Assembly (NCBI RefSeq): GCF_024345995.1
Contig: NZ_JAGQCE010000008.1
Coordinates: 1 to 64,000, forward strand
Direction: 5' to 3'
Source: Synechococcus sp. Cruz-7E5
GTDB taxonomy: Bacteria > Cyanobacteriota > Cyanobacteriia > PCC-6307 > Cyanobiaceae
DNA length: 64,000 nt
Shown here piece after piece: positions 1 through 64,000 of this stretch (the first letter of the stretch is position 1; each line of letters begins with the position of its first letter). The notes beneath the pieces are model-generated. The model made no database searches. It had not been told where the DNA came from and saw only the letters and a list, made by a program, of their open reading frames with translations. The translations under genes were made by a program, and so were the position numbers.

Positions 1-116
1 TTTTCGGTACATCTGCAGCGTTCAGCAGTTGTAGCAATCGTCAATTGCCCTGTTCGAGGCCAGTTTATCGGGTCTCGATCACTGAAACAAGTTGCGCCGC
101 AGTCGATCTGGCTTTT
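1..116. other. Window-edge spacer, no supported gene
   Basis: This AT-richer stretch lies downstream of the first acyltransferase on the minus strand. I see no complete reading frame with family similarity. The start of a further minus-strand gene could lie here, cut off by the window edge, but nothing recognisable can be read. Confidence 0.4.
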
Positions 117-692
117 TCAGGAGTCCCTAAGTACCTTTACTACTCTTGCAGGATCGCCTGCTACCACAGCGTTGCTCGGTATTGGAAAGTCAACAGTGCA
201 ACCTGCTGCAACAACAGAGTTGTTGCCAATATTTGCTCCCGACAGCACTCGAGAGCCTGTTCCCAGCCAGACATTGTCGCCAATCTTGATCGTATTGCCA
301 TCCCTGCTTGTGTGATTCTTTTTCCTTGGTCTTGTTCCCACGGAATTGGCATTCCACCCGTATTGCATAGGAATCGCCACTTCACTATCGGCAATCACAA
401 CTTCGTGAGCCAAGAAGCAGTAATCACCAATTTCAACTCTCTGGTTGCTGCATATAATCACTCCAACCAGGGTGCAATAGCTACCGATAGAGATACTGGC
501 CTTTGGCCCAAGGTCAAAGAAGGTTCCATCATACAATCCCGTATTGCTCCCAACTTGAACTCCATTGCCTGCTTGCGACATAAAGTGAAGAAATGCGTAG
601 CTGCTGTATAGCCAGCTTGATTCTCCAATCTCAATATTTTTTGGAAGACTTTGGTTGTACCAGTCGTGCCTCAAGCTTTTGTGAATATCCAT
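117..692 (-). CDS. Left-handed beta-helix O-acyltransferase (WcaF/WbbJ-like)
   Basis: This 191-residue protein is built of imperfect hexapeptide repeats (I/V-G-D/N pattern) through most of its length. Examples are VEIGDYCFLAHEV in the middle and a C-terminal block beginning IKIGDNVWLG. That is the parallel beta-helix fold of acetyl-CoA-dependent sugar O-acetyltransferases, and the His in LAHEV is a candidate catalytic base. It probably decorates a surface polysaccharide in the cytoplasm. It follows a second acyltransferase by 26 bases and the glycosyltransferase fusion, all on one strand, so an operon is likely. The substrate cannot be told from sequence. The DNA is AT-richer than most of the window, which hints at recent acquisition. 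Confidence 0.85.
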   Translation of the reverse strand: MDIHKSLRHDWYNQSLPKNIEIGESSWLYSSYAFLHFMSQAGNGVQVGSNTGLYDGTFFDLGPKASISIGSYCTLVGVIICSNQRVEIGDYCFLAHEVVIADSEVAIPMQYGWNANSVGTRPRKKNHTSRDGNTIKIGDNVWLGTGSRVLSGANIGNNSVVAAGCTVDFPIPSNAVVAGDPARVVKVLRDS

Positions 693-718
693 GTCGAAAA
701 GTGGTGGGGGGTAAACGA

Positions 719-1315
719 CTAAACAATACTGGCTGGATTCCCAGCTACAACGCTACTTCTTGGCACATCGCGCGTGACAACTGAGCCCGCCCTGATGCAT
801 GCGCCTGCGCCAATTCTAACTCCCTTAAGAATGATAGCCCCAATGCCAATCTCTACGTCATCGTCGATTTGTACGGGAGAGGAGATGAAGGGTGGTCTTC
901 CTTTTGGGCTTCCACCAGGTCTGCTTGCGATGGCATCGCGCTTTCTTTGCTGTGGGTCGACAGGATGAAAGTCAGCATCAGCGATCGTCACGTGATACGA
1001 GATCTTCACACGGTTCCCGATCTGGATGTGTTCGTGGCACATGAACACAGGCCCCACCAGGATGCAATCATCTCCAATCTCCAAAAGACCCGTGGGTTCT
1101 ATGTTAAACGTGGCCCAGGTGTAGGCCTTCACTCGGTCACCGATTACCAATCCCGGATTCCGCTGGCTTCTGAAGCGATCAAAACTTCCTTTTCGCTCCA
1201 GCCAGCACCCTTCGCCAATCCGTATATTCTTAGGCAAGGATAAGTAATCCCATCCTCCGGTGAGCTCTTTGAAAAAGTTGCTCTCCGAAGGCTCTTTCAT
1301 TGTTGGCGTATTCAC
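719..1315 (-). CDS. Left-handed beta-helix O-acyltransferase, second copy
   Basis: This 198-residue hexapeptide-repeat transferase is related to but distinct from its downstream neighbour. Both share an N-terminal motif SLPKNI(E/R)IGE. An internal ADADFHP segment resembles the active-site loop of WbbJ-type O-acetyltransferases, and the C-terminus has the usual VVAGNPA ending. The start codon overlaps the stop of the upstream glycosyltransferase fusion by 4 bases, so translation is probably coupled. Its likely role is acetylation of an extracellular polysaccharide or lipid-linked sugar. The two adjacent copies may act on different positions of one repeat unit, which is inference. Confidence 0.85.
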   Translation of the reverse strand: MNTPTMKEPSESNFFKELTGGWDYLSLPKNIRIGEGCWLERKGSFDRFRSQRNPGLVIGDRVKAYTWATFNIEPTGLLEIGDDCILVGPVFMCHEHIQIGNRVKISYHVTIADADFHPVDPQQRKRDAIASRPGGSPKGRPPFISSPVQIDDDVEIGIGAIILKGVRIGAGACIRAGSVVTRDVPRSSVVAGNPASIV

Positions 1316-3801
1316 TTCGGTGGTGCAGGAGTGAGATCCAGCTTCTTCGCTGATATCTTCACCATATCACCAAGCGCTGTGGCCATGCAGCTCATCTGCG
1401 ACCGGAACGCCCACAGCAAGGCAATGCCCGGGATTGCCATCAGGAGAGCTGCGATCACGCTCTTGCACGCGATCACAATCACGAACAGGACTGCCCACAT
1501 CGCAAACAGTATCTGCGCAAGCCCGGACAGCCTCAGCTTCAGCTTGAGACGATGCAACCGTTCATAACCACCATGAATCTCAGTTGCCGTGTACACATAG
1601 CACCAGGCCCAGAGCCCCTGCTGCACACGGAAATCCCACCGTTCCCAGCCATTCTGGATATTTACAAAATACTTCTTTTCCTGCAGCTGGTTAATCACAT
1701 CCTTGAGGATGATGTCCCTTTCGATGCCTTTGTCTGACCAGAAATTCAACCCATAGGTTCTCTGTAGTGGAAATCGTGTCCTGAGGGGTGTCGCGCTCTG
1801 ACGTGACGGTGCTCCCTCCTTCCCCAGCAGCTTCCTCCTCCACTTGTACCGCTCAATGCTCCGCACCAGCGGGCCGCCCAGAATCAGGTAGCTGATCAGC
1901 AGCCGGCTACGCAGCCCCGTGAAGCGGGGATCCACGGGGGCTCGCCATGCCGAAATGAGGCTGCTCCCCAGTGTGATCAACACTGGAATGGCTCCAAGCA
2001 GCAGCCCAACGCCGGCCAGGGGCGACAGCACCAGCATCGCCAGACCGAAGACGTTCCATTCCAGGGTCTGCGGTAGGTAGGTCCACAGGCTGGCGGGACG
2101 TTGGTAAAGGCTCTGGAACGGAGCCATGCCAAACACGCCCGAATAGATGAACGGTTTCCCCGGCAGCAGCGACGTGCTCAGATCGCCGTAGATCCTCCCG
2201 AGCCAGCGTGCCTGGCCCAGCAGGTTGAACCGTTCCGGGTGCTTGTAGTACACCATCGCCTCGGCCTTGCCATAGCCCCGCTGCTGGTTGAAGTAGTCCT
2301 TCACGGTGTTGCGGCGGAAGTGCCACACCTGGGCCGAGGGGCTGAATCCGATCGAATGGCCTGCGTCCTGCAGGCGCCAGCAGATGTCCACATCGTCGCC
2401 CGCGGCTCGGTACTGGGCATCAAACCCCCCCAGATCCCGCAGCACATCCGCCTTGAAGGCCATGTTGCAGCCGGCGATGTGCTCGGCCTCCATATCGTCG
2501 ATCAGCACATGGGTGGGGCCTCCGGGCGACACGGCCACGGCAGAGGGCACCAGGGAGTCTTCCGGTGGTGGCAGGTTCGGCCCCCCAACCGCCACTTCGC
2601 CAGTGATCCGGAACCCATGCACCAGATAGGTGATCCAGTCGGGGTCCACATCGCAGTCGGCATCGGTGTAGGCCACAATCTCGCCTGTGGCTGCCTCCAG
2701 GCCCACGTTGCGTGCCACGCTCAGACCCTTGTTCTCCTGGCAGATCAGGCGGATGTAGGGGTACTTCCGGCAGATGTCCAGGGTGCCGTCGTTGGAGCCG
2801 TCGTTCACCACGATCACCTCGTAGTTCGGGTAGCGAACGGTTTCCAGCGCTGCCAGGCAGGTGTCGATCGTGCGGTCGGCGTTGTAGGCGCACACCACCA
2901 CCGACACCTTCGGGCATTCGGCCGGCAGCGGCGGTAGCGGCTCCTGGTAGTAGCGCTTCACCACGTCGAACGCCGGCTTCGGTTGGCGCTCGGCGCTCAC
3001 CACCCCGAAGGCCCAGTCGGTGATCGCATGACCGCCGGTGAACCATTCGTCGGTCCAGGCGAACACCACCGTGCCCGCCGCTCCCATCTCGAAGCTCGTC
3101 CTGAGTTTCTGGTCGAGGATGTGGGCCTGACCCTCCACACCCTCGCGGATCGAGTCGGCTCCGAACTCGCTCAGCACCAGAGGCTTGTTGCCGGCCAGGT
3201 TCTGCAGCCGGCCCAGGTATTTCTGGAATACCTCCTGACGGTGCAGGTATACGTTGAAGCAATGGAAGTCGACGAAGTCGAGCTCGAGATACTCCGTGGA
3301 GGGGAAGTTGGCATAGCTCACCAGAGCATCAGGATCACTGCCCCGGATCAGTTCGGTGAGCTCCCGCAGAAAGTTTTGCACCTTCTCCGCACCATGCCAG
3401 CGGATGATGTCGGACGGAATCTCGTTGCCAACCATATAGCAGAACAGCGAGTTGTATCCCTTGCATTCCTCCACTACTGCCGTGACAGCTATGCGGATCT
3501 CCTTCTGAACGGCCTTCGAATCCAGGAAGGTGACGTGCTCCGCCCAGGGAATCCCAGCCATCACCAGGAGATTCCACTGCTCCGCCAGTTCCAACAGCCA
3601 GGCGGGTGGCGAGGTGTAGGTGCGAAGGCAGTTCACACCCAGCTCCCGCATCAAGGCAAAATCCCGAACAACCTGCTCCTTCTCCGGAAACTGGCGGCCG
3701 TGGGAAGCCTCTTTGAAGGGTCCGTAACTAACCCCCTTAGGATATACTTTTGCTTCCCCTCTCACGAAAAATTTTCCGGCCGTGCGGATGCCTGCGCTCA
3801 T
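1312..3801 (-). CDS. Glycoside-hydrolase-like TIM barrel fused to family 2 glycosyltransferase, membrane-anchored
   Basis: With the start at the ATG just before the first conserved segment (SAGIRTAGKFFV) the protein has 829 residues. Residues ~10-285 look like the TIM-barrel part of GH2-like glycosidases, with candidate acid/base Glu127 in GNEIP and nucleophile Glu212 in SEFGAD. From ~298 there is a GT-A family 2 glycosyltransferase (VSVVVCAYNADRTI, VVNDGSNDGT, and TDADCD as the metal-binding DxD region). Hydrophobic stretches around 600-660 and near 770-810 should anchor it in the membrane. A longer reading frame extends to 3996 but adds 65 unrelated residues that overlap the divergent epimerase. 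The product is probably an exopolysaccharide-building enzyme whose hydrolase-like part trims or binds the chain. It heads a run with two acyltransferases. Confidence 0.85.
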   Translation of the reverse strand: MSAGIRTAGKFFVRGEAKVYPKGVSYGPFKEASHGRQFPEKEQVVRDFALMRELGVNCLRTYTSPPAWLLELAEQWNLLVMAGIPWAEHVTFLDSKAVQKEIRIAVTAVVEECKGYNSLFCYMVGNEIPSDIIRWHGAEKVQNFLRELTELIRGSDPDALVSYANFPSTEYLELDFVDFHCFNVYLHRQEVFQKYLGRLQNLAGNKPLVLSEFGADSIREGVEGQAHILDQKLRTSFEMGAAGTVVFAWTDEWFTGGHAITDWAFGVVSAERQPKPAFDVVKRYYQEPLPPLPAECPKVSVVVCAYNADRTIDTCLAALETVRYPNYEVIVVNDGSNDGTLDICRKYPYIRLICQENKGLSVARNVGLEAATGEIVAYTDADCDVDPDWITYLVHGFRITGEVAVGGPNLPPPEDSLVPSAVAVSPGGPTHVLIDDMEAEHIAGCNMAFKADVLRDLGGFDAQYRAAGDDVDICWRLQDAGHSIGFSPSAQVWHFRRNTVKDYFNQQRGYGKAEAMVYYKHPERFNLLGQARWLGRIYGDLSTSLLPGKPFIYSGVFGMAPFQSLYQRPASLWTYLPQTLEWNVFGLAMLVLSPLAGVGLLLGAIPVLITLGSSLISAWRAPVDPRFTGLRSRLLISYLILGGPLVRSIERYKWRRKLLGKEGAPSRQSATPLRTRFPLQRTYGLNFWSDKGIERDIILKDVINQLQEKKYFVNIQNGWERWDFRVQQGLWAWCYVYTATEIHGGYERLHRLKLKLRLSGLAQILFAMWAVLFVIVIACKSVIAALLMAIPGIALLWAFRSQMSCMATALGDMVKISAKKLDLTPAPPK

Positions 3802-3969
3802 GTTGGTGGGGGAGTGAAACTGATTGCGATCTGATTGCCAGAATATACACCATTGGCCCGTTTTCGTCAGCTTTCCCTCTGACGAAGCCAGGAGAGATCG
3901 GCCTGCTCGCTCCCCCGCAGTGGTCATGGAAGAATGGACTGTCCTTGTGGTTTTCCCGGCTCCTTGTTG

Positions 3970-5019
3970 GTGAATCCTGACCCTGCAGAGGCACACGGTC
4001 CTCTCCTGCTCACCGGCGTCGCCGGCTTCATCGGGGCAAACGTTTGCCTGAAGCTTCTGGAACGTGGCGATTCTGTGGTCGGTCTCGACAACCTCAATCC
4101 CTATTACGACCCGGACCTCAAGCAGGCGCGGTTGGAGCGGATCAAAGCGGTTTCCAGCTCAGGTCACGGAGACTTCCGCTTCCACAGCCTCGATCTGGAG
4201 GACGGTGAGGCGATCGCCGCTCTCTTCACTTCAGAGCGCCCCCGCGCCGTGATCCACCTCGCCGCCCAGGCAGGCGTGCGCTACTCGATCGACAATCCTT
4301 CCGCCTACATCCAGAGCAACCTGGTGGGCTTTGGGAACATCCTCGAGGGCTGCCGTCACCATGGTGTGGAACACCTGGTCTATGCCTCCAGCAGCTCGGT
4401 GTATGGCGGCAACCGGCGCATGCCCTTCTCAGAGCAGCATCCGGTGAACCATCCGGTGAGCCTGTATGCCGCCACCAAGAAGGCAAATGAGTTGATGGCT
4501 CACACCTACAGCCATCTCTACGGGCTGCCGGCCACGGGGCTGCGCTTTTTCACCGTCTATGGCCCCTGGGGCCGTCCGGATATGGCGCCGATGCTGTTCG
4601 CCAAGGCGATCCTGGCGGGTGAGCCGATCCGGGTGTTTAACCACGGCCGCATGGAGCGCGACTTCACCTATATCGACGACATCGTCGAGGGGGTGATCCG
4701 CTGCCTCGACAAGCCGGCCACCCCGGATCCAGGCTTCGATCCGCTTGATCCCAACCCGGCCACGGCGGCGGCTCCCCACCGGATCTTCAACATCGGCAAC
4801 AGCCAACCCACACCACTGCTGCGCTTCATTGAGGTGCTCGAAGAGGCCCTCGGCGTGAAGGCCATCCCCCAGTTCGAGCCCATGCAACCGGGGGATGTTG
4901 CCGCCACCGCCGCTGACACCTCAGCGCTCGAGGCCTGGATTGGCTTCGCTCCTCAAACTCCGCTCGAGGTGGGGATTGGCCATTTCGCCCGCTGGTATCG
5001 CGAGTATTACGGCGTCTGA
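3970..5019 (+). CDS. NAD-dependent sugar epimerase, UDP-glucuronate 4-epimerase type
   Basis: This is an extended short-chain dehydrogenase of about 349 residues. It has the Rossmann motif GVAGFIG near the N-terminus, a Ser triad member in YASSSSVYG, the catalytic YAATK, and RFFTVYGPWGRPDMA. The last is typical of UDP-glucuronate/galacturonate 4-epimerases. It would supply a uronic acid donor for the polysaccharide genes diverging to its left. The chosen GTG leaves about 12 residues before the nucleotide-binding motif. An in-frame ATG at 3934 would add 12 more residues and cannot be excluded. A strong terminator follows 38 bases after the stop. Confidence 0.9.
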   Translation: MNPDPAEAHGPLLLTGVAGFIGANVCLKLLERGDSVVGLDNLNPYYDPDLKQARLERIKAVSSSGHGDFRFHSLDLEDGEAIAALFTSERPRAVIHLAAQAGVRYSIDNPSAYIQSNLVGFGNILEGCRHHGVEHLVYASSSSVYGGNRRMPFSEQHPVNHPVSLYAATKKANELMAHTYSHLYGLPATGLRFFTVYGPWGRPDMAPMLFAKAILAGEPIRVFNHGRMERDFTYIDDIVEGVIRCLDKPATPDPGFDPLDPNPATAAAPHRIFNIGNSQPTPLLRFIEVLEEALGVKAIPQFEPMQPGDVAATAADTSALEAWIGFAPQTPLEVGIGHFARWYREYYGV

Positions 5020-5057
5020 GGGCACCAGCCAGGGATCTTGGCGGCCGGTCGGGCTGC

Positions 5058-5094
5058 CATAAAAAAGGGCCCCAGCGGGGCCCTTTTTTATGGC
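5058..5094. terminator. Bidirectional intrinsic terminator
   Basis: A perfect inverted repeat has 17-base arms (5058-5074 and 5078-5094) and a three-base loop AGC. The GC-rich core GGGCCCC is flanked by six A on the left and six T on the right, so it can terminate transcription from both strands. It lies between the convergent ends of the epimerase gene and the psbEFLJ operon. Confidence 0.93.
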
Positions 5095-5109
5095 TGTGAT
5101 GCTGAAGAT

Positions 5110-5310
5110 TCAGGCCGAACCCAGGCCCACGTAGGAGCCATAGAAGAACAGACCCACCACGAAGATCACCGCGATGCCACCGGCGGTGGCCACGAGCCAG
5201 AGGGGGAGAACCCCTTCGGTCCAGCGGCTCTTCCAGGCCACGGCGGGCCTGCCATCAGGAAGACGGTCGGGAAGTCGACCATCAGGCAAACCGGATTTCT
5301 TGCCGCTCAT
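5110..5310 (-). CDS. psbJ: Photosystem II protein PsbJ
   Basis: The 66-residue protein has one transmembrane helix ([18 protein letters not shown]) and ends in [12 protein letters not shown], the invariant PsbJ C-terminus. PsbJ is a thylakoid subunit near cytochrome b559 and the QB exchange channel and affects electron flow within PSII. The N-terminal ~30 residues, rich in Gly, Pro and Asp, form the longer extension seen in picocyanobacteria. It is the last gene of psbE-psbF-psbL-psbJ, 15 bases after psbL, and is followed by the strong terminator. Confidence 0.97.
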
Positions 5311-5325
5311 GGCTGTGTCTCCCGT

Positions 5326-5445
5326 TCAGTTGAAAAAGTAGCTGGAGAAAAGCACTCCGGTGACGAACACAAACAGAAGCCCCAGATAGAGGCTCGTGCG
5401 GTTCAGTTCGACCGGAAGGTTGTTCGGGTTTTGATTGCGCTGCAT
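5326..5445 (-). CDS. psbL: Photosystem II protein PsbL
   Basis: This small protein of 39 residues starts MQRNQNPN and ends LFSSYFFN, both diagnostic of PsbL. One transmembrane helix ([12 protein letters not shown]) places it in the thylakoid membrane at the PSII dimer interface. A longer reading frame continues upstream into psbF, but the family start is the ATG eight bases after the psbF stop. Confidence 0.97.
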
Positions 5446-5453
5446 GGCGATGT

Positions 5454-5588
5454 TCAGCGACGGACGAACTGCATGGCTGCCAGGGCACCCAGGAAAAAGA
5501 CCGTGGGGATACCCAGCGCATGCAACGACAACCACCGAACCGTGAAGATCGGATAGTTGCGGGGCGTGGTGCTCGGTGACTGGGTCAT
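5454..5588 (-). CDS. psbF: Cytochrome b559 beta subunit PsbF
   Basis: The reading frame encodes 44 residues ([19 protein letters not shown] and onward to FVRR). It carries the conserved [14 protein letters not shown] segment, whose His is an axial ligand of the cytochrome b559 haem shared with PsbE. It is only 3 bases downstream of psbE and 8 bases upstream of psbL, so the four genes form a single operon. The protein is a single-pass thylakoid subunit of PSII. Confidence 0.97.
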
Positions 5589-5591
5589 GGC

Positions 5592-5840
5592 TTATTGCAA
5601 GCGCTGATCGAGCTGGCTCTTGCCTTCGTAGCGCTCACTCACCACCGGTGCCTTGGCTTCCTGGGCCTGGAAGTAGGCATCGGGGCGAGGCGTACCGAAG
5701 GCGTCGTAAGCCAGGCCGGTGGAGACGAACAGAAAGCCCGCCAGAAAAATCGCCGGCAAGGTGACGGCGTGGATCACCCAGTAACGGATGCTCGTAATAA
5801 TCTCGAAGAACGGACGTTCTCCGGTGGAGCCGGCAGCCAT
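5592..5840 (-). CDS. psbE: Cytochrome b559 alpha subunit PsbE
   Basis: This 82-residue protein begins [19 protein letters not shown] and contains [18 protein letters not shown], with the haem-ligand His in the IHAVT segment. The lumenal tail (GTPRPDAYF and onward) has the family form. A start four codons upstream is possible, but the chosen ATG matches PsbE of other cyanobacteria. It is first in the psbEFLJ operon. The operon promoter should lie in the 87 bases before it or upstream with ycf48, which is on the same strand. Confidence 0.97.
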
Positions 5841-5927
5841 AGCAGCGGGCAATTCAGCTAATGGATCTTAGGCCTTGGGGTGGCTTTCAGGCGAGCGGAG
5901 CCCCCTGTTGGTTACAGATGGATGCAG

Positions 5928-6923
5928 TCAGCCCACCCAGCGCAGCAGGTTGCCCCGCTCCCCCAGCAGGAAACCCTTGCCGTCGCCGCTGAAGACGATC
6001 CGGGTGAAGTTGGTGGGCTGGGAGCCCCCCAGGGGATCCCGCTTCCAGCTGGAGCCACCGTCCTCACTCACCAGCAGCGTGCCGCTGCCGCCGCCGGCCC
6101 AGATGGCGCCGTTGGGATCCCAGGCCATGTCGAGGTAGCCGTAGCCGTTGGTGATCGGGATCACCGCCTTGCTCCAGGCCTCCACGTCATCCCCATCGGG
6201 GTTGAAGCGCAGCTGGGCGCCGCGGGTGACCATCCAGAGCTTGCCGTCGGGCTGGAAGCCCATGCTCTGCAACCGTTGGCTGCTGATGCGCTGGTGGGGC
6301 TGCCAGGTGGCCTGGCCCGGTTCCCAGGTGGCGAAGAAGTTGCCCAGGCTGGAGACGCTCACGTAGCGGCCATCGGGGGAACGGCGCAGGTCGCGCACGG
6401 CGCCGGCGGCATCGCTCACCTCGGCCTGCCAGCTGCCGCCGCCATCAACGGTGCGGTAGATGGCGCCGACGGTGGTGGCCAGCTCGGCCTTGCCGCGGGC
6501 CAGGGCCGTGATCAGGTATGGATCGCCGGGCAGCTTGGTGTCCAGCAGCAGGCGCTCCCAGTTCTGGCCCCCATCGGTGCTGTGCAGCAGCAGGCCGGGC
6601 TGGCCGGCGATCCAGCCCTCCTGGCCGGTGAAGTCGATGCTGAGCAGGCGGAAGTTCTCGTCTTCCGGCAGGGCGAGGGCTCGGGTCTCCCAGCTGGCGC
6701 CGCCATCGTCGGTTTCGAGGATCAGGCGGTTGCTGCCCACCAGGAAGCCGTGGCGATCGTCGGTGAAGGCCACGTCGAGGGGATTGGAGCGGGTGTCGAG
6801 GGCGATGGGCTGCCAGGGGCTGCTGGCGGCCACGGGCAGGCCGGTGGTGACGCAGCCGCCGAGGCCGAAGGCCAGGCCCGCGGCCAGCACCAGGCCGAGC
6901 AGGGAAGAGAACAGGCGTTTCAC
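5928..6923 (-). CDS. ycf48: Photosystem II assembly factor Ycf48 (HCF136)
   Basis: The 331-residue protein has a lipoprotein signal peptide (hydrophobic core then LGGC, lipid-attachment Cys about residue 24). It continues with repeated beta-propeller blades carrying TxDGGxxW motifs such as ETDDGGASWE, STDGGQNWER and SEDGGSSWKR. Ycf48 binds newly made D1 and early PSII assembly intermediates on the lumenal side. Its position between rubA and psbE is the conserved cyanobacterial order, linking assembly factors to their targets. The gap to rubA is 5 bases, so the two are probably cotranscribed. Confidence 0.96.
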   Translation of the reverse strand: MKRLFSSLLGLVLAAGLAFGLGGCVTTGLPVAASSPWQPIALDTRSNPLDVAFTDDRHGFLVGSNRLILETDDGGASWETRALALPEDENFRLLSIDFTGQEGWIAGQPGLLLHSTDGGQNWERLLLDTKLPGDPYLITALARGKAELATTVGAIYRTVDGGGSWQAEVSDAAGAVRDLRRSPDGRYVSVSSLGNFFATWEPGQATWQPHQRISSQRLQSMGFQPDGKLWMVTRGAQLRFNPDGDDVEAWSKAVIPITNGYGYLDMAWDPNGAIWAGGGSGTLLVSEDGGSSWKRDPLGGSQPTNFTRIVFSGDGKGFLLGERGNLLRWVG

Positions 6924-6928
6924 GGGAC

Positions 6929-7297
6929 TCAGCGCAGGGAATAGAGAGAGAGGAAGAAGGCGAACGCCAGCGCGAAGCCCCCGAAGATCAGCACGTTCTT
7001 CTGGCCGGGGGTGAGCTTGTTCACGCCGAGGCCGAAATTGAGGTTCTCCTCGAAGCCGCTGGGCTTGTTGCGCGGGCCGATGTCGCGGAAGGCCCCCACA
7101 CGGCTGCGGCAGACCGGGCAGCGGAAGCCGATCGGATCGAGCGATGCGAAGGGGGTGCCGGGGACGATCGCCAGTTTGGCGATGCCCTCTTCCGGGTCAT
7201 AGACGAAACCGCAGCTGCGGCACTCGTAGCGGTGGGTGTCGGGATCGCTTGTCTGCTCCGGAGCTCGTTCCTCGTCGCTGTCGTGCCCGTTGCCCAT
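6929..7297 (-). CDS. rubA: Membrane-anchored rubredoxin RubA
   Basis: From the ATG encoding [10 protein letters not shown] the protein has 122 residues. It holds a rubredoxin domain with two iron-binding pairs, CRSCG and CPVCR, and the segment FVYDPEEG. A single C-terminal helix ([18 protein letters not shown]) anchors it to the thylakoid. RubA is a one-iron electron carrier required for photosystem assembly. The longer frame to 7387 would overlap ndhC and is not used. It is divergent from ndhC across 88 bases, which should hold both promoters. Confidence 0.95.
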
Positions 7298-7385
7298 GGC
7301 GCTGGCCCCTCTGCCGTTGACTCGGACTCTATCCAGGCGTTCTCTGCCGACGGATGCCAGACTGCGCCCCAGGTTGGGCCCCTTC

Positions 7386-7748
7386 ATGTTCGTGCTTCCC
7401 GGCTACGACGCCTTTCTGGGCTTTCTGCTGATCGCGGCGGCAGTGCCCGTGCTGGCTCTGGTCACCAACAAGTTGGTGGCTCCCAAATCCCGTGATGGGG
7501 AGCGCCGCCTCACCTACGAATCGGGTATGGAGCCGATCGGTGGCGCCTGGATCCAGTTCAATATTCGTTATTACATGTTCGCTCTGGTCTTCGTCATCTT
7601 CGACGTTGAGACCGTCTTCCTCTATCCCTGGGCCGTGGCGTTCCACCGCCTGGGTCTGCTGGCCTTCATCGAAGCCCTCATCTTCATCTCGATCCTCGTG
7701 GTGGCCCTCGCCTACGCCTGGCGCAAGGGTGCCCTCGAGTGGAGCTGA
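7386..7748 (+). CDS. ndhC: NAD(P)H-quinone oxidoreductase subunit 3 (NdhC)
   Basis: The 120-residue membrane subunit has three helices. Its signatures are [29 protein letters not shown] and [11 protein letters not shown]. The start at [10 protein letters not shown] matches the family; upstream in-frame ATGs lie over the rubA leader. NdhC belongs to the membrane arm near the quinone site of the photosynthetic NDH-1 complex, which runs cyclic electron flow and respiration. It begins the ndhC-ndhK-ndhJ operon. Confidence 0.97.
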
Positions 7749-7782
7749 TCCCCAGCCATCCGGAATCCCGACCAGTCGAACG

Positions 7783-8544
7783 ATGACCATCACCCCGTCC
7801 AGCCCCGGAATCAGCGAAGCCCCCTCGATCGAGGCCCTGCGCGATCTGCGTGCCGCCACCTGCAACCCGGTGGGTGCCCCCACGGTCACCTCGGATCTCT
7901 CCGAGAACGTGATCCTCACCAGCCTCGATGACCTGCACAACTGGGCCCGACTCAGCAGCCTCTGGCCCCTGCTCTACGGCACGGCCTGTTGCTTCATCGA
8001 GTTCGCGGCCCTGATCGGTTCCCGCTTCGACTTCGACCGTTTCGGCCTGGTGCCCCGCTCCAGCCCGCGCCAGGCCGATCTGCTGATCACGGCCGGAACG
8101 GTCACGATGAAGATGGCGCCGGCTCTGGTGCGGCTCTATGAGCAGATGCCCGAGCCCAAATACGTGATCGCCATGGGGGCCTGCACGATCACCGGCGGGA
8201 TGTTCTCCGCCGACTCCACCACGGCCGTGCGTGGCGTCGACAAGCTGATCCCCGTCGACCTCTACATCCCAGGCTGCCCGCCTCGGCCGGAAGCCATCTT
8301 CGATGCGGTGATCAAGCTGCGCAAGAAGGTGGGGAACGAGGCCCTCGCCGAGCGGGGCAACCTGCAACCCACCCACCGCTACCTCACGATCGAGCACGCC
8401 ATGAAAGCGGTGGAGCCGATCGTGACCGGTGCCTATCTGCGGGCGGAGAGCCAGCAGGCCGCCTTCGCCGCCGGGGCCGGGCTGCCCCTTGCCACCCCAG
8501 AACCTGAAGCCCTCGCCGCCACCAGCTCCTCCAGCGATGCCTGA
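7783..8544 (+). CDS. ndhK: NAD(P)H-quinone oxidoreductase subunit K (NdhK)
   Basis: This 253-residue protein carries the N2-cluster ligands of the PSST/NuoB family: the adjacent Cys pair in [11 protein letters not shown], one Cys in [10 protein letters not shown] and one in [10 protein letters not shown]. It sits at the junction of the peripheral and membrane arms of NDH-1 and passes electrons to plastoquinone. The C-terminal ~40 residues, rich in Ala and Pro, form the variable tail. It starts 34 bases after ndhC and overlaps ndhJ by 8 bases, so coupled translation is likely. Confidence 0.97.
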
Positions 8545-9070
8545 ACCCACCACCGAGCTCAGCCCCGCCCCGATCGGCGCCGTCAGCCAGTGGCTGACGG
8601 ATCAGGGCTTCGACCACCAGCCCCTGCCCGCCGATCACCTCGGTGTGGAGATCATCGGGGTGGAGCCGATCTTCCTGCCTGTGGTGGCCGCCGCCCTCAA
8701 GGCCTGGGGCTTCGATTACCTGCAGTGCCAGGGCGGCTACGACGAAGGTCCCGGCGGCCGACTGGTCAGCTTCTATCACCTGGTGAAGCTGGCGGCGGCG
8801 GTGGCCCATGGACCCTCCCCCACCAAACCCCCTGAAGAGGTGCGACTGAAGGTGTTCCTTGAGCGCGGCGGCGATCTCTCCATCCCCACCCTTTACGGCC
8901 TGTTCCGTGGCGCCGACTGGCAGGAGCGGGAAACCTTCGACATGTTCGGCATCACCTACTCAGGCCACCCCCATCCCAAGCGCCTGCTGATGCCCGAAGA
9001 CTGGAAGGGTTACCCCCTGCGCAAGGACTACGTCCAGCCCGACTTCTACGAGATGCAGGACGCCTACTGA
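8537..9070 (+). CDS. ndhJ: NAD(P)H-quinone oxidoreductase subunit J (NdhJ)
   Basis: The 177-residue protein matches the 30-kDa/NuoC family. Its signatures are [31 protein letters not shown] and [17 protein letters not shown]. It is a peripheral-arm subunit contacting NdhK and NdhH. The ATG lies inside the end of ndhK, in the shared ATGCCTGA. It ends the operon, 22 bases from the convergent yvcK-like gene, with no obvious terminator hairpin between them. Confidence 0.96.
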
Positions 9071-9092
9071 GCCCCGCATTTCTGAGCTCCGC

Positions 9093-10550
9093 TTACTGAG
9101 CCAGGCTGCTGAGCCAGTCGAGATCGTTCGCCGATTTCTGACCCTTGGATTTGCGGTAGAAGCGCATCACGGCATGGGCGAGGCTGCGGGAGTCGTGGCG
9201 GAGGGTGTCACTCGGGCGTGAACCCTGCAGGGCGGCGAGCGTCACGTCGTAGCCGGCACTGCGCAGCTGGCGTGCATCGCAGAGTACCGGCTCGGCGCCC
9301 CGGGCGCGGTAGTGCTCCAGCAGGGCGATGTCCTTGAGCGGCTCCTGTGCGAGCACTGCCGGGAACAGGCGCTGGTTCACCCCGAGGCTGGCCAGCTGGG
9401 CCTCGATCGCCCGCAGGTGTCCGGCCACATCCAGCCGATCGGTTTCACCGGGCTGGGTCATCAGGTTGCAGATGTAGAGCTTCGGCGCCTTGCAGCGGCT
9501 GATCGCCTCCACCAGCTCCGGCACCAGCAGGTTGGGCAGCAGGGAGGTGTAGAGACTGCCGGGGCCGAGGATGATCAGCTCGGCGTGGGCGATGGCCTCG
9601 ATCGCCCGGGGCAGGGCCGGCGGCCGCTCGGGGATGCAGCCGAGGCGCACGATCGGACTGGTGGAGTGGCCGATCTTCGATTCGCCCTCGATGCGCTCAC
9701 CGTTCTCAAGTTCCGCCCAGAGGCGCACGTCGGCATTGGTGGCCGGCACCACCTGGCCCTGCACGGCCAGCACCCGGCTGCTGGCCGTGATCGCCGACTC
9801 CAGGCTGCCGGTGATGGCCGTGAGCGCCGAGATAAAGAGATTGCCGAAGCTGTGGCCCTCCAGGCCATTGCCTGCCTTGAAGCGGTACTGGAACAGGCGG
9901 GTGAGCAGCGGTTCCTCCCTGGCCAGGGCCGCCAGGCAGTTGCGGATGTCGCCTGGCGGCTGCACCCCGAGCTCGCGGCGGAGCACCCCGCTGCTGCCGC
10001 CGTCGTCGGCGACGGTGACGATGGCGGTGATGTTGCTGCTGTAGCGCTTGAGGCCGCTCAGCAGGGTGGAGAGGCCAGTGCCACCGCCGATCGCCACGAT
10101 GTTCGGGCCGCGATTCAGGCGCCGCTGGGCCAGCAGGGCATCCACCAGCATCGTGTCCTTCTCGGGTGCCAGGGCCTGCTGGATCGAGCCGAAGCTGCGG
10201 CTCTGGCCCCAGATCACCAGGGCCGCCCCGGCGATCAGCACCAGCGGACCGGTGAAGCCCCGCGGCAGCACCCGCGCCACGTTGGTGATCAGCCAGGTGA
10301 GCGACTCCAGCATCCAGTAGATGGGCTTGAGATCGGCCAGGATGGCGGCACCCAGCAGCGCCAGCACCAGCCCGAGGCCAGATGTGAGTACCCAGCGCTT
10401 CACCACCAGCCCTGGTTGCAGCCAGCGCACCGCCCGCTTCGAGCGGCTCACCAGGTCCTGTTGGCGCGGGTCGCCGCGTCCCATCCAGGCCGGACGGCGG
10501 ACCTGCCGGCGCGGGCGGCGGCTGGGCTGTGAGGGGCGCTGGGAGGTCAA
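9093..10550 (-). CDS. YvcK/CofD-like nucleotide-sugar-binding protein with N-terminal membrane helices
   Basis: A Rossmann-like YvcK (gluconeogenesis factor) domain starts near residue 150 with NIVAIGGGTGLSTLLSGLK. It continues with VADDGGSSGVLRRELG, PPGDIRNCLAALA and LGPGSLYTSLLPNLL. YvcK proteins bind UDP-sugars and help set carbon flow and cell shape; the domain resembles the F420-synthesis transferase CofD, but the F420 pathway is not implied. Two hydrophobic stretches at ~55-75 and ~95-115 precede the domain, a membrane-anchored form found in cyanobacteria and actinobacteria. The basic N-terminus (SRRPRRQVRRP) should stay cytoplasmic. It is divergent from the ABC transporter gene. Confidence 0.88.
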   Translation of the reverse strand: MTSQRPSQPSRRPRRQVRRPAWMGRGDPRQQDLVSRSKRAVRWLQPGLVVKRWVLTSGLGLVLALLGAAILADLKPIYWMLESLTWLITNVARVLPRGFTGPLVLIAGAALVIWGQSRSFGSIQQALAPEKDTMLVDALLAQRRLNRGPNIVAIGGGTGLSTLLSGLKRYSSNITAIVTVADDGGSSGVLRRELGVQPPGDIRNCLAALAREEPLLTRLFQYRFKAGNGLEGHSFGNLFISALTAITGSLESAITASSRVLAVQGQVVPATNADVRLWAELENGERIEGESKIGHSTSPIVRLGCIPERPPALPRAIEAIAHAELIILGPGSLYTSLLPNLLVPELVEAISRCKAPKLYICNLMTQPGETDRLDVAGHLRAIEAQLASLGVNQRLFPAVLAQEPLKDIALLEHYRARGAEPVLCDARQLRSAGYDVTLAALQGSRPSDTLRHDSRSLAHAVMRFYRKSKGQKSANDLDWLSSLAQ

Positions 10551-10610
10551 GCCGTTGGGGCGTTACGCCACAGCACGGAGCACCAAGAACTGTACGGATG
10601 AAACGCCGGG

Positions 10611-11414
10611 ATGACCGAGGCCGCCCCAGATGTCCCTGACGGGCCCGTGCTCGAGCTCGATGGTGTGGGCATGCGCTGGGGCAGCAACACGGTGCTCGAA
10701 GACTTCAACCTCAGCCTGGGTCGCGGCGAGCGGTTGGCGGTGGTGGGACCCTCCGGCACAGGCAAATCGACGGTGCTGCGCATCCTGGCCGGGCTGCTGC
10801 TGCCCACGGCGGGGGAGCTGCGGTTGCATGGCGTCCCCCAGCACTACCTGCGGCTGGACCAGCGCCATCCGCCGGATGTGCGGCTGGTCTTTCAGAACCC
10901 GGCCCTGCTGGGTTCCCTCACTGTGCGCGAGAACGTGGGCTTCCTGCTCTACCGCCACAGCAGGCTGAGGGAGGCTGAGATCCGCGAGCGGGTCAACCGG
11001 GCTCTGGAGGCCGTGGGGCTCTCGGGCATCGAGGAGCGCCTGCCCGGCGAACTCAGCGGCGGCATGCAGAAACGGGTGAGCTTCGCCCGCGCCCTGATCG
11101 AAGACCCCAGCCAACCGGTGGGGCAGCATCCGATCCTTCTGTTCGATGAACCGACTGCGGGGCTCGACCCGGTGGCCTGCACCCGCATCGAGGATCTGAT
11201 AGTTACCACAACCAAGGTGGCGGCGGGCTGCTCGGTGGTGGTCAGCCACGTGATGAGCACGATCGTGCGCTCGGCTGAGCAGGTGGCGATGCTCTACCAG
11301 GGCCATCTGCAGTGGCTGGGTTCCGTGCAGGACTTCGGCTGCACCGACAACCCTTATGTGGTCCAGTTCCGAACCGGTAGCCTGAGCGGACCGATGCAAC
11401 CGGCGGAGATCTAG
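10611..11414 (+). CDS. Mla-type lipid-transport ABC ATPase (MlaF-like)
   Basis: The 267-residue ATPase has Walker A GPSGTGKST, signature LSGGMQKRVSFARAL, Walker B ILLFDEPTAGLDP and a switch His in VVVSHVMS. LSGGMQKR, with Met-Gln-Lys, is typical of the MlaF/Ttg2A subfamily that powers phospholipid or glycerolipid transport between membranes. It is followed after 6 bases by an MCE-domain protein, supporting an Mla-like complex at the envelope or thylakoid. No permease (MlaE) lies in the window, so that subunit must be elsewhere. Confidence 0.92.
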   Translation: MTEAAPDVPDGPVLELDGVGMRWGSNTVLEDFNLSLGRGERLAVVGPSGTGKSTVLRILAGLLLPTAGELRLHGVPQHYLRLDQRHPPDVRLVFQNPALLGSLTVRENVGFLLYRHSRLREAEIRERVNRALEAVGLSGIEERLPGELSGGMQKRVSFARALIEDPSQPVGQHPILLFDEPTAGLDPVACTRIEDLIVTTTKVAAGCSVVVSHVMSTIVRSAEQVAMLYQGHLQWLGSVQDFGCTDNPYVVQFRTGSLSGPMQPAEI

Positions 11415-11420
11415 AGCCCC

Positions 11421-12338
11421 ATGCGTCGCAGTGTGCGAGAGGCCATTGTCGGATTTTCGCTGCTGGCGGCCGTCGTGGGGGGAGCCGGTTTCTGGATGTG
11501 GCTCCGGGGGATCTCCCTCAGCCAGAACAACTGGATCCTGAAGGTGAGCTTCGAGGATGCCGCCGGCCTGGCGGACCGCTCGGCGGTGATCTTCCGCGGT
11601 GTGCAGGTGGGCAGCGTGCGCAAGATCAGGACCACCTCCTCGGCGGTGCTGGCCGAACTGGAGATCAGCGATCCCACCCTGCAGCTGGCGCGCCCCACCC
11701 GGGCCCAGGTGCAGACAGGCACCCTGCTCGGCGGTGATGCCCAGGTGGCCCTGATCAGCACCGGCAACCCCCTGCCGGAGAGTGCCCCCCTGCCCCGGTC
11801 CAAGGATTGCGACAACACGGTGATGGTCTGTGCCGGCAGCGAGCTCAAGGGCGTCACGGCCGCCAGCCTCAACAGCGTGACCGAGCTGATGCAGAGCCTG
11901 CTGGCCCAGGTGGATGAGAAGCAGATCGTGGCTGAGATGGCGCGCACCACCCGCAGCTTCGATGCCACCTCCAAAGAGGCCACCCAGTTCCTGCAGCGGG
12001 CTCAGGTTCTGGTGGCTGATCTGAAGCGCTCGGTGGGCAAGGCCGATCCGATCCTGGCCAATCTCAACACCGCCACCGCCGAAGCAGTGGCGGCTAGCCG
12101 CCATGTGCGCAACGTCACGGCCGCGCTCGACAACCCCAAGACCCTGGCCCAGCTCAAGACCACCGTCGGCAATGCGGAGCGGCTCACGGCCCGCATCGAT
12201 GCCGTCGGTGGTGACGTGAACAAGCTCACCAGCGACGCCGAGTTCATGGACGGTGTGCGCAGTGTGGCGATCGGCCTGGGCCAGCTCTTCGATGAGCTCT
12301 ATCCCGCCCAGACCAAGGCGGCGCCTAAGCCCCGTTGA
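11421..12338 (+). CDS. MCE-domain lipid-transport protein (MlaD-like)
   Basis: This 305-residue protein has one N-terminal membrane helix ([21 protein letters not shown]). An MCE domain follows at about residues 40-115, with [22 protein letters not shown], the typical glycine-valine pattern of MlaD/Tgd2 proteins. The remaining ~190 residues are alpha-helical and polar and probably form the periplasmic needle or barrel extension. With the preceding ATPase it forms a lipid transporter. The 3' end overlaps chlD convergently by 14 bases. Confidence 0.92.
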
Positions 12339-14454
12339 GGGCGTCCAAGGCGATGGCTGCGATCGCCTGATCACTGGCCTTGGGCAGTTGCACGTACTTT
12401 CCTCCGGCGGCATGGGCCAGGTCCTTGCCCATGCCGCTGCCGATGAACTTGCGTTCGGTGTCGATCACCAGCAGCTTGATCCCCAGGGCCCGGTAACGGC
12501 CGGCCACCTGGATCACCTCCTCCTTGAGGTCGACGGGTTCGTCCCCCTCAAGCTGCGGCTGGCCCAGGGAGCGGCTGAGGGGCACGTTGCCGCGGCCATC
12601 GGTGATCGCCACCACCACCACCTGGCCGAGATCGCCGGTAGCCAGGGCGTTGGCGGCCACCCGGGCCGCCTGGGACAGGCCGTGGGCCAGGGGTGAGCCA
12701 CCGCCGCAGGGCATCTGCTCCAGCCGCCGGCGGGCGGCTGTGATCGAGCGGGTGGGGGGCAGCAGCACCTCGGCCTGTTCGCCGCGGAAGGGGATCAAAG
12801 CGACTTCGTCGCGGTTCTCGTAGGCCTCCGTGAGCAGGCGGATCACGGCCCCCTTGGCGCTCTGCATGCGGTTGAGGGCCATCGAGCCGCTGGCGTCCAC
12901 CAGGAAGATCACCAGGGAGCCGGCCTTGCGCTGCAGCTGCTTGGCCCGCAGGTCGCCCTCCTCCACGATCACGGTGCGGTGGGGTTCGCGTGCGCGGCGG
13001 GCTTTCTGGTACGGGGCCGCGGCCCGCAGGGTGGCATCCACGGCGATGCGGCGCACGGGACCGCGGGGGAGCATGGGCTTCACGTAGCGGCCGCGGGAAT
13101 CGGAGAGCACCACCGAGCGCTTGCCGCTGCCACCGCTGCGCGACTTGGCCGCGGCAAACAGGAGCAGATCGGGATCGATGGCGATCGCCTCTGGATCAAG
13201 CAGGAACTCCTCGGGCACCTGGGGTGGTGCCTGGTCCTCGGGGCTGTCGTCGTCTTCGTCGGTGTCTTCGTCGGTGTCTTCGTCGCTGTCGTCGGCGTCG
13301 TCCGGGGTTTCGTCCTCGCTGTCCTGCTCGGGCGGCTGCTCCCCCTGGGGCGGCGGCGGCGGCGGTGGTGGTTCCAGCGGCTGCTCGGGATCAGGCGGCG
13401 GCATCTGCAGCGCCCGCGGAGCGATCACCAGCCGCACGGCCACCTGCAGGTCGTCGGCGTCCACCGCATCGCGGCCGCTCAGGGCCGCATGGGCCCGTGC
13501 CACCCGCACGGCGTAGAGCTCGGAGCGGTGCCCCTCCACGCCGCCGCGCAGGGCCTCGTTGACCAGGTAGGCGATCTGCTCGCGCGCGATCGTCACATCG
13601 GGCAGCCACTGGCGCGCCAGCAGCAGCTGGGTGGCCAGGGCGTCGGTGTCCTCCTGCCAGCGGGCGCGGAAGGCTTCGCTGGAGCTGCCGTGATCGATGG
13701 CGGAGCTGGTGATCTCCACCCGCTGCTCGATCTCCAGCAGCTGGTTGGCCGAGAGGGCGATGGCGAAGCGGTCGAGCAGGTGGTCGCGTACCGCCCCCTC
13801 CTCCGGGTTGTAGGTGGCGATCAGCAGGGTGCGGCAGGGATGGGAGAGGCTGAGCCCCTCGCGCTCGATCCGGTTCTCGCCGCTGCCCACCGCCGCCAGC
13901 AGCAGGTTGGTGATGGTGTCGTCGAGCAGGTTGAGCTCATCGACGTAGAGCACGCCCCGGTGGGCTTCCGCCAGCAGACCGGGCTGGAACACCGGCGCCC
14001 CGGCTGCCAGGGAGGCGGCCACATCCACCGAGCCCACCAACCGGTCTTCGGTGACGCCGAGGGGTACCTGGATGAACGGGGCCGGGATCACCGTGGTAGG
14101 CAGCAGCGCCGTGGGGTCGGCGCCGGTGGGATCACCGCCCAGCTGGGTGATGCGGCTGTGGATGGTGGCGTCCCAGTCGTCGGGCCGCTGGGGGTCCACG
14201 TTGAGCCGGCGGCAGGCATCACCGAGTGCCAGCACATCGATCGGCGGCAGCAGGGCATGCAGGCCTCGCGCCAGCACCGATTTGCCGGTGCCCCGGCCGC
14301 CGGCGATCACCACCCCGCCCAGACCAGGATCCACAGCCGCCAGCAGCAGGGCCAGCTTGAGGGTGCCATGACCGGTGATGGCCGCCAGAGGGAAGGAACT
14401 GGTGCCTGCCGCTCTGGCACCCGCTGGGGAGGCTGCAGACCCGCTGACGGCCAT
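12325..14454 (-). CDS. chlD: Magnesium chelatase subunit D (ChlD)
   Basis: The 709-residue subunit of protoporphyrin IX Mg-chelatase has an AAA+ domain with Walker A GGRGTGKS at ~52-59 and [14 protein letters not shown]. An acidic, Pro-rich linker follows at ~355-420. The C-terminal integrin I (vWA) domain has a MIDAS motif [11 protein letters not shown]. ChlD assembles with the ChlI hexamer and presents it to ChlH, committing porphyrin to chlorophyll. The linker contains a run of prolines and a tandem Asp/Glu/Thr repeat. The start ([10 protein letters not shown]) leaves a ~20-residue tail before the ATPase. Confidence 0.96.
13253..13288. repeat. 12-base tandem repeat in the chlD acidic linker
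   Basis: Three head-to-tail copies of TCTTCGTCGGTG lie at 13253, 13265 and 13277, the last with one G-to-C change. Read on the minus strand they encode the repeating acidic [12 protein letters not shown] segment of the ChlD linker. Such repeats can change length by slippage without disturbing the frame. Confidence 0.85.
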
Positions 14455-14510
14455 GGGGGGCGGATGCCTCGAGTGATAGGGGGCCAGTCTGGCCGATGGG
14501 TGGCCTGGCC

Positions 14511-14840
14511 CTAGAAGCGCGACATCGCCTTGATCTTGGCGAGCTTGTCGGCGTCGAGGCCGTCGAGTTCCTCAAGCTCCAGCAGGTTTTCCTTCACCAG
14601 GCTGGCGAAGGTGAACAGAATTCCATCGAGGCGAAAATCGAATCGCCCTTCCATCACGTGGCGCTGGGTGCTGAGGTAGTCGTGCAGGCGCCAGAGGCCC
14701 TGGACCGTGTGGATTGAATTGGCCTCAAAGCGCAAGGTACTGATCACCGTCTCTACGGCACGGCTGTAGGCGTGACTGAAGGCCTCTTGCGCGATGGCCT
14801 GCTCGTTGTCGCTCCAGGTGATCGGTGCTGACTCAACCAT
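14511..14840 (-). CDS. frp: Fluorescence recovery protein (FRP)
   Basis: From the ATG encoding [10 protein letters not shown] the protein has 109 residues, the family's usual length. The segment [13 protein letters not shown] carries Trp50, His53, Asp54 and Arg60, matching the functionally important positions of Synechocystis FRP by number. FRP is a small helical dimer that binds activated OCP and speeds its return to the inactive orange form, ending phycobilisome quenching. It lies 23 bases after crtW on the same strand and is third in the ocp-crtW-frp run. The longer upstream frame is antisense-free but has no family similarity and overlaps crtW. Confidence 0.94.
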
Positions 14841-14863
14841 GATGTCTTCCTTGATACAAGACT

Positions 14864-15652
14864 TTATCGCGGCAGGGCCAGTGGCGCGAGCCGCAACGAT
14901 TGCGTGTGACTGGGTGGGCGGAACCGTCGCATCCCCGGCAGCTGGAACCAGGCCCTGGAAGGGAACTCGTGGTGTTCCCAGTGATAGCCGAAGTGGAAAC
15001 AGGCGAGCAGGGAGAGCCATACCGGCAGGTCAAGGCTGCGGGCCTGGTGGAGATGGCTCTCCCCCTCTGACTGGCGGTGGGGGAGGTACGTCCCGAAGAT
15101 GAACAACTGCAGCGAGCTGATCAGCAGGGGAAGGGTGCAGATCAGCAGCACCGACAGCGGAGCAATGCTGCCGGAGGGTGCGGCCACCAGGATGAGCACG
15201 GCCCAACCCCCCAGCAGGCGCAACATCTGGCCGGCGGAGAGATAACTGGCCATGAAGTGGAGATACCAGCGCAGCACACCACAGCCTTGGTATGGCTGGT
15301 GGTCGGGATCGCTGGCGGTTCCCGGAGCCAGGTGGTGGCGCAGGTGGTTGGCGCGGCAGGAGTCGTAGGGCAGGCCGGCGTAGAGCCCAAGGGCCCATTG
15401 CCCGAGCCGGTGGTTGAGCCTGGGTCGGCCTGGGATCAGCAGGCCGTGCATGGCGTCGTGTCCGACGATGAACAGGCCGGTGTGAAGCACCGAGCGGATG
15501 CCGATGGCGAGCAGCAGCAGAGGCAGGGGCCAATGGCCGGGGTCAGCTGGCAGCAGCACCACCAGGCTGAGGATCCAGGCCAGCAGGATCAGAACCGCCA
15601 ACAGCAGGCCCTTGCCAGTGGCAGGGGCCGGGGCTGTAGCGAGGCTCATCAA
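14864..15652 (-). CDS. crtW: Beta-carotene ketolase CrtW
   Basis: The 262-residue membrane di-iron oxygenase has the His-box set of the CrtW branch of fatty-acid-desaturase-like enzymes: HDAMHG (65-70), NHLRHH (102-107), GTYLPHR and FHFGYHWEHHEFP. It adds 4-keto groups to beta-carotene, giving echinenone or canthaxanthin, the pigments OCP needs. Its start overlaps the ocp stop by 4 bases (ATGA), so the pigment enzyme is translated with its user. Four to five hydrophobic segments are visible. Confidence 0.94.
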   Translation of the reverse strand: MMSLATAPAPATGKGLLLAVLILLAWILSLVVLLPADPGHWPLPLLLLAIGIRSVLHTGLFIVGHDAMHGLLIPGRPRLNHRLGQWALGLYAGLPYDSCRANHLRHHLAPGTASDPDHQPYQGCGVLRWYLHFMASYLSAGQMLRLLGGWAVLILVAAPSGSIAPLSVLLICTLPLLISSLQLFIFGTYLPHRQSEGESHLHQARSLDLPVWLSLLACFHFGYHWEHHEFPSRAWFQLPGMRRFRPPSHTQSLRLAPLALPR

Positions 15653-16602
15653 GGGGCGAACTTGAGCAGCTCGGCGGGGGAGGCCAGCAGATCGATGGCC
15701 ACGAAGTAGATCTTGCCGTCGGGATTGAGCAGGAAGCGCCAGGCCACATTCATGCCAACGCCGGCTCCGAACCAGGGGGTCTGCACCTTGCCGGTGACCT
15801 TGATCTGGGTGAACTCGCCGTCGGCGGGTTCAGCAATGCCGGATTCGGGCAGAAGCTTCAGGTTCTGGCAGTCTTCGCGGAAAAAGCGCAGGATGGCTTC
15901 CTTGCCCACGATCGGCTTCTGGAAAGGAGGCTGCAGCGCCCCATCCGGCAGGAACAGCTCAATCAGGTTGTCGAAATCGTTGGCGTTGAGCTGATCCATG
16001 TAGGCGCTCACCGTGGCGTTGTCGATGCCGGCGATCGTTACCTTCTGACGCTGCGACTCAGGGGTGGGAGCGACCACGGGCTCCATGACGCGCTGGGCTT
16101 CGCCCTTGGCGGGGTCGTAGCCCATGTCGACGACGAAGTTACGCAGCAGGGTGATCTGCTGGCCCTGCTCGACGTTCCTGAGGGAGCTGAGCACGGAGGC
16201 GGCGTTGGCGGAGAGCTGGTAGCCCTGGGGAATCGGAGCCACGATGCCGGCGGCCATCCACTCGCCGAGCTGATACCAGAAACCGAGCTTGATGTTCACC
16301 GACCAGCCGGAGTAGGTGCGGCAGATGGGGGTGTCGGTGCTGTTGGCCAGATCGCACATCACCTGGCTCTGCTGGGCAAAACTCATGGCTTTGAGCTGGC
16401 TCAGCACGCCTTCGGCGAACTGCATGCGCGCAGCGCCGGGGGCGGCGATGGTGATGGTTTTCCCCATCTCGAGGTAGGCGTACCAGATCAGTGCCAGCTG
16501 GTCTTCGGCGCTGAGCAGCTTGTAGCGGGCCGTGATGGCGGGAACGACATCGGCTGAAAGCGTGTCGGGGAAGATCTGGGTGGCTTTCTCGAGCGTGAAC
16601 AT
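15649..16602 (-). CDS. ocp: Orange carotenoid protein (OCP)
   Basis: The 317-residue photoactive quencher has a helical N-terminal carotenoid domain (residues ~1-165, including LGFWYQLGEWM) and an NTF2-like C-terminal domain (~190-317). Tyr201 and Trp288, which hydrogen-bond the keto-carotenoid, are at exactly the Synechocystis positions. Tyr43 and Trp109 match Tyr44 and Trp110, and Arg154 matches Arg155. The salt-bridge partner Glu244 is Asp here (FFREDCQNL). OCP senses strong blue-green light and binds phycobilisomes to dissipate energy. The co-occurring frp points to the FRP-regulated OCP1 type. The upstream AAGGGA is a plausible ribosome site. Confidence 0.97.
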   Translation of the reverse strand: MFTLEKATQIFPDTLSADVVPAITARYKLLSAEDQLALIWYAYLEMGKTITIAAPGAARMQFAEGVLSQLKAMSFAQQSQVMCDLANSTDTPICRTYSGWSVNIKLGFWYQLGEWMAAGIVAPIPQGYQLSANAASVLSSLRNVEQGQQITLLRNFVVDMGYDPAKGEAQRVMEPVVAPTPESQRQKVTIAGIDNATVSAYMDQLNANDFDNLIELFLPDGALQPPFQKPIVGKEAILRFFREDCQNLKLLPESGIAEPADGEFTQIKVTGKVQTPWFGAGVGMNVAWRFLLNPDGKIYFVAIDLLASPAELLKFAP

Positions 16603-16637
16603 ATGCTTTGAGTCCCTTTTGTTAAGGAGATTTGCAG

Positions 16638-16643
16638 ATTCTA
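16638..16643 (-). promoter_or_regulatory. Candidate -10 element upstream of ocp
   Basis: On the minus strand TAGAAT lies 35 bases before the ocp start codon, a good match to a bacterial -10 hexamer. No clear -35 box is found at standard spacing; TTTACT lies about 22 bases upstream, which is too far. Weak evidence. Confidence 0.3.
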
Positions 16644-16773
16644 GCCGACGGGCCCGGAAGCTGGTAGTAAACTCGCTTGGCGCCAGGTCGCCTCTGGCGG
16701 GTCGGGCGCTTGGTCAGGGCTTGTGGGCCAGGGGCCTGCATACCGATTTTCGGATCTGCGCGAGGCTGGAGAG

Positions 16774-17196
16774 ATGCTGCGCTTTGTTCTTAACGTCCTC
16801 TGGTTCGTGCTCGGGGGCTTCGTGATGGGCCTGGGCTGGTGACTGGCGGGCCTGGTGGCTGCCATCACGATCATTGGTCTGCCCTGGGCGCGGGCTTGCT
16901 TCGTGATCGGCAACTTCTCCTTCTGGCCGTTCGGGCAGGAGGCGATCAGCCGCCGTGAGCTCACCGGCCGCAACGATTTCGGCACCGGCCCCCTGGGGCT
17001 GGTGGGCAACGTGATCTGGTTCCTGCTGGCGGGCTGGTGGCTGGCGATCGGCCACCTCAGCTCGGCCCTGGCCTGCTTCGTGACGATCATCGGCATCCCA
17101 TTCGGGATCCAGCACGTCAAGCTGGCGCTCATCGCCCTGGCGCCGATCGGTCTGCAGGTGGTTCCCACGGGAACCAGGCCCCGGCTTCTGGAGTGA
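16774..17196 (+). pseudogene. YccF-family membrane protein interrupted by in-frame TGA
   Basis: Read through one TGA at 16840-16842, the frame encodes ~140 residues matching YccF-domain proteins. The halves are MLRFVLNVLWFVLGGF and, after the stop, LAGLVAAITIIGLPWARAC with IGIPFGIQHVKLA near the end. The stop is codon 23 and directly follows a Trp codon, where relatives have an unbroken hydrophobic helix, so TGG to TGA is the simplest change. A GTG at 16855 could restart translation but would lose the first half-helix. Similarity is clean on both sides with no shift. Either a recent nonsense mutation or a sequence error is possible. The 3' end overlaps the convergent gene by 68 bases. Confidence 0.8.
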
Positions 17197-17743
17197 AACG
17201 GCAGCGCAGCAGCGCCAGGGCCTCATCGGGCAATCCCAGGAAACGGTCGAGCCAGGCTTCACCGGTGGGCTCGATCGTGGCCACCCCGACCAGCAAGGCC
17301 GTGCCATCAGCGGCAAGGGGTTGGCCGCAGCAGTGATGCCGCTGGCTTCTGATCTCGCCCGTGAACAGCTCCGTGGCCACCAGCAGGGGAGGTGCGCTGT
17401 AGAGCGAGCCCGCACGACAGTGGAAGCGCGCCCTGAAATTCAGGGCCAGACAGCCGCTGGCGGGATCGAGAACACCCTCCAGCTGCTCCGGCTCGATGTC
17501 GATGCTCAGCCCCGGCGGCAGGGGCAACCCCAGAACCCGGGTGCTGCGCCAGTCGAGCGGCGGAATGGACAGTCCCTCCGGCTGGAAACGAAGCGGCCAG
17601 CTTCCGTCTCCGGACGGTTGCCCCAGCTGGGCACTGCCGCGACCGCCGCGGGCGTCGTAGCGGAAATGCGGGTAGCCGGCGATGGCCAGGCCGCAGCCCG
17701 CCAGGGTGCTCAGCTCCAGCGCGGAGGCCTGCGGAAGGCTCAT
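17129..17743 (-). CDS. Conserved cyanobacterial protein of unknown function
   Basis: This 204-residue soluble protein has no recognised family motif. It is rich in beta-type sequence (LDPASGCLALNFRARFHC, SAPPLLVATELF) and lacks a signal peptide or membrane helix. The ending includes AWFPWEPP. It seems to belong to a cyanobacterial family of unknown role, but I cannot name a domain. Coding is supported by a sensible start 30 bases after the PPC-glutaredoxin stop on the same strand. Its last 68 bases overlap the broken yccF gene convergently. Confidence 0.65.
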   Translation of the reverse strand: MSLPQASALELSTLAGCGLAIAGYPHFRYDARGGRGSAQLGQPSGDGSWPLRFQPEGLSIPPLDWRSTRVLGLPLPPGLSIDIEPEQLEGVLDPASGCLALNFRARFHCRAGSLYSAPPLLVATELFTGEIRSQRHHCCGQPLAADGTALLVGVATIEPTGEAWLDRFLGLPDEALALLRCRFTPEAGAWFPWEPPADRSAPGR

Positions 17744-17773
17744 CTTTGGTCTTGAGTCATCTCTGGACCTGAG

Positions 17774-18391
17774 TCATGACTGGCGCAGGGCTTCCAGCTC
17801 GCCGCGGCCATGGCGCTGGGCCAGCTCGTCGTAGCCGCCGATCAGCTCCCCATCGAAGAAGACCTGGGGCACTGGCCCATCGGCGCTGGGCTCGATCAGC
17901 CGGTGGGGAATGCCGAGGGTGCGCAGCATGCGCAGGGCGCGCCTGGAGAAAGGGCAACCGGAGCGCACGGCGATCGTCACCCGGGGCTCAAGGGGCTCAA
18001 GGGGTTCGTTGGCGCTGGCTTCGGCTCCTGACGCCTCAGTCCCGGCTGCAGCAGTCGACTCGAGCAGGCCCACCAGCAGATCGGCGCCCTTGAGCACCCG
18101 GGAGCCCGGCTCCAGGTGGCCACCCCAGACCCGGCACTCCCCATCGGAGAGGCTCAGGTGCAGGTGCACCCCCTCGGGGGAGAGGGTGCCCTGCAGGGTG
18201 ATGATTTCGAGCTCCCCGCGCAGCACGGTGGGGGCGATCTTGCCGGGGCACTGGAAGGCGGCCTGGGCCAGGTTGCCCACCACGCCGAGCACGAAGCCCG
18301 AGGCGTTCTGCTCTTGCGCCAGCTGCTCCAGCGACCGGCGCAGGTCGCTGCCGGGCTCGAGGTGGAGCGGCACGGAACGCATGGCAGGCAT
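17774..18391 (-). CDS. PPC (DUF296) domain fused to glutaredoxin
   Basis: Residues ~6-112 match the PPC/DUF296 fold: LHLEPGSDLRRSLEQLA, SGFVLGVVGNLAQA, LHLSLSDGECRVWGGHL and GSRVLKGADLLVG. A Glu/Ala/Pro-rich linker (~113-136) leads to a glutaredoxin domain at ~137-205. That domain has CPFS as the active site (Cys146), PQVFFDGELIGGYDEL as the glutathione-binding TVP/GG region, and no second Cys, so it is of monothiol type. PPC domains act as trimers, some DNA-linked in plants. The fusion suggests redox or iron-sulfur control of a PPC-bound ligand or partner, which is inference. Confidence 0.85.
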   Translation of the reverse strand: MPAMRSVPLHLEPGSDLRRSLEQLAQEQNASGFVLGVVGNLAQAAFQCPGKIAPTVLRGELEIITLQGTLSPEGVHLHLSLSDGECRVWGGHLEPGSRVLKGADLLVGLLESTAAAGTEASGAEASANEPLEPLEPRVTIAVRSGCPFSRRALRMLRTLGIPHRLIEPSADGPVPQVFFDGELIGGYDELAQRHGRGELEALRQS

Positions 18392-18412
18392 AACCAGGGG
18401 GGCGCCGCAAGG

Positions 18413-19309
18413 TTAGGAGGGTGGCTGCGACTCAGTCCCGGGGCCAGGCGGGGCGGCGAGGATCGGTAGCCGGGGGTGCCGTAGCTCCAGTCCCAGTTCC
18501 CGCAGGCGGCGGTTTGAGATCCGTCGGACGGTGGCGGGACCAGCTCCCTCGGCAGGGCTGGTGATGTCGCCGTCCCAGATCACCGGCTCGAGGCCGGCGG
18601 CGCGGCAGCTGCGGTCGACCAGCTCGCGCACGCTGACCGGTTCGTCGTCCACCAGGTTGAGGAGTCCATCGAAGCCCTGCTCCACCGCCCAGGCCAGGGC
18701 CGCCACCACATCGTCGCGGTGGATCCAGCTGATCAGGGACGACCCATCCCCTTCGCGGCGGCTGCCCGCCAGGGAGCGGAAGCGGGGCTCCAGCTCGCGC
18801 CCGGGGCCGTAGATCGCCCCCAGCCGCAGGATCGCGACGCGGCGGTGGGGGCCGCGGCAGCCGAGCAGCAGTTCTTCGGCGTCGCGCAGGATCCGGGCGT
18901 GGGGCTCAAGGGGCTGCGGGGGCGTGGTTTCCTCCACCAGGCCCGTGGCCTCGCCATAGACAGAGCAGCTGCTGGTGTACAGGAGCTGGTGGAGCCCTGG
19001 CAGCTGGGGCACCACGGCCGCCACGGCCTCCATGCTGCGCAGGTAGGTGGCCTCGTAGCCGTCGGCATCCACCTGGCGGCTGCCTCCGGGCGCCAGGCAG
19101 AACACGGCCGCATCGATGGTCTCGAGGGCCTGCCGCAGCTGATCGGGGTCGGCGGCATCCAGCAGTTGCACGTCATCGGCCAGGGGAGCCAGCTCCGCCA
19201 GCCGCTCGGTGCGGGTGGTGGTGACCCGCAGCCAGTGCCGCGCCTGCTGCTGCCAGTGGTCCGCCAGGGCGGAGCCCACATAGCCGCAGCCAACGATCGC
19301 GATCCGCAT
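18413..19309 (-). CDS. SDR-family NAD(P)-dependent epimerase-like protein
   Basis: The 298-residue extended/atypical short-chain dehydrogenase starts with the dinucleotide motif GCGYVGSALADHW. It contains YTSSCSVYGEATG and GAIYGPGRELEP. The usual YxxxK is not obvious (HARILRDAEELL sits in its place), so it is nearer the atypical SDR group (YeeZ-like) than true sugar epimerases. Its role is unknown; NAD(P)-linked chemistry or binding is the safe statement. The start ATG fits the Rossmann motif, although a much longer open frame continues antisense to the next gene. Confidence 0.85.
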   Translation of the reverse strand: MRIAIVGCGYVGSALADHWQQQARHWLRVTTTRTERLAELAPLADDVQLLDAADPDQLRQALETIDAAVFCLAPGGSRQVDADGYEATYLRSMEAVAAVVPQLPGLHQLLYTSSCSVYGEATGLVEETTPPQPLEPHARILRDAEELLLGCRGPHRRVAILRLGAIYGPGRELEPRFRSLAGSRREGDGSSLISWIHRDDVVAALAWAVEQGFDGLLNLVDDEPVSVRELVDRSCRAAGLEPVIWDGDITSPAEGAGPATVRRISNRRLRELGLELRHPRLPILAAPPGPGTESQPPS

Positions 19310-19396
19310 CAAGACTGGCCTGGCTGGCGAGAAGCTAGGGCGCTGCCGCCACACTGACGTCACCACACTGACGCCAGCACCACCGCTCCTGTTGCC

Positions 19397-20215
19397 ATGA
19401 CCGGTCACGACCGCCAGTGGGAGCTCAACAGGCTCAACTTCGAGGGCCGCTGGTGTGGCACGAGCCGCTGGTATGAGCGCAGCGCCACCGGTGTGCTGGA
19501 CCTCAGCCGCCCCAGCGCGGAGATCGAGGGCACCTGCTACGCCATCAGCTTCTCTGACCCCGACACCGGTCTGTGGGACGGCAGCGGCCTGCGTTTCGCG
19601 CCGGAGGGCCGCCGTCAGCTGCCCCTCTCCCGCGCCACCTACAACCGCGGCGGGCAGTGCTGGCAATTCCGCGGCGCCGCCGGCCAGTCGAGCCTGGCGG
19701 TGGACGGGCAGCAGCCGCGCTTCGGCCACGAGGTGAACGTGTTCTGGGGCCGCTCCCGCTCGATGCTGGTGCTGCTCTACGCACCGCTGGCGACGGTTCA
19801 GGGTGAGTCCCCCGGCTGGCGGCTGCAGAGCCTGGGGGTGGTGCCCTTCCGCTGCGCCCTGGCGCCTGAGCCGGATCCACCCCTCCCTGCGGCCAGCGAC
19901 TGGCGGGCCCTGCTGGGGGACCAGGAGGGCTGGCCCGGTGAGCTGGAGCGCCTCGAGCCCAAGCGCTGGCCAGCCGTGGATCCGCAGCCGCAGCCGTGCG
20001 AACCCTTCCATGCCAGCCGGTTCAGCGGCAACACCCTCAACGCCGGCTTCGATGATGGCCTGGTATGCTCCGTGCCGGAGCAGCTGCCGGAGGGGGCCTT
20101 CGCGATGCGGGTGGGCTGCCGCCTCGACGCCGACCACTTCCGGCAGGTGAGCCTGAGCTACGACACCCAGCAACGGTTGACGGCCTGGGAGCTGCGGCGG
20201 TTCAGGCGGCCCTGA
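19397..20215 (+). CDS. DUF3598-type lipocalin-like protein
   Basis: This 272-residue soluble protein looks like the cyanobacterial DUF3598 family, related in fold to the CpcS/CpcT bilin lyases (calycin barrels). It opens with WELNRLNFEGRWCGTSRWYE, a pattern seen at the N-terminus of that family. It contains paired Trp/Arg-rich strands (GHEVNVFWGRSRSMLVLLY) and ends in YDTQQRLTAWELRRF. Its ligand is unknown. It ends 3 bases before the convergent type III PKS stop. Confidence 0.75.
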   Translation: MTGHDRQWELNRLNFEGRWCGTSRWYERSATGVLDLSRPSAEIEGTCYAISFSDPDTGLWDGSGLRFAPEGRRQLPLSRATYNRGGQCWQFRGAAGQSSLAVDGQQPRFGHEVNVFWGRSRSMLVLLYAPLATVQGESPGWRLQSLGVVPFRCALAPEPDPPLPAASDWRALLGDQEGWPGELERLEPKRWPAVDPQPQPCEPFHASRFSGNTLNAGFDDGLVCSVPEQLPEGAFAMRVGCRLDADHFRQVSLSYDTQQRLTAWELRRFRRP

Positions 20216-20218
20216 GGC

Positions 20219-21316
20219 TCAGCCCAGCAGGCTGGCTTCCACGGTGAGGCCAGGTCCGAAGGCCAGGGCCACCCAGGGCCGCGGAGCCGCCGCGAGGCGC
20301 AGTCGCTCGAGGATGAACAGGATCGTGGCCGACGACATGTTGCCGAACTGGCGCAGCACGGCCGCTGAGGGCTCGATCTGGCTTTGGTCCAGCTCCGCCG
20401 CGGCAGCGACGGCCGCCAGGATGCGCGGACCGCCGGGGTGCAGGGCCCAGGATCCGATCGAGGCGAGGCTTTCACCCCGGGAGCTGAGCCAGCGCTCCAG
20501 CCAGGGACGCAGGTTCGCGGCGATGGTCTCCGGCACCTTGGCGGAGAGGGTCATCTCGAAGCCGTGGTCGGCGATGGTCCACGACATCAGATCGCTGCTG
20601 CCGGGGATGAGCGTGGAGCCGGAGCCCAGCACCTGCAACGGCGGGGCAGCTGATGCTGGGCCTGCGACTTCGACGGGGCCTGTGGCCACCAGGGCACCGG
20701 CGCCGTCGGCGAAGAGGGAGTTGGCCACCAGCTTCTCCGGATCCCAGCCGTAGTGCATGTGCAGGCTGCAGAGTTCCACGGCGCAGAGCAGCACGCAGGC
20801 GGTGGGATCGGCCTCCACGAAGGCCCGCGCCACCCGCAGACCGTTGAGGGCTCCGTGGCAGCCCATGAAACCCACATGGGTGCGTTCCACATCGGGGTTG
20901 AGGGGCAGCTGGTCCATCAGGGCGAGATCGAAGCCCGGTGCCTGGAAGCCTGTGCAGCACACCGTGACCAGGTGGGTGATCCGCTCCGGGGCCAGGCCTG
21001 CATCCGCCAGGGCACGGCGGGCCACCTCCAGCGCCAGGGGTTCGGCATGGGCCTCAAAGCGTCGGATCCGCTCGCCCGTGGATGGGCTGCTCTCGCCATA
21101 GAACGGCATGCGGCCATGGATGTCGGCCTCATGCTGGGTCGACTCCAGCAGCACGCTGTGACGGACGCTCACCCCGGAGCGCCGCTGGATGCGTGCCAGC
21201 AGGGCCGCGCGTTCCGGCGAGGATCCGGAGATGCGCTCGGCCATCGCCGCCGATTCCCCCTGGCTGATTCGGTGCCGGGGAACCGCGGTGCCGATGCCGA
21301 GGATCGTCAGGGGCAT
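20219..21316 (-). CDS. Type III polyketide synthase (chalcone-synthase family)
   Basis: The 365-residue thiolase-fold enzyme has the full type III PKS triad: Cys153 in GFMGCHGALNGL, His293 in SWALHPGGPRIL and Asn326 in RQFGNMSSAT. It condenses an acyl-CoA starter with malonyl-CoA units into resorcinols, pyrones or similar rings. The ATG overlaps the end of the flavoprotein gene by 10 bases, so it is the last of four coupled genes with a methyltransferase and an oxidase. This set resembles bacterial alkylresorcinol/alkylquinone loci (SrsA/B/C of Streptomyces). The starter unit cannot be read from sequence. Confidence 0.94.
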   Translation of the reverse strand: MPLTILGIGTAVPRHRISQGESAAMAERISGSSPERAALLARIQRRSGVSVRHSVLLESTQHEADIHGRMPFYGESSPSTGERIRRFEAHAEPLALEVARRALADAGLAPERITHLVTVCCTGFQAPGFDLALMDQLPLNPDVERTHVGFMGCHGALNGLRVARAFVEADPTACVLLCAVELCSLHMHYGWDPEKLVANSLFADGAGALVATGPVEVAGPASAAPPLQVLGSGSTLIPGSSDLMSWTIADHGFEMTLSAKVPETIAANLRPWLERWLSSRGESLASIGSWALHPGGPRILAAVAAAAELDQSQIEPSAAVLRQFGNMSSATILFILERLRLAAAPRPWVALAFGPGLTVEASLLG

Positions 21317-22437
21317 GGCATCAGCCGTTGCGGCAGGGATGGCAGGCGCGACGCTGCCCAGAACAGGCCACGGGCGCTGGTGGGATGGCGAAGCGCCAGG
21401 GCCAGGCTGCGGCAGAGCAGCTGACGGCGGCCGATCCGTTGCCTGTGGGTGCGACTCCAGCGGCGCTCGAGCGCCGGCCGCCACGTCTGGGTGCCCTCCA
21501 GCACCAGCGGCGTGGCGGCGACGGCGGCGGCCAGGGCCCAACCCATGCCTTCTCCGGTGAAGGGCTCCACATAGCCGGCGGCATCCCCGAGCACCAGGAA
21601 GCGATCGCCCGCCAGGGGAGTGCTGCGGCGGCTGAGGGCCGGAGTGCTCTGCCAGTGGGCCTCCGTCAGCTGGGGCAGGGCCGGGAAGCCGGCCTCCGCC
21701 AGCACCCGCCTGGCGGCAGCCGCGGCGCTCCCGCACTCCTGCAGAAGGGTGCGATCGAAGGCGGCTGCCAGGTTGAGGCTGCCGTTCTCCACTCGCACCA
21801 GACCCACATAGCCATGGCGGCCCACCGCCATGTGGATGCTGCCCTCCTCCCAGTGATGCTGGTGCTCCACAACCGCCAGTACGCAACCGGCCCCCACTCG
21901 CGAGCGGGGGCTGATGCGGGTCTGGGCTGTGGGCTCGTTCTCGAGGCAGCGGTGGGCCAATCCTGCCGCCACCAGCACCACGGCCGCCCGCACCAGCTCC
22001 TGATGGCGTCCCTGGAACAAACTGACGCTGCGGGCGTGGGCGCTGGCTGGACCCAGCTGCGCCGTGGTCTGGGGGCGGAACACGGCTCCGGCGCTGACGG
22101 CCGCTTCCACCAGGGCCTGATCGAAGCGGCTGCGGGAGAGGGCCCATCCCGGGGGCAGGGAGCAGGTCGCCTGCCGGCCGCCCAGGCCAAGCCTCAGCCG
22201 CCGCAGCGGTCGCCCGCCCAGGCTCTCGAGCAGGTGGCCCTGGCCCACGGAGGCAAGCGCCGCCTGGGCCTGGCTGTTGAAGCAGGTGCCGCACACCTTC
22301 CAGCGCGGGAAGCCACGCTTCTCCACCAGCAGCACCCGCAGGCCCCGCTGAGCCAGATCAAGGCTTGCCAGGGCGCCGGCCGGACCGGCTCCGATCACCA
22401 CCACATCCCAGAGCTCGCCGGGCAGGGTCTCAGCCAC
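21307..22437 (-). CDS. FAD-dependent oxidoreductase (geranylgeranyl-reductase/hydroxylase group)
   Basis: The 376-residue flavoprotein has an N-terminal FAD motif VVVIGAGPAGALASLDLA and EKRGFPRWKVCGTCFN, the Cys-containing loop of the geranylgeranyl reductase/FixC group. The second FAD motif is RFLVLGDAAGYVEPFTGEGMGWAL. In type III PKS clusters such enzymes hydroxylate or reduce the polyketide ring. It overlaps the methyltransferase upstream by 8 bases and the PKS downstream by 10. The substrate is presumed to be the PKS product. Confidence 0.9.
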   Translation of the reverse strand: MAETLPGELWDVVVIGAGPAGALASLDLAQRGLRVLLVEKRGFPRWKVCGTCFNSQAQAALASVGQGHLLESLGGRPLRRLRLGLGGRQATCSLPPGWALSRSRFDQALVEAAVSAGAVFRPQTTAQLGPASAHARSVSLFQGRHQELVRAAVVLVAAGLAHRCLENEPTAQTRISPRSRVGAGCVLAVVEHQHHWEEGSIHMAVGRHGYVGLVRVENGSLNLAAAFDRTLLQECGSAAAAARRVLAEAGFPALPQLTEAHWQSTPALSRRSTPLAGDRFLVLGDAAGYVEPFTGEGMGWALAAAVAATPLVLEGTQTWRPALERRWSRTHRQRIGRRQLLCRSLALALRHPTSARGLFWAASRLPSLPQRLMPCP

Positions 22438-23242
22438 GCGACCAGCTCAGCAGGTACCGCTCCGGCCAGCAGCGCCGCAGCGAGGCGCCCCGCAGCCCGG
22501 CCCGCTCGGCCATGGCGGCCACCTCAGCGAGCTGGAAGGCCCCCTGCACCGACAGCGGTCCATCGGTGTGCACGATCCAGGAGCGGCTGAGCAGCCGGGT
22601 GCCGGCCCAGGCCAGCCCGTAGCCCAGGGGACTGCGGATCAGGTCGTTCACGAGCACCAGCTGACGGGCCCGCCGGGCCATCAGGGCCAGCACCATCTCG
22701 GCGTCGTGGTCGTCGAGATGGTGCAGAAACAGGGAGGTGAGCACCACGTCGTAGCCGTCAGGGGAAGCTCCGTCTGGACCCGACGGGAGCGGATCTGCGA
22801 GGGCATCGGCGCTGAAGAAGCGTGCCTCGGCGCCGCGGCGCTCGGCATTGGCCCGGGCGATCGCCACGGCGCCGGGGTTGATGTCGCAGCCTTCGAGGAT
22901 CAGCGGAAGGCCGCTGCGCCGGGCCATCAGGGCCAGGTCGATGGCGGTGTCACCGCCGCCGCAGGCCAGATCCAGCACCCGCAGCGGGGTGCCGCGCTGG
23001 CGCTGCGCCAGCTCGCGGATCGGTGCGAACAGGCTTGCCGAGCAGCGGCTGAGAGCATTGATGCGCCGGAGCCCCGCCAGGGCCCGGGCATGTTCAGCGG
23101 GGTCGATCCCCGGCTGATCCATCACTTCGGCGACCCGCTCCCGGCAGGCCAGTGATTTCAGGCTCGGCACGGCCTTCACTGTCCTGCAAGGCGTTCGGGC
23201 ACTATGGCGCCGGCGATCCGGCGTCGGCGCCTTTTCGCTCAA
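22430..23242 (-). CDS. Class I SAM-dependent methyltransferase
   Basis: The 270-residue protein has the SAM-binding motif VLDLACGGGDTAIDLAL near residues 88-104. Acidic motif II is GCDINPGAVAIARANAE, and VVLTSLFLHHLDDHD follows, as in ubiquinone/menaquinone-type methyltransferases. It likely O- or C-methylates the product of the neighbouring type III PKS. The start overlaps the zinc-ribbon gene by 4 bases (ATGA). The first ~45 residues are basic and variable, so an internal Met (MDQPGID) is an alternative start. Confidence 0.9.
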   Translation of the reverse strand: MSEKAPTPDRRRHSARTPCRTVKAVPSLKSLACRERVAEVMDQPGIDPAEHARALAGLRRINALSRCSASLFAPIRELAQRQRGTPLRVLDLACGGGDTAIDLALMARRSGLPLILEGCDINPGAVAIARANAERRGAEARFFSADALADPLPSGPDGASPDGYDVVLTSLFLHHLDDHDAEMVLALMARRARQLVLVNDLIRSPLGYGLAWAGTRLLSRSWIVHTDGPLSVQGAFQLAEVAAMAERAGLRGASLRRCWPERYLLSWSRG

Positions 23243-23751
23243 TCCCGCTGCCAGCTGGCGCGCATGATCGAGCCGGCATCCGGGTATGGCGCCTCCAGCC
23301 TTCCCCCGAAGGCATGCACCATGGCCTCACCCATGCCATGGGTGCCATGGATGCCGGTGAAGCGCAACAGCACCTCGCCGCTGGCTGGATCGCCGCTGCT
23401 GTCGATCAGGCGCTCCAGCGGATGTTCCTGACGGATGTGCTCCTCGGTGCGGCTCACCAGCCGCATCACCTCGTCGGCGTGCGCAGCCAGGAAGGCTCCG
23501 GAGAGGGTGAGCTCTCCTGCGGGAACGCCATCCCGGATCCGCTCGCAGGCAGGGCAGCGGTGGCTGGCGGCACCGGGAGTCGGTGCATCCCAGGTCCAGC
23601 GGCCATCGTGGTAGGTGGCCTGGCAATCCGGGCAGGTGCTGGGCTGGGCCGGCTTGTGACGCTGCAGGTAGGGATCGGTGTGATGCCCGCTCTCCATCCC
23701 GTCATGGCGGGGTTGATGGCTGGCAGGCGCGTTGGTGGTGTTGGCGGACAT
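23239..23751 (-). CDS. BCAM0308-type zinc-ribbon protein
   Basis: From the ATG encoding MSANTTNAP the protein has 170 residues. A zinc-ribbon of two Cys pairs (CPDCQATYHDGRW and CPACERIRDG) is followed by HPLERLID and EAPYPDAGSIMRASW. I recall this arrangement from the BCAM0308 family, distantly related to the NMD3 zinc region. Function is unknown; RNA, ribosome or stress roles have been guessed for relatives. It overlaps the methyltransferase start by 4 bases, making it the head gene of the PKS cassette. It is divergent from the TerB-like gene across ~100 bases. Confidence 0.75.
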   Translation of the reverse strand: MSANTTNAPASHQPRHDGMESGHHTDPYLQRHKPAQPSTCPDCQATYHDGRWTWDAPTPGAASHRCPACERIRDGVPAGELTLSGAFLAAHADEVMRLVSRTEEHIRQEHPLERLIDSSGDPASGEVLLRFTGIHGTHGMGEAMVHAFGGRLEAPYPDAGSIMRASWQRD

Positions 23752-23851
23752 GGGAGTTGGCCCTTCTGCTTCCGCTGTAGCCACGCGCAGGGAACCTGTC
23801 AGGTTGCGTGGGAGTGGGCTGCCGGACCGAGCGGTCACAATGGCTGGAGTG

Positions 23852-24352
23852 ATGCCTACCGGACCCAACTTTATGGCGCCCAGCACCGACACCCCGCCAG
23901 CCGGCAACCTCGATCTGCTGCGCATCCTCTGCTGTGTGGCCTGGTCGGATGGCGAGTTCTCCGCGGAGGAGCGGGAGCTGCTGCAGGACCTGGTGGAGCG
24001 TTACATCGTTACGGATGGTGGAGTGCCCCTGCCCGCCGAGGCGGCTGAGGCCCTGGCAGGGCAGAGCCTGCAGCCTGAGGCCCTCGATGCGCTGATTCCC
24101 CGGCTCCGTTCCGAAGAAGACCGGCAGCTGGCCCTGAAGCTGGGTTACATGATGATCCGCGTCGGCCGGCGGCCCGGCGACGAGTCGAGCATCAACCCCA
24201 TGGAGAAGGCGGCGTACCGGCGCCTGGTGGAGGGTCTGGGCCTGGGTGAAGCCGACATCGCGGAAGTGGAGTGGGCCGCCGAACTCGACCTCAAGAATCA
24301 GAGCGGGCTGTACGGCTTTCTGTCCAGCCACTTCGGCTTCCTGGTGCCCTGA
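23852..24352 (+). CDS. TerB-like helical protein
   Basis: This helical protein of about 166 residues has the TerB/DjlA-type opening LLRILCCVAWSDGEFSAEERELL, in which an acidic pair (DGEF) sits at a metal- or signal-binding turn. Later it has RLRSEEDRQLALKLGYMMIR and MEKAAYRRLVEGLGL. TerB domains act in stress and phage-response contexts, but single-domain cyanobacterial members are uncharacterised. Alternative starts are at 23840 and 23873; the chosen ATG has GGAG close upstream, though spacing is short. Confidence 0.75.
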   Translation: MPTGPNFMAPSTDTPPAGNLDLLRILCCVAWSDGEFSAEERELLQDLVERYIVTDGGVPLPAEAAEALAGQSLQPEALDALIPRLRSEEDRQLALKLGYMMIRVGRRPGDESSINPMEKAAYRRLVEGLGLGEADIAEVEWAAELDLKNQSGLYGFLSSHFGFLVP

Positions 24353-24407
24353 GCCGATCTCACATGGTGGAGACAGGCTCCGATCGCCTGGAAGAGGAAG
24401 TCTTCGA

Positions 24408-26012
24408 TCACCGCCCCATGGGCGTTGCTCCCTGTTCCAGGCCGGCCATCTCTGTTGTCGGCACGCCTGGCTGATTGCCCATCCCCTGGCGATAGGCGGC
24501 CAGTTGATTCTCGATCTGTCGGCGCACGATCTCCCGGTACTCCATGAAATGCTCGTTGTGGGCGCACACGGCCAGGTACTGCTCCGTCACCTTGGGATTG
24601 GATTTGAGAATATCGATCAGGTGATGCCAGAAGGCCCAACGGGTGGAGCGCTTGATCCCCTGGCGCCAGCAGACGATCAGCAGTGCCCGGATCACCGCCG
24701 GATCGGGAAGCTTGAAGGAGCTCTTCACCCTGGCTGGGCCAAGTTTGAGGAAATAGCGATGTACACGATCGAGGTATTTACGCGGCTCGTAGAGCTGGCA
24801 GAAGGCTTCGACATACTCCTGGGCAATGTCTTCCACCGGCCTGGTCGGCACGAAGTTCATCAGGGTGGTCTGGTTGATATTGCCGACCTTATCGATCAGC
24901 CGCCCCTCCTTCTCAAGCCTGTGCCAGAGGGCGGTATGGGGGAGGGCCTGGAGCATGGCGAAGGTGGTGGTGGGAATCCCCGCAGCTTCCGAGAACGCAA
25001 CGATTCGCTGGCCGGCGCCAACCTTCTCTCCATCGAAGCCGATGATGAATCCGGCGATCACCCTCAAGCCGGAGCGGGTCACCTTGTCGACCGAGTCGAG
25101 CAGGGGTGAGCGCATATTCTGGAACTTCATGGTCGCCGCCAGGCTGTCGGCGTCGGGCGTTTCGATGCCCATGAAGACGGCGGCAAAGTTGCAGGCCAGC
25201 ATCTGATCGATGAGTTCCTGATCATCAGCCAGATCGAGGGAGGCTTCGGTATCAAACCGGAAGGGATAGCCATGCTCTCTCTGCCACAGCTCCAGTGCCG
25301 TGAGCATCAACTTCACATTGCGCTTGTTGCCGATGAAGTTGTCATCCACCATGAACACACCACCCCGCCAGCCGAGGGTGTAGAGACTGTTGAGCTCGCT
25401 GATCAGTTGATTCGGTGTCTTGGTCCGGGGTTTGCGACCATAGAGCACGATGATGTCGCAGAATTCGCACTGGAACGGGCAGCCGCGCGAGAACTGCACG
25501 CTCATCGAGTCGTAGGCCTTGAGCTCGAGCAGGTCGTAGCGGGGGATGGGCGTGGAGGTCACATCCGGCTTGACTCCTTCGGAGCTGAATCGTCCTCCCT
25601 TGTCGCCCCTCTCCCAGGCTTCCACGAACATGGGCAGGGTGATCTCCCCTTCATCGAGGATCAGGTAATCGGCCCCGGCGGCCACAAGCTCCTCGGGTGT
25701 GGAGGATGGATACGGGCCTCCCACGGCCACGGGCTTGCCGTAATGACGAGCCAGGTTGATCTGGCGAATGATGTCGTCTTTCTGAACGATCATCGCCGAC
25801 ATGATCACCAGATCGGCCCACATCCATTCTTGCTCGTTGACTGGCCTGATGTTGACATCAGCCAGCTTGAAGTTCCATTTCTGGGGCAGGATGGCCGCCA
25901 CAGTGATCAAGCCGAGCGGTGGGAGGAGGACCTTGCGATTCACCAGTTCAAGTATTTTTTCGTAGCTCCAGAATGTTTTGGGAAATTCGGGATAAACCAG
26001 TAAGACATTCAT
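24408..26012 (-). CDS. B12-binding-domain radical SAM protein (DUF4070 type)
   Basis: This 534-residue protein has an N-terminal cobalamin-binding-like Rossmann domain (MNVLLVYPEFPKTFW, LPPLGLITVAAILP, residues ~1-150). The radical SAM core at ~170-370 has the cluster motif CPFQCEFCD (CxxxCxxC) and MGIETPDADSL. The C-terminal helical region (~400-510) resembles DUF4070. Relatives include hopanoid-modifying and methylthio/methyl-transferring enzymes, so a lipid or small-molecule modification is likely, with the substrate unknown. It stands alone; the next minus-strand gene upstream ends 293 bases away. Confidence 0.9.
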   Translation of the reverse strand: MNVLLVYPEFPKTFWSYEKILELVNRKVLLPPLGLITVAAILPQKWNFKLADVNIRPVNEQEWMWADLVIMSAMIVQKDDIIRQINLARHYGKPVAVGGPYPSSTPEELVAAGADYLILDEGEITLPMFVEAWERGDKGGRFSSEGVKPDVTSTPIPRYDLLELKAYDSMSVQFSRGCPFQCEFCDIIVLYGRKPRTKTPNQLISELNSLYTLGWRGGVFMVDDNFIGNKRNVKLMLTALELWQREHGYPFRFDTEASLDLADDQELIDQMLACNFAAVFMGIETPDADSLAATMKFQNMRSPLLDSVDKVTRSGLRVIAGFIIGFDGEKVGAGQRIVAFSEAAGIPTTTFAMLQALPHTALWHRLEKEGRLIDKVGNINQTTLMNFVPTRPVEDIAQEYVEAFCQLYEPRKYLDRVHRYFLKLGPARVKSSFKLPDPAVIRALLIVCWRQGIKRSTRWAFWHHLIDILKSNPKVTEQYLAVCAHNEHFMEYREIVRRQIENQLAAYRQGMGNQPGVPTTEMAGLEQGATPMGR

Positions 26013-26108
26013 TTAAGTGATATCCAAGGCTGGTGCTACGAGTTTGCCAAACCTGGCCCAGTAAGGGCATTATGGCATGGATGGTCATCTGGATGGATTG
26101 TTGGATCA

Positions 26109-26130
26109 ATCCACGGTTCGAACTATGGAT
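26109..26130. promoter_or_regulatory. Imperfect dyad upstream of the radical SAM gene
   Basis: A 22-base dyad centred on TTCGAA has matching ATCCA/TGGAT ends, about 97-118 bases upstream of the radical SAM start codon. It could be an operator for a dimeric regulator. No known regulator motif is recognised. The surrounding 293-base spacer (26013-26305) is AT-richer than its neighbours and holds no convincing gene. Confidence 0.3.
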
Positions 26131-26305
26131 CAAGGTCGCCAACAGAAGTTGTCGGTTGAACAGCTAAATGATTGTCAATGGTCTCCTGAAGCGTCGTCAG
26201 CCGTATGGCCGATGCTGGTCGCGAGCAGCAGTTCATGAATGAGATCCGTCGTCTCCTGTATGTGGAGAAAATAGATATTGTTTGGGGTGAATCTGATGCA
26301 GCCAG

Positions 26306-27301
26306 TTATGCAGCCGGATGGATCTCTGGTTTCGAAGCAAAGAGGTTCAACCCCAGTGCTTCCGAGAGGAATTGTGCCGTGAGCTGTCCGCGCACGCTGT
26401 TGCCCGCCTCATCAAGGGGCGGGGAAAAGGTGGCCAGCCCCCCTTTCCCTGGTGCCACCGTGATCATGCCGCCCGCAACGCCGCTCTTGCCAGGGAGCCC
26501 GGTGGCATAGAGCCAGTCTCCGGAGGTTTCGTACAGCCCCGCAGTGACCATCACCGCCAGAACATGCTGACAGTGGATGGCATCAATCACCTGTTCGCCT
26601 GTGACCGGTTGGCGACCTCCGTTGGCCAGTGTGGCCGCCATCACGGCGAGATCAGCAGCTGTGACACGCAGGGAACATTGCCGGGTGTAGAGATCCGTGG
26701 CTTCCTCGGGATCCCACCAGATGCGTTGGTGGTCGCTCAGCAGAGTGGCGATGCCGGCATTGCGTCGATTCGTGGTCAGCTCCGAGCTGTAAACCCGTTG
26801 ATCGACCTCCAGCTGCCTGCCGGCGAAGCGTGAGAATCCCTCCTGGATGAAGCCCCACTTCTGTTCGGGCGTCGCTCCCGGCGACAGGCTTGTGGCCGCG
26901 ATCGCGCCGGCATTGACCATCGGATTGGAGAGACCCTCACCGCTGCGCTCCACCGCCAGCACGGAATTGAAGGGCAGACCAGTGCTGTTCACTCCCAGCT
27001 TCTCGCGCGCTTCGTCCTCACCGATCGCCTGGCAGATGAGGGCGAACTGGAATGGCTTCGAGATGCTCTGAATGCTGAAGCATTCCCTGGCGTCACCCAC
27101 TTCAATCAACGGACCACCGCAGCCGGCCACGCAGATCCCGAAGTGATCGGGGCAGGCGGCGGACAGGGCGGGGATGTAATCCGCAACCATGCCGTCCGCC
27201 ACAGGCGAAAAGCGTTGATGGGCCTCGTTCACCAGGGCCTGCACCACTTCTGCGGTGGGCAGATGGCCGGTGGAGATCCACTCGGAAACAGGCGACGGCA
27301 T
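26306..27301 (-). CDS. glsA: Glutaminase A
   Basis: The 331-residue serine-type glutaminase (beta-lactamase fold) has the catalytic SxxK in CFSIQSISKPFQFA. The family motifs NPMVNAGAIAA, YSSELTTNRRNAGIA and LPGKSGVAGG are all present. It hydrolyses glutamine to glutamate and ammonia in the cytoplasm. Length and start match bacterial GlsA. It lies 54 bases after the Anbu peptidase gene on the same strand, so cotranscription is possible. Confidence 0.95.
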   Translation of the reverse strand: MPSPVSEWISTGHLPTAEVVQALVNEAHQRFSPVADGMVADYIPALSAACPDHFGICVAGCGGPLIEVGDARECFSIQSISKPFQFALICQAIGEDEAREKLGVNSTGLPFNSVLAVERSGEGLSNPMVNAGAIAATSLSPGATPEQKWGFIQEGFSRFAGRQLEVDQRVYSSELTTNRRNAGIATLLSDHQRIWWDPEEATDLYTRQCSLRVTAADLAVMAATLANGGRQPVTGEQVIDAIHCQHVLAVMVTAGLYETSGDWLYATGLPGKSGVAGGMITVAPGKGGLATFSPPLDEAGNSVRGQLTAQFLSEALGLNLFASKPEIHPAA

Positions 27302-27355
27302 GGGGCGTGATAACGGAATGAACGGGGAAAGCTCTGTGCAGTGAGCGGCTCACTG

Positions 27356-28135
27356 TCAGCGGCTTGCCTCGGCATGCTCCCAGGCGAAGGCGGGCAGCCG
27401 ATGCAGTGCCTCTCGCTGGGCGCAGCACCAGGTGTCGATCACGGTGGCGAGCTCGGGTGCATCCGCCTCAAGAGTGACGTGCTGGGAGATTGTGTGCTCG
27501 TTTCGGGGGACGATGGCCAGCTCGAAGGGCGGACCCACGGTGAGGTTGGAGCGCTGGGTCAGCACCTCCGAAATAAGGCAGAGCCGGGCGGCATCTTCCA
27601 GGGACAGATTGGTGTTCCCCACGTTGTCGAGGGGCGGCTTCCCATACTTCGTTTCGCCGATCTGCAGGTAGGGCGTCTGACGCGTCGCCATCACAGCATT
27701 GCCCTGGGGATAGATCATGTACAAGCCGTGGGGCTCACTGCCGATCTGTCCTCCCAGGATGAAGGAGGCGTCGGCGCTGGTTCCCGCTTGCTCGAGGGCT
27801 GTGCGATGTTTCTGTTGCACCGCCACGCTCACTTCACCGATATAGGCGGCAGCTTCGAAGAGATAGTGGCACGACCTTAGATCTCCAGCTCCGGAATTGT
27901 TGGCATTGGATTTGCCGGTTTCGACGGCCCGGTCAAGATCCCGCTGGATCAGGTGCACTACCGCCTGCGTGGTAGCGAGGTTGCCTGCGGCAAGCAGCAC
28001 GAACAATCGATCAGAAGCCGGTTGAAATACATACATCTTGCTGTAGCTTGATATATAATCAACTCCGGCATTTGTCCGGGAATCGGACGCAAATACCAAT
28101 CCTTTCTCAAGCCAGTAACCGATGCAATAGGTCAC
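27356..28135 (-). CDS. Anbu-type proteasome-like peptidase
   Basis: The protein belongs to the Anbu (ancestral beta subunit) branch of Ntn hydrolases. It begins TYCIGYWLEKGLVFASDSRTNAGVDYISSY, given here in pieces: the Thr1 nucleophile TYC, Asp in SDSRTNAGVD and Lys in YSKMYVF. I start at a GTG so that Met is directly followed by Thr, as in known Anbu proteins. A TTG six codons upstream would bury the nucleophile. The result is 259 residues. Anbu forms helical or ring assemblies of unclear substrate, often with a transglutaminase, an alpha-E protein and an ATP-grasp protein. Here a transglutaminase-like gene is 2.8 kb away. Confidence 0.92.
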   Translation of the reverse strand: MTYCIGYWLEKGLVFASDSRTNAGVDYISSYSKMYVFQPASDRLFVLLAAGNLATTQAVVHLIQRDLDRAVETGKSNANNSGAGDLRSCHYLFEAAAYIGEVSVAVQQKHRTALEQAGTSADASFILGGQIGSEPHGLYMIYPQGNAVMATRQTPYLQIGETKYGKPPLDNVGNTNLSLEDAARLCLISEVLTQRSNLTVGPPFELAIVPRNEHTISQHVTLEADAPELATVIDTWCCAQREALHRLPAFAWEHAEASR

Positions 28136-28437
28136 CGTTTTATGATCTGCCAAGGTGAAATCAGTTTAGCATCCGCTCAGTGCAAGCAAGGCACATCAGA
28201 TGGCCACCAGCCCAATCCTTGTGCTCCAGCTCACATGACCTTCCGAGCTGTCTCTCATGCCTCGACGCCCACCATCTGCTGCCGCCTTTTGGGGTTCTCT
28301 CCCCACTCGGTGGAATGTCAGCTGTGGGGTCAGAGGCTCGATCAAGCTAGACCGTTCAGTCGCAGCGCCAGCACGCCCAGCCACGAGCATCCCCGCGCAT
28401 GACACTGGAGGCTGCTGGCAGTGCCGCTGGATCCTTC
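28136..28437. other. Intergenic region, no gene seen
   Basis: About 300 bases between the Anbu gene and the next minus-strand gene. Open frames here are short, lack family similarity and show no ribosome site. The Anbu promoter should lie here. No hairpin terminator stands out. Confidence 0.4.
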
Positions 28438-28815
28438 TTAGGAGGCCACCATTCGCCATAGCAGGAGGATCAGCCCGAGCACGATCGCGACGATGCACTG
28501 CAGCAAAGGTACGCTGATGCTAGTAATCGTCTGCGCCAGGCCAGGCTCAGGTCCTGTGTTGGGATGTGGGGCATTGAGAGCAAGAAGAGCCGTGCCCACC
28601 AGCGAAAGAAAGAATGTGACGATGAAGAGAATCCTCGCAGTCGTGCCACGTTCACTCATTCCTCCAGTCATCAGGCCCAGCAGCAGGTAGGGGGCCATAA
28701 CCAAGGTCAGAAATGGAAGATCGCTGCTCTGCAAGCCGGAGCTGCGAGCACAGACGATGATCAGGCTTGTGATGGCGGCCACTGCGCAGACCGCTCTGGT
28801 GGCGGTGTTAACCAT
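28438..28815 (-). CDS. Small integral membrane protein, unknown function
   Basis: This 125-residue protein has four predicted membrane helices: about residues 4-22, 32-52 (LTLVMAPYLLLGLM), 60-82 (ILFIVTFFLSLVGTALLAL) and 100-121 (VPLLQCIVAIVLGLILLLW). No family is recognised. It follows the LprI-like frame by 13 bases on the same strand, suggesting a small operon with envelope proteins. Confidence 0.65.
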   Translation of the reverse strand: MVNTATRAVCAVAAITSLIIVCARSSGLQSSDLPFLTLVMAPYLLLGLMTGGMSERGTTARILFIVTFFLSLVGTALLALNAPHPNTGPEPGLAQTITSISVPLLQCIVAIVLGLILLLWRMVAS

Positions 28816-28828
28816 GACAACCCTTGTC

Positions 28829-29137
28829 CTATTGATTGCTTGCTGGCCTCAGTCGCCGTTGCATCGCCAATGACTTCAGCTGCTGCAATCGTTGCTGCTG
28901 GCTGGCCTTCACGCAGCTCCGCAGATTCTCCCGAGTCCTCCAGCAATTGTCGATGGTTTCCACCCAGCGCCGTTGATCCTCCACAAGGGCCTCGCGCTCT
29001 GGCTGCTTGAGCGAGGCATCGTTCCGCAGGTGGCGGAAAGCCTGGCGTAGCTGGCCGTCGATGGCCGTCAGTTCCGCCCGCCAGCAGCGGGTCAGAGCTT
29101 CAGAGCCCCTGTTCGCGGAAATAGCGCCGGATGGCAT
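28829..29137 (-). CDS. LprI-like domain, possibly the shifted 3' part of the upstream gene
   Basis: This frame encodes ~102 residues whose body resembles the lysozyme-inhibitor LprI/DUF1311 domain. It has LTRCWRAELTAIDGQLRQAF, then REALVEDQRRWVETIDNCW and LRSCVKASQQQRLQQL, with Cys in the expected pattern. The domain normally follows a signal peptide, but none exists in this frame. The ATG given overlaps the preceding gene by 38 bases. A +1 shift near 29101 would join it to that secreted protein. It may be a separately translated gene, a frameshifted fusion or a sequence error. Confidence 0.5.
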   Translation of the reverse strand: MPSGAISANRGSEALTRCWRAELTAIDGQLRQAFRHLRNDASLKQPEREALVEDQRRWVETIDNCWRTRENLRSCVKASQQQRLQQLKSLAMQRRLRPASNQ

Positions 29138-29681
29138 CCTCGGCAATCCCGACCTGGGCAGCGTCACAGGCAGAGGTTTTGCTGAAGTACTTGCCTGCCT
29201 TGTTGAAGTTGACGCGGCAGCCGCCGTCAAATTTCACTTGATGGATCCCCAGCAGAAGGGGGACAATCTCGGGTGGATTTCCTGTGGATGACGCGCTGCC
29301 GGGAGTGGAGCTGTCGCTGCTGGCACCTTTGGCGTAGGGGGCCGTATCCCAGAAGACGAAGATCGACTGGGTGTCCAGGCGGTAAACCTGTCCACGATTG
29401 GCCTCCAGCATCTCGCGCTTGGCAGGTTCACCCTTGGCATCGAAAAAGGCGTTGGGCGTGCTCTCGTTAGGCTTTAGCTCGATCATCTGGCCGCCCTTGA
29501 GTTGGATGGTCACGAAGCCCTGTCGCTGCGAAAAGGTGCACAGGCCTGAAGAGGTGGCCTTGTCTTCTCCTGCGGGAAAGACATCGCAGCGGGCATCGAC
29601 GGTGTCGGCGAGTGCCGGTGATGCGACCGCTACAGCTGCAAAACTCAACAGAGTGGCGGCAAGTGTCTGGAGTCGCTTCAT
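29100..29681 (-). CDS. Exported protein of unknown function
   Basis: From the ATG encoding MKRLQTLAATLL the protein has 193 residues. It has a clear signal peptide ending near SPALADTVDA (cleavage after Ala). The mature part has Cys in DARCDVFPAGED, LCTFSQRQGFV and GGCRVNFNK, suggesting disulfides in the periplasm. A Ser/Gly/Thr-rich stretch divides two halves. The C-terminal part (AGKYFSKTSACDAAQVG) is not a named family to me. It precedes the LprI-like frame with overlap and may be one gene with it if a shift is real. An ATG nine codons upstream is possible. Confidence 0.7.
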   Translation of the reverse strand: MKRLQTLAATLLSFAAVAVASPALADTVDARCDVFPAGEDKATSSGLCTFSQRQGFVTIQLKGGQMIELKPNESTPNAFFDAKGEPAKREMLEANRGQVYRLDTQSIFVFWDTAPYAKGASSDSSTPGSASSTGNPPEIVPLLLGIHQVKFDGGCRVNFNKAGKYFSKTSACDAAQVGIAEDAIRRYFREQGL

Positions 29682-30123
29682 GGTCAGTTGCGAAGGGAAG
29701 AAAGCCACAATTTATACCCCAGTTGACAGGGTCAGGTTTTGATTTGAGGGATGGCTGCAGTTCGTGGCGCAAGGCTGCTTGAGATCTACGGGAGAGGTTC
29801 AGATGCCCAGGCCACGATTGATCATCGTCTCTATGATCAACCATCGAGGAGTCAGATGCAGAAAACGGGAGAAGTGATGATCTGGCTGATCCAATGAAAG
29901 ATCACCTGCTTTGGATCCTGGCCAATCGCGTGCTTGGGCTCGTGTGCTGACAGCTGCGGAGGTTGTTGATGTGACCGTTGATTGACTCCATGGAGAGCTG
30001 ATCCCTCCAGGTGAAGCCACCGCCGTCAGCAGCTCTCCTGGCTGGGAGGTGATCTCCTGCAGCCAGCCATGTTCTTGGATGAAGCCCAAACCTGTTGACG
30101 TCACACCCCCGTCCCTGCCTGCC
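29682..30123. other. Divergent intergenic region, no gene seen
   Basis: About 440 bases between the exported-protein gene (minus) and the amidohydrolase (plus). Open frames on both strands are present but have no family similarity. Both promoters should be here. In-frame ATGs at 30049 and 30079 upstream of the chosen amidohydrolase start leave some doubt about the right boundary. Confidence 0.4.
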
Positions 30124-30930
30124 ATGCCGTTTGCCGTCCCCTTGCTGGCCCCCTCCGATCCGCCAGTGTTCCGGATCGTCGGGCCCAAGGGGCGCTCTCC
30201 GCTGCTGCTCACCGCCGACCACGCCGGCCGCGCCATCCCCCGCCGCCTGGCCGGCCTTCAGCTCAGTTCTGCCGTGCTCGACACCCATGTGGCCTGGGAT
30301 CTGGGGGTGGCAGGGCTGGGCGAGCGCCTAGCGGCTCGATTGGATGCCTTTCTGATCCTGCACAACTACTCAAGGCTGGTGATCGACGTCAACCGTCCGC
30401 CCGAGGCACCGGACTCGATCGTGAGCCTCAGCGAGCACACCCTGATCCCCGCTAACGGTGACCTCTCCATTGACGAGCGTGAGGAACGGCGGGCTGCACT
30501 CTTCGAGCCTTACCACCACCGCATCGCCGACGAGCTCAATGGCCGATCGCGCCGGGGGCAGCCCAGTGTGCTGGTGGCCTTGCACAGCTTCACGCCGGTG
30601 CATACGGGCCAGGAGCGCCCCTGGCATGTGGGCGTGCTGCACGGCCGTGATGGGCGCCTGGCCCGGAGGGTGCTGCGGGGGCTCAGGCGTGAGCCAGGGC
30701 TGCGGGTGGGCGACAACGAGCCCTACGCGGTGAGTGACGTCAGCGACCACACCGTGGTGGTGCATGGCGAGCGGCGCCGGATTCCCCACGTGGAGCTGGA
30801 GGTTCGTCAGGACCTGCTGGCCACGGCGTCGGGGCAGCAGGAGTGGGCCGAGCGCCTCGCCGCTGTCCTGGAGGACTCCCTGACCGACGACTTCCCGCCG
30901 TTGCAGGTCGGCTTGTCGCCTCTAGGGTGA
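30124..30930 (+). CDS. N-formylglutamate amidohydrolase-family protein
   Basis: This zinc-peptidase-like protein of about 268 residues belongs to the N-formylglutamate deformylase/amidohydrolase family. It has LLLTADHAGRAIPRRL (zinc-ligand His and Asp region), DTHVAWDLGVAGL, NYSRLVIDVNRP and ALHSFTPVHTG. It would hydrolyse an N-formyl or similar amide of glutamate. The pairing with a transglutaminase-like gene 3 bases downstream, and the nearby Anbu, suggests a role with gamma-glutamyl or peptide substrates rather than histidine breakdown. Confidence 0.88.
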   Translation: MPFAVPLLAPSDPPVFRIVGPKGRSPLLLTADHAGRAIPRRLAGLQLSSAVLDTHVAWDLGVAGLGERLAARLDAFLILHNYSRLVIDVNRPPEAPDSIVSLSEHTLIPANGDLSIDEREERRAALFEPYHHRIADELNGRSRRGQPSVLVALHSFTPVHTGQERPWHVGVLHGRDGRLARRVLRGLRREPGLRVGDNEPYAVSDVSDHTVVVHGERRRIPHVELEVRQDLLATASGQQEWAERLAAVLEDSLTDDFPPLQVGLSPLG

Positions 30931-30933
30931 AGG

Positions 30934-31761
30934 ATGGACAAACAGAACAGCTCCACCCCGACGATGCAGATCAAGGTGGGGTTCGACCTTGAGCTCCGCT
31001 GTCCTCAGCCCACGCCGGTGATCGTCACCCTCGGCGTTCATGCGAGCCGGGCGGCGGATCTGCTGGAGCCCGACACGCTGCAGGTGGAGCCAGCGGTGCC
31101 GCTGCGGTCGTATGTGGATTCCTATGGCAACCAGTGCCAGCGGCTGGTGGCTCCGGCCGGCGTGCTGCGCCTGCAGGCCACGGGTGTGGTGGCAGATCCC
31201 GGTCAGCCCGATCCGGTGCTGCCTGCGCTGGAGCAGGTCCTTGTGGACGCTCTGCCGGAAGAGGCGCTGCTGTTTCTGCTTTCCAGCCGCTACTGCGAAA
31301 GCGATCTGCTCACCGATCTGGCCTGGTCCCTGTTCGAGGGGGCTCCCATGGGCTGGGGTCGGGTGCAGGCGATCTGTGATTTCGTGCACCGCCATGTGCG
31401 CTTCGACTACGGACGCTCCAGCCCCACCAAATCGGCCCTGACGACCTATGACAGCCGCGAAGGGGTCTGCCGGGACTTTGCCCATCTGGCGATTGCCTTC
31501 TGCCGCTGCATGAACATCCCCGCCCGCTACTGCACCGGTTACCTGAGCGACATCGGCGTCCCTCCGCCCCATTCGGCCATGGACTTCTCGGCCTGGTTCG
31601 AGGCCTATCTCGGCGATGGCTGGTACGTGTTTGACCCGCGCAACAACACCCCGCGGATCGGGAGAATCCTGATCGCCCGTGGCCGGGACGCGGCCGATGT
31701 GGCGCTCACCACCAGTTTCGGGGCCTCGACACTGGAATCCTTCCGGGTGTGGACCGCCTGA
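30934..31761 (+). CDS. Transglutaminase-like cysteine peptidase-family protein
   Basis: This 275-residue protein has an N-terminal beta region and a transglutaminase core with the nucleophile Cys in REGVCRDFAHLAIAFC. It ends GWYVFDPRNNTPRIGR, carrying the usual Asp. The position where most relatives have His (HAW) reads SAW here (MDFSAWFEAYL), so the catalytic His may be missing or supplied otherwise. A GGTGAAGG ribosome site precedes the ATG. Proteins of this type occur with Anbu in bacteria. It is coupled to the amidohydrolase. Confidence 0.88.
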   Translation: MDKQNSSTPTMQIKVGFDLELRCPQPTPVIVTLGVHASRAADLLEPDTLQVEPAVPLRSYVDSYGNQCQRLVAPAGVLRLQATGVVADPGQPDPVLPALEQVLVDALPEEALLFLLSSRYCESDLLTDLAWSLFEGAPMGWGRVQAICDFVHRHVRFDYGRSSPTKSALTTYDSREGVCRDFAHLAIAFCRCMNIPARYCTGYLSDIGVPPPHSAMDFSAWFEAYLGDGWYVFDPRNNTPRIGRILIARGRDAADVALTTSFGASTLESFRVWTA

Positions 31762-31780
31762 CCAGGCAGGCATGGCCCGT

Positions 31781-31963
31781 TCAGGGGAGGGTGAAGCCTG
31801 AGGTGTTCAGGTGCTTGAGATCAAGCATCACGATGGTGAGCCAGCCCAGCAGCGCCAGGCCGCCAAGGACAGCCAGCACGACCAGAACACCGGCCAGCAC
31901 TGATCCGGCAGCGCCATTTTTGTTCGTCACAGGCTGATGTTGTCGGAGGTTGAAGTATGCCAC
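31781..31963 (-). CDS. Small single-pass membrane protein
   Basis: This 60-residue protein has a polar N-terminus (MAYFNLRQHQPVTNKN) and one long hydrophobic segment (VLAGVLVVLAVLGGLALLGWLTIVML). No family is recognised. Its 3' end lies 19 bases from the convergent transglutaminase-like gene. The gene is plausible from hydrophobicity and start context only. Confidence 0.45.
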   Translation of the reverse strand: MAYFNLRQHQPVTNKNGAAGSVLAGVLVVLAVLGGLALLGWLTIVMLDLKHLNTSGFTLP

Positions 31964-32037
31964 AGCCAGGTATCACGTGGCTTGGTTGCTCGAGTCAGCT
32001 TTGGATTGCTTCTGGATTATCCACAGGCAGAATGATT

Positions 32038-32068
32038 CGCCACAGATTCTCAGCGCCACAGATTCTCA
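32038..32068. repeat. Two-copy direct repeat
   Basis: The 15-base sequence CGCCACAGATTCTCA occurs at 32038-32052 and again at 32054-32068, separated by one base. It looks like a local duplication. No function is evident. Confidence 0.8.
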
Positions 32069-32299
32069 ACACTGCGGGTTCAGATCATTGCGCCTTCAGA
32101 TGTTCAGGCAGGTGTTCTGCCAGGTCTTCAGGCAGAGGATCAGCCCGATGACGGCATCCTCAAGATGGTCGACACTTTCTGGAGGATTGAACAGGTCTCA
32201 GGCCTGACGCCCAGAGGCAGAGGGTCGGTCTCCCGCACCTTCTCATGTCCTCATGGCGGATCGAGAGTCAGATCAAGAGGGAACCACCGGGCACTTGAC

Positions 32300-32326
32300 G
32301 CCTGCACCCTGATTCAGGGTGCAGGC
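32300..32326. promoter_or_regulatory. Perfect dyad upstream of hsp20
   Basis: GCCTGCACCCTGA at 32300-32312 is followed, after a single T, by its exact reverse complement at 32314-32326. There is no T-tract, so it is not a typical terminator. It is not the HrcA CIRCE element. The position 86 bases before the hsp20 ATG suits an operator for a dimeric regulator, or a structured leader. Confidence 0.55.
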
Positions 32327-32412
32327 GCCTCCACCACCTGGAGCCTGGACTCCGTGCGGACTTACCGGCATGGATCACATCCTCAACAGCTTGTCACCCA
32401 AGAGGTCGCACC

Positions 32413-32865
32413 ATGGCGCTCATCAAACGCGAATCGCTCAAGGATGTCGAAGATCTGTTCGACCGCTATACCCTCGGGCTGCCCTGGCCGTTCGGCCGCA
32501 GCAGTTCCGCTCTGGCGAACGGCCCCCTTCACGACTGGCACCCGTGCGTGGACATCTCCGAATCCGACACGGGTTATGAAGTGCGGGCCGACATCCCTGG
32601 AGTCCCCAAGGAGGACCTGAAGGTCACCCTCCTGGACGGTGTCCTCACCATTCAGGGTGAGCGCCGCCAGGAGCAGAAGGAGGAGAGTGAGCGCATGCAC
32701 CGGGTCGAGCGGGTCTACGGCAGCTTCAGCCGCAGTTTTCATCTTCCCGACGATGCCGATGCGGCAGCGATGACCGCCACGGCCAATGATGGCCAGCTGA
32801 CGGTGTCCCTGCCCCGCAAGGGCCCCCGCCCGAGTGAGGAACCGGTCCAGATTCCGGTTCAATGA
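32413..32865 (+). CDS. Small heat shock protein, Hsp20/alpha-crystallin family
   Basis: The 150-residue protein has an alpha-crystallin domain at ~42-140. Landmarks are YEVRADIPGVPKEDLKVTL, GVLTIQGERRQE, RVERVYGSFSRSFHLP and NDGQLTVSLPRKG. Such proteins form oligomers that hold unfolding proteins for refolding, and in cyanobacteria they also protect thylakoids. The length is normal. A dyad element precedes it. It is transcribed alone, 80 bases before the next plus-strand gene. Confidence 0.95.
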   Translation: MALIKRESLKDVEDLFDRYTLGLPWPFGRSSSALANGPLHDWHPCVDISESDTGYEVRADIPGVPKEDLKVTLLDGVLTIQGERRQEQKEESERMHRVERVYGSFSRSFHLPDDADAAAMTATANDGQLTVSLPRKGPRPSEEPVQIPVQ

Positions 32866-32945
32866 TTGCGGCCGGGCCATGGCCCGACCATCGTTGAAGC
32901 CAGTTGGTTGAAGCCACACCTCTGGCCGGTTGCGATGCTTGCCGG

Positions 32946-34367
32946 ATGAGTCTCCCTGCCGCCGAAGCCGTTGACGCCGTGGTGGTGGGAGCCGGACTCT
33001 CCGGCCTGGTGGCGGCGCGCGCCCTGCAGGCGGCGGGCCGCTCGGTGCGGCTGATCGAGGCGGCCGCCACGGTGGGGGGGCGGATGGCCGGTGAGCGTCT
33101 GCAGCTGGAGGGCGGCCGCCAGCCCTGGATCGACCTGGGCGGCCAGTGGGTCGGCCCCAGCCAGACCCGTTTTCTGGACCTCCTTGATCGCCACTGCATC
33201 CGCCGCTTCGAATCCCCCCATGCCGGCGACACGGTGCTGGTGTTCTGCGGGAGCCGCTGCACCTTCGCCGGCTTCTTCCAGGGCTTCCCCGAGGGCCAGC
33301 CCCCCGCCGTGCCCAGTGCCGACTGGGACGACGCCATGGCCGCCCTGGAGCGGTTCCAGGCGCTGGTGGCCCAGCTGCCGGAAGGCCACCCCCACCACCA
33401 TCCCTCCGCCGCCGAGCTCGATCGCCGCAGCTTCCAGGACTGGATCGACGAGCACACCCACACACCCTTCGCCGCCTGGTATTTCGCCTATTTCTGCCGC
33501 GCCGTCGGCTTTCTCGGCCCCGCTGAGCCGGAGCAGGTCTCGCTGCTGCACGTGCTCTGGGGTCAGCGCACCGCCTCCCAGGGCGAGCACCCGGAGGAGT
33601 TCCTGCTCCATGGTGGCGCTGGCCAGCTACCGGCCCTGCTGACCGCCGAGCTGGGGGATGGGGTGCTGCGGCTGGGCGAGCCGGTGCGAGCCATTGAGCA
33701 GGCGTTCCCTGAGGCCGAGCGCGATGGCCTGGCTGGGCACCCTGTGCAGGTGCACACCGATCTGGCCATCTATCCCTGTCGGGCCGTGATCGTGGCCATG
33801 CCGCCGGCGCAGGCGGCCCATCTACGCTTCATGCCGGTGCTGCCCGCCGACCGCCAGCAGCTCAACCAGGAGATGGTGATGGGCGCATGCGCCAAGGTGC
33901 TGGTGGCGTACCCAAGCCCCTGGTGGCGCCGGCAGGGACTCTCGGGGATCGCCATCGGCGATCGGCCCACCGTCGAGCTCTGCGCCGACAGCTCCGATCC
34001 CGAGAACGGCTGCGGCGTCCTGGCCGCTTTCGTGGTGGGGCATCGCTACCGGCGTTGGGCCGCCCTGGGCGCAGCCGGGCGCAGGCAGGAAGTGCTGGCT
34101 GATCTGGCCGCCTACCTGGGACCCCAGGCGCTCGAGCCCCTGGCCTATGTGGAGAAGGACTGGCCGTCGGTGCCGTTCGTGGCTGGCGCCTATGCCGGCT
34201 GGATGCCCCCGGGGCTGTGGACCCGCTGCGGTGAGGCCATGCGCCGGCCCCACGGCCGGGTGTTCTGGGCCGGCACCGAGGTGGCCGAGCGCTGGCCAGG
34301 CTTCTTCGATGGGGCGGTGCGCAGCGGCGAGGAGGCGGCGGCGGCGCTGCACCAGCGCCTTGGCTGA
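32946..34367 (+). CDS. Flavin monoamine oxidase-family protein
   Basis: The 473-residue FAD-dependent amine oxidase has VVVGAGLSGLVAARAL at the N-terminus, then TVGGRMAGERL and DLGGQWVGPSQTR. Near the C-terminus it has GRVFWAGTEVAERWPGFFDGAVRSG, which binds FAD. Substrates of relatives include amines, polyamines and amino acids; which applies here is unknown. I take the ATG before MSLPAAEAVD rather than the one 14 codons upstream. The stop overlaps the start of the next membrane gene by 8 bases. Confidence 0.9.
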   Translation: MSLPAAEAVDAVVVGAGLSGLVAARALQAAGRSVRLIEAAATVGGRMAGERLQLEGGRQPWIDLGGQWVGPSQTRFLDLLDRHCIRRFESPHAGDTVLVFCGSRCTFAGFFQGFPEGQPPAVPSADWDDAMAALERFQALVAQLPEGHPHHHPSAAELDRRSFQDWIDEHTHTPFAAWYFAYFCRAVGFLGPAEPEQVSLLHVLWGQRTASQGEHPEEFLLHGGAGQLPALLTAELGDGVLRLGEPVRAIEQAFPEAERDGLAGHPVQVHTDLAIYPCRAVIVAMPPAQAAHLRFMPVLPADRQQLNQEMVMGACAKVLVAYPSPWWRRQGLSGIAIGDRPTVELCADSSDPENGCGVLAAFVVGHRYRRWAALGAAGRRQEVLADLAAYLGPQALEPLAYVEKDWPSVPFVAGAYAGWMPPGLWTRCGEAMRRPHGRVFWAGTEVAERWPGFFDGAVRSGEEAAAALHQRLG

Positions 34368-34866
34368 TTCGAGATCCCCGCTGTTGCGCGAGCGCGATCC
34401 CCGCCAGCTGGGCTGGCGGCTCTGGGCCCTGCATGCCCTGCGCACGGCCGTGGCGGCGGCTGTGTCGATGGCGGTGGCCAGCGGCCTTGGCCTGCCCAAT
34501 CCCTACTGGTCGCCGATCACCACGATCATCGTCACCCAATCCAGCCTGGTCGACTCCTGGCCGATCTCCCGCCGCCGCCTGCTGGGCACGGCCCTGGGTG
34601 TGCTTTTCGGCGCCGCTCAGGTGCAGTGGCTGCCGCCGGGGATCCTCTCCTATGCCGCCGCGATCCTGCTGCTGGGACTGATCTGCGGCCTGCTGCGCCT
34701 GCACCAGAGCGCCTACCGCTTCGGGGGGATCGCCCTCACCATCGTCAGCCTCGTGCCCCACACCACTTCTGTCTGGGGACTGGCCTGGTTCCGCTTCGTC
34801 GATGTCAGCATCGGCATCCTGGTGAGCCTGGCGATCACCCTGGTCTGGCGCGAGCGCCTCAGGTGA
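34360..34866 (+). CDS. FUSC-type aromatic-acid-exporter-like membrane protein
   Basis: This protein of about 168 residues has five to six hydrophobic helices. Motifs are LHALRTAVAAAVSMAVA, NPYWSPITTIIVTQSS and SRRRLLGTALGVLFGA, which match the membrane half of FUSC/ArAE exporters (YhfK/YccS group). It lacks the long soluble half, so it resembles the short form seen in many bacteria. The TTG start overlaps the oxidase stop by 8 bases; no ATG is available in frame at a suitable place. Confidence 0.8.
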   Translation: MADSRSPLLRERDPRQLGWRLWALHALRTAVAAAVSMAVASGLGLPNPYWSPITTIIVTQSSLVDSWPISRRRLLGTALGVLFGAAQVQWLPPGILSYAAAILLLGLICGLLRLHQSAYRFGGIALTIVSLVPHTTSVWGLAWFRFVDVSIGILVSLAITLVWRERLR

Positions 34867-34968
34867 TTCGGCCGGGTCTGTATCACTTCCAGCTGCTCAC
34901 GGGCTGATGTTGGGCACAACGCTCAGACCGCCGATACGCTGGCTGGTCCCCACAACGGCACGACCTCG

Positions 34969-35175
34969 ATGGCCCTCAGGGTCTCCCTTGCAGCCCGCAG
35001 CAGGCGTGTGAGCCGGGAAGACGCGCTGGAGCAGATCGACCTGGCCACCGTGGCCCAGGCCTACCGCTCCGGTCATTCGGTCTATCTGGGCCGAGGCGAT
35101 TTCTGGGTCTGGGCGCAAGACGGCATCCCCTCCTGGCTGGTGCCCCGTTTCGAGGATCTTGGCTTCCTGCCTTAG
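34969..35175 (+). CDS. Small conserved-looking hypothetical protein
   Basis: This 68-residue soluble protein includes SREDALEQIDLATVAQAY and FWVWAQDGIPSWLVPRFEDLGFLP. It is compact, with balanced composition and no membrane segment. No family is recognised. Coding is supported mainly by its size, codon-like composition and position 45 bases before folK on the same strand. Confidence 0.5.
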   Translation: MALRVSLAARSRRVSREDALEQIDLATVAQAYRSGHSVYLGRGDFWVWAQDGIPSWLVPRFEDLGFLP

Positions 35176-35220
35176 CTCTCGGTCCTGAATCCGATCGCCC
35201 CCCCGTCCCAAAGCCTGGCG

Positions 35221-35784
35221 GTGGCCCTCGGGGCCAACCTCGGCGATCCCGCCGGCACCCTGGCCGCGGTCCGTCCGCTCCTGAGTCAGGAGCTTCTCGA
35301 TTGGGCCGGCATCGCGCTGCTGCTGCGCTGGTCGCCGCTGTTCCGCACGGCGCCGGTGGGTGGACCACCGGATCAGCCCCCATTCATCAATGCCGTTCTT
35401 TTGGTTGACCGTCAGGGGCCGGAGGCGGTGGCGGCAGGCCGGGCGCCCTGGCCCGATCCTCTGCCCCTGCTGTTGCGTCTGCAGGCACTGGAGTCGCGAT
35501 TCGGCCGCCAGCGCCTTGTGCACTGGGGGCCCCGCAGCCTTGATCTCGACCTGCTCTGGTGCGGCGAAGCTCGCTGCAGCAGCCCCCAGCTGGAGCTGCC
35601 CCACCCTTGCCTGCGCCAGCGCGCTTTCGTGATCGGTCCCCTCTCGGCGATCGAGCCGCAGCTGGTGCTCCCCGGTGGCCACCAGACCGCCGGGGCCTTG
35701 CTGGCTGAGCTGCTGAGCCGCCCCGGCGCCGAAGCTCCACCGTTGCCGCTGTCCGCCCAGGAGGGCTGGCCCGAGGCAGCCTGA
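35221..35784 (+). CDS. folK: Hydroxymethyldihydropterin pyrophosphokinase (FolK)
   Basis: The 187-residue enzyme transfers pyrophosphate from ATP to 6-hydroxymethyl-7,8-dihydropterin in folate synthesis. Family landmarks are VALGANLGDPAGTL, PLFRTAPVGG, FINAVLLV, RSLDLDLLWCG and LPHPCLRQRAFV. The GTG is the only good start near the motif; an in-frame stop lies 16 codons upstream. It is 45 bases after the preceding small gene. Confidence 0.92.
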   Translation: MALGANLGDPAGTLAAVRPLLSQELLDWAGIALLLRWSPLFRTAPVGGPPDQPPFINAVLLVDRQGPEAVAAGRAPWPDPLPLLLRLQALESRFGRQRLVHWGPRSLDLDLLWCGEARCSSPQLELPHPCLRQRAFVIGPLSAIEPQLVLPGGHQTAGALLAELLSRPGAEAPPLPLSAQEGWPEAA

Positions 35785-35838
35785 ACAGCAGCGGCCGCGG
35801 CGGCCGGTCACACTGGTGGGCCTGCTCCAGCCCCCTTT

Positions 35839-36402
35839 ATGGCTCCCCTGCCGCCGCCTGAGCCATCCATCCACCTGGAAACCACGGCGGCTCTCGAGGC
35901 CCGCAAGCTTCGCTTCGAGCTCAACCGGGTGCTGCTGCCGATGGGGGTGGAGGGCACCTACGGGATCATTCGCCATCCGGGCGCTTCCCTGGCGGTCCCG
36001 GTCCTGGCTGACGGGCGCGTGGTGGTGCTGCGCCAGTACCGATTCGCCGTGGAGCGGCGCATTCTCGAGTTCCCCGCCGGCACCCTTGAAGACGGTGAAG
36101 ACCCCCAGGACTCGATGGAGCGGGAGCTGGGGGAGGAGGCGGGCTACAGCGCCAGCCGTTGGGATTCCCTCGGCGTGATGCTGCCCTGCCCCGGCTATTC
36201 CGATGAGGTGATCCACCTGTTCCTGGCCCGGGAGCTCTCCCCCCTCAGCGAGCGCCCCGACGGGGACGACGACGAGGACCTGGAGGTGCTCCTGCTGGAG
36301 CCCGCTGCCCTCGATGCGGCCCTGGCCAGCGGTGATGAGGCCCTCGATGGCAAGAGCGTCACCGCCTGGTTCAGGGCCCGCCAGCTGCTCGGCCTCGGAT
36401 GA
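35839..36402 (+). CDS. Nudix hydrolase (ADP-ribose pyrophosphatase type)
   Basis: The 187-residue protein has a complete Nudix box, GTLEDGEDPQDSMERELGEE continuing AGY, at about residues 81-103. It has the preceding FPAG typical of ADP-ribose and nucleotide-sugar hydrolases. It cleaves an NDP-linked substrate into NMP and a phosphorylated part. The stop overlaps the photolyase start by 4 bases (ATGA), suggesting coupled translation with DNA repair. Confidence 0.93.
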   Translation: MAPLPPPEPSIHLETTAALEARKLRFELNRVLLPMGVEGTYGIIRHPGASLAVPVLADGRVVVLRQYRFAVERRILEFPAGTLEDGEDPQDSMERELGEEAGYSASRWDSLGVMLPCPGYSDEVIHLFLARELSPLSERPDGDDDEDLEVLLLEPAALDAALASGDEALDGKSVTAWFRARQLLGLG

Positions 36403-37898
36403 ACCCGCCCCGCTGGTTGTTCTGGCACCGCCGCGATCTGCGCCTGGCTGACAACCTGGGCCTGGCCGCCGCTGCCCGCGCCACTGCAGCCGTCACCGGC
36501 GTGTTCGTCTTCGATCCGGCCGTGCTGGAGGCCAGGGACCATTCACCGTCCGGGCTCTGGTTTCTGAGTGAGAGCCTGCGGGAGCTGCAGCTCAGCTGGC
36601 GAAAGGCCGGTTCCCGCTTGCTGCTGTTGCGCGGGGATCCGGCCGTGGTGCTGCCGCAGCTGGCTGAGGCCAGCGGCGCTGCCGTGGTGGCCTGGAACCG
36701 GGATGGGGAGCCCGATGGCCGTGCCCGCGACAGCCGTGTCGCTGAGGCCCTGCGCGCCAGCGGCCGCAAGCTGCTCTCCGACTGGGACCAGCTGCTGGTG
36801 TCCCCAGAGGCGCTGGCCACCGGCGCTGGCGATCCCTACCGGGTCTATGGCCCCTATTTCCGGGCATGGCGGCGTCGGATCGAGCAGGCAGGCCCCGAGG
36901 CCTGTGCTCCCGTGCCTGCTCCGGCCGGCCTGATTGATCTTGATCCCGGCTCCCTTACCGACGAGCGCCGCCGGCTCTGGGACCGGCTCGACTGGCTTGA
37001 GACCGTGCCCAGCGCCGGCGATGGCCTGCCCGCCGCTCCCTTCGGAGGGGCCGATCTCTGCCCCTGCCGCCCCGGTGAGGCCGCCGCCATCACCCAGCTG
37101 GCCGCCTTTGCGGATGGGCCTCTGCTGCGTTACGAACCAGGCCGCAACCTGCCGGCGGAGCCGGGCACCTCGGGGCTGAGCGCCGCGCTCAGGTTCGGCA
37201 CCCTCAGCCCCCGCCAGGCCTGGGCCGCCGCCCAGGAGCAGCGCCCGCGTGCGCGCAGTGAGGAGGAACTCCAGGCGATCACGGTCTGGGAGCAGGAACT
37301 GGCCTGGCGCGAGTTCTACCAGCAGGCCCTGTTCCATTTCCCCGAACTGGCCGAGGGCCCCTACCGCCCCCAGTGGCGCCGCTTCCCCTGGGAGAACGAC
37401 GAGGCTCGTTTCGCTGCCTGGTGCGATGGTCTCACCGGCGTGCCCATCGTGGACGCTGCCATGCGCCAGCTCAATGAATCCGGCTGGATGCACAACCGCT
37501 GCCGCATGATCGTGGCCTCCTTCCTGGTGAAGGACTTGATCGTGGACTGGCGCTGGGGTGAGCGCCAGTTCATGCGTCTGCTGGTGGACGGTGATCTGGC
37601 GGCCAACAACGGCGGCTGGCAGTGGAGTGCCAGCAGCGGCATGGACCCCAAGCCCCTGCGCATCTTCAACCCCTATACCCAGGCGGCCCGTTTTGATCCC
37701 GACGCCACCTACATCCGCCGCTGGTTACCCGAGCTCTCGCGGGTGGCCACGGCCGATCTGATCCGTGGAGAGATTGCGCCCCTGGAGCGCAGGGGATACC
37801 CGGATCCGATCGTGAACCACAAGCTGCAGCAGGCCCACTTCAAGGCCTTGCATGCGGCCTCGGTGGCTGCGCCTCAGGAGGCCAGGCTGAGGGGCTGA
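36399..37898 (+). CDS. phrB: Deoxyribodipyrimidine photolyase
   Basis: The 499-residue class I CPD photolyase has the antenna domain from WLFWHRRDLRLADN. The catalytic FAD domain holds FGTLSPRQAWAAA, WREFYQQALFHFP, GWMHNRCRMIVASFLVKDL, FMRLLVDGDLAANNGGWQW and FNPYTQAARFDPD. It repairs UV cyclobutane dimers with blue light. It is translationally coupled to the Nudix gene. The last 25 bases overlap the convergent aminotransferase gene. Confidence 0.96.
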   Translation: MNPPRWLFWHRRDLRLADNLGLAAAARATAAVTGVFVFDPAVLEARDHSPSGLWFLSESLRELQLSWRKAGSRLLLLRGDPAVVLPQLAEASGAAVVAWNRDGEPDGRARDSRVAEALRASGRKLLSDWDQLLVSPEALATGAGDPYRVYGPYFRAWRRRIEQAGPEACAPVPAPAGLIDLDPGSLTDERRRLWDRLDWLETVPSAGDGLPAAPFGGADLCPCRPGEAAAITQLAAFADGPLLRYEPGRNLPAEPGTSGLSAALRFGTLSPRQAWAAAQEQRPRARSEEELQAITVWEQELAWREFYQQALFHFPELAEGPYRPQWRRFPWENDEARFAAWCDGLTGVPIVDAAMRQLNESGWMHNRCRMIVASFLVKDLIVDWRWGERQFMRLLVDGDLAANNGGWQWSASSGMDPKPLRIFNPYTQAARFDPDATYIRRWLPELSRVATADLIRGEIAPLERRGYPDPIVNHKLQQAHFKALHAASVAAPQEARLRG

Positions 37899-39079
37899 GC
37901 CACCAGCTGCCGCATCACGGCGGTGACGGTGGCCTGCTGGGAGGCGCTCAGTTCCGGGAAGATCGGCAGGCTGAGCACCTCGGCCGTGAGCCGCTCGGTG
38001 ATCGGCAGGCTGCCGGGCCCGTAGCCCAGATCCGCATAGGCCGGTTGGCGGTGGATCGGGATCGGGTAATAGATGATCGTGTTCACGCCGGCCTCGGCCA
38101 GGGCCTGCTTCAGCCAGTCGCGGCAGCAGCTTTCGGGCAGGCCGTAGGTGGCGCTGTCGCTGGATGGGACGCAGGCACCCCCGCAGCCAGCCTGGGCCGA
38201 CGGGCAGCGGGGGATGCGCACCACGAACTGGTTCCAGCTGTGGCCGCTTGGACCCGCCTCAGGCAGGACCAGCCCCTGCAGATCAGCCAGCTCGCTGCTG
38301 TAGGTGCTCGCCAGCTGCCGTCGCCGCTCCACCCAATCCGGCAAGTGGGGCAACTTCACGGAGAGCACCGCCGCCTGCATCGCGTCGAGGCGGCTGTTGT
38401 ACCCCAGGGAGGTGTGCAGGTAGCGGCGCGGCATGCCGTGCACCGCCAGCTCGCGGATGCGGGCGGCAAGCGCCTGATCCCTGCAGGTGACCGCACCGCC
38501 GTCGCCGGCACCGCCGAGATTCTTGGTGGGGAAGAAGCTGAAGCAGCCCGCATCCCCCCAGCTGCCCACCGGCCGCCCGGCCCAGCTGGCGCCGGTGGCC
38601 TGGGCGCAGTCTTCGATCACCAACAGGTCGTGGCCGGCGGCGATCGCCCCCAGTCGCTCCATGTCCACCGGCCGCCCAAACAGATGGACCGGCATCAGGG
38701 CCTTGGTGGCGGGTGTGATCGCCGCCTCGATCCGCTCCAGATCGATCAGATAGGTGGATTCGTCCACGTCCACGAACACCGGCGTGGCGCCCACGGCGCT
38801 GATCGCTTCTGCAGTGGCGAAGAAGCTGAAGGAGCTGGTGATCACCTCATCGCCCTCGCCGATGCCCAGACCTCTCAGGGCCAGCACCAGGGCGTCGGTG
38901 CCGCTGTTGCAGCCGATGGCGTGGGGGGTGCCCACGGCCTCGGCGAACTGTTGCTCGAAACGGGCAATCGTGGCGCCCCCGATGTATTGCCCGCTGCGCA
39001 ACACCTGCAGAACGGCGTCTTCGAGGGCCTCACCCAGTTGATGAAGCTGCTCGGTGAGATCGAAGGGGGGCACCTGCAT
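37874..39079 (-). CDS. DegT/DnrJ/EryC1/StrS-family sugar aminotransferase
   Basis: The 401-residue PLP enzyme has GCNSGTDALVLAL, EVITSSFSFFATA, VIEDCAQATGA and the PLP-Lys in FFPTKNLGGAGDGG. HTSLGYNSRLDAMQAA and IIYYPIPIHRQPAY follow. It makes an amino-sugar from a keto-sugar nucleotide for envelope glycans. A Cys-rich insertion (CPSAQAGCGGACVPSS, then ESCC) at about residues 295-325 is unusual. The chosen ATG skips eight residues that include an alternative start. Confidence 0.92.
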   Translation of the reverse strand: MQVPPFDLTEQLHQLGEALEDAVLQVLRSGQYIGGATIARFEQQFAEAVGTPHAIGCNSGTDALVLALRGLGIGEGDEVITSSFSFFATAEAISAVGATPVFVDVDESTYLIDLERIEAAITPATKALMPVHLFGRPVDMERLGAIAAGHDLLVIEDCAQATGASWAGRPVGSWGDAGCFSFFPTKNLGGAGDGGAVTCRDQALAARIRELAVHGMPRRYLHTSLGYNSRLDAMQAAVLSVKLPHLPDWVERRRQLASTYSSELADLQGLVLPEAGPSGHSWNQFVVRIPRCPSAQAGCGGACVPSSDSATYGLPESCCRDWLKQALAEAGVNTIIYYPIPIHRQPAYADLGYGPGSLPITERLTAEVLSLPIFPELSASQQATVTAVMRQLVAQPLSLAS

Positions 39080-39106
39080 GAAAGCAACCTTAAGCCCCTC
39101 CAAGGG

Positions 39107-39676
39107 TCAGGCCCAGGCCGGCTCCAGCCCGGGGTGCCACTTGATGTTGCAACCGATTGCAGGCTTTTGCCCGGTGCTCAGCGGCCTTCCCGCCAGCAGC
39201 GAATCGAGGGCCGATCGCAGGTCGGCGCCATCGGGTGCCTGGCCGTTGCCCGGGCGGCTGCCATCGAGCTGGCCCCGATAGACGAGCTGATGCGCGGCGT
39301 CGAAGAGGTAGAGGTCGGGGGTGCAGGCGGCACGGAAGGCCCGGGCCACGCTCTGGTCGGCATCGAGCAGGTAGGGGAAGCGCCATCCCACTCGTTGCCG
39401 CTGTTCCGCCAGTTGGCTCGGACCGTCCTGGGGATGGGTGCGCAGGCTGTTGCTCGCGATCGCCAGGATGGTGATGTGCTGGCCGTAGTCGCGATCGATC
39501 CGGGCGAGTTCCGGCTCGATGTGTTTCACGAATGGGCAGTGGGCGCAGAGAAAGAGCACCAGTAGCGGCCGTGAAGGCAGATCGGCGCTGTTGTGAACGG
39601 TGCCATCGAGAGCGGGCAGCGCGAAGGCCGGCAGCGGCGTTCCCAGCGGAACCATCGTGGATGGGGTGAGTGCCAT
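39107..39676 (-). CDS. Thioredoxin-fold redoxin (AhpC/TSA-like)
   Basis: The 189-residue thioredoxin-fold protein has a CAHC motif at residues 44-47 (VLFLCAHCPFVKH) and a cis-Pro region TPDLYLFDA. It resembles the cyanobacterial thioredoxin-family proteins with a CxxC active site rather than one-Cys peroxiredoxins. It could reduce disulfides or peroxides in the cytoplasm. The ATG given is the family-like start (MALTPSTMVPLGTPLP). It follows the aminotransferase start by 27 bases on the same strand. Confidence 0.85.
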   Translation of the reverse strand: MALTPSTMVPLGTPLPAFALPALDGTVHNSADLPSRPLLVLFLCAHCPFVKHIEPELARIDRDYGQHITILAIASNSLRTHPQDGPSQLAEQRQRVGWRFPYLLDADQSVARAFRAACTPDLYLFDAAHQLVYRGQLDGSRPGNGQAPDGADLRSALDSLLAGRPLSTGQKPAIGCNIKWHPGLEPAWA

Positions 39677-39701
39677 CAGCGTGTGATCACAGAGGGAGGC
39701 T

Positions 39702-40304
39702 GTGGTGAGTCTTGCGTCCGTTTCAATGGGCGTTGTGGGTGAAGATCTGCCCGTTCGACCCGAAGCGGTGCCCCGGTCCGATCTCTCCTCCAGGTTCGGC
39801 CTCCGTGCCGCTGCTGGTCTGATGGCCGCCTTGGCGGCAGCGCTGCTCGCCGGCGGCTGTGTGCCCGCCCATCGGAGCGCCAGCTGGAAGAGCTTCCCCC
39901 TGCAGCGGCAGCAGCCCCACGACGGCCTGGCTGTCGTCAGCCAGCCCGACGGCTTTGGGCTGCACATCTGGCTCGAAACCGATACCAGCCGCAAGGGCTA
40001 CTGCCGTCCGCGCTGGCTGCCGGATCCAGCGCGGCTGTTCAACGGCAACGGCAGCCACCCCTTCAGCTCCGGTCTGGCCAGCCGCGAGGAGTTCTTCGCC
40101 GCCGTCGCCCGCCGTGACGTGCGACGGGCCCTGCGCAAGGAACTGGAAGCCCTCTGCCTCAGTCGCGCCCCGCGCAGCACCTGGGAGTGGATCGAGCCGC
40201 CCCTGAATCCCGCCCAGGTGAAGGTGGAGAAGCTGCCGATGCTGGAGGAGAAGGATCTGCTGACAGATCCCGAAACGATCCGCGAGCAGGAGGATCAGCC
40301 GTAG
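39702..40304 (+). CDS. Putative lipoprotein of unknown function
   Basis: This protein of about 200 residues has a long N-terminus followed by a hydrophobic segment (GLMAALAAALLAGGC). That ends in a lipobox Cys, so it is probably membrane-anchored outside the cytoplasm. The mature part has DTSRKGYCRPRWLPDPARLF and a Glu-rich C-terminus. No domain is recognised. GGGAGG lies before the two adjacent GTG starts; an ATG at 39726 is the alternative. It ends 6 bases from the convergent PPTase. Confidence 0.7.
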   Translation: MVSLASVSMGVVGEDLPVRPEAVPRSDLSSRFGLRAAAGLMAALAAALLAGGCVPAHRSASWKSFPLQRQQPHDGLAVVSQPDGFGLHIWLETDTSRKGYCRPRWLPDPARLFNGNGSHPFSSGLASREEFFAAVARRDVRRALRKELEALCLSRAPRSTWEWIEPPLNPAQVKVEKLPMLEEKDLLTDPETIREQEDQP

Positions 40305-40310
40305 CAGGGC

Positions 40311-40979
40311 TCAGAGCAGGGCGAGGCTGCCGGCATAGCCCTCCGGCAGTTGGAGATCGTGCAGCTCCAGGCCTGGTGGTGGTGGGGCTCCGACTGCGGC
40401 CAGGCCGAGTCCCGTCGCTTTCAGGCCCGCCTCCAGGCGGCACCAGTGCTGCAGGAAGCCGCTGAGCTGCTCCGCTGGAGGCAGCGCCTCGAGGGCTTCG
40501 AGGCAGCCTCTGGGCAGGTGGCGCCTGGCGATCGACCGCCAGTTCAGGCCGGGCCGGTGCTTCTCCACATCCACGCCCACCGGCCGCTCGGGGTGGAGGG
40601 CCAAAAGCACCAGGGCGCCCGAATGGGCCAGGTTGAACTGCAGGGTGTCCCGGCTTTCCAGCCCCTCCAAGGCGGGCTTGCCCTGGGGCCCCAGGCGAAA
40701 GCGCAGCCGGGCGGGCTCCAGCCCCAGAGCCTGTCCCAGCCGCAGCCGCAGCAGGCCCCGTCCCAGCAGGAAACGGTCCTGGTCCGCGGGCAGGCGACAG
40801 CGCCGCAGCCGCTGATGCTCGTCGCTGCAGAGCAGTGCCAGCAACTCCCCCCGCCGCTGGGGGGTCAGCCAGCCCAGCCCCGCCAGCCAGACCGTGGCCG
40901 GTAGCGCTGGCTGCTCCAGCCGGCGCGGCGCGGCCTGGCCGGGGGCGCTGGGGGCGGTGTGTTTGCTGGAATCGATCAC
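40311..40979 (-). CDS. 4'-phosphopantetheinyl transferase (Sfp/HetI type)
   Basis: The 222-residue enzyme has FLLGRGLLRLRLG, GKPALEG, QFNLAHSGALVLLAL and the Mg-binding GVDVEKHRPG. It activates acyl or peptidyl carrier proteins by adding the pantetheine arm. The usual WxxKEAxxK motif reads WCRLEAGLKATG, with Leu in place of the first Lys and the metal-binding Glu kept. It overlaps the photolyase-like antenna gene by 4 bases. It could serve fatty acid or polyketide carrier proteins. Confidence 0.9.
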   Translation of the reverse strand: MIDSSKHTAPSAPGQAAPRRLEQPALPATVWLAGLGWLTPQRRGELLALLCSDEHQRLRRCRLPADQDRFLLGRGLLRLRLGQALGLEPARLRFRLGPQGKPALEGLESRDTLQFNLAHSGALVLLALHPERPVGVDVEKHRPGLNWRSIARRHLPRGCLEALEALPPAEQLSGFLQHWCRLEAGLKATGLGLAAVGAPPPPGLELHDLQLPEGYAGSLALL

Positions 40980-41425
40980 GATGACTCCAATGGCCCGGCG
41001 AGATCCGGCCGCAGCAGGGGCCCCGCTGAGCGCCAGTAGCGGCTGAAACGACCCAGGTCCACCGGCTCCGGCAGGTCCACGAAGGGTTCAGCCTCCAGCA
41101 CCTGCAGGGGCAGGGCGGCGGCCACGCAGGCGGCGATGCCCCCCAGCTGGGGGTCCACCCAGGCGCTGGTCACCACCCCATCGGCCCGGTGGCGGGCGGC
41201 GAAGGCCAGCACCTCTTCCGCCCCATGGCCCTGGCGGATCGTGACCGGCAGCTCCAGCAGGCACTCGTAGAGGAAGACGATCCGCTTGAGGCTGATCGGC
41301 CCGGCGGCGCCCTCCAGCAGCCCCGGCTCGAAGACGAACAGGGCCGGCCGGCCTGGATGGGCCAGCAGGGCGGGATTGGCCGGACCCAGGGCCTCGGCGT
41401 GGATCCAGAGAACCGGACAGTCCAT
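40976..41425 (-). CDS. Photolyase antenna-domain-like protein (separate N-terminal domain)
   Basis: This 149-residue alpha/beta protein resembles the N-terminal photolyase domain. It has ALFVFEPGLLEG, RIVFLYECLLELPV and GHGAEEVLAFAARHRADGVVTS, echoing the FVFDP, FLxESLxxL and GdpxxVL patterns of complete enzymes. The normal RxDLRxxDN start is absent and it stops before any FAD domain. It lies 2 bases after a gene coding for just the FAD domain, so together they look like a split, order-swapped photolyase/cryptochrome. It may also be a degenerate remnant. Confidence 0.75.
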   Translation of the reverse strand: MDCPVLWIHAEALGPANPALLAHPGRPALFVFEPGLLEGAAGPISLKRIVFLYECLLELPVTIRQGHGAEEVLAFAARHRADGVVTSAWVDPQLGGIAACVAAALPLQVLEAEPFVDLPEPVDLGRFSRYWRSAGPLLRPDLAGPLESS

Positions 41426-41427
41426 GC

Positions 41428-42357
41428 TCAGACCGCCTCGCCCTTGGCTTGATCATCCAACTGCGGTGCGGAGAACAGGCGGGTCTGCAGATCCTCGTAG
41501 CTGCCTTCGAATGGACAGGCCTCCGCGGCCGGGCAGCCTGGGCAATGGCGCCCGGCGCCGAAGCGCTCCAGGTTGGCGCGATTGAACAGGTAGGGCTTGC
41601 TGCTGAAGCTGCTGGCCACCCACTGCCAGCTCAGGTTGTTGCTGGCGGCATCACCATCGAGCAGGTGGCGCAGAAACCAGCTGGCCCCGGCCTGCCAGCG
41701 CACCCGGCGCCAGTGCACCACGTAGGCAGCCAGCCACATCCTGGCGTGGTTGTGCAGCCAGCCGGTGTCGATCAGCTGGCGCGCGAAGGCATCGATGCAG
41801 GCCAGGCCGGTGCGGCCCTCGCGGATGTCATCCGGCAGCTCCTGGGCGTAGGCCGCCTCCCGCTGGCCGGTCTTGAGCGGCTCTTGGTTCTCCCAGATGT
41901 CATCGCCCAGACGGATCCAGAGCCGCTGCCAGTAGTCACGCCAGGCCAGCTCCTGCAGCAGCTTCTCGCTCACCAGCCCGGGACCTCTGGCCATGCGCTG
42001 CCGCACCACGTCGCGCACCTGGGCCAGGCTCAGAACCCCGTGGCGGATGTAGGGGGAGAGACCGCTGACCGCGCCGTCGAGGTGGTTACGGCTGGCGACA
42101 TAGCGCTCCGGATCGACGGCTGCCAGCGCCGCGAGCGCCGGTTTTGAGCCCCCGCGAATCGGGCTGGCGCCGCCGCTGGCCAGGGGAAAGCGGGCAGCAA
42201 GCTCCAGCACCATGGCCCCCCGGTCCGGGAACTGGCGCGGCAGGTCGGCGCGGTTCGGTTGTGGGGGCGGCGCCGGTTCTGAAGGGGGAGTGCTGGACGT
42301 CATCGCTGGCTGAGGGGCGCGGCCGGGAGCCGCTGGAAGCGGTGGAGGAGAATCCAC
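41428..42357 (-). CDS. FAD-binding photolyase/cryptochrome C-terminal domain, stand-alone
   Basis: This 309-residue protein is mostly the FAD-binding half of photolyases. It has HGVLSLAQVRDVVRQR, LLQELAWRDYWQRLW, DTGWLHNHARMWLAAYVVH and RHLLDGDAASNNLSWQW. No antenna domain precedes it; the N-terminus is a Pro-rich tail of ~30 residues. A C-terminal CPGCPAAEACPF has three Cys, which may bind metal but does not match the four-Cys FeS photolyases. Its GTG start has AAGGA upstream. The antenna-like domain is encoded next. Confidence 0.85.
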   Translation of the reverse strand: MDSPPPLPAAPGRAPQPAMTSSTPPSEPAPPPQPNRADLPRQFPDRGAMVLELAARFPLASGGASPIRGGSKPALAALAAVDPERYVASRNHLDGAVSGLSPYIRHGVLSLAQVRDVVRQRMARGPGLVSEKLLQELAWRDYWQRLWIRLGDDIWENQEPLKTGQREAAYAQELPDDIREGRTGLACIDAFARQLIDTGWLHNHARMWLAAYVVHWRRVRWQAGASWFLRHLLDGDAASNNLSWQWVASSFSSKPYLFNRANLERFGAGRHCPGCPAAEACPFEGSYEDLQTRLFSAPQLDDQAKGEAV

Positions 42358-42390
42358 CCACTGTCCTTGGCCGGCACTCGGCGCCTACCC

Positions 42391-43173
42391 ATGCTCCTCG
42401 ATCTGCGCGGTAAGAAAGCCCTCGTCACGGGTATCGCCAACAACCGCTCGATCGCCTGGGGCATCGCCCAGCAGCTCGCCGCCGCCGGCGCAGAGCTGGG
42501 GGTCACCTACCTGCCGGATGAGAAGGGGCGCTTCGAGGCCAAGGTGCGCGAACTCTCCGCGCCACTGAACCCCACCCTGTTCGAGCCGCTCAACGTGCAG
42601 GACCCGGCCCAGATCGAGGCGGTGTTCGAGCAGGTGAAGCAGAAATGGGGCTCGATCGATGTGCTCGTGCACTGCCTCGCCTTCGCCGGCAAGGAGGAGC
42701 TGATCGGCAACTACTCCGACATCAGCCCCGAGGGCTTCGCCCGTGCCCTTGAGGTGAGCTCCTATTCGCTGGCGCCCCTGTGCCGCTGGGCCAAGCCCCT
42801 GTTCAACGAGGGCGCCAGTGTGATCACCCTCAGCTATCTGGGGTCCGAGCGGGCCATCCCCAACTACAACGTGATGGGCGTGGCCAAGGCGGCTCTGGAG
42901 GCGAGTGTGCGCTATCTGGCCGCTGAACTTGGGCCGGAGAAGCAGGTGCGGGTGAACGCCATCAGCGCCGGTCCGATCCGCACCCTGGCCAGCTCCGCCA
43001 TCGGCGGCATCCTCGACATGATCCACAACGTGGAGGAGAAGGCGCCGCTGAAGCGCACCGTCACGCAGGACGAGGTGGGTTCCACCGCTGCGTTTCTGGC
43101 CAGCCCCCTGGCCTCCGGCATCACCGGCCAGGTGATCTATGTGGATGCGGGTTACTGCATTACGGGGATGTGA
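42391..43173 (+). CDS. fabI: Enoyl-ACP reductase (NADH) FabI
   Basis: The 260-residue short-chain dehydrogenase has LVTGIANNRSIAWGIAQQL at the N-terminus, HCLAFAGKEEL and ALEVSSYSLAPLCRWA. Catalytic YLGSERAIPNYNVMGVAKAALE carries the FabI Tyr-x6-Lys spacing, and SAGPIRTLASSAI follows. It reduces enoyl-ACP in the last step of fatty acid elongation. The ATG coding MLLDLRGKK is the family start; an ATG eight codons upstream is less likely. Confidence 0.96.
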   Translation: MLLDLRGKKALVTGIANNRSIAWGIAQQLAAAGAELGVTYLPDEKGRFEAKVRELSAPLNPTLFEPLNVQDPAQIEAVFEQVKQKWGSIDVLVHCLAFAGKEELIGNYSDISPEGFARALEVSSYSLAPLCRWAKPLFNEGASVITLSYLGSERAIPNYNVMGVAKAALEASVRYLAAELGPEKQVRVNAISAGPIRTLASSAIGGILDMIHNVEEKAPLKRTVTQDEVGSTAAFLASPLASGITGQVIYVDAGYCITGM

Positions 43174-43186
43174 GCGCCGTCGCGCC

Positions 43187-43807
43187 TCACGGTGCACCCA
43201 TCAGCTCCTCCGAGCGCATCGGCATCACCGATCCCATCCAGTCGATCGTGGTGGTGTGCAGGTTGTAGAAGGCGGCCTCCACCTGCAGGCGGCCGCTGCG
43301 CATCAGATCGGTGAGCAGCACGCTGGAGTCGACCAGGTTGCGGGCCGCGTTGAGGGTGTGGTGGCGGGCGGCCTGATCCAGGTCGTGCTGGCCGCCGAGG
43401 TTGATCAGCTCCATCCGCAACTGCCCCACCAGCTGGGCCAGGCTCGGGGTGAGGGTCAGCGCCGGGTTCAGGGCCGCCTCCACCGCGCCGCAGCGTTCAT
43501 GGCCGAGCACCACGATCACGGGCACGCCCAGATGGGCCACGGCGTACTCCAGTGAGGCGATCGCCGCGGTGGTGGAGAGGGTGCCGGCGTTGCGCACCAC
43601 GAACAGGTCGCCGAAGCCAGTGTCGAACAGCAGCTCCACCGGCACCCGGGAATCGGCGCAGCCCAGCACCGCCGCAGTCGGATGCTGGCCCGATTCCACT
43701 TCGAGCATGCGCTCGCGGCTGCTGTGGGGATGGAGCGATTCACCGTCAAGGAAGCGCTGATGGCCCGCTCGCAGTTCGGTCAGCACCGTCTGTGGACAGT
43801 TGTTCAC
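43187..43807 (-). CDS. Beta-class carbonic anhydrase
   Basis: The zinc enzyme has the beta-class ligands in [15 protein letters not shown] and [13 protein letters not shown]. It has [20 protein letters not shown] between them and ends in [14 protein letters not shown]. It interconverts CO2 and bicarbonate, supporting carbon acquisition. I choose a GTG giving ~206 residues. A GTG 23 codons upstream would add a Cys-rich tail ([10 protein letters not shown]) but overlaps hisB by 13 bases. It is divergent from hisB. Confidence 0.92.
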
Positions 43808-43863
43808 GCAGCAGCCGGATCGGTGCTGGCGATTGTGGACCTGGTCAGGCGTTTGGCTTCGGC

Positions 43864-44541
43864 ATGATTGGCACACTCCCGCCCCATTGCCCCGTGTCCT
43901 TCCTTCCGGATCTTGATCCCGGCAGCCCGGGCGGCCGCAGCGGACGTATCCACCGTGTCACCGGTGAAACCGACGTGCGCGTGCGGCTGGACCTCGATGG
44001 CCGCGGCCGTTGTCGGGTGAGCACCGGTGTGCCCTTCCTCGATCACATGCTCCACCAGCTCGCCAGCCACGGCCTGCTGGATCTGGAGATCAGCGCCGAG
44101 GGGGATACCCACATCGATGATCACCACACCAACGAGGACGTGGGCATCGCCGTGGGCCAGGCCCTGGCCCAGGCCCTGGGCAGCCGCAAGGGCATCCACC
44201 GCTTCGGGCACTTCACCGCGCCCCTGGATGAGGCGCTGGTGCAGGTGGTGCTGGATTGCTCCGGCCGCCCCCACCTCAGCTACGGCCTGGTGATCCCGGG
44301 CCAGCGCATCGGCACCTACGACACCGAGCTGGTGCGGGAGTTCTTCGTGGCGGTGGTGAACAACTCCGGACTCACCCTGCACATCCGCCAGCTCGACGGC
44401 CTCAATTCCCACCACATCGTGGAGGCCTGCTTCAAGGCCTTCGCCCGGGCCCTGCGCCAGGCGGTGGAGATTGATCCACGCCGCGCCGGCGAGGTGCCCA
44501 GCAGCAAGGGTGTGCTGGAGCAGGCGGGCGCCCCTGGCTGA
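43864..44541 (+). CDS. hisB: Imidazoleglycerol-phosphate dehydratase HisB
   Basis: The 225-residue dehydratase of histidine synthesis has [41 protein letters not shown] and [17 protein letters not shown]. It also has [19 protein letters not shown], the Mn-binding His/Glu set. It converts imidazoleglycerol phosphate to imidazoleacetol phosphate. It is of the single-function type. The ATG is 56 bases from the divergent carbonic anhydrase start chosen here. Confidence 0.96.
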
Positions 44542-44602
44542 AGCGAATCGCGTTGTCACACTCCGTTACGTGATGATGGAGGCACAACCGCGCCAGTGAG
44601 CG

Positions 44603-46159
44603 ATGACCATCGCCCCCAGTCGACCCGAGCCCGGCAACAGCGAGGCCACCTCCTCCACGGCGGCCGCAGCCCCCGGCTACGACCGCGCCGACTGGGCCAG
44701 TGCCTTCCGCAATGTGGGCACGGAGCTCACGGCCGTTCCCCTGGCAGCCGCCAGCGGCACCATCCCCTCCGAGCTCAGCGGCAGCCTCTACCGCAACGGT
44801 CCCGGGCGGCTGGAGCGCGGCGGCCGCTGGGTGCACCACCCCTTTGATGGCGACGGCATGATCACGGCGGTGCGCTTCGAAGGCGGCGCGGCCTGCCTCA
44901 GCAACCGTTTCGTGCGTACGGAGGGCTGGATGGCGGAGGAGAAGGCCGGCAAGGTGCTTTACCGCGGCGTCTTCGGCACCCAGAAGCCCGGCGGACCGCT
45001 GGCCAACGCCTTCGACCTGCGCCTCAAGAACATCGCCAACACCCATGTGGTGCGGCTGGGCGAGAAGCTGCTGGCCCTGTGGGAGGCCAGCTCCCCCCAT
45101 GCCCTCGACCCCGTCAGTCTGGACACCGTGGGTGTCGACCTTCTCGATGGTGTGCTCGCAGGCGGTGAGGCCTTCAGCGCCCACCCCCGCTTCGATCCCG
45201 GCCACCACGGCCAGGAGCGCATGGTCACCTTCGGGGTCAAGGCCGGCCCCCGCAGCACCATCCGCCTGATGGAGTTCGATGCCGGCCACGGCGCCCAGGC
45301 GGGGCAGCTGGTGGCCGATCAGAAACGCAGCTTCAACGGTTTTGCCTTCCTGCACGATTTCGCCATCACCCCGAACTGGGCGGTGTTTCTGCAGAACGCC
45401 ATGAGCTTCAATCCGCTGGGCTTCGTGCTCGGCTGGAAGGGCGCCGCCCAGTGCCTGGGCTCCAAGCCAGGGGAGAGCGGTCAGTTCTGGTTGATCCCCC
45501 GCTCCGGAGAGGGGGAGCCGCTGCAGGTGAGCGCTCCTGAGGGCTTTGTGTTCCACCACCTCAATGCCTTCGAGGATTCCTCTGCCGGTGAGGCCGGCCA
45601 GGTGGTGGTGGATTCGATCTTCTACGACGATTTCCCCACGATCGGCCCCGGCGTTGATTTCCGCGCCGTCGATTTCGACACCCTGCCGATCGGTCAGCTC
45701 AAGCGCTGCCGCATCGACCTGGCCAGCGGTGCGGTGAGCACCGAACTGCTGGAGGAGCGCTGCTGCGAGTTCGCCATGGTCAACCCCCGGCGGGTGGGTC
45801 TTGAGGCCCGCTTCGCCTGGATGGCCGTCACCGAGCAGGAGCGGGGCAATGCCCCCCTGCAGGCCATCGAGAAGCTGGATCTGATCAGCGGCGAGCGCCG
45901 CACCTGGAGTGCCGCCCCCCGGGGCTTCGTGAGCGAGCCCGTGATGGTGCCGCGCCTGCGGCAGGAGGCCGCCATGGCGGAATCCCCCAGTGTTGAACCC
46001 GCCGAAGACGACGGCTGGATCCTCTGCGTGGTCTGGAACGGGGCGCGTTGCGCCAGCGACCTGGTGATCCTCAACGCCGCCGATCTCTCGGAGCAGGCGG
46101 TGCTGCCCATGCCCCTGGCCCTGCCCCACGGCCTGCACGGCAGCTGGGCCGCCTCATGA
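44603..46159 (+). CDS. Carotenoid oxygenase (apocarotenoid-15,15'-oxygenase family)
   Basis: The 518-residue beta-propeller iron oxygenase has GSLYRNGPGRLERGG, HHPFDGDGMITAVRFE, FGTQKPGG and KNIANTHVVRLGEKLLALWE. It also has FLHDFAITPNWAVFL, FHHLNAFED and the final LPHGLHG; the His residues in these segments are the Fe ligands. Such enzymes cleave apocarotenals to retinal or cut carotenoids. With crtW and ocp elsewhere in the window it hints at active carotenoid handling. The next gene overlaps by 4 bases. Confidence 0.93.
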   Translation: MTIAPSRPEPGNSEATSSTAAAAPGYDRADWASAFRNVGTELTAVPLAAASGTIPSELSGSLYRNGPGRLERGGRWVHHPFDGDGMITAVRFEGGAACLSNRFVRTEGWMAEEKAGKVLYRGVFGTQKPGGPLANAFDLRLKNIANTHVVRLGEKLLALWEASSPHALDPVSLDTVGVDLLDGVLAGGEAFSAHPRFDPGHHGQERMVTFGVKAGPRSTIRLMEFDAGHGAQAGQLVADQKRSFNGFAFLHDFAITPNWAVFLQNAMSFNPLGFVLGWKGAAQCLGSKPGESGQFWLIPRSGEGEPLQVSAPEGFVFHHLNAFEDSSAGEAGQVVVDSIFYDDFPTIGPGVDFRAVDFDTLPIGQLKRCRIDLASGAVSTELLEERCCEFAMVNPRRVGLEARFAWMAVTEQERGNAPLQAIEKLDLISGERRTWSAAPRGFVSEPVMVPRLRQEAAMAESPSVEPAEDDGWILCVVWNGARCASDLVILNAADLSEQAVLPMPLALPHGLHGSWAAS

Positions 46160-46638
46160 GAACCGCCACCTTTCGTCCCCTGAGGCTTCTGGCGCTGCTG
46201 GGCGCCCAGCTGCTGACCTGTCTTTTGCTGCTGGGCCACCCCGGCGCTGCCCAGGCCTCCCTGCTGCATTTTTCCGGTGCTCCGCCCGCGGATCTCGGTC
46301 TGCACGACGGACGGCTCAGGCCGTGCGCCAGCCCAGCTCACTGCGCACGCCAGGACTGGTCACTGGCCGATCCGGCAACAGCACTCCAGCAGCTGGCGCT
46401 GAAGCTGGAGGACACACCCGGGGTCCAGATCGAAACCAGGTCCGGATCCCCCCAGCTCAGCTATCTGCATGCCACCGCCGAAAGCCAGCTGTTCGGTTTT
46501 GTCGACGATCTGGAACTGGCGCTGGACGGATCAGGCACCAGCATTCAGGCGCGTTCGGAATCCCGCCTGGGAGATTCCGACCTGGGCGTGAATGCCCGTC
46601 GGCTCGATGCGCTCCGCCTGAGCCTGGGCTACGCCTGA
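46156..46638 (+). CDS. DUF1499 family exported protein
   Basis: This 160-residue protein has a signal peptide (LLALLGAQLLTCLLLLGHPGAAQA) and a DUF1499 core. The core has LRPCASPAHCARQD, SYLHATAESQLFGFVDDLELAL and ARSESRLGDSDLGVNARRLDALR. DUF1499 proteins act outside the cytoplasm in an unknown role, often near photosynthesis or stress genes. The ATG overlaps the stop of the oxygenase gene (ATGA), so they are coupled. Confidence 0.9.
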   Translation: MRTATFRPLRLLALLGAQLLTCLLLLGHPGAAQASLLHFSGAPPADLGLHDGRLRPCASPAHCARQDWSLADPATALQQLALKLEDTPGVQIETRSGSPQLSYLHATAESQLFGFVDDLELALDGSGTSIQARSESRLGDSDLGVNARRLDALRLSLGYA

Positions 46639-46641
46639 GCT

Positions 46642-46806
46642 TCAGCCCCGCTGGTGGCGGCTGAGGGTGGCCGCGGAGAACATATGGCCTCGCTCCTGGG
46701 CAATGGCTGCCACGGCGCTGGCATCGGCAGCCGCTTCCACCCGCTGGCGCAGGGCGGCATCGGCTTCCACTTCGATCAGAAAGGCACTCAGCTGTGCTTT
46801 GGACAT
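46642..46806 (-). CDS. Nif11-like small protein
   Basis: This small protein of 54 residues reads MSKAQLSAFLIEVEADAALR, then VEAAADASAVAAIAQERG and HMFSAATLSRHQ. This is the Nif11 pattern: a starting MSxxQLxxFL, the AxxVVAIAxxxG turn and a Phe-Ser near the end. Nif11 domains serve as leader peptides of modified peptides or as stand-alone proteins. Here there is no obvious core peptide or Gly-Gly motif, so it is probably a stand-alone member. It is convergent with the DUF1499 gene (3 bases apart) and divergent from the DUF389 gene. Confidence 0.8.
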   Translation of the reverse strand: MSKAQLSAFLIEVEADAALRQRVEAAADASAVAAIAQERGHMFSAATLSRHQRG

Positions 46807-46918
46807 GGGAGGTGCCTGTGGTGGTTACCTCTCCTTGCTACTCGGGCGTGGGGCTGGCGTCAGGGATAGTCGGCCGCTGGTGGCACCATTGGCGTGGCCA
46901 TTCCACCCCAGGCCTGCG

Positions 46919-48022
46919 ATGACCAGCACCACAGTCCTGCCCGAGGACAGATGGCATGACGACGCCCGGCTCGACGCCTTGCGCCAGGAGTTCGAGCACG
47001 ACGCCAGTTTCAACCAGGTGTTCGTGGTGCTCACGGTGGGGGCCACCCTGATCGCCACCCTGGGCCTGCTGGCCAACAGCCCTGGCGTGGTGATCGGAGC
47101 CATGGTGGTGGCCCCCTGGATCATGCCGCTGCAGGCGATGGCCTTCGAGATCCTGCGGGGGCGCCTGCCGATGTTTCTGCGGGCCTTGCGCACCCTGCTG
47201 CTGGGGGTGGTGATCTGCGTGCTGCTGGCGATGGCGGTGGGCCACCTGGTGGCCTTACCGAGCTTCGGCAGCGAGGTGATGGCCCGCACCAGCCCCAACC
47301 TGCTGGATCTGGGAGTGGCTCTGGTGGCCGGAGCGGTGGCGATGTACGCCAAGCTGAGAAAAGACGCGATCTCGGCACTGGCTGGCCTGGCGATCGCCGT
47401 GGCCCTGGTGCCGCCCATGTGCGTGGTGGGGATCCTGCTGGCGTCCTCCGACTGGATGCAGGCCTATGGGGCACTGCTGCTGTTTGCCACCAACCTGCTG
47501 GGGATCATGGTGGGGGCGATGGTGTCCCTGGCCAGCCTCGAGCGGGTGTACCGGCGCCGCTTGTTCCACAGCCGGCTCGGACTCACCAGCGTGGCCCTCA
47601 CCGCCCTGCTGGTGATTCCCCTCGGCAGCAGCTTCTTTCGCCTGCTGAACCGATCCCGGCTTGAGACAAAAGCTCAGCAGCTGGAGGCGGTGATCGAACA
47701 GCGGCTGCGCAGCAGCACGATCACCCTCGGCGGCGATCCCGCCATCGATCTGGTGGGGATCTCAATCGACTGGCAGCAGAACCCGCCTCTGATCCGGGCC
47801 CGGGTGCGGGTGACTGATCCGACGCTGCCCACCTCCAAGCAGGTGGCCGCCGTGCAGGCGTTCATCAATCAGCAACAGGCGCCCCTGCGCTTCCGGTTGG
47901 TGATGCAACGCACCGCCGTGGACCTGATCGGCCCGGAAACCGCGCCCAACCCCCCCGAGCTGGAGGTGCTGCCCCCCCCGCCGTTGCCGCCGTTGCCGCA
48001 GGGGGAGCCCAAGGAGCAGTAG
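46919..48022 (+). CDS. DUF389 (TIGR00341) membrane protein
   Basis: This 367-residue protein has several membrane helices. DUF389 motifs include LLANSPGVVIGAMVVAPWIM, ISALAGLAIAVALVPPMCVVG and LLFATNLLGIMVGAMVSL. The C-terminus is soluble, with a mixed alpha/beta part and a Pro-rich tail (LPPPPLPPLPQG). DUF389 proteins are widespread but of unknown role; some relatives are thought to be transporters. It begins the membrane-protein run. Confidence 0.9.
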   Translation: MTSTTVLPEDRWHDDARLDALRQEFEHDASFNQVFVVLTVGATLIATLGLLANSPGVVIGAMVVAPWIMPLQAMAFEILRGRLPMFLRALRTLLLGVVICVLLAMAVGHLVALPSFGSEVMARTSPNLLDLGVALVAGAVAMYAKLRKDAISALAGLAIAVALVPPMCVVGILLASSDWMQAYGALLLFATNLLGIMVGAMVSLASLERVYRRRLFHSRLGLTSVALTALLVIPLGSSFFRLLNRSRLETKAQQLEAVIEQRLRSSTITLGGDPAIDLVGISIDWQQNPPLIRARVRVTDPTLPTSKQVAAVQAFINQQQAPLRFRLVMQRTAVDLIGPETAPNPPELEVLPPPPLPPLPQGEPKEQ

Positions 48023-48047
48023 GGGGCCGCCCGACACAGTGCCCTCC

Positions 48048-48869
48048 ATGCGCCCCGAAACAATGATGGCCGAACAACTGGACACCGATACGCATCGCAG
48101 GCACTGGCTGCGGCGTGTCTGGTTTTTCGGCCGGGTGAGCCTGGTGCTGTTGACCATTTTGGTCGTCAAGACCCTGGTGCACCGCATGCACTGGGAACTG
48201 CTGGTCCCGAATCCCCTGTTCCCTGCACTGGTGGCCTCCGAGGTGTTCCTGCTGGGCTTCCTGCTGAATGGGGTGCTGCTGGATTACAAGGAAAGCGAGA
48301 AGATTCCCGGTGAACTGGCCGCTGCTCTGGAGTGCCTCGCCAGGGAGGCAAGAAGCGTTAGGGAGCTTCATCCGGAAGCCGAGGTGAAGGGGGCTTTGGC
48401 ACTGTTGGTGGGCTTCAGCGAAGATCTCCTGGACTGGATGAAGGAGGCCGGTCTGGTCACCACCCTGCTGAACCACCTCGATGAACTGCAGCTTGCGATC
48501 GAGCGGCTCGGTGTCTGGAATGCCGCCCCACTGCAGGCCCGCCTGCTGCTCGAATTGGCCAACGTCCGCCGAGTCGTGGTTCGCATTGAGGTGATTCGTG
48601 AAACCACTTTTGTGCCTTCTGTCTACGGGATGGCCTTCATCGGAACGGGCCTGCTGACTGGAGGACTTGTTCTTACTGATATCGAGCCATTCGGAGAATC
48701 CCTTTTCTTCATTGGCGTGATTTCATTCCTGCTGATCAAGCTGCTGCTGCTGATCGCTGATCTTGACAACCCGTTCGCGGCTGGTCGCGCGACGTCAGTG
48801 GAGAACGTATCGTTGACTCCTGTTTCTCTAGCCGTCCATCGGCTCAAGCGGTTGGTGAAGGATGACTGA
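48048..48869 (+). CDS. Multi-pass membrane protein, bestrophin/DUF4239-like in pattern
   Basis: This protein of ~273 residues has two N-terminal and two C-terminal hydrophobic helices (SLVLLTILVVKTLVH, FLLGFLLNGVLLDYK, IGTGLLTGGLVLTD, ISFLLIKLLLLIADLD). Between them is a helical soluble part rich in Glu and Leu. ADLDNPF near the end resembles a loop in DUF4239 and bestrophin-like proteins, but similarity is not firm. It follows the DUF389 gene by 25 bases. A GTG three codons upstream is possible. Confidence 0.65.
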   Translation: MRPETMMAEQLDTDTHRRHWLRRVWFFGRVSLVLLTILVVKTLVHRMHWELLVPNPLFPALVASEVFLLGFLLNGVLLDYKESEKIPGELAAALECLAREARSVRELHPEAEVKGALALLVGFSEDLLDWMKEAGLVTTLLNHLDELQLAIERLGVWNAAPLQARLLLELANVRRVVVRIEVIRETTFVPSVYGMAFIGTGLLTGGLVLTDIEPFGESLFFIGVISFLLIKLLLLIADLDNPFAAGRATSVENVSLTPVSLAVHRLKRLVKDD

Positions 48870-48976
48870 CTCTGGGCTATGATCAACCAAAGAATACGGG
48901 CATTGCTGCGCCGAAACTCGTTGCCCTTGCCGACAGGAACAGCAGCTATTCGAGGGCAGGTTGAGATGATCAGACA

Positions 48977-49483
48977 ATGACGGATAAAGTATCAAAAGTA
49001 AAGATTCTTTTGGCTCGATTGGTGCTCGTGCTGTCGGTCGCATTGGTCATTATCGGGGTGGCCATGCATAGCCTCTCGGTTTCGGTGTTTGAGCGGATCT
49101 GGCAGAACCTGCTCGACCGTCCGAGCGGGCCGATGGCCTTTCGTTTCGTGCTGCAACCAATCATGGTGGCAATGATGGCACTGGTCGATGGCGTCAAGGA
49201 CGCCCGGTCTGGACGCAATCCCTACCTCTGGACCATACTGAGCAACCCAGGAAAGCGCAGCAGTCGTCTGCACGAGGGGCTTATCTCCACAGCGCGGGTC
49301 ATCATCCTCGGCCTGGGCATGGACCTGATCTACCAATGGCTCGTGTTCGACACGTTTCATCCTGCCGAAGCGGTGATCATCGCGGGCCTGCTCGCCTTTG
49401 TGCCCTACCTGCTGCTGCGTGGCCCGATCACGCGTGTCGCACGCTGGTGGATCAATCGTGGATCTGCCAAAGAAACTCGCTGA
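48977..49483 (+). CDS. Membrane protein of unknown function
   Basis: This 168-residue protein has about four hydrophobic helices: residues ~10-30 (LLARLVLVLSVALVIIGVAM), ~55-70, ~105-122 (ARVIILGLGMDLIYQWLVF) and ~130-147. The loop includes DGVKDARSGRNPYLW. I recognise no named family. It is on the same strand as its neighbours and sits in the membrane-protein run. Confidence 0.7.
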   Translation: MTDKVSKVKILLARLVLVLSVALVIIGVAMHSLSVSVFERIWQNLLDRPSGPMAFRFVLQPIMVAMMALVDGVKDARSGRNPYLWTILSNPGKRSSRLHEGLISTARVIILGLGMDLIYQWLVFDTFHPAEAVIIAGLLAFVPYLLLRGPITRVARWWINRGSAKETR

Positions 49484-49862
49484 TGGAGATCGGACTCGAA
49501 GACCAATGACCGTGAGAAGCCGCAGGGATGAGATACGGAATATGAGCCATGCGGATGGCCATTGGTAAGGCGCAGGCCAAGGCCAGGCACCGGAACGTGA
49601 TGACGATCGCGGTGCTGATCAAGGCCGCTGCAACTGACTGGATGGCCGCCCTTGCCCACTCAGGCGCTGCCGGTGCTGCCGAGCGAAACGGTTCGATGGC
49701 TTGGTGCCTGACGGACGTGGATTTAAGCTGGTTTTTCGGCTCCGACCTTTGGTCTCCCCCACCCCCACCAGGCGATGGGTGGATTGTCACCAATCAAGTT
49801 CCGCGTAGCCCCAACAGCTCACCCAGGCGCCAGGCTGGTGATCTACGCGTCTTCGGTCGCCG
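49484..49862. other. Spacer with unassigned open frames
   Basis: About 380 bases between two plus-strand membrane genes. Open frames exist on both strands (about 110 residues each). The minus-strand one contains a hydrophobic stretch, but neither has a recognisable family, ribosome site or clean start. I do not call a gene. Confidence 0.4.
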
Positions 49863-50858
49863 ATGGCAGCGCTGGTGCCTTTTGTGATTCTTGTGGCGCC
49901 CTGGTGGCAGGACCCATGGGTCGGCAAGCTGCTGGCCGCATTTGTGGGCTTGCTGCTGATCGTGCTGGCCGTGCGGCTGGCTCAGCGCTACATCACGCGA
50001 AATCTGAGTGATGGCGACAGCCGCTATTACGCCCGGAAGTTGATCACCTTCGGTGGCTACCTGGCGGTCATTCTGCTGGTGTCGATCGTGTTCCGCGATC
50101 GCCTGGTGGGGCTCACCGTGGCCATTGGGGTGGCTGGTGCGGGCATTGCCTTCGCCCTCCAGGAGGTGATCGGCAGTGTGGCCGGCTGGATCGCAATTTC
50201 CTTCGGAGGGTTCTACAGGCCGGGCGATCGTGTTCAACTGGGTGGCATCAAAGGCGATGTGATCGACATTGGCATTCTCAGGACCACGATGATGGAACTG
50301 GGGGAATGGGTTGATTCCGATCTCTACAACGGCCGGGTTGTCCGCATTGCCAACAGCTTCGTCTTCAAGGCGCCGGTGTTCAATTATTCTGGTGACTTTC
50401 CGTTCCTCTGGGATGAGATCCGCGTGCCGGTGAAACACGGCAGCGACCACCGGCAGGCACGGATGATTCTCGAGCAGGTGGTGAGTGATCTCTACACCGA
50501 TGAGCTGATGCAGGCCTACCGCCGTGCCTGGGACAAGCTGATCCACCGTTATCTGCTTGAGCCGGCCAGTCTGGAGCCGGCGGTGAGCCTGGTGGTCACC
50601 GACAACTGGCTGGCCTTCACTGTCCGCTACATCGTGGATTGCAAGCGCCGTCGTATCACTAAAGACATCCTCTACACCAAAATTCTCGATGCGTTTGCGG
50701 CCGCGAAGGATAGGGTGAGCATTGCTTCCACCACAGTGGCGCTTGTGGAACTGCCGCCCCTCGATGTACGCCTCAGCGATGGACGTACCGGCCCTGGGGC
50801 GGGTGAAGGGCAACGATCGAATCACGACCAGCCATCGCTTCCGAGCGACGGATCCTGA
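49863..50858 (+). CDS. Mechanosensitive channel of the MscS family (first copy)
   Basis: This 331-residue protein has three or so N-terminal helices. The pore-lining MscS segment is VGLTVAIGVAGAGIAFALQEVIGSVAGWIAISFGG, here in parts: GIAFALQEVIGSV and FYRPGDRVQLGG. A C-terminal soluble vestibule follows (ELGEWVDSDLYNGRV and onward), as in MscS. It likely opens under osmotic stress to release ions. It is on the plus strand, the first of three MscS-type genes within 4.5 kb. Confidence 0.9.
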   Translation: MAALVPFVILVAPWWQDPWVGKLLAAFVGLLLIVLAVRLAQRYITRNLSDGDSRYYARKLITFGGYLAVILLVSIVFRDRLVGLTVAIGVAGAGIAFALQEVIGSVAGWIAISFGGFYRPGDRVQLGGIKGDVIDIGILRTTMMELGEWVDSDLYNGRVVRIANSFVFKAPVFNYSGDFPFLWDEIRVPVKHGSDHRQARMILEQVVSDLYTDELMQAYRRAWDKLIHRYLLEPASLEPAVSLVVTDNWLAFTVRYIVDCKRRRITKDILYTKILDAFAAAKDRVSIASTTVALVELPPLDVRLSDGRTGPGAGEGQRSNHDQPSLPSDGS

Positions 50859-50985
50859 TCCAGGCTCAACCCAGCGGGCTGAGGTCAGGCCACTCGGTGG
50901 CAGCGGCGCTGGCTGTTGCTGGGTGTGCTGGCGGGGGCTCAGCAGGATCAGTTCGCGATGGCCGCCTCAGCCCTGTGCCACATCC

Positions 50986-52635
50986 CTACGCCCCGTCCTG
51001 ATCAGGAGGTGCGGCGGAGCATTCGCCACGATCAGCCAGCAGGGCCCTGAGCCCCTCGCTCAGTTCGGGGGGCAGGGACAGCTGCAGGCTGTCGTTGCGC
51101 AGATGCAGATCCCGTTGGGGGAAGGGGACTGAAATCCCGCGGTGGCGCAGAACTGCCTCGATGCGGAAATTGAGGTCGCTGATGATTTCATACTGACGCA
51201 TGGGTTGGTTGATCCACACCAGCAGACTGAAGTTCAGCGAGCTGTCGCCGAAGCCAGTGAAGAACACCTTCGGTTTCGGTTCCTGGAGAATCCCGGAATA
51301 GTCTTTGCAGGCTTCCACCAGGGCATTGCGCACGGCGGTGCAATCCGAGCCGTAGGCCACGCCGATGGGGAGCATCAGCCTGGAGGTGGGACTGCCATGG
51401 CTCCAGTTCACCACCTGGGATTCGAGGAACTCGGCATTCGGCACGATGATCGCGATTCGGTCCAGGGTCACCACTTCGGTGCTGCGCAGGCTGATCTTCT
51501 GAACCGTGCCCTGAAGCTCGCCGATCTCGACGAAATCACCCACCTGGATCGGCCGCTCGAAGATGATGATCAGGCCACTGATGAAGTTCTTGGTGATGCC
51601 CTGAAGCCCCAGGCCCAGGGCCACACCGAACACGCTGGCGAACAGGGTCAGGGAGCTCAGGTCGAGCCCCCAGAGCTGAAGCAGCACCAGTGAGCCGATG
51701 AACAGCAGGGCATATTGCACCACGAAGGCGATTCCTTCCTGGGCCCCTTTGCCGATCCCCGTGTACTGCAGCACGCGGGTGCGCAGCAGCCGTTGCAGCA
51801 CCCCCAGTCCCCTGGCCAGGGCCAGGAACAGGGTGATCAGCACGATCACATCCAGCACCGAGTAGCTGCGTTCCCCCAGGGGCAGGAAGGGGGAGGCGAG
51901 GCTGTCGGAGAGCGCGTCACGCAGCCGCTGCAAGGCCATCCGGCTGAGCGGAAACAGGTCGGCCACTGTGCCGGCAACGCTGATCCAGACCGCCACCTGA
52001 AGGCTGCGCAGCAGGGCCCGGATCAGGAAGCCGCTGCCCGCCTTACCTGGGATCAGCTCACCATCGGCGCCCGGATGGGGCCAGGCCTGCGGGAAGGCCC
52101 GCCGGAAGAGACTTCCCAGCAGGCGCTGCAGCAGGAGGGCACCCAGCAGCAGGGCGAGCGAGCGCAGCCCCATCCGCCGGATGTAGGCGGGCTGCCGCTG
52201 CAGGCGTCCCTGCTCCAGGGCCTCCCCCAGGCGGCGGCGCCAGGTTTCCGCCTGGTCCTGCGGGCTAAGGCCCTCCGCCGCGTCCAGGCGGGTGACCGTC
52301 AGCAGGGGCTTGCCATCGAGGCTGATCACCGGCAGCCCATTGCGCTCCACCACCTGGAGCTCAGCCCGCCTGGGGTTCCGGGCGGCTCTCTGGAGCAGGT
52401 CATTGGCCGCGTCCGCCCGTTGCTCGGCGCTGAAGTCCTTCGAGCTCCGCACCTGGAACAGGCTGGTGCCGTCCACTTCCACCTGGGCGGCAGGGATCTC
52501 AGCCGCTGCCCGGCCGGGTGACGCTGACGGCAGGGTCACCAGCAGCGCCACCAGCAGCGCGGCCGGCCAGAACCATCCCCGCCGGCGGGACCAGCTGCGG
52601 CCTGGGATGCCTTGGACTGGGACTGTCGGGTCCAT
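50986..52635 (-). CDS. Mechanosensitive channel of the MscS family, large form
   Basis: This 549-residue protein has a signal-like N-terminus (FWPAALLVALLVTLPSASPGRA). An extracytoplasmic domain of ~120 residues is followed by several helices. The MscS pore region is ASVFGVALGLGLQGITKNFISGLIIIFERPIQVGDFVEIG, quoted in parts: LGLQGITKNFISG and ERPIQVGDFVEIG. This fits the larger MscK/YbdG-type channels. The vestibule follows (SQVVNWSHGSPTSR and FFTGFGDSSLN). It is divergent from the third MscS gene across 102 bases. Confidence 0.92.
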   Translation of the reverse strand: MDPTVPVQGIPGRSWSRRRGWFWPAALLVALLVTLPSASPGRAAAEIPAAQVEVDGTSLFQVRSSKDFSAEQRADAANDLLQRAARNPRRAELQVVERNGLPVISLDGKPLLTVTRLDAAEGLSPQDQAETWRRRLGEALEQGRLQRQPAYIRRMGLRSLALLLGALLLQRLLGSLFRRAFPQAWPHPGADGELIPGKAGSGFLIRALLRSLQVAVWISVAGTVADLFPLSRMALQRLRDALSDSLASPFLPLGERSYSVLDVIVLITLFLALARGLGVLQRLLRTRVLQYTGIGKGAQEGIAFVVQYALLFIGSLVLLQLWGLDLSSLTLFASVFGVALGLGLQGITKNFISGLIIIFERPIQVGDFVEIGELQGTVQKISLRSTEVVTLDRIAIIVPNAEFLESQVVNWSHGSPTSRLMLPIGVAYGSDCTAVRNALVEACKDYSGILQEPKPKVFFTGFGDSSLNFSLLVWINQPMRQYEIISDLNFRIEAVLRHRGISVPFPQRDLHLRNDSLQLSLPPELSEGLRALLADRGECSAAPPDQDGA

Positions 52636-52737
52636 GCTCTGACGTCCTCCCCAGGCTTCGGGCAACCTATTCGCTGGGCGTGGGCATGGGCGTGAGGGGG
52701 TGCACCATGATCGCAACACAGTCTGATTGAGCCAGCC

Positions 52738-54408
52738 GTGACGCCTCCCGTGGTGCGAGCAGGTGGTCAGGCCCGCCGACGTCGCTCCGCTCTGCTGGTG
52801 GTGCTGGCCCTGGGGATGTCCATGGCCCTGGTGCTGGTCTCGTCGCTGCCGCTTCACGCCCAGAAGGACACGACCCCTTCCGCCGACAAGGCGCACTGCA
52901 TCGATCCTCCCCAGTTCATCACCCTCGATGGCCGGAAGGTGGTGGAGATCCGTTCGGCGATCGGAGCTCAGAACCCGGCGAACTACGCCCGGCGGGCGAC
53001 GGAGGAGCTGGGTCGTCTGGCTGAGAGCCCGTCGTTCCAGCCCGAGCGCCTCACCATCGAGGATGCCCCGCCGTACACCTTCCTCGTGCGCCCCCGCGCC
53101 GACGGAGGCTCGGAGCGGTTCATGGCCGTCGATGACCGGGTGTCGGCCTGCTTCGATCTCAGCCGCCAGGAGCTGGCCGAGACGTACCGAAGCAGTCTGG
53201 TCAGCGCCGTCATCACATACAGGCGCAGCCGAACGCCCCTCGCCTGGGTCAAGGGAACGGCCCTTGCCCTGCTGGTGCTCGTTATCTATCTCTTCTGGAT
53301 ACGCACCCAGTCAAAGCTGAACCGCTGGGCGACCCAGTGGATCGACCTTGATCAGAACCGTCTGCTGCAGGGACTGCGCGTCGGCTCCAATCAGCTGCTC
53401 GAATCTGTCCAGATACGCCAGATCCTGCAGCTGGTCCGCCGGGTCATCCACTGGTCGCTGCTGCTCCTGATCAGCTACCTGCTGGTTCCGTTGTTGCTGG
53501 GGTTCTTCCCACCCACCCAGGGGATTGCCGACGGCCTGCGTAAACAGATTCTGGAGGTGATACGCAAGGCCTTTGACGCGGCGGCCGGGGCGCTTCCGAA
53601 CCTGGTCTCGATCCTGCTGATCACGGCGTTCACGGTGATGGCGATCCGCGCCAGCAACGCCTGGTTCTCAGCCCTCGAGCGGGGCCGGGTGCGCATCCCG
53701 GGTTTCTACCAGGAATGGGCCCTGCCCACGGCCCGTCTGGCCACGATCTTCATTGCCCTGATCGGGGTAGTGCTGGCCTACCCCTACATCCCTGGATCCG
53801 GCAGCAAGGCCTTCCAGGGGGCCGGCTTGTTCGTGGGTGCGCTGGCGGCCCTCGGCTCCAGCGCCATCGCCACCAACATCATCAGCGGCCTGATGCTGAT
53901 TTACACCCGTGCGTTCCGCCTAGGTGACCGGGTGGACATCAACGGCACGGTGGGGGTGGTGCAGGAGCGGGCGTTGCTGGTGACCCGGGTACGCACGCCA
54001 AGAAATGAGCTGGTGAGCATTCCCAACGCCATGGTGATCGGCGCCTCGGTGGTGAATTTCAGTTTCTCGCGGCGTGAGATCCAGCAACCCGTGGCGATCG
54101 CCACCACGATCACCATCGGCTACGACGTTCCCTGGCGCCGTGTGCACGAACTTATGCTGGCGGCGGCCAAGAGTGTCAAGGGAATCAGTGATGAGCTTGA
54201 GCCTTATGTGATTCAGACCTCCCTCAATGATTTCCATATCAGCTATGAGCTCAATGCCTTCGTGATCGGAGCGGATACCTACCGCGAAACCCTCTCGGAC
54301 GTGCTGGCGGCGTTGCAGGACCATTTCGCGGCCGCCGAGGTGGAGATCCTCTCGCCGGGGTACCACGCCATCCGCAACGGCAATGCCAGCACCGTTCCCA
54401 AGGTCTGA
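52738..54408 (+). CDS. Mechanosensitive channel of the MscS family, large form (third copy)
   Basis: This 556-residue protein has a signal peptide (SALLVVLALGMSMALV) and a periplasmic domain with Cys in HCIDPPQF and SACFDLSR. Several helices follow, then the MscS pore segment ALAALGSSAIATNIISGLML, continuing YTRAFRLGDRVDING. It differs from the second copy in sequence, so the pair is not a recent duplication. The GTG start is supported by the signal peptide. It ends 34 bases from the convergent SulP gene. Confidence 0.92.
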   Translation: MTPPVVRAGGQARRRRSALLVVLALGMSMALVLVSSLPLHAQKDTTPSADKAHCIDPPQFITLDGRKVVEIRSAIGAQNPANYARRATEELGRLAESPSFQPERLTIEDAPPYTFLVRPRADGGSERFMAVDDRVSACFDLSRQELAETYRSSLVSAVITYRRSRTPLAWVKGTALALLVLVIYLFWIRTQSKLNRWATQWIDLDQNRLLQGLRVGSNQLLESVQIRQILQLVRRVIHWSLLLLISYLLVPLLLGFFPPTQGIADGLRKQILEVIRKAFDAAAGALPNLVSILLITAFTVMAIRASNAWFSALERGRVRIPGFYQEWALPTARLATIFIALIGVVLAYPYIPGSGSKAFQGAGLFVGALAALGSSAIATNIISGLMLIYTRAFRLGDRVDINGTVGVVQERALLVTRVRTPRNELVSIPNAMVIGASVVNFSFSRREIQQPVAIATTITIGYDVPWRRVHELMLAAAKSVKGISDELEPYVIQTSLNDFHISYELNAFVIGADTYRETLSDVLAALQDHFAAAEVEILSPGYHAIRNGNASTVPKV

Positions 54409-54442
54409 TCCGCCGCCCCAGCCGGTTCGATCGCTCAGCTGA

Positions 54443-56089
54443 TCACCCGTTCGCCTTCTGATGCGCGGCGAGGTAATGCTCAACCGCCCGCTCGATGTTG
54501 CGGTGCATCCGCTCTTTGCCCAGGCGTTCGCCCAGCTCCGAGCGGCGGATCACTTCCAGCACCGTGGGATTCAGCCCCGCCAGCCAGAGGGAGATGCCCT
54601 CCCGATCCAGGCGCCGCTCCGTTTCCGTGAGCACCTTGAGTGCGGAGTATTCGATGTCGATCACGGCGCTGCCATCCAGCACCACCACCCTTGGCTGGTG
54701 CTGCTTGATCTCCGCCCGCATCCGCAGGAGCACTCCATGGGCATTGGCGAAGAACAGGCGCCCCTCGGCACGGAGCAGCAGCAGCCCCGGCCAGGTCTCA
54801 TCCCGGGGATGCTGGGAGGACAGCGGCCGGAACACATCAGTGCCGCGCTTACGGCCGATGGCATACAGCGGCGGGTTCACCTCCTGCTGCACCAGCGCCA
54901 GCAATGACAGGATCACGGCCACCAGGATGCCCTTGAGGGTGCCGAGGACCACCACCCCCAGGAAGGCCACCACGGCCCAGTGGAATTCGGCGTGGCGCAC
55001 GCGCCGGATCGCCAGGAACTCGCCCGGGGCGATCAGCTCGAAGGAGTAAATGATCACCACCACGGCCAGGGCCGCCAGGGGCATCAGCGCGAGCCAGGGG
55101 GCCAGCAGCAGCAGCGTGACCAGCGCGACCCCAGCCGTGACCAGCTCGGCCATCTGGCTGCGGGCGCCCGCCTGGCGGTTCACCGCCGTCTGGGTGGTCC
55201 CGCCCCCTGCCGCCATCGCTCCGAACAAGCCGCCGCCGATGTTGGCCAGTCCCAGGGCCAGCAGCTCACGGTCGGGCACAGGAGAGGGTTCATCGCTGGC
55301 GCGAAAGGCCCGAGCTGCCGCGATGCTTTCCGTGAAACTCATCATGGCGATGCCTGCCGCGCCTGGCCAGAGCCCGCTCAGCAGATCCAGCCGGGGCCAG
55401 CTGAGGGCGGGAAGCCCCCTTGGCACGGTGCCCACCAGCTCCACCCCGAAACGATCGAGCCCCAGCAGGGCGCAGCTGGTGATCGCGATCGCCACCACCA
55501 CCAATGGAGCCGGCACCGACGGCCACCGGCGTCTCAGGCTGAACAGAATGGTGAACAGCCCGGCCGAGAGCAGCAGCGTGGCGATCGAGGCCTGGGAGAT
55601 GTCCCCGAAAATGGCGGCCAGGTCGCGGAAGAAGCCGTCCTTCTCCACAGACAGCCCCAGCAGCTTGGGCAGCTGATCCACCACGATCACCAGCCCGATG
55701 CCGGATTTGAAACCCACCAGCACCGATTCGGAGATGAAGTTGGCGATGAAGCCGAACCGCAGCAGGGCCGCGCCGCAGAGCATCGCTCCCACCAACACGG
55801 TCAGAGTGGCGCTCACTGCCATCAAGGCGCTGGGCTCGCTCTCCGGCGTCAGCCGATTCAGCTCACTTCCCACCAGGATGGCCAGGGTGTTGGTGGTGCT
55901 GACGCTCAGGGGTCTGGAGCTGCCCAGCAGGGCATACACAGCCATCGGCACCAGAGCCGTGTACAGACCCACCTGCACCGGCAGACCGGCAATGGTGGCG
56001 TAGGCCATCGCCTTGGGCAGCACCACCGCCGCGGCGGTCAGTCCGGCTGCGAGATCCGCCTGCCCCAGTCCCTGCCGGTAGACGCCCAT
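54443..56089 (-). CDS. SulP-family anion transporter with STAS domain
   Basis: This 548-residue transporter has ~12 helices, opening GLTAAAVVLPKAMAYATIAGLP, the SulP signature region. The C-terminal STAS domain has VVVLDGSAVIDIEYSALKVL. SulP members carry sulfate or bicarbonate (BicA type). Here the upstream arylsulfatase suggests sulfate, but bicarbonate cannot be excluded from sequence alone. It overlaps the DUF202 stop by one base (TGATG), so the two are coupled. It is the last gene of the putative sulfatase operon. Confidence 0.9.
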   Translation of the reverse strand: MGVYRQGLGQADLAAGLTAAAVVLPKAMAYATIAGLPVQVGLYTALVPMAVYALLGSSRPLSVSTTNTLAILVGSELNRLTPESEPSALMAVSATLTVLVGAMLCGAALLRFGFIANFISESVLVGFKSGIGLVIVVDQLPKLLGLSVEKDGFFRDLAAIFGDISQASIATLLLSAGLFTILFSLRRRWPSVPAPLVVVAIAITSCALLGLDRFGVELVGTVPRGLPALSWPRLDLLSGLWPGAAGIAMMSFTESIAAARAFRASDEPSPVPDRELLALGLANIGGGLFGAMAAGGGTTQTAVNRQAGARSQMAELVTAGVALVTLLLLAPWLALMPLAALAVVVIIYSFELIAPGEFLAIRRVRHAEFHWAVVAFLGVVVLGTLKGILVAVILSLLALVQQEVNPPLYAIGRKRGTDVFRPLSSQHPRDETWPGLLLLRAEGRLFFANAHGVLLRMRAEIKQHQPRVVVLDGSAVIDIEYSALKVLTETERRLDREGISLWLAGLNPTVLEVIRRSELGERLGKERMHRNIERAVEHYLAAHQKANG

Positions 56090-56472
56090 CAGGCGCTCAT
56101 GCCACCGGCGATCAGCAGCACCAGGGCAACCAGGCCGATCAGGGTGAGCGCCAGGGCCGTTGCCGTCGAGATCGAAGCCGTTCCGATATAGACGAAATCG
56201 TCCTGCTTCAACCGCCGCAGCACCTTGCGGTGTTGGCGAGTGGCGGCTGCCATGGCCAGGATCCCCGTGAGCACGAATCCGATCGAGATCAACCGCACGC
56301 TGAGCTGCGTATGGGCACTGCCCTCGAAGCGGCTGGCCTGGATCGCTCCGATGATCTTGTCGAGACCGAAGCCGAAGCTGATCAGCGACAGGCAGGTGCG
56401 GATCCAGGCCATCAGGGTGCGCTCGGCCGCCTCCCTATTGCGCTCCTTGGCCAGCTCGTTGGTGAGGTTCAT
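56089..56472 (-). CDS. DUF202 (YidH-type) membrane protein
   Basis: This 127-residue protein begins MNLTNELAKERNREAAERTL, with MAWIRTCLSLISFGFGLDKI. That is the DUF202 signature of an Arg-containing polar N-terminus followed by helices. Three helices are visible. Function is unknown. It overlaps the SulP start by one base and follows the DUF1622 gene by 28 bases, suggesting an accessory role to these transporters. Confidence 0.9.
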   Translation of the reverse strand: MNLTNELAKERNREAAERTLMAWIRTCLSLISFGFGLDKIIGAIQASRFEGSAHTQLSVRLISIGFVLTGILAMAAATRQHRKVLRRLKQDDFVYIGTASISTATALALTLIGLVALVLLIAGGMSA

Positions 56473-56500
56473 GGGGATGCCGACAGCAAGGGCTGGCTGA

Positions 56501-56887
56501 TCAGGGTTTCGGCCGCAGAGGATGATCCTGCTCCAGCCGCCGCTCCGCCTCCAGTTCCTTGGCGAGGAACACATTGAGGAAGGTGCGGATCACAGCCACC
56601 GTCGCCAGTTGGATCAGGTTGCGGTTCGAGGGAGCCGTGGTGGTGGCCACGATGTCGGCCCCCAGCTGGAATTCCAGTGCCATCGACAGCCAGCTGCCGA
56701 AGCTGATCCGGATCGTGCTGGAGGGGCGGCGGCCGCGATGGCCCAGGAAGGGCAGGTACGGCAAGGCCAGTGGCAGGGTGGCGACCAAGCCCGCCACCAC
56801 ACAGAGCACAGAAAGTGTTTCCAGGGTCAAGCGAACGACACCGGCAAGCCCCTCCAGCAGGGCCTCAGGGGATTCAAGCCAAGTCAT
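56501..56887 (-). CDS. DUF1622 membrane protein
   Basis: This 128-residue protein has a hydrophobic N-terminal segment (VLCVVAGLVATLPLALPYLPFL) and the DUF1622 core ISFGSWLSMALEFQLGADIV. It continues TTTAPSNRNLIQLATVAVIRTFLN, quoted in parts. This family is found across bacteria with unknown function. Its start is directly adjacent to the BASS transporter stop. Confidence 0.88.
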   Translation of the reverse strand: MTWLESPEALLEGLAGVVRLTLETLSVLCVVAGLVATLPLALPYLPFLGHRGRRPSSTIRISFGSWLSMALEFQLGADIVATTTAPSNRNLIQLATVAVIRTFLNVFLAKELEAERRLEQDHPLRPKP

Positions 56888-57766
56888 CTAAGGGGTCACG
56901 AAGGGCACCTGCTGCTTCTGGCGCTGCCAGCGCAGGAAGGGAATCGAGAGCAGCACAGTGACCAGGAGATAGGCCAGCACCGCGAGTTTCAGGTCAGGTA
57001 TGCCGGCGCCGTAGGTCGTGGCGAACAGCAGCGCCAGCCCTGGGTTGCGCATTGAGGTGACGAGGGCGAGGGTGGTGCGCTCCCGGGGCTCAGGACCAGC
57101 GATCCCATAGCCGATGGCCAGGGCCGCCAGCACCATCACGGCCATGAAACCCAGGGCCACCAGGTTGGCGGCCGCGAAGGGCAGCAGCAGAGGCAGCGAC
57201 TTGACCAGCACCAGCACGATCAGGAGCAGCAGAAGCCCATTGCCCAGCTTCTCGAGCGGACCCGACAGCCGGTTCGCCCAGAGCGGCCGCCAGCGCCTGA
57301 GCCCCAGGCCCGCCAGCAGGGGCAGCACCTGGGCCTTGCCCACCTGGAGGGCCACCTCCTTCGGGCCGATGTCCCAGCCTGAGATCCCGAAGGAGGACTG
57401 GAACAGATCCACGATCAGTGGGATCGAAACGATCGCGGCCACGGCCGCGCAGGCCTGGAGCACCGCCGCCAGCTCGCGGTCTCCGCCCATTTTGCCGGCC
57501 TTGCGCAGGGTGAGCGGAGCGCTGGGTGAGATGGCCATCAGGGCGATGCCGAAACGGGCGGACTTGGAGAGGGCCAGGTCCGGAGTCAGCTTCATCAGCA
57601 CAAGGGCTACCAGAGGGACCAGCACGCAGGACCCGATCAGCACCCTGATCACCAGGGCAGGCCTGCGGCGCAGCTTGACGATGGCCTCTCCCTTCAGGCC
57701 AACACCCAGGCCGAACATGATCGTGAACAGGGTGATGCTGACGAGCAGCAGGGTTGCCTGGGCCAT
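56888..57766 (-). CDS. BASS-family (bile acid:sodium symporter-like) transporter
   Basis: This 292-residue protein has about nine helices, including TLFTIMFGLGVGLKGEAIV and ISPSAPLTLRKAGKMGGDRE. The latter matches the BASS cross-over region with its Pro-Ser-Ala turn. TSMRNPGLALLFATTYG is the second. BASS carriers import organic anions with sodium, and some plastid members move small carboxylates. In the sulfatase operon an organosulfate or organic-acid substrate is plausible, which is inference. Confidence 0.85.
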   Translation of the reverse strand: MAQATLLLVSITLFTIMFGLGVGLKGEAIVKLRRRPALVIRVLIGSCVLVPLVALVLMKLTPDLALSKSARFGIALMAISPSAPLTLRKAGKMGGDRELAAVLQACAAVAAIVSIPLIVDLFQSSFGISGWDIGPKEVALQVGKAQVLPLLAGLGLRRWRPLWANRLSGPLEKLGNGLLLLLIVLVLVKSLPLLLPFAAANLVALGFMAVMVLAALAIGYGIAGPEPRERTTLALVTSMRNPGLALLFATTYGAGIPDLKLAVLAYLLVTVLLSIPFLRWQRQKQQVPFVTP

Positions 57767-57823
57767 GGCGTCGGGGTCGAGGGGAGGTGTCAGCTGGAGA
57801 TGAGGCTGGACAATGGAGGCGGA

Positions 57824-58459
57824 TCAGGACCGCAGCCTGGGCCCCCTCGGTGGCGGCCGATTCAGCAGATGGGTCAGCCATCCAGGTACGGAGAGCGTCG
57901 CCACCAGGATGGTCAGGGAGGTGCTCAGCCGGCTGGAGAAGGTGCGAGCCGTATCCAGGCCGGAATGCAGAAAGGTGAAGGTGACCAGCACCGCGAAGAT
58001 GCCGGTGGTAAGCGCACTGGCTGAACGCAGGAGGTCCCTGGGGTGGCGGGCGGAATCGCCAGCGGCATCGCGGCTGAGGTTGTGCCCGGCGATGCAACCA
58101 GCAAGGGCAAGACAGCCGAGCAGCACGGCTCTGCTGGAGAGATCCGACTGCGGTTGGCTTTGCTGGAGTTTCGCCGCCAGCACCACAGCGCTGCCCAGCA
58201 CCGAGCCGCAGGCGGTGCCAAGCAGAGCCCACCACCGCAGCGGACATCTGACCCGGCCGATGAATGTGGAGGTGGCGGCCAGGACCAGGGAACTCAGCAA
58301 TGTGGCCGGCAGGAAGGGCAGCTGGCGGGTGATCGCATATCCGGCTGCAATGCCGACGAAGGCCCCGGCGACTCGGCTCATCTGGGCATGGGGCGCGCTG
58401 GGGTCAACAGCAGGTGGATGGGGAAGTTTGTGGATCACCATGACAACTGATCGAATCAC
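57824..58459 (-). CDS. Multi-pass membrane protein of unknown function
   Basis: This 211-residue protein has about five hydrophobic helices (VAGAFVGIAAGYAITR, LLSSLVLAATSTFIGR, WWALLGTACGSVLGSAVVLA, LLGCLALAGCIAGH and LTTGIFAVLVTFTFLH). It recalls the membrane half of FUSC or aromatic-acid exporters but lacks a clear signature. Its first four bases overlap the pentapeptide gene's stop (ATGA). Starts at internal Met7 or Met27 are possible. Confidence 0.7.
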   Translation of the reverse strand: MIRSVVMVIHKLPHPPAVDPSAPHAQMSRVAGAFVGIAAGYAITRQLPFLPATLLSSLVLAATSTFIGRVRCPLRWWALLGTACGSVLGSAVVLAAKLQQSQPQSDLSSRAVLLGCLALAGCIAGHNLSRDAAGDSARHPRDLLRSASALTTGIFAVLVTFTFLHSGLDTARTFSSRLSTSLTILVATLSVPGWLTHLLNRPPPRGPRLRS

Positions 58460-59181
58460 GGACGATCGCTCGAGGCTGTAATGCTCCGATCGATCTTTGT
58501 TCCCCGCAGATCAGCATCCTGGAAGACGGCGCCGATCAGGTTGGCACCGCTGAGATCGGCATCGGTGAGGATGGCCCGGGTGAAGTTGGCCTGAGTGAGA
58601 TCGGAGCCGGCAAGATTGGCTTCAGTGAGATCAGCCTCCGTGAAGTTGGCCCCCTTCAGATCCGCACCCTGTAGATTGGCCTTGCACAACAGCGTGTCGG
58701 CGAAGTTGCAACCTCGCCAACGACTGAATGGAATCCTCAGCCCCGCCAGGTTTGTGCCATGCAAATCGAAGTCGTCCTGCCAGATGCCGTCTGAGCTGAG
58801 ATCCTCGATGGCTCGGATACGTCCAAGGCTGTATTTCACTCCAGCCTCTTGTTGCGTCAGCAGCAAAGTGAGTAGCTCATGGTGTTCTCTCTCCTTGCGA
58901 CGCCCCGCCTCAAGGATGTAGACGAAACCCGCCGTGACGATGCTGAACGATTCGACATTGCCAATGCTTATGACGTCCAGGAAGTTACTGGTCAGGCAGT
59001 TCTCTCTTGGGTCGGCTCCATGGCAGTTGTCGAAGCGATTGACGAGGGAGAGTAACGCAAAGGACATCATTGCCGCGATCAGCACCCTGAAGCCGAAGGA
59101 GCGATCCAGCAGCAGAAAGAACGGGGACGCGCGGCGGCGCTGCTGACGGGCCAGCCAGGTGTTCGGATGTGAAGGAGTCAT
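58456..59181 (-). CDS. Membrane-anchored pentapeptide-repeat protein
   Basis: This 241-residue protein has two N-terminal helices (residues ~30-47 and ~75-92) and a polar middle. The C-terminal half is pentapeptide repeats A(D/N)LxX, for example NLQGADLKGANFTEADLTEA and LTDADLSGANLIGAVFQDAD. These form a right-handed four-sided helix. Function is unknown; such repeats bind proteins in other systems. It lies 4 bases after the FGE gene and overlaps the next gene by 4 bases. Confidence 0.88.
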   Translation of the reverse strand: MTPSHPNTWLARQQRRRASPFFLLLDRSFGFRVLIAAMMSFALLSLVNRFDNCHGADPRENCLTSNFLDVISIGNVESFSIVTAGFVYILEAGRRKEREHHELLTLLLTQQEAGVKYSLGRIRAIEDLSSDGIWQDDFDLHGTNLAGLRIPFSRWRGCNFADTLLCKANLQGADLKGANFTEADLTEANLAGSDLTQANFTRAILTDADLSGANLIGAVFQDADLRGTKIDRSITASSDRP

Positions 59182-59185
59182 GGCT

Positions 59186-60166
59186 TCAGAGGCGCACGAT
59201 GCAGCGAAATCCCATGTGGCTTGTGGAGGTGTCGATGCCCTGGGCCATGCGTGCCGCTGGCCTGTAGCGGCGGCAGTAGCTGGGGGCGCAGAGATACGAG
59301 CCGCCCTTCACCACCTTGCGCGGCATCGCTCCATGCTGACTAGTGGGGTCGATGCTGGCTTCACGGGCGTCAGTTGATCCGGCGCAGCAGCCGCTGTTCT
59401 CCTCAGCCGCAAACTCCTGATCGGCCTTGAGGGAATGGTGGCCGTACCAGCTGTCGGTCCACTCCCAGACATTGCCGATGGTGTCGAACAAGCCATAGCC
59501 GTTCGCCGGAAAGACGCCCACAGGCGAGGTGCCCGCGTAGCCGTCCAGCAGGCTGTTGTGGTGGGGAAAATCGCCCTGGAAGGTGTTGGCCACCGGGCGC
59601 CCGCCTGGGTGTAGCTCTTCCCCCCAGGCGAACTCGGCGCCTTCACGGCCGCCCCAGGCGGCCCGCTCCCACTCCGCTTCGCTGGGCAGCTGCTTGCCGC
59701 TCCAGGCGGCATAGGCCGCTGCGTCGGCATGGGCCACATGCACCACTGGATGGTGGTCGCGGTGCTTGATCGAGCTGCCTGGCCCTTCGGGATGCCGCCA
59801 GTTGGCGCCGGCCATGTATTGCCACCAGCGATAGGGATCCCCGGTGCCGATCGGCCCGGGGGGCGGCACGAACACGATCGAGGACGGAACCAGCAACTCA
59901 GGCAGGGCGTCGGGATACTGGGCCGGATCGGCGGGCTGCTCGGCCAGGGTGATGTGGCCCGTGGCCTTGACGAACTTGCGGAACTGGGCATTGGTGACCA
60001 GTGAGCGGTCGATCCAGAACCCCTCCACACGCACCCGGTGGGCCGGGGCCTCCTCGGGGTAGTGGGCATCGGAGCCCATCACAAAGCTGCCCCCAGGGAT
60101 CCATTCCATGCCAGGGGCCGGGGGGCGACCCGGCCGGGAACGGCTGGTGCTGGGGGCAACGGTCAT
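59186..60166 (-). CDS. Formylglycine-generating enzyme (SUMF1 family)
   Basis: This 326-residue protein has MEWIPGGSFVMGSDAHYPEE, LPSEAEWERAAWGG, NTFQGDFPHHN and YGLFDTIGNVWEW. The copper-binding pair CAPSYC lies in GGSYLCAPSYCRRYRP at about Cys293/Cys298. It converts the Cys of CxAxR sulfatase motifs to formylglycine. The target is the arylsulfatase 7 bases upstream, which has CTAGR. No signal peptide is seen, so it acts in the cytoplasm, like its partner. Confidence 0.94.
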   Translation of the reverse strand: MTVAPSTSRSRPGRPPAPGMEWIPGGSFVMGSDAHYPEEAPAHRVRVEGFWIDRSLVTNAQFRKFVKATGHITLAEQPADPAQYPDALPELLVPSSIVFVPPPGPIGTGDPYRWWQYMAGANWRHPEGPGSSIKHRDHHPVVHVAHADAAAYAAWSGKQLPSEAEWERAAWGGREGAEFAWGEELHPGGRPVANTFQGDFPHHNSLLDGYAGTSPVGVFPANGYGLFDTIGNVWEWTDSWYGHHSLKADQEFAAEENSGCCAGSTDAREASIDPTSQHGAMPRKVVKGGSYLCAPSYCRRYRPAARMAQGIDTSTSHMGFRCIVRL

Positions 60167-60173
60167 GAGTGGA

Positions 60174-61739
60174 TCAGCTCGCCCCCCCGGCGGAGATCAG
60201 CTTCTCCAGCACCTGCTGCACCGAGAAGCTGGCCGCCTTTTGGCGTGGCGGGAACTCCTTGAACGTTTCCAGGAATTCGCCCACAAAGGACTGGGCTGGC
60301 ACCAGCATGAAGATGTGGTCGAACATCCAGTCCCAGTAGGTGTTGGAGGTGATGTCGGCCCGCTCGTAGGGATCGGTGAGCAGGTTGAAGATCTTCGGCA
60401 CCCGCAGCTGCACGAAGGGCTCGGCCCAGATCTGGCAGGTGCCCTGCTCGCGCTGCTCGGCGAACACGAACTTCCAGTTGTCGTAGCGCAGACCGGTCAG
60501 ATCACCGTCGTCGGAGAAGTAGAAGAACTCCCTGCGCGGGCTCTTCTCGACCTGGCCTGTCCAGTACTCGAGCATGTTGTAACCATCAAGATGCACCTTG
60601 AAGGTCTTGCTGCCCACCTGGTGGCCGGCCTTGAGCTTTTCCTTGATGGCGGGCTCACCGGCTGCGGCCACAAGGGTGGGCAGCCAGTCGAGGTGGCTCA
60701 CGATACCGGAGAAGATGGTGCCCGGCGCGATCCGCCCGGGCCAGCGCACCAGGGCCGGCACCCTGAAGGCCCCCTCCCAGTTGGTGTTCTTCTCGCTGCG
60801 GAATGGGGTCATGCCCGCATCGGGCCAGCTGTTCATGTGGGGACCGTTGTCGGTGCCGTACATCACGATCGTGTCGTCGGTGACGCCCAGCTCATCGAGC
60901 AGGTTGAGCATTTCACCGATGCATTCATCGTGATAGATCATCACATCGTGATACTCCGATTGCCACCGACCGCTGCGGCCCACATCCTGGGGCCGAGCGT
61001 AGGTGCGGAAGTGCATGTGGGTGGTGTTGAACCACACGAAGAACGGCTCGCCCGAGGCCACCGCATCGCGGATGAAGCGCTTGGCTTCGGCCATGAACTC
61101 GTCGTCGGCCGTTTCCATCCTCTTGCGGGTGAGCGGACCGGTGTTCTCGATGCGCTGGGTGCCGTCCCCGTTGGCCCAGCAGTGCAACACTCCGCGGGGG
61201 GCAAACCGCTTGCGGAAGTTGGGGAACTCCGGATCATCCGCCTTGGGGTAATCCCGTAGCTCGGGTTCCTCCTCGGCGTTGAGGTGGTACAGATTTCCGA
61301 AGAACTCATCGAAGCCGTGCATCGTCGGCAGATGCTCGTCGCGGTCGCCGAAGTGGTTCTTGCCGAACTGGCCCGTGCGGTAGCCCAGGGGCTGGAGCAG
61401 TTCCGCGATGGTGGGATCCTCGGCGCGGTAGCCCAGCTCGGCGCCCGGCAGGCCCACCTTGCTCAGACCGGTGCGGAACACGCTCTGGCCGCTGATGAAC
61501 GCGGCGCGGCCGGCGGTGCAGCTCTGCTCGGCGTAGTAGTGAATGAACTTGGCGCCTTCATTGGCCACCCGGTCGATGTTGGGGGTCTGGTACCCCATCA
61601 GGCCGTGGCTGTAGCAGCTGAGGTTGCTCTGGCCGATGTCGTCTCCCCAGAGGATGAGGATGTTGGGTTGACCGTTGGGCATGGGAGGTGGGGCCGGTGG
61701 TTGGCGCGTGAATGCACTCTTGTTCAAATTGCCGCCCAT
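60174..61739 (-). CDS. Arylsulfatase (Cys-type sulfatase)
   Basis: This 521-residue alkaline-phosphatase-fold hydrolase has PNILILWGDDIGQSNLSCY with metal-binding Asp. The sulfatase signature SCTAGRAAF has modifiable Cys74, and TGQFGKNHFGDR and MYGTDNGPHMNSWPD follow. It releases sulfate from sulfate esters. No signal peptide is visible, so the substrate must enter the cell. An internal Met20 is an alternative start. It heads a run of eight closely spaced minus-strand genes and is divergent from the AraC-type regulator, whose start lies 35 bases away. Confidence 0.94.
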   Translation of the reverse strand: MGGNLNKSAFTRQPPAPPPMPNGQPNILILWGDDIGQSNLSCYSHGLMGYQTPNIDRVANEGAKFIHYYAEQSCTAGRAAFISGQSVFRTGLSKVGLPGAELGYRAEDPTIAELLQPLGYRTGQFGKNHFGDRDEHLPTMHGFDEFFGNLYHLNAEEEPELRDYPKADDPEFPNFRKRFAPRGVLHCWANGDGTQRIENTGPLTRKRMETADDEFMAEAKRFIRDAVASGEPFFVWFNTTHMHFRTYARPQDVGRSGRWQSEYHDVMIYHDECIGEMLNLLDELGVTDDTIVMYGTDNGPHMNSWPDAGMTPFRSEKNTNWEGAFRVPALVRWPGRIAPGTIFSGIVSHLDWLPTLVAAAGEPAIKEKLKAGHQVGSKTFKVHLDGYNMLEYWTGQVEKSPRREFFYFSDDGDLTGLRYDNWKFVFAEQREQGTCQIWAEPFVQLRVPKIFNLLTDPYERADITSNTYWDWMFDHIFMLVPAQSFVGEFLETFKEFPPRQKAASFSVQQVLEKLISAGGAS

Positions 61740-61774
61740 GGCAGTCTGGTGACACTCAAAAAGTGCAAGCGCCG

Positions 61775-62752
61775 ATGGCTCCGCTCCAGCGGTTCGAGGC
61801 TGTCGAACAACTGGAAGCTCAGTTGCGGCGGGCGGGGCTTGATCTGCGGCTGAGCCAGCTCTCCAACGGCCGTCTCAACGGTGCCCTCGTCACCCGCAGG
61901 CTTGGGCGGTTGCAGTTGCTCCGGATCCAGGTCAACCGTCGTCTGCACGTGGCAGGCGGAAAGCCCCGGGAGCAACGGATGATCGCCTTGAACCTGCTGC
62001 CCCACTGCTGCGCTCCGCCGCTGCGGGCCCACGGCACTCCCATCGGTCCCGAGGCGTTGTTCGGCCTTGATCCCCGCGTGGAGGTTCACCTCTCCACTCC
62101 CGAGCAGCTGGATCTGGCGGTGGTGATGCTCAACCCCTCCGCCCTGCCGGGCTGGAGTGTTGAGCAGGGTTTTCCAGACCTGGAGACGGAAGCCTTCCGC
62201 TCCAACTGCCTGCCCATCGGTCCCACCTGTGCTGCCCAGCTTCAGCGTTGGTTGCTCAACCGATTGCCCCTGCGGGAGGATCTGCTGTCAGCTGGTGAGG
62301 AGCCGCCGTCAGCGCTGGGGAGTGGCGAGGACGGCCTGCTCCCCCTGCTGGTGGAGGCTCTGGAGCATGGGCTCCATCAGCGGGGCGGGCCCAGCCGTCC
62401 CCCGGCGCGCATCGAACTGGTCAAGCAGCTGCAGCACTGGGTGGAGGAGCACCCCTTGGAACCGATCAGCCTCGAGTTCCTCTGCCGTCAGGTGTATGCC
62501 GGCCGACGCAGCCTGATCCTGGGGTTCCAGGAGCACCTGGGCATGGGGCCGATGGCTTACTTCAAGCTGCAGCGGCTCCATGGGGTGCGCCGGGCGCTGC
62601 TGGCGGCGGGGCCGGGGACCGTGACGATCTCAGGGCTGGCGGCCCGCTGGGGCTTCCTCAATCCTGGGCACTTCGCCCGGGATTACCGCCGGTTGTTCGG
62701 GGAGTTGCCCAGCGCCACGCTCACAGCGGTTGGCCCCTCCGGCTCCGTCTGA
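61775..62752 (+). CDS. AraC-family transcriptional regulator
   Basis: This 325-residue protein has an N-terminal sensing-like domain (~1-200) and a C-terminal AraC-type double helix-turn-helix. The latter includes PISLEFLCRQVYAGRRSLIL, FQEHLGMGPMAYFKLQRLHG and ISGLAARWGFLNPGHFARDY. It is divergent from the arylsulfatase gene, a standard arrangement for a local regulator. A sulfate-ester or related inducer is plausible, which is inference. The 3' end overlaps the convergent HAD gene by 123 bases. Confidence 0.9.
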   Translation: MAPLQRFEAVEQLEAQLRRAGLDLRLSQLSNGRLNGALVTRRLGRLQLLRIQVNRRLHVAGGKPREQRMIALNLLPHCCAPPLRAHGTPIGPEALFGLDPRVEVHLSTPEQLDLAVVMLNPSALPGWSVEQGFPDLETEAFRSNCLPIGPTCAAQLQRWLLNRLPLREDLLSAGEEPPSALGSGEDGLLPLLVEALEHGLHQRGGPSRPPARIELVKQLQHWVEEHPLEPISLEFLCRQVYAGRRSLILGFQEHLGMGPMAYFKLQRLHGVRRALLAAGPGTVTISGLAARWGFLNPGHFARDYRRLFGELPSATLTAVGPSGSV

Positions 62753-63814
62753 TCCGGTTGAAGCCGGAGGGGTGGCGAACACCTGGGCCCAGTCGTCACG
62801 CATGGACACCAGTGACCAGCCCCGCCGCGAGGCCTCCCTCAGCCCTCGATCGAGGCGGCCGAAGGAGGACTGGCTGTCGTAGGCCACCTCCCGCTCCGGG
62901 TCATCGTGGTGAATGATCACCCCCAGACGCTCTCCCGGCTGGCTGGTGGTCCACTCCAGCATCTCGAAGTCACCGTCGGAGTTGCCGAAAGCGGCGACGG
63001 GCCGGCGGCCGATCACCTGTTCGATCATCACCGGTTTGATCGCGTGGTCGTTGATCACCTGTACCTCGGGCTTGCGCAGGATCACCGGCAGGCCGGCCCG
63101 GTTGCTGTAGCGGCTGCCCACGGTCGAGCCGATCACCTGCTCGGGGGGGATTCCGTAGAGCTCTTCGCTGAACACCCGCATGAACTCCACGCCGCCACCG
63201 GAGACGATGTAGGTGCGAAAGCCGTTGGCGCGCAGGTAGTCGAGCAGCTCCCGCATCGGTTGATAGGTCAGGCTGGTGTAGGGGCGCTTCAGGGTCGGGT
63301 GGCAGGCGCCATCGAGCCACTCGCGCACCAGATCCCGGAACACCTCGGTGCTCATGCCGGCATGGGTGAGTGCCACCAGGTCGAGCAGGCCTTTGGTGCC
63401 CATGGTCAGCACCGCCTCGCCGTTTCCGGCCGCGGAGGCCGCCGCAAGCACCGGATTGCTGGCCAGCTCGGGTTGCTGGGCCACCAGGGCGCGGGCCCGC
63501 TCGATCGCAAAGGCCAGCTGCACGTACATCGGCTGCTCCGACCAGAGCGTGCCGTCGTTATCGAACACGGCGATGCGCTCAGCCGGCGGCACGTAGCCCT
63601 CGCTTCCTTCACGGCTGACGCTGGCGACGAAGGCCAGGATCCGCGCCTTGGTGGGCCCCTCGCGCCAGGAGGGCAGGGGTTGGCTGGAGATGCCGGGCTC
63701 TGCGGGGGCTGTCTTGCCAGCCGGCACAGGGGTCAACTGGGTCAGCATCGCCAGGGCGAGCAGGCTGCCTGTGGCCGCCGCCATCCCTTGCTGCAGCTCC
63801 TTCAGCTTCACCAT
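62630..63814 (-). CDS. HAD-superfamily phosphatase-like exported protein
   Basis: The ~394-residue protein has an N-terminal hydrophobic stretch (AAATGSLLALAMLTQLTPVP), likely a signal or anchor. The HAD motif I is IAVFDNDGTLWSEQP (DxDGT), with TYIVSGGGVEFMR (motif II) and AFGNSDGDFEMLEW (motif IV). It may dephosphorylate a periplasmic substrate. The ATG overlaps the rdgB stop by one base (TGATG). The last ~40 residues (from about ASTGSDGAGG) are antisense to the AraC gene and may be extra tail. Confidence 0.85.
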   Translation of the reverse strand: MVKLKELQQGMAAATGSLLALAMLTQLTPVPAGKTAPAEPGISSQPLPSWREGPTKARILAFVASVSREGSEGYVPPAERIAVFDNDGTLWSEQPMYVQLAFAIERARALVAQQPELASNPVLAAASAAGNGEAVLTMGTKGLLDLVALTHAGMSTEVFRDLVREWLDGACHPTLKRPYTSLTYQPMRELLDYLRANGFRTYIVSGGGVEFMRVFSEELYGIPPEQVIGSTVGSRYSNRAGLPVILRKPEVQVINDHAIKPVMIEQVIGRRPVAAFGNSDGDFEMLEWTTSQPGERLGVIIHHDDPEREVAYDSQSSFGRLDRGLREASRRGWSLVSMRDDWAQVFATPPASTGSDGAGGANRCERGAGQLPEQPAVIPGEVPRIEEAPAGRQP

Positions 63815-64000
63815 CACGCCCGCTGCCTGGGCTGCCCGCCCTGGTGGGCTGTCGTTCGCTCGCCATCGGCGCTGAACAACTGAAGCAGTTGGGGCAGCAG
63901 GGCGTCCACGGCCCGACCGCGGTGGCCCACGCGCCGCTTGAGCTCGGGTGTCATCTGGGCGAAGCTCAGGCCCGTCTCGGGCACCAGGAACACCGGGTCG
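63814..64000 (-). CDS. rdgB: Non-canonical purine NTP pyrophosphatase RdgB, 3' end
   Basis: The window cuts the gene; only the last ~61 residues are seen. They begin DPVFLVPETGLSFAQMTPEL and continue KRRVGHRGRAVDALLPQL, which is the RdgB/HAM1 C-terminal signature with a conserved His-Arg. The enzyme removes dITP and XTP. The stop overlaps the HAD start by one base, so it is upstream and coupled. Confidence 0.88.
   Translation of the reverse strand, partial: DPVFLVPETGLSFAQMTPELKRRVGHRGRAVDALLPQLLQLFSADGERTTAHQGGQPRQRA

Follow-up and report, generated by a model that had tools for sequence, protein, structure and literature searches.

Introduction

Photolyases repair DNA by means of light and are as a rule single proteins; class I CPD photolyases (1QNF, 1DNP) have two domains. 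Members of the FeS-BCP family, or prokaryotic (6-4) photolyases (PhrB, CryB), are single polypeptides with the antenna domain first. Four cysteines are conserved in them, and a CxxC...CPF tail contains all but the first. Short photolyase-like (SPL) proteins, among which SePhrC of S. elongatus is listed (PMC9178010), have CPD-type residues, and some of them have four such cysteines (PMC9178010; Xu 2021). PMC9649867 describes the SPLs as a class and as carrying a metal cluster. There and in PMC9498864, both citing Xu 2021, SPLs are described as being without an antenna domain and are put forward as the forms from which all photolyases and cryptochromes descend. NewPHL (Emmerich 2020) is a single chain with an 'inverted domain topology' according to PMC13274461, and PMC8948257 attributes only a Trp dyad to the Dinoroseobacter NewPHL.

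The stretch of 64,000 nucleotides analysed here (the window) contains two neighbouring genes that resemble each of these systems in part. Their products are homologous to the two domains of class I CPD photolyases, including the one encoded in the window, but the order is swapped, two genes are involved, the third Trp of the triad is missing and the C-terminus is shortened, with a Cys tail in its place. With the FeS-BCP proteins the pair has in common the four cysteines also seen in SPLs, and in the structure comparison the small subunit matched the FeS-BCP structure 3zxs best. Unlike them, it is not a single chain beginning with the antenna domain, and the sequence of the FAD half, which has the CPD contacts and an Asn at position 240, is nearer to that of class I. 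Like NewPHL, the pair has the catalytic domain first and only a Trp dyad, but NewPHL is one polypeptide instead of two, and the NewPHL-like proteins that we found do not have the four-Cys set. Finally, whereas SPLs have been described without an alpha/beta domain, in the window and in each of the 45 cyanobacterial genomes of our sample that carry an SPL this domain is encoded separately or fused behind the SPL. SPLs, NewPHL and the inverted order are thus already known. What appears to be new is that the alpha/beta subunit is encoded separately and accompanies SPLs almost without exception: a narrow phrase search returned no description of such a subunit or of a split photolyase, although the founding SPL and NewPHL papers could mention it.

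Results

The first-pass annotation of the window had described a gene for only the FAD half of a photolyase followed 2 bases later by a gene for an antenna-like half, with a full photolyase nearby. Both ORFs and the full-length gene were recovered (Table 1). The ATG of the antenna-like ORF lies 2 bases past the TGA of the FAD half (TGAGCATG) in another reading frame, so that the pair is not one gene interrupted by a single stop codon, and each of the nine genomes of the genus has the identical gap, which argues against a sequencing error. A broken gene or an error in the sequence was ruled out on these grounds. The short gap is consistent with translational coupling. For the FAD half, translation more likely starts at the ATG at 42303 (residue 19) than at the GTG at 42357, judging from the homology, which begins near residue 38, the retention of Met19 in the genus and the divergent orientation of the upstream neighbour fabI.

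Table 1. Positions of the two genes, their neighbours and the cysteine codons in the window.
Feature	Position	Strand	Description	Basis
FAD half, predicted SPL catalytic subunit	41428–42357	−	309 aa counted from the first possible start, GTG 42357	PF03441, photolyase-like AF2 model
Antenna-type alpha/beta (Rossmann) protein, free-standing	40976–41425	−	149 aa, ATG start	profile and predicted fold
Intergenic gap	41426–41427	−	2 bases, TGAGCATG junction	sequence
Cysteine set	41515–41799	−	C187 41797–41799, C272 41542–41544, C275 41533–41535, C281 41515–41517	
Phosphopantetheinyl transferase (PPTase), Sfp/HetI-type	40311–40979	−		PF01648 and PF22624
Class I photolyase	36399–37898	+	full-length, both domains	PF00875 (5.6e-45), PF03441 (3.6e-75)

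The PPTase gene overlaps the antenna-like ORF by 4 bases, and the earlier annotation had seen in this an unexplained link. Among the best 80 small-gene loci of the reference genomes, however, the PPTase adjoins the pair in only 11; a coupling with the PPTase as a general feature was therefore rejected, and the PPTase is an ordinary syntenic neighbour outside the system. Beyond it, a redoxin-like ORF (39107–39994) and a small conserved ORF (39702–40304) lie on opposite strands and overlap at their listed starts; the true start of the redoxin-like ORF is probably further in.

In the FAD half, Pfam detected PF03441 (E = 4.8e-25) and no PF00875. The match covers positions 2–126 of 203 of the PF03441 profile, which means that, compared with the usual FAD domain, this one is cut short at its C-terminal end. 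The AF2 model (pLDDT 79) has photolyases as top structural matches, with Z about 19. Conservation was examined in an alignment with class I photolyases and 139 distinct SPL sequences collected for this purpose. Residues E136, W139, N203, R206, M207, N240 and W246 as well as the Trp dyad W221/W244 are invariant or nearly so among the 139 SPLs, with E136 replaced by Gln in 16 and M207 by Leu in 21; D234 and D236 are also kept in the FAD half. In the alignment, these residues correspond to the CPD and flavin contacts E274 (E136), W277 (W139), N341 (N203), R344 (R206), M345 (M207), D372/D374 (D234/D236), N378 (N240) and W384 (W246) of E. coli photolyase. Two members of the Trp triad are thus invariant in the SPLs, W221 (W359) and W244 (W382), and inspection of the alignment by eye gave no counterpart in the FAD half for the surface Trp306 of the E. 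coli enzyme. By its sequence, the product of this gene is an SPL; it would amount to the core of a CPD photolyase, where FAD and the lesion bind, with no N-terminal domain in front.

The three-Cys tail of the first-pass annotation is present (CxxC-x5-C; C272, C275 and C281), but the set was incomplete, since a fourth conserved cysteine, C187 in the motif 'TGLACID', pairs with it. All four cysteines occur in 132 SPLs, including the FAD half studied here, and all four are absent in five, which belong to one family. The few remaining patterns come from L084, which is truncated, from L202, which is not an SPL, and from NewPHL-like proteins. Such all-or-none loss is what would be expected of a shared metal cluster, and the four cysteines are probably the ligands of a [4Fe-4S] cluster. 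The five SPLs without any of them (L087–L091, family f24) have retained the partner gene and provide a natural Fe–S control.

The small protein of the window alone gave no match in Pfam, and a search of the PDB sequences with it gave none either. Of its 54 orthologues, 33 matched PF00875 (DNA_photolyase) at E<=1 (best 2.6e-5), which together with PF03441 in the larger gene bears out the original description of the two halves; 11 members weakly matched Usp (best 0.0026). Using hhalign, the small-protein profile aligned with photolyase N-domains with a probability of 97 and a score of 72, whereas the highest score among 200 column shuffles was 28 and the reversed profile gave 12.7. When the alignment was forced to extend over the full length, the end-to-end match took in the last aromatic helix, with RFSRYW opposite PYFRAW of the window's full photolyase. 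In the structure searches with the AF2 model (pLDDT 87), photolyases ranked first and USP-like folds lower. Foldseek matched 1qnf with an E-value of 6.3e-6, and VIA aligned 110 residues with 3zxs (Z 12.6, rmsd 2.1), all within photolyase positions 1–126. The prediction thus gave the antenna-like protein the photolyase fold that had been supposed for it. Because both profiles and fold match photolyase N-domains, the small protein is a free-standing domain of the photolyase antenna type. Its consensus has H-G-D in place of the RRDLR motif of photolyase N-domains, and its invariant positions include a few polar ones (R48, E54). The antenna homologue was not found in the phage collection searched, and spread by phage was rejected for this reason.

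Within the class, 194 cyanobacterial genomes were scored for SPLs at E<=1e-30. The small gene was present in 46, an SPL in 45 and both in 45, with a Fisher p-value of 1.6e-43, or 8e-23 when counted by genus, both of which are inflated by shared ancestry. Likewise, the small gene was found with strong E-values in 19 of 301 Chloroflexota-phylum genomes, among them all 18 with an SPL. The pair is therefore conserved in every SPL-bearing genome of these two sets, and only one genome in each (G097 and G291) has the small gene without an SPL. In several genera, for example g48 of family f26, the two genes are far apart and both are kept. Among the best 80 small-gene loci, the SPL lies on the same strand in 72, mostly immediately upstream; of the other eight, seven belong to genomes that hold an SPL elsewhere, and L133, at a contig end, was left out. 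Eight loci were checked for a distant or unlinked SPL, and the genome of each has one. Locus L135 (NZVR01000033.1) is on a contig titled Blastopirellula MAG. Its SPL groups with marine Synechococcus, and the contig is probably misbinned.

Single-gene relatives, had they been intact photolyases, would have spoken against the pair. Those found are the opposite, namely fusions with the FAD half first and the antenna part behind it, which indicates that the swapped order is a real topology of the class and not the result of a broken gene. Ten picocyanobacterial loci, all close relatives, carry the fused ORF, two of them being cut on the FAD side by contig ends; the linkers have roughly 25–70 residues and are rich in Pro, Ala, Ser and Gly. 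Four of the fused loci (L113, L115, L129 and L130) have fabI and the PPTase gene as neighbours just as in the window and hence represent the same locus in fused form. On Deinococcus plasmids the fusion occurs in three cases, while in a fourth the genes are separate and overlap by 4 bases. Two fused loci of the Chloroflexota phylum also have the FAD half first. Linkage or fusion in three phyla suggests that the two genes form one enzyme.

In a tree of the FAD domains, split and fused rows group with the SPL and NewPHL rows and apart from most full-length rows (18 of 21); the other three, which have long branches, and the NewPHL rows attach via long, uncertain branches. Together with the lack of an N-terminal alpha/beta domain and the position of the catalytic part before the alpha/beta part, this grouping places the pair among SPL/NewPHL proteins. 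The label 'fused' requires six parsimony changes on the tree, at least two of which are forced by well-supported branches. Joining or splitting thus occurred more than once, as expected for parts that are able to assemble either way.

The C-terminal domains of all eight NewPHL-like proteins, compared with the small-protein profile, scored 38 against a shuffled maximum of 20. The six alphaproteobacterial proteins gave 28 versus 20, and the two from Persicobacter were not significant. Homology of the NewPHL C-terminal domain with the small subunit is, on these sequence comparisons, moderately supported. On a Persicobacter plasmid (L187, 1–3558), the gene for the fused SPL-like protein directly adjoins another gene of the photolyase/cryptochrome family.

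Discussion

The pair of genes probably specifies a single DNA-repair photolyase that is made of two subunits and belongs to the SPL/NewPHL class, in a split form of the inverted topology. This reading is based on homology, conservation, linkage, fusions and co-occurrence, from which we infer the complex itself, the binding of FAD and Fe–S, the repair of CPDs and the lid or antenna role. The larger protein would bind FAD and have a pocket into which it flips a UV dimer; this dimer is most likely a CPD. A chain of two Trp residues, probably together with the [4Fe-4S] cluster, would keep the flavin reduced. As the fold of the small protein is that of the N-terminal domain which the SPL is without, the small protein may dock in trans at the vacant position and close the exposed face of the FAD subunit, and a light-harvesting chromophore might be bound to it. 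A flexible linker would join these two parts in other lineages, with NewPHL as the fused form.

A narrower version of this reading, rather than its opposite, would make the small protein a structural lid only, sealing the FAD site without any chromophore, as is reportedly the case for the C-terminal domain of NewPHL. The H-G-D in place of RRDLR, the occurrence of the pair in genomes with and without the FO synthase gene and the weak match of alphaproteobacterial NewPHL-like C-terminal domains to the antenna profile give this version nearly an even chance; the antenna-domain fold and the invariant polar residues R48 and E54, which could serve a pocket, count against it. We consider it unlikely that the small protein is neither antenna nor lid but a separate regulator or a USP-like nucleotide-binding protein acting with the SPL. 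In its favour are the weak Usp matches and the USP folds further down among the structural matches; against it, photolyase N-domains outrank USPs in sequence and in structure, and the fusions place the small protein in cis with the FAD domain.

A cryptochrome-like light sensor instead of a repair enzyme might come to mind because a full class I photolyase is encoded close by and cyanobacteria use blue-light sensors. However, a cryptochrome photoreceptor would be expected to have lost the repair residues or replaced the Asn near FAD N5, whereas N240 and the CPD-repair contacts are conserved here and across the 139 sequences, and a Rhodococcus SPL is reported to repair CPDs. A sensor is thus very unlikely, and from the sequences DNA repair would be the more likely function of the pair. 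The earlier suggestion that the two subunits reassemble into a sensor or a repair enzyme is accordingly retained in part: they probably cooperate, given their co-occurrence in two phyla, the fusions and the antenna fold, and the sensor is given up in view of the conserved repair and FAD residues. The split gene, the short halves and the full photolyase nearby could also recall a decayed photolyase with two remnants adjacent by chance. Both halves, though, are open and conserved in cyanobacteria, Chloroflexota and Deinococcus, they are kept when unlinked and their order is reversed; decay is excluded by this conservation.

Should the domain that SPLs are said to lack be supplied in trans, the argument for SPLs as ancestors needs revision, and earlier assays of SPLs isolated on their own may have measured only one half of the enzyme. 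More tentatively, the cyanobacterial SPL could be no antenna-less photolyase at all but one subunit of an obligate pair, the other being an antenna or lid that acts in trans. The free-standing alpha/beta protein might then preserve a state from before the joining, and the inverted fusions and the usual order would each go back to a joining of its own; this wider view is possible, if doubtful. The series of unlinked, adjacent and fused genes makes the origin of two-domain photolyases testable, and the clade with none of the four cysteines is at hand as a control.

As to the chromophore, a match to CofH (FO synthase) at E<=1e-20 was not obtained in the genome of the window, so that 8-HDF is not the obvious candidate here. 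CofH is present in many SPL-bearing genomes, and the pair occurs with and without it. On account of the missing match in this genome, 8-HDF as an obligatory chromophore was rejected. The full photolyase of the window resembles the 8-HDF type (TIGR03556 match below the cut-off), yet the genome has no CofH match at the threshold given. Two further photolyase-family genes of the same genome lie on another contig (G000, C12, 249145–251255), about 1.3 kb apart and on opposite strands.
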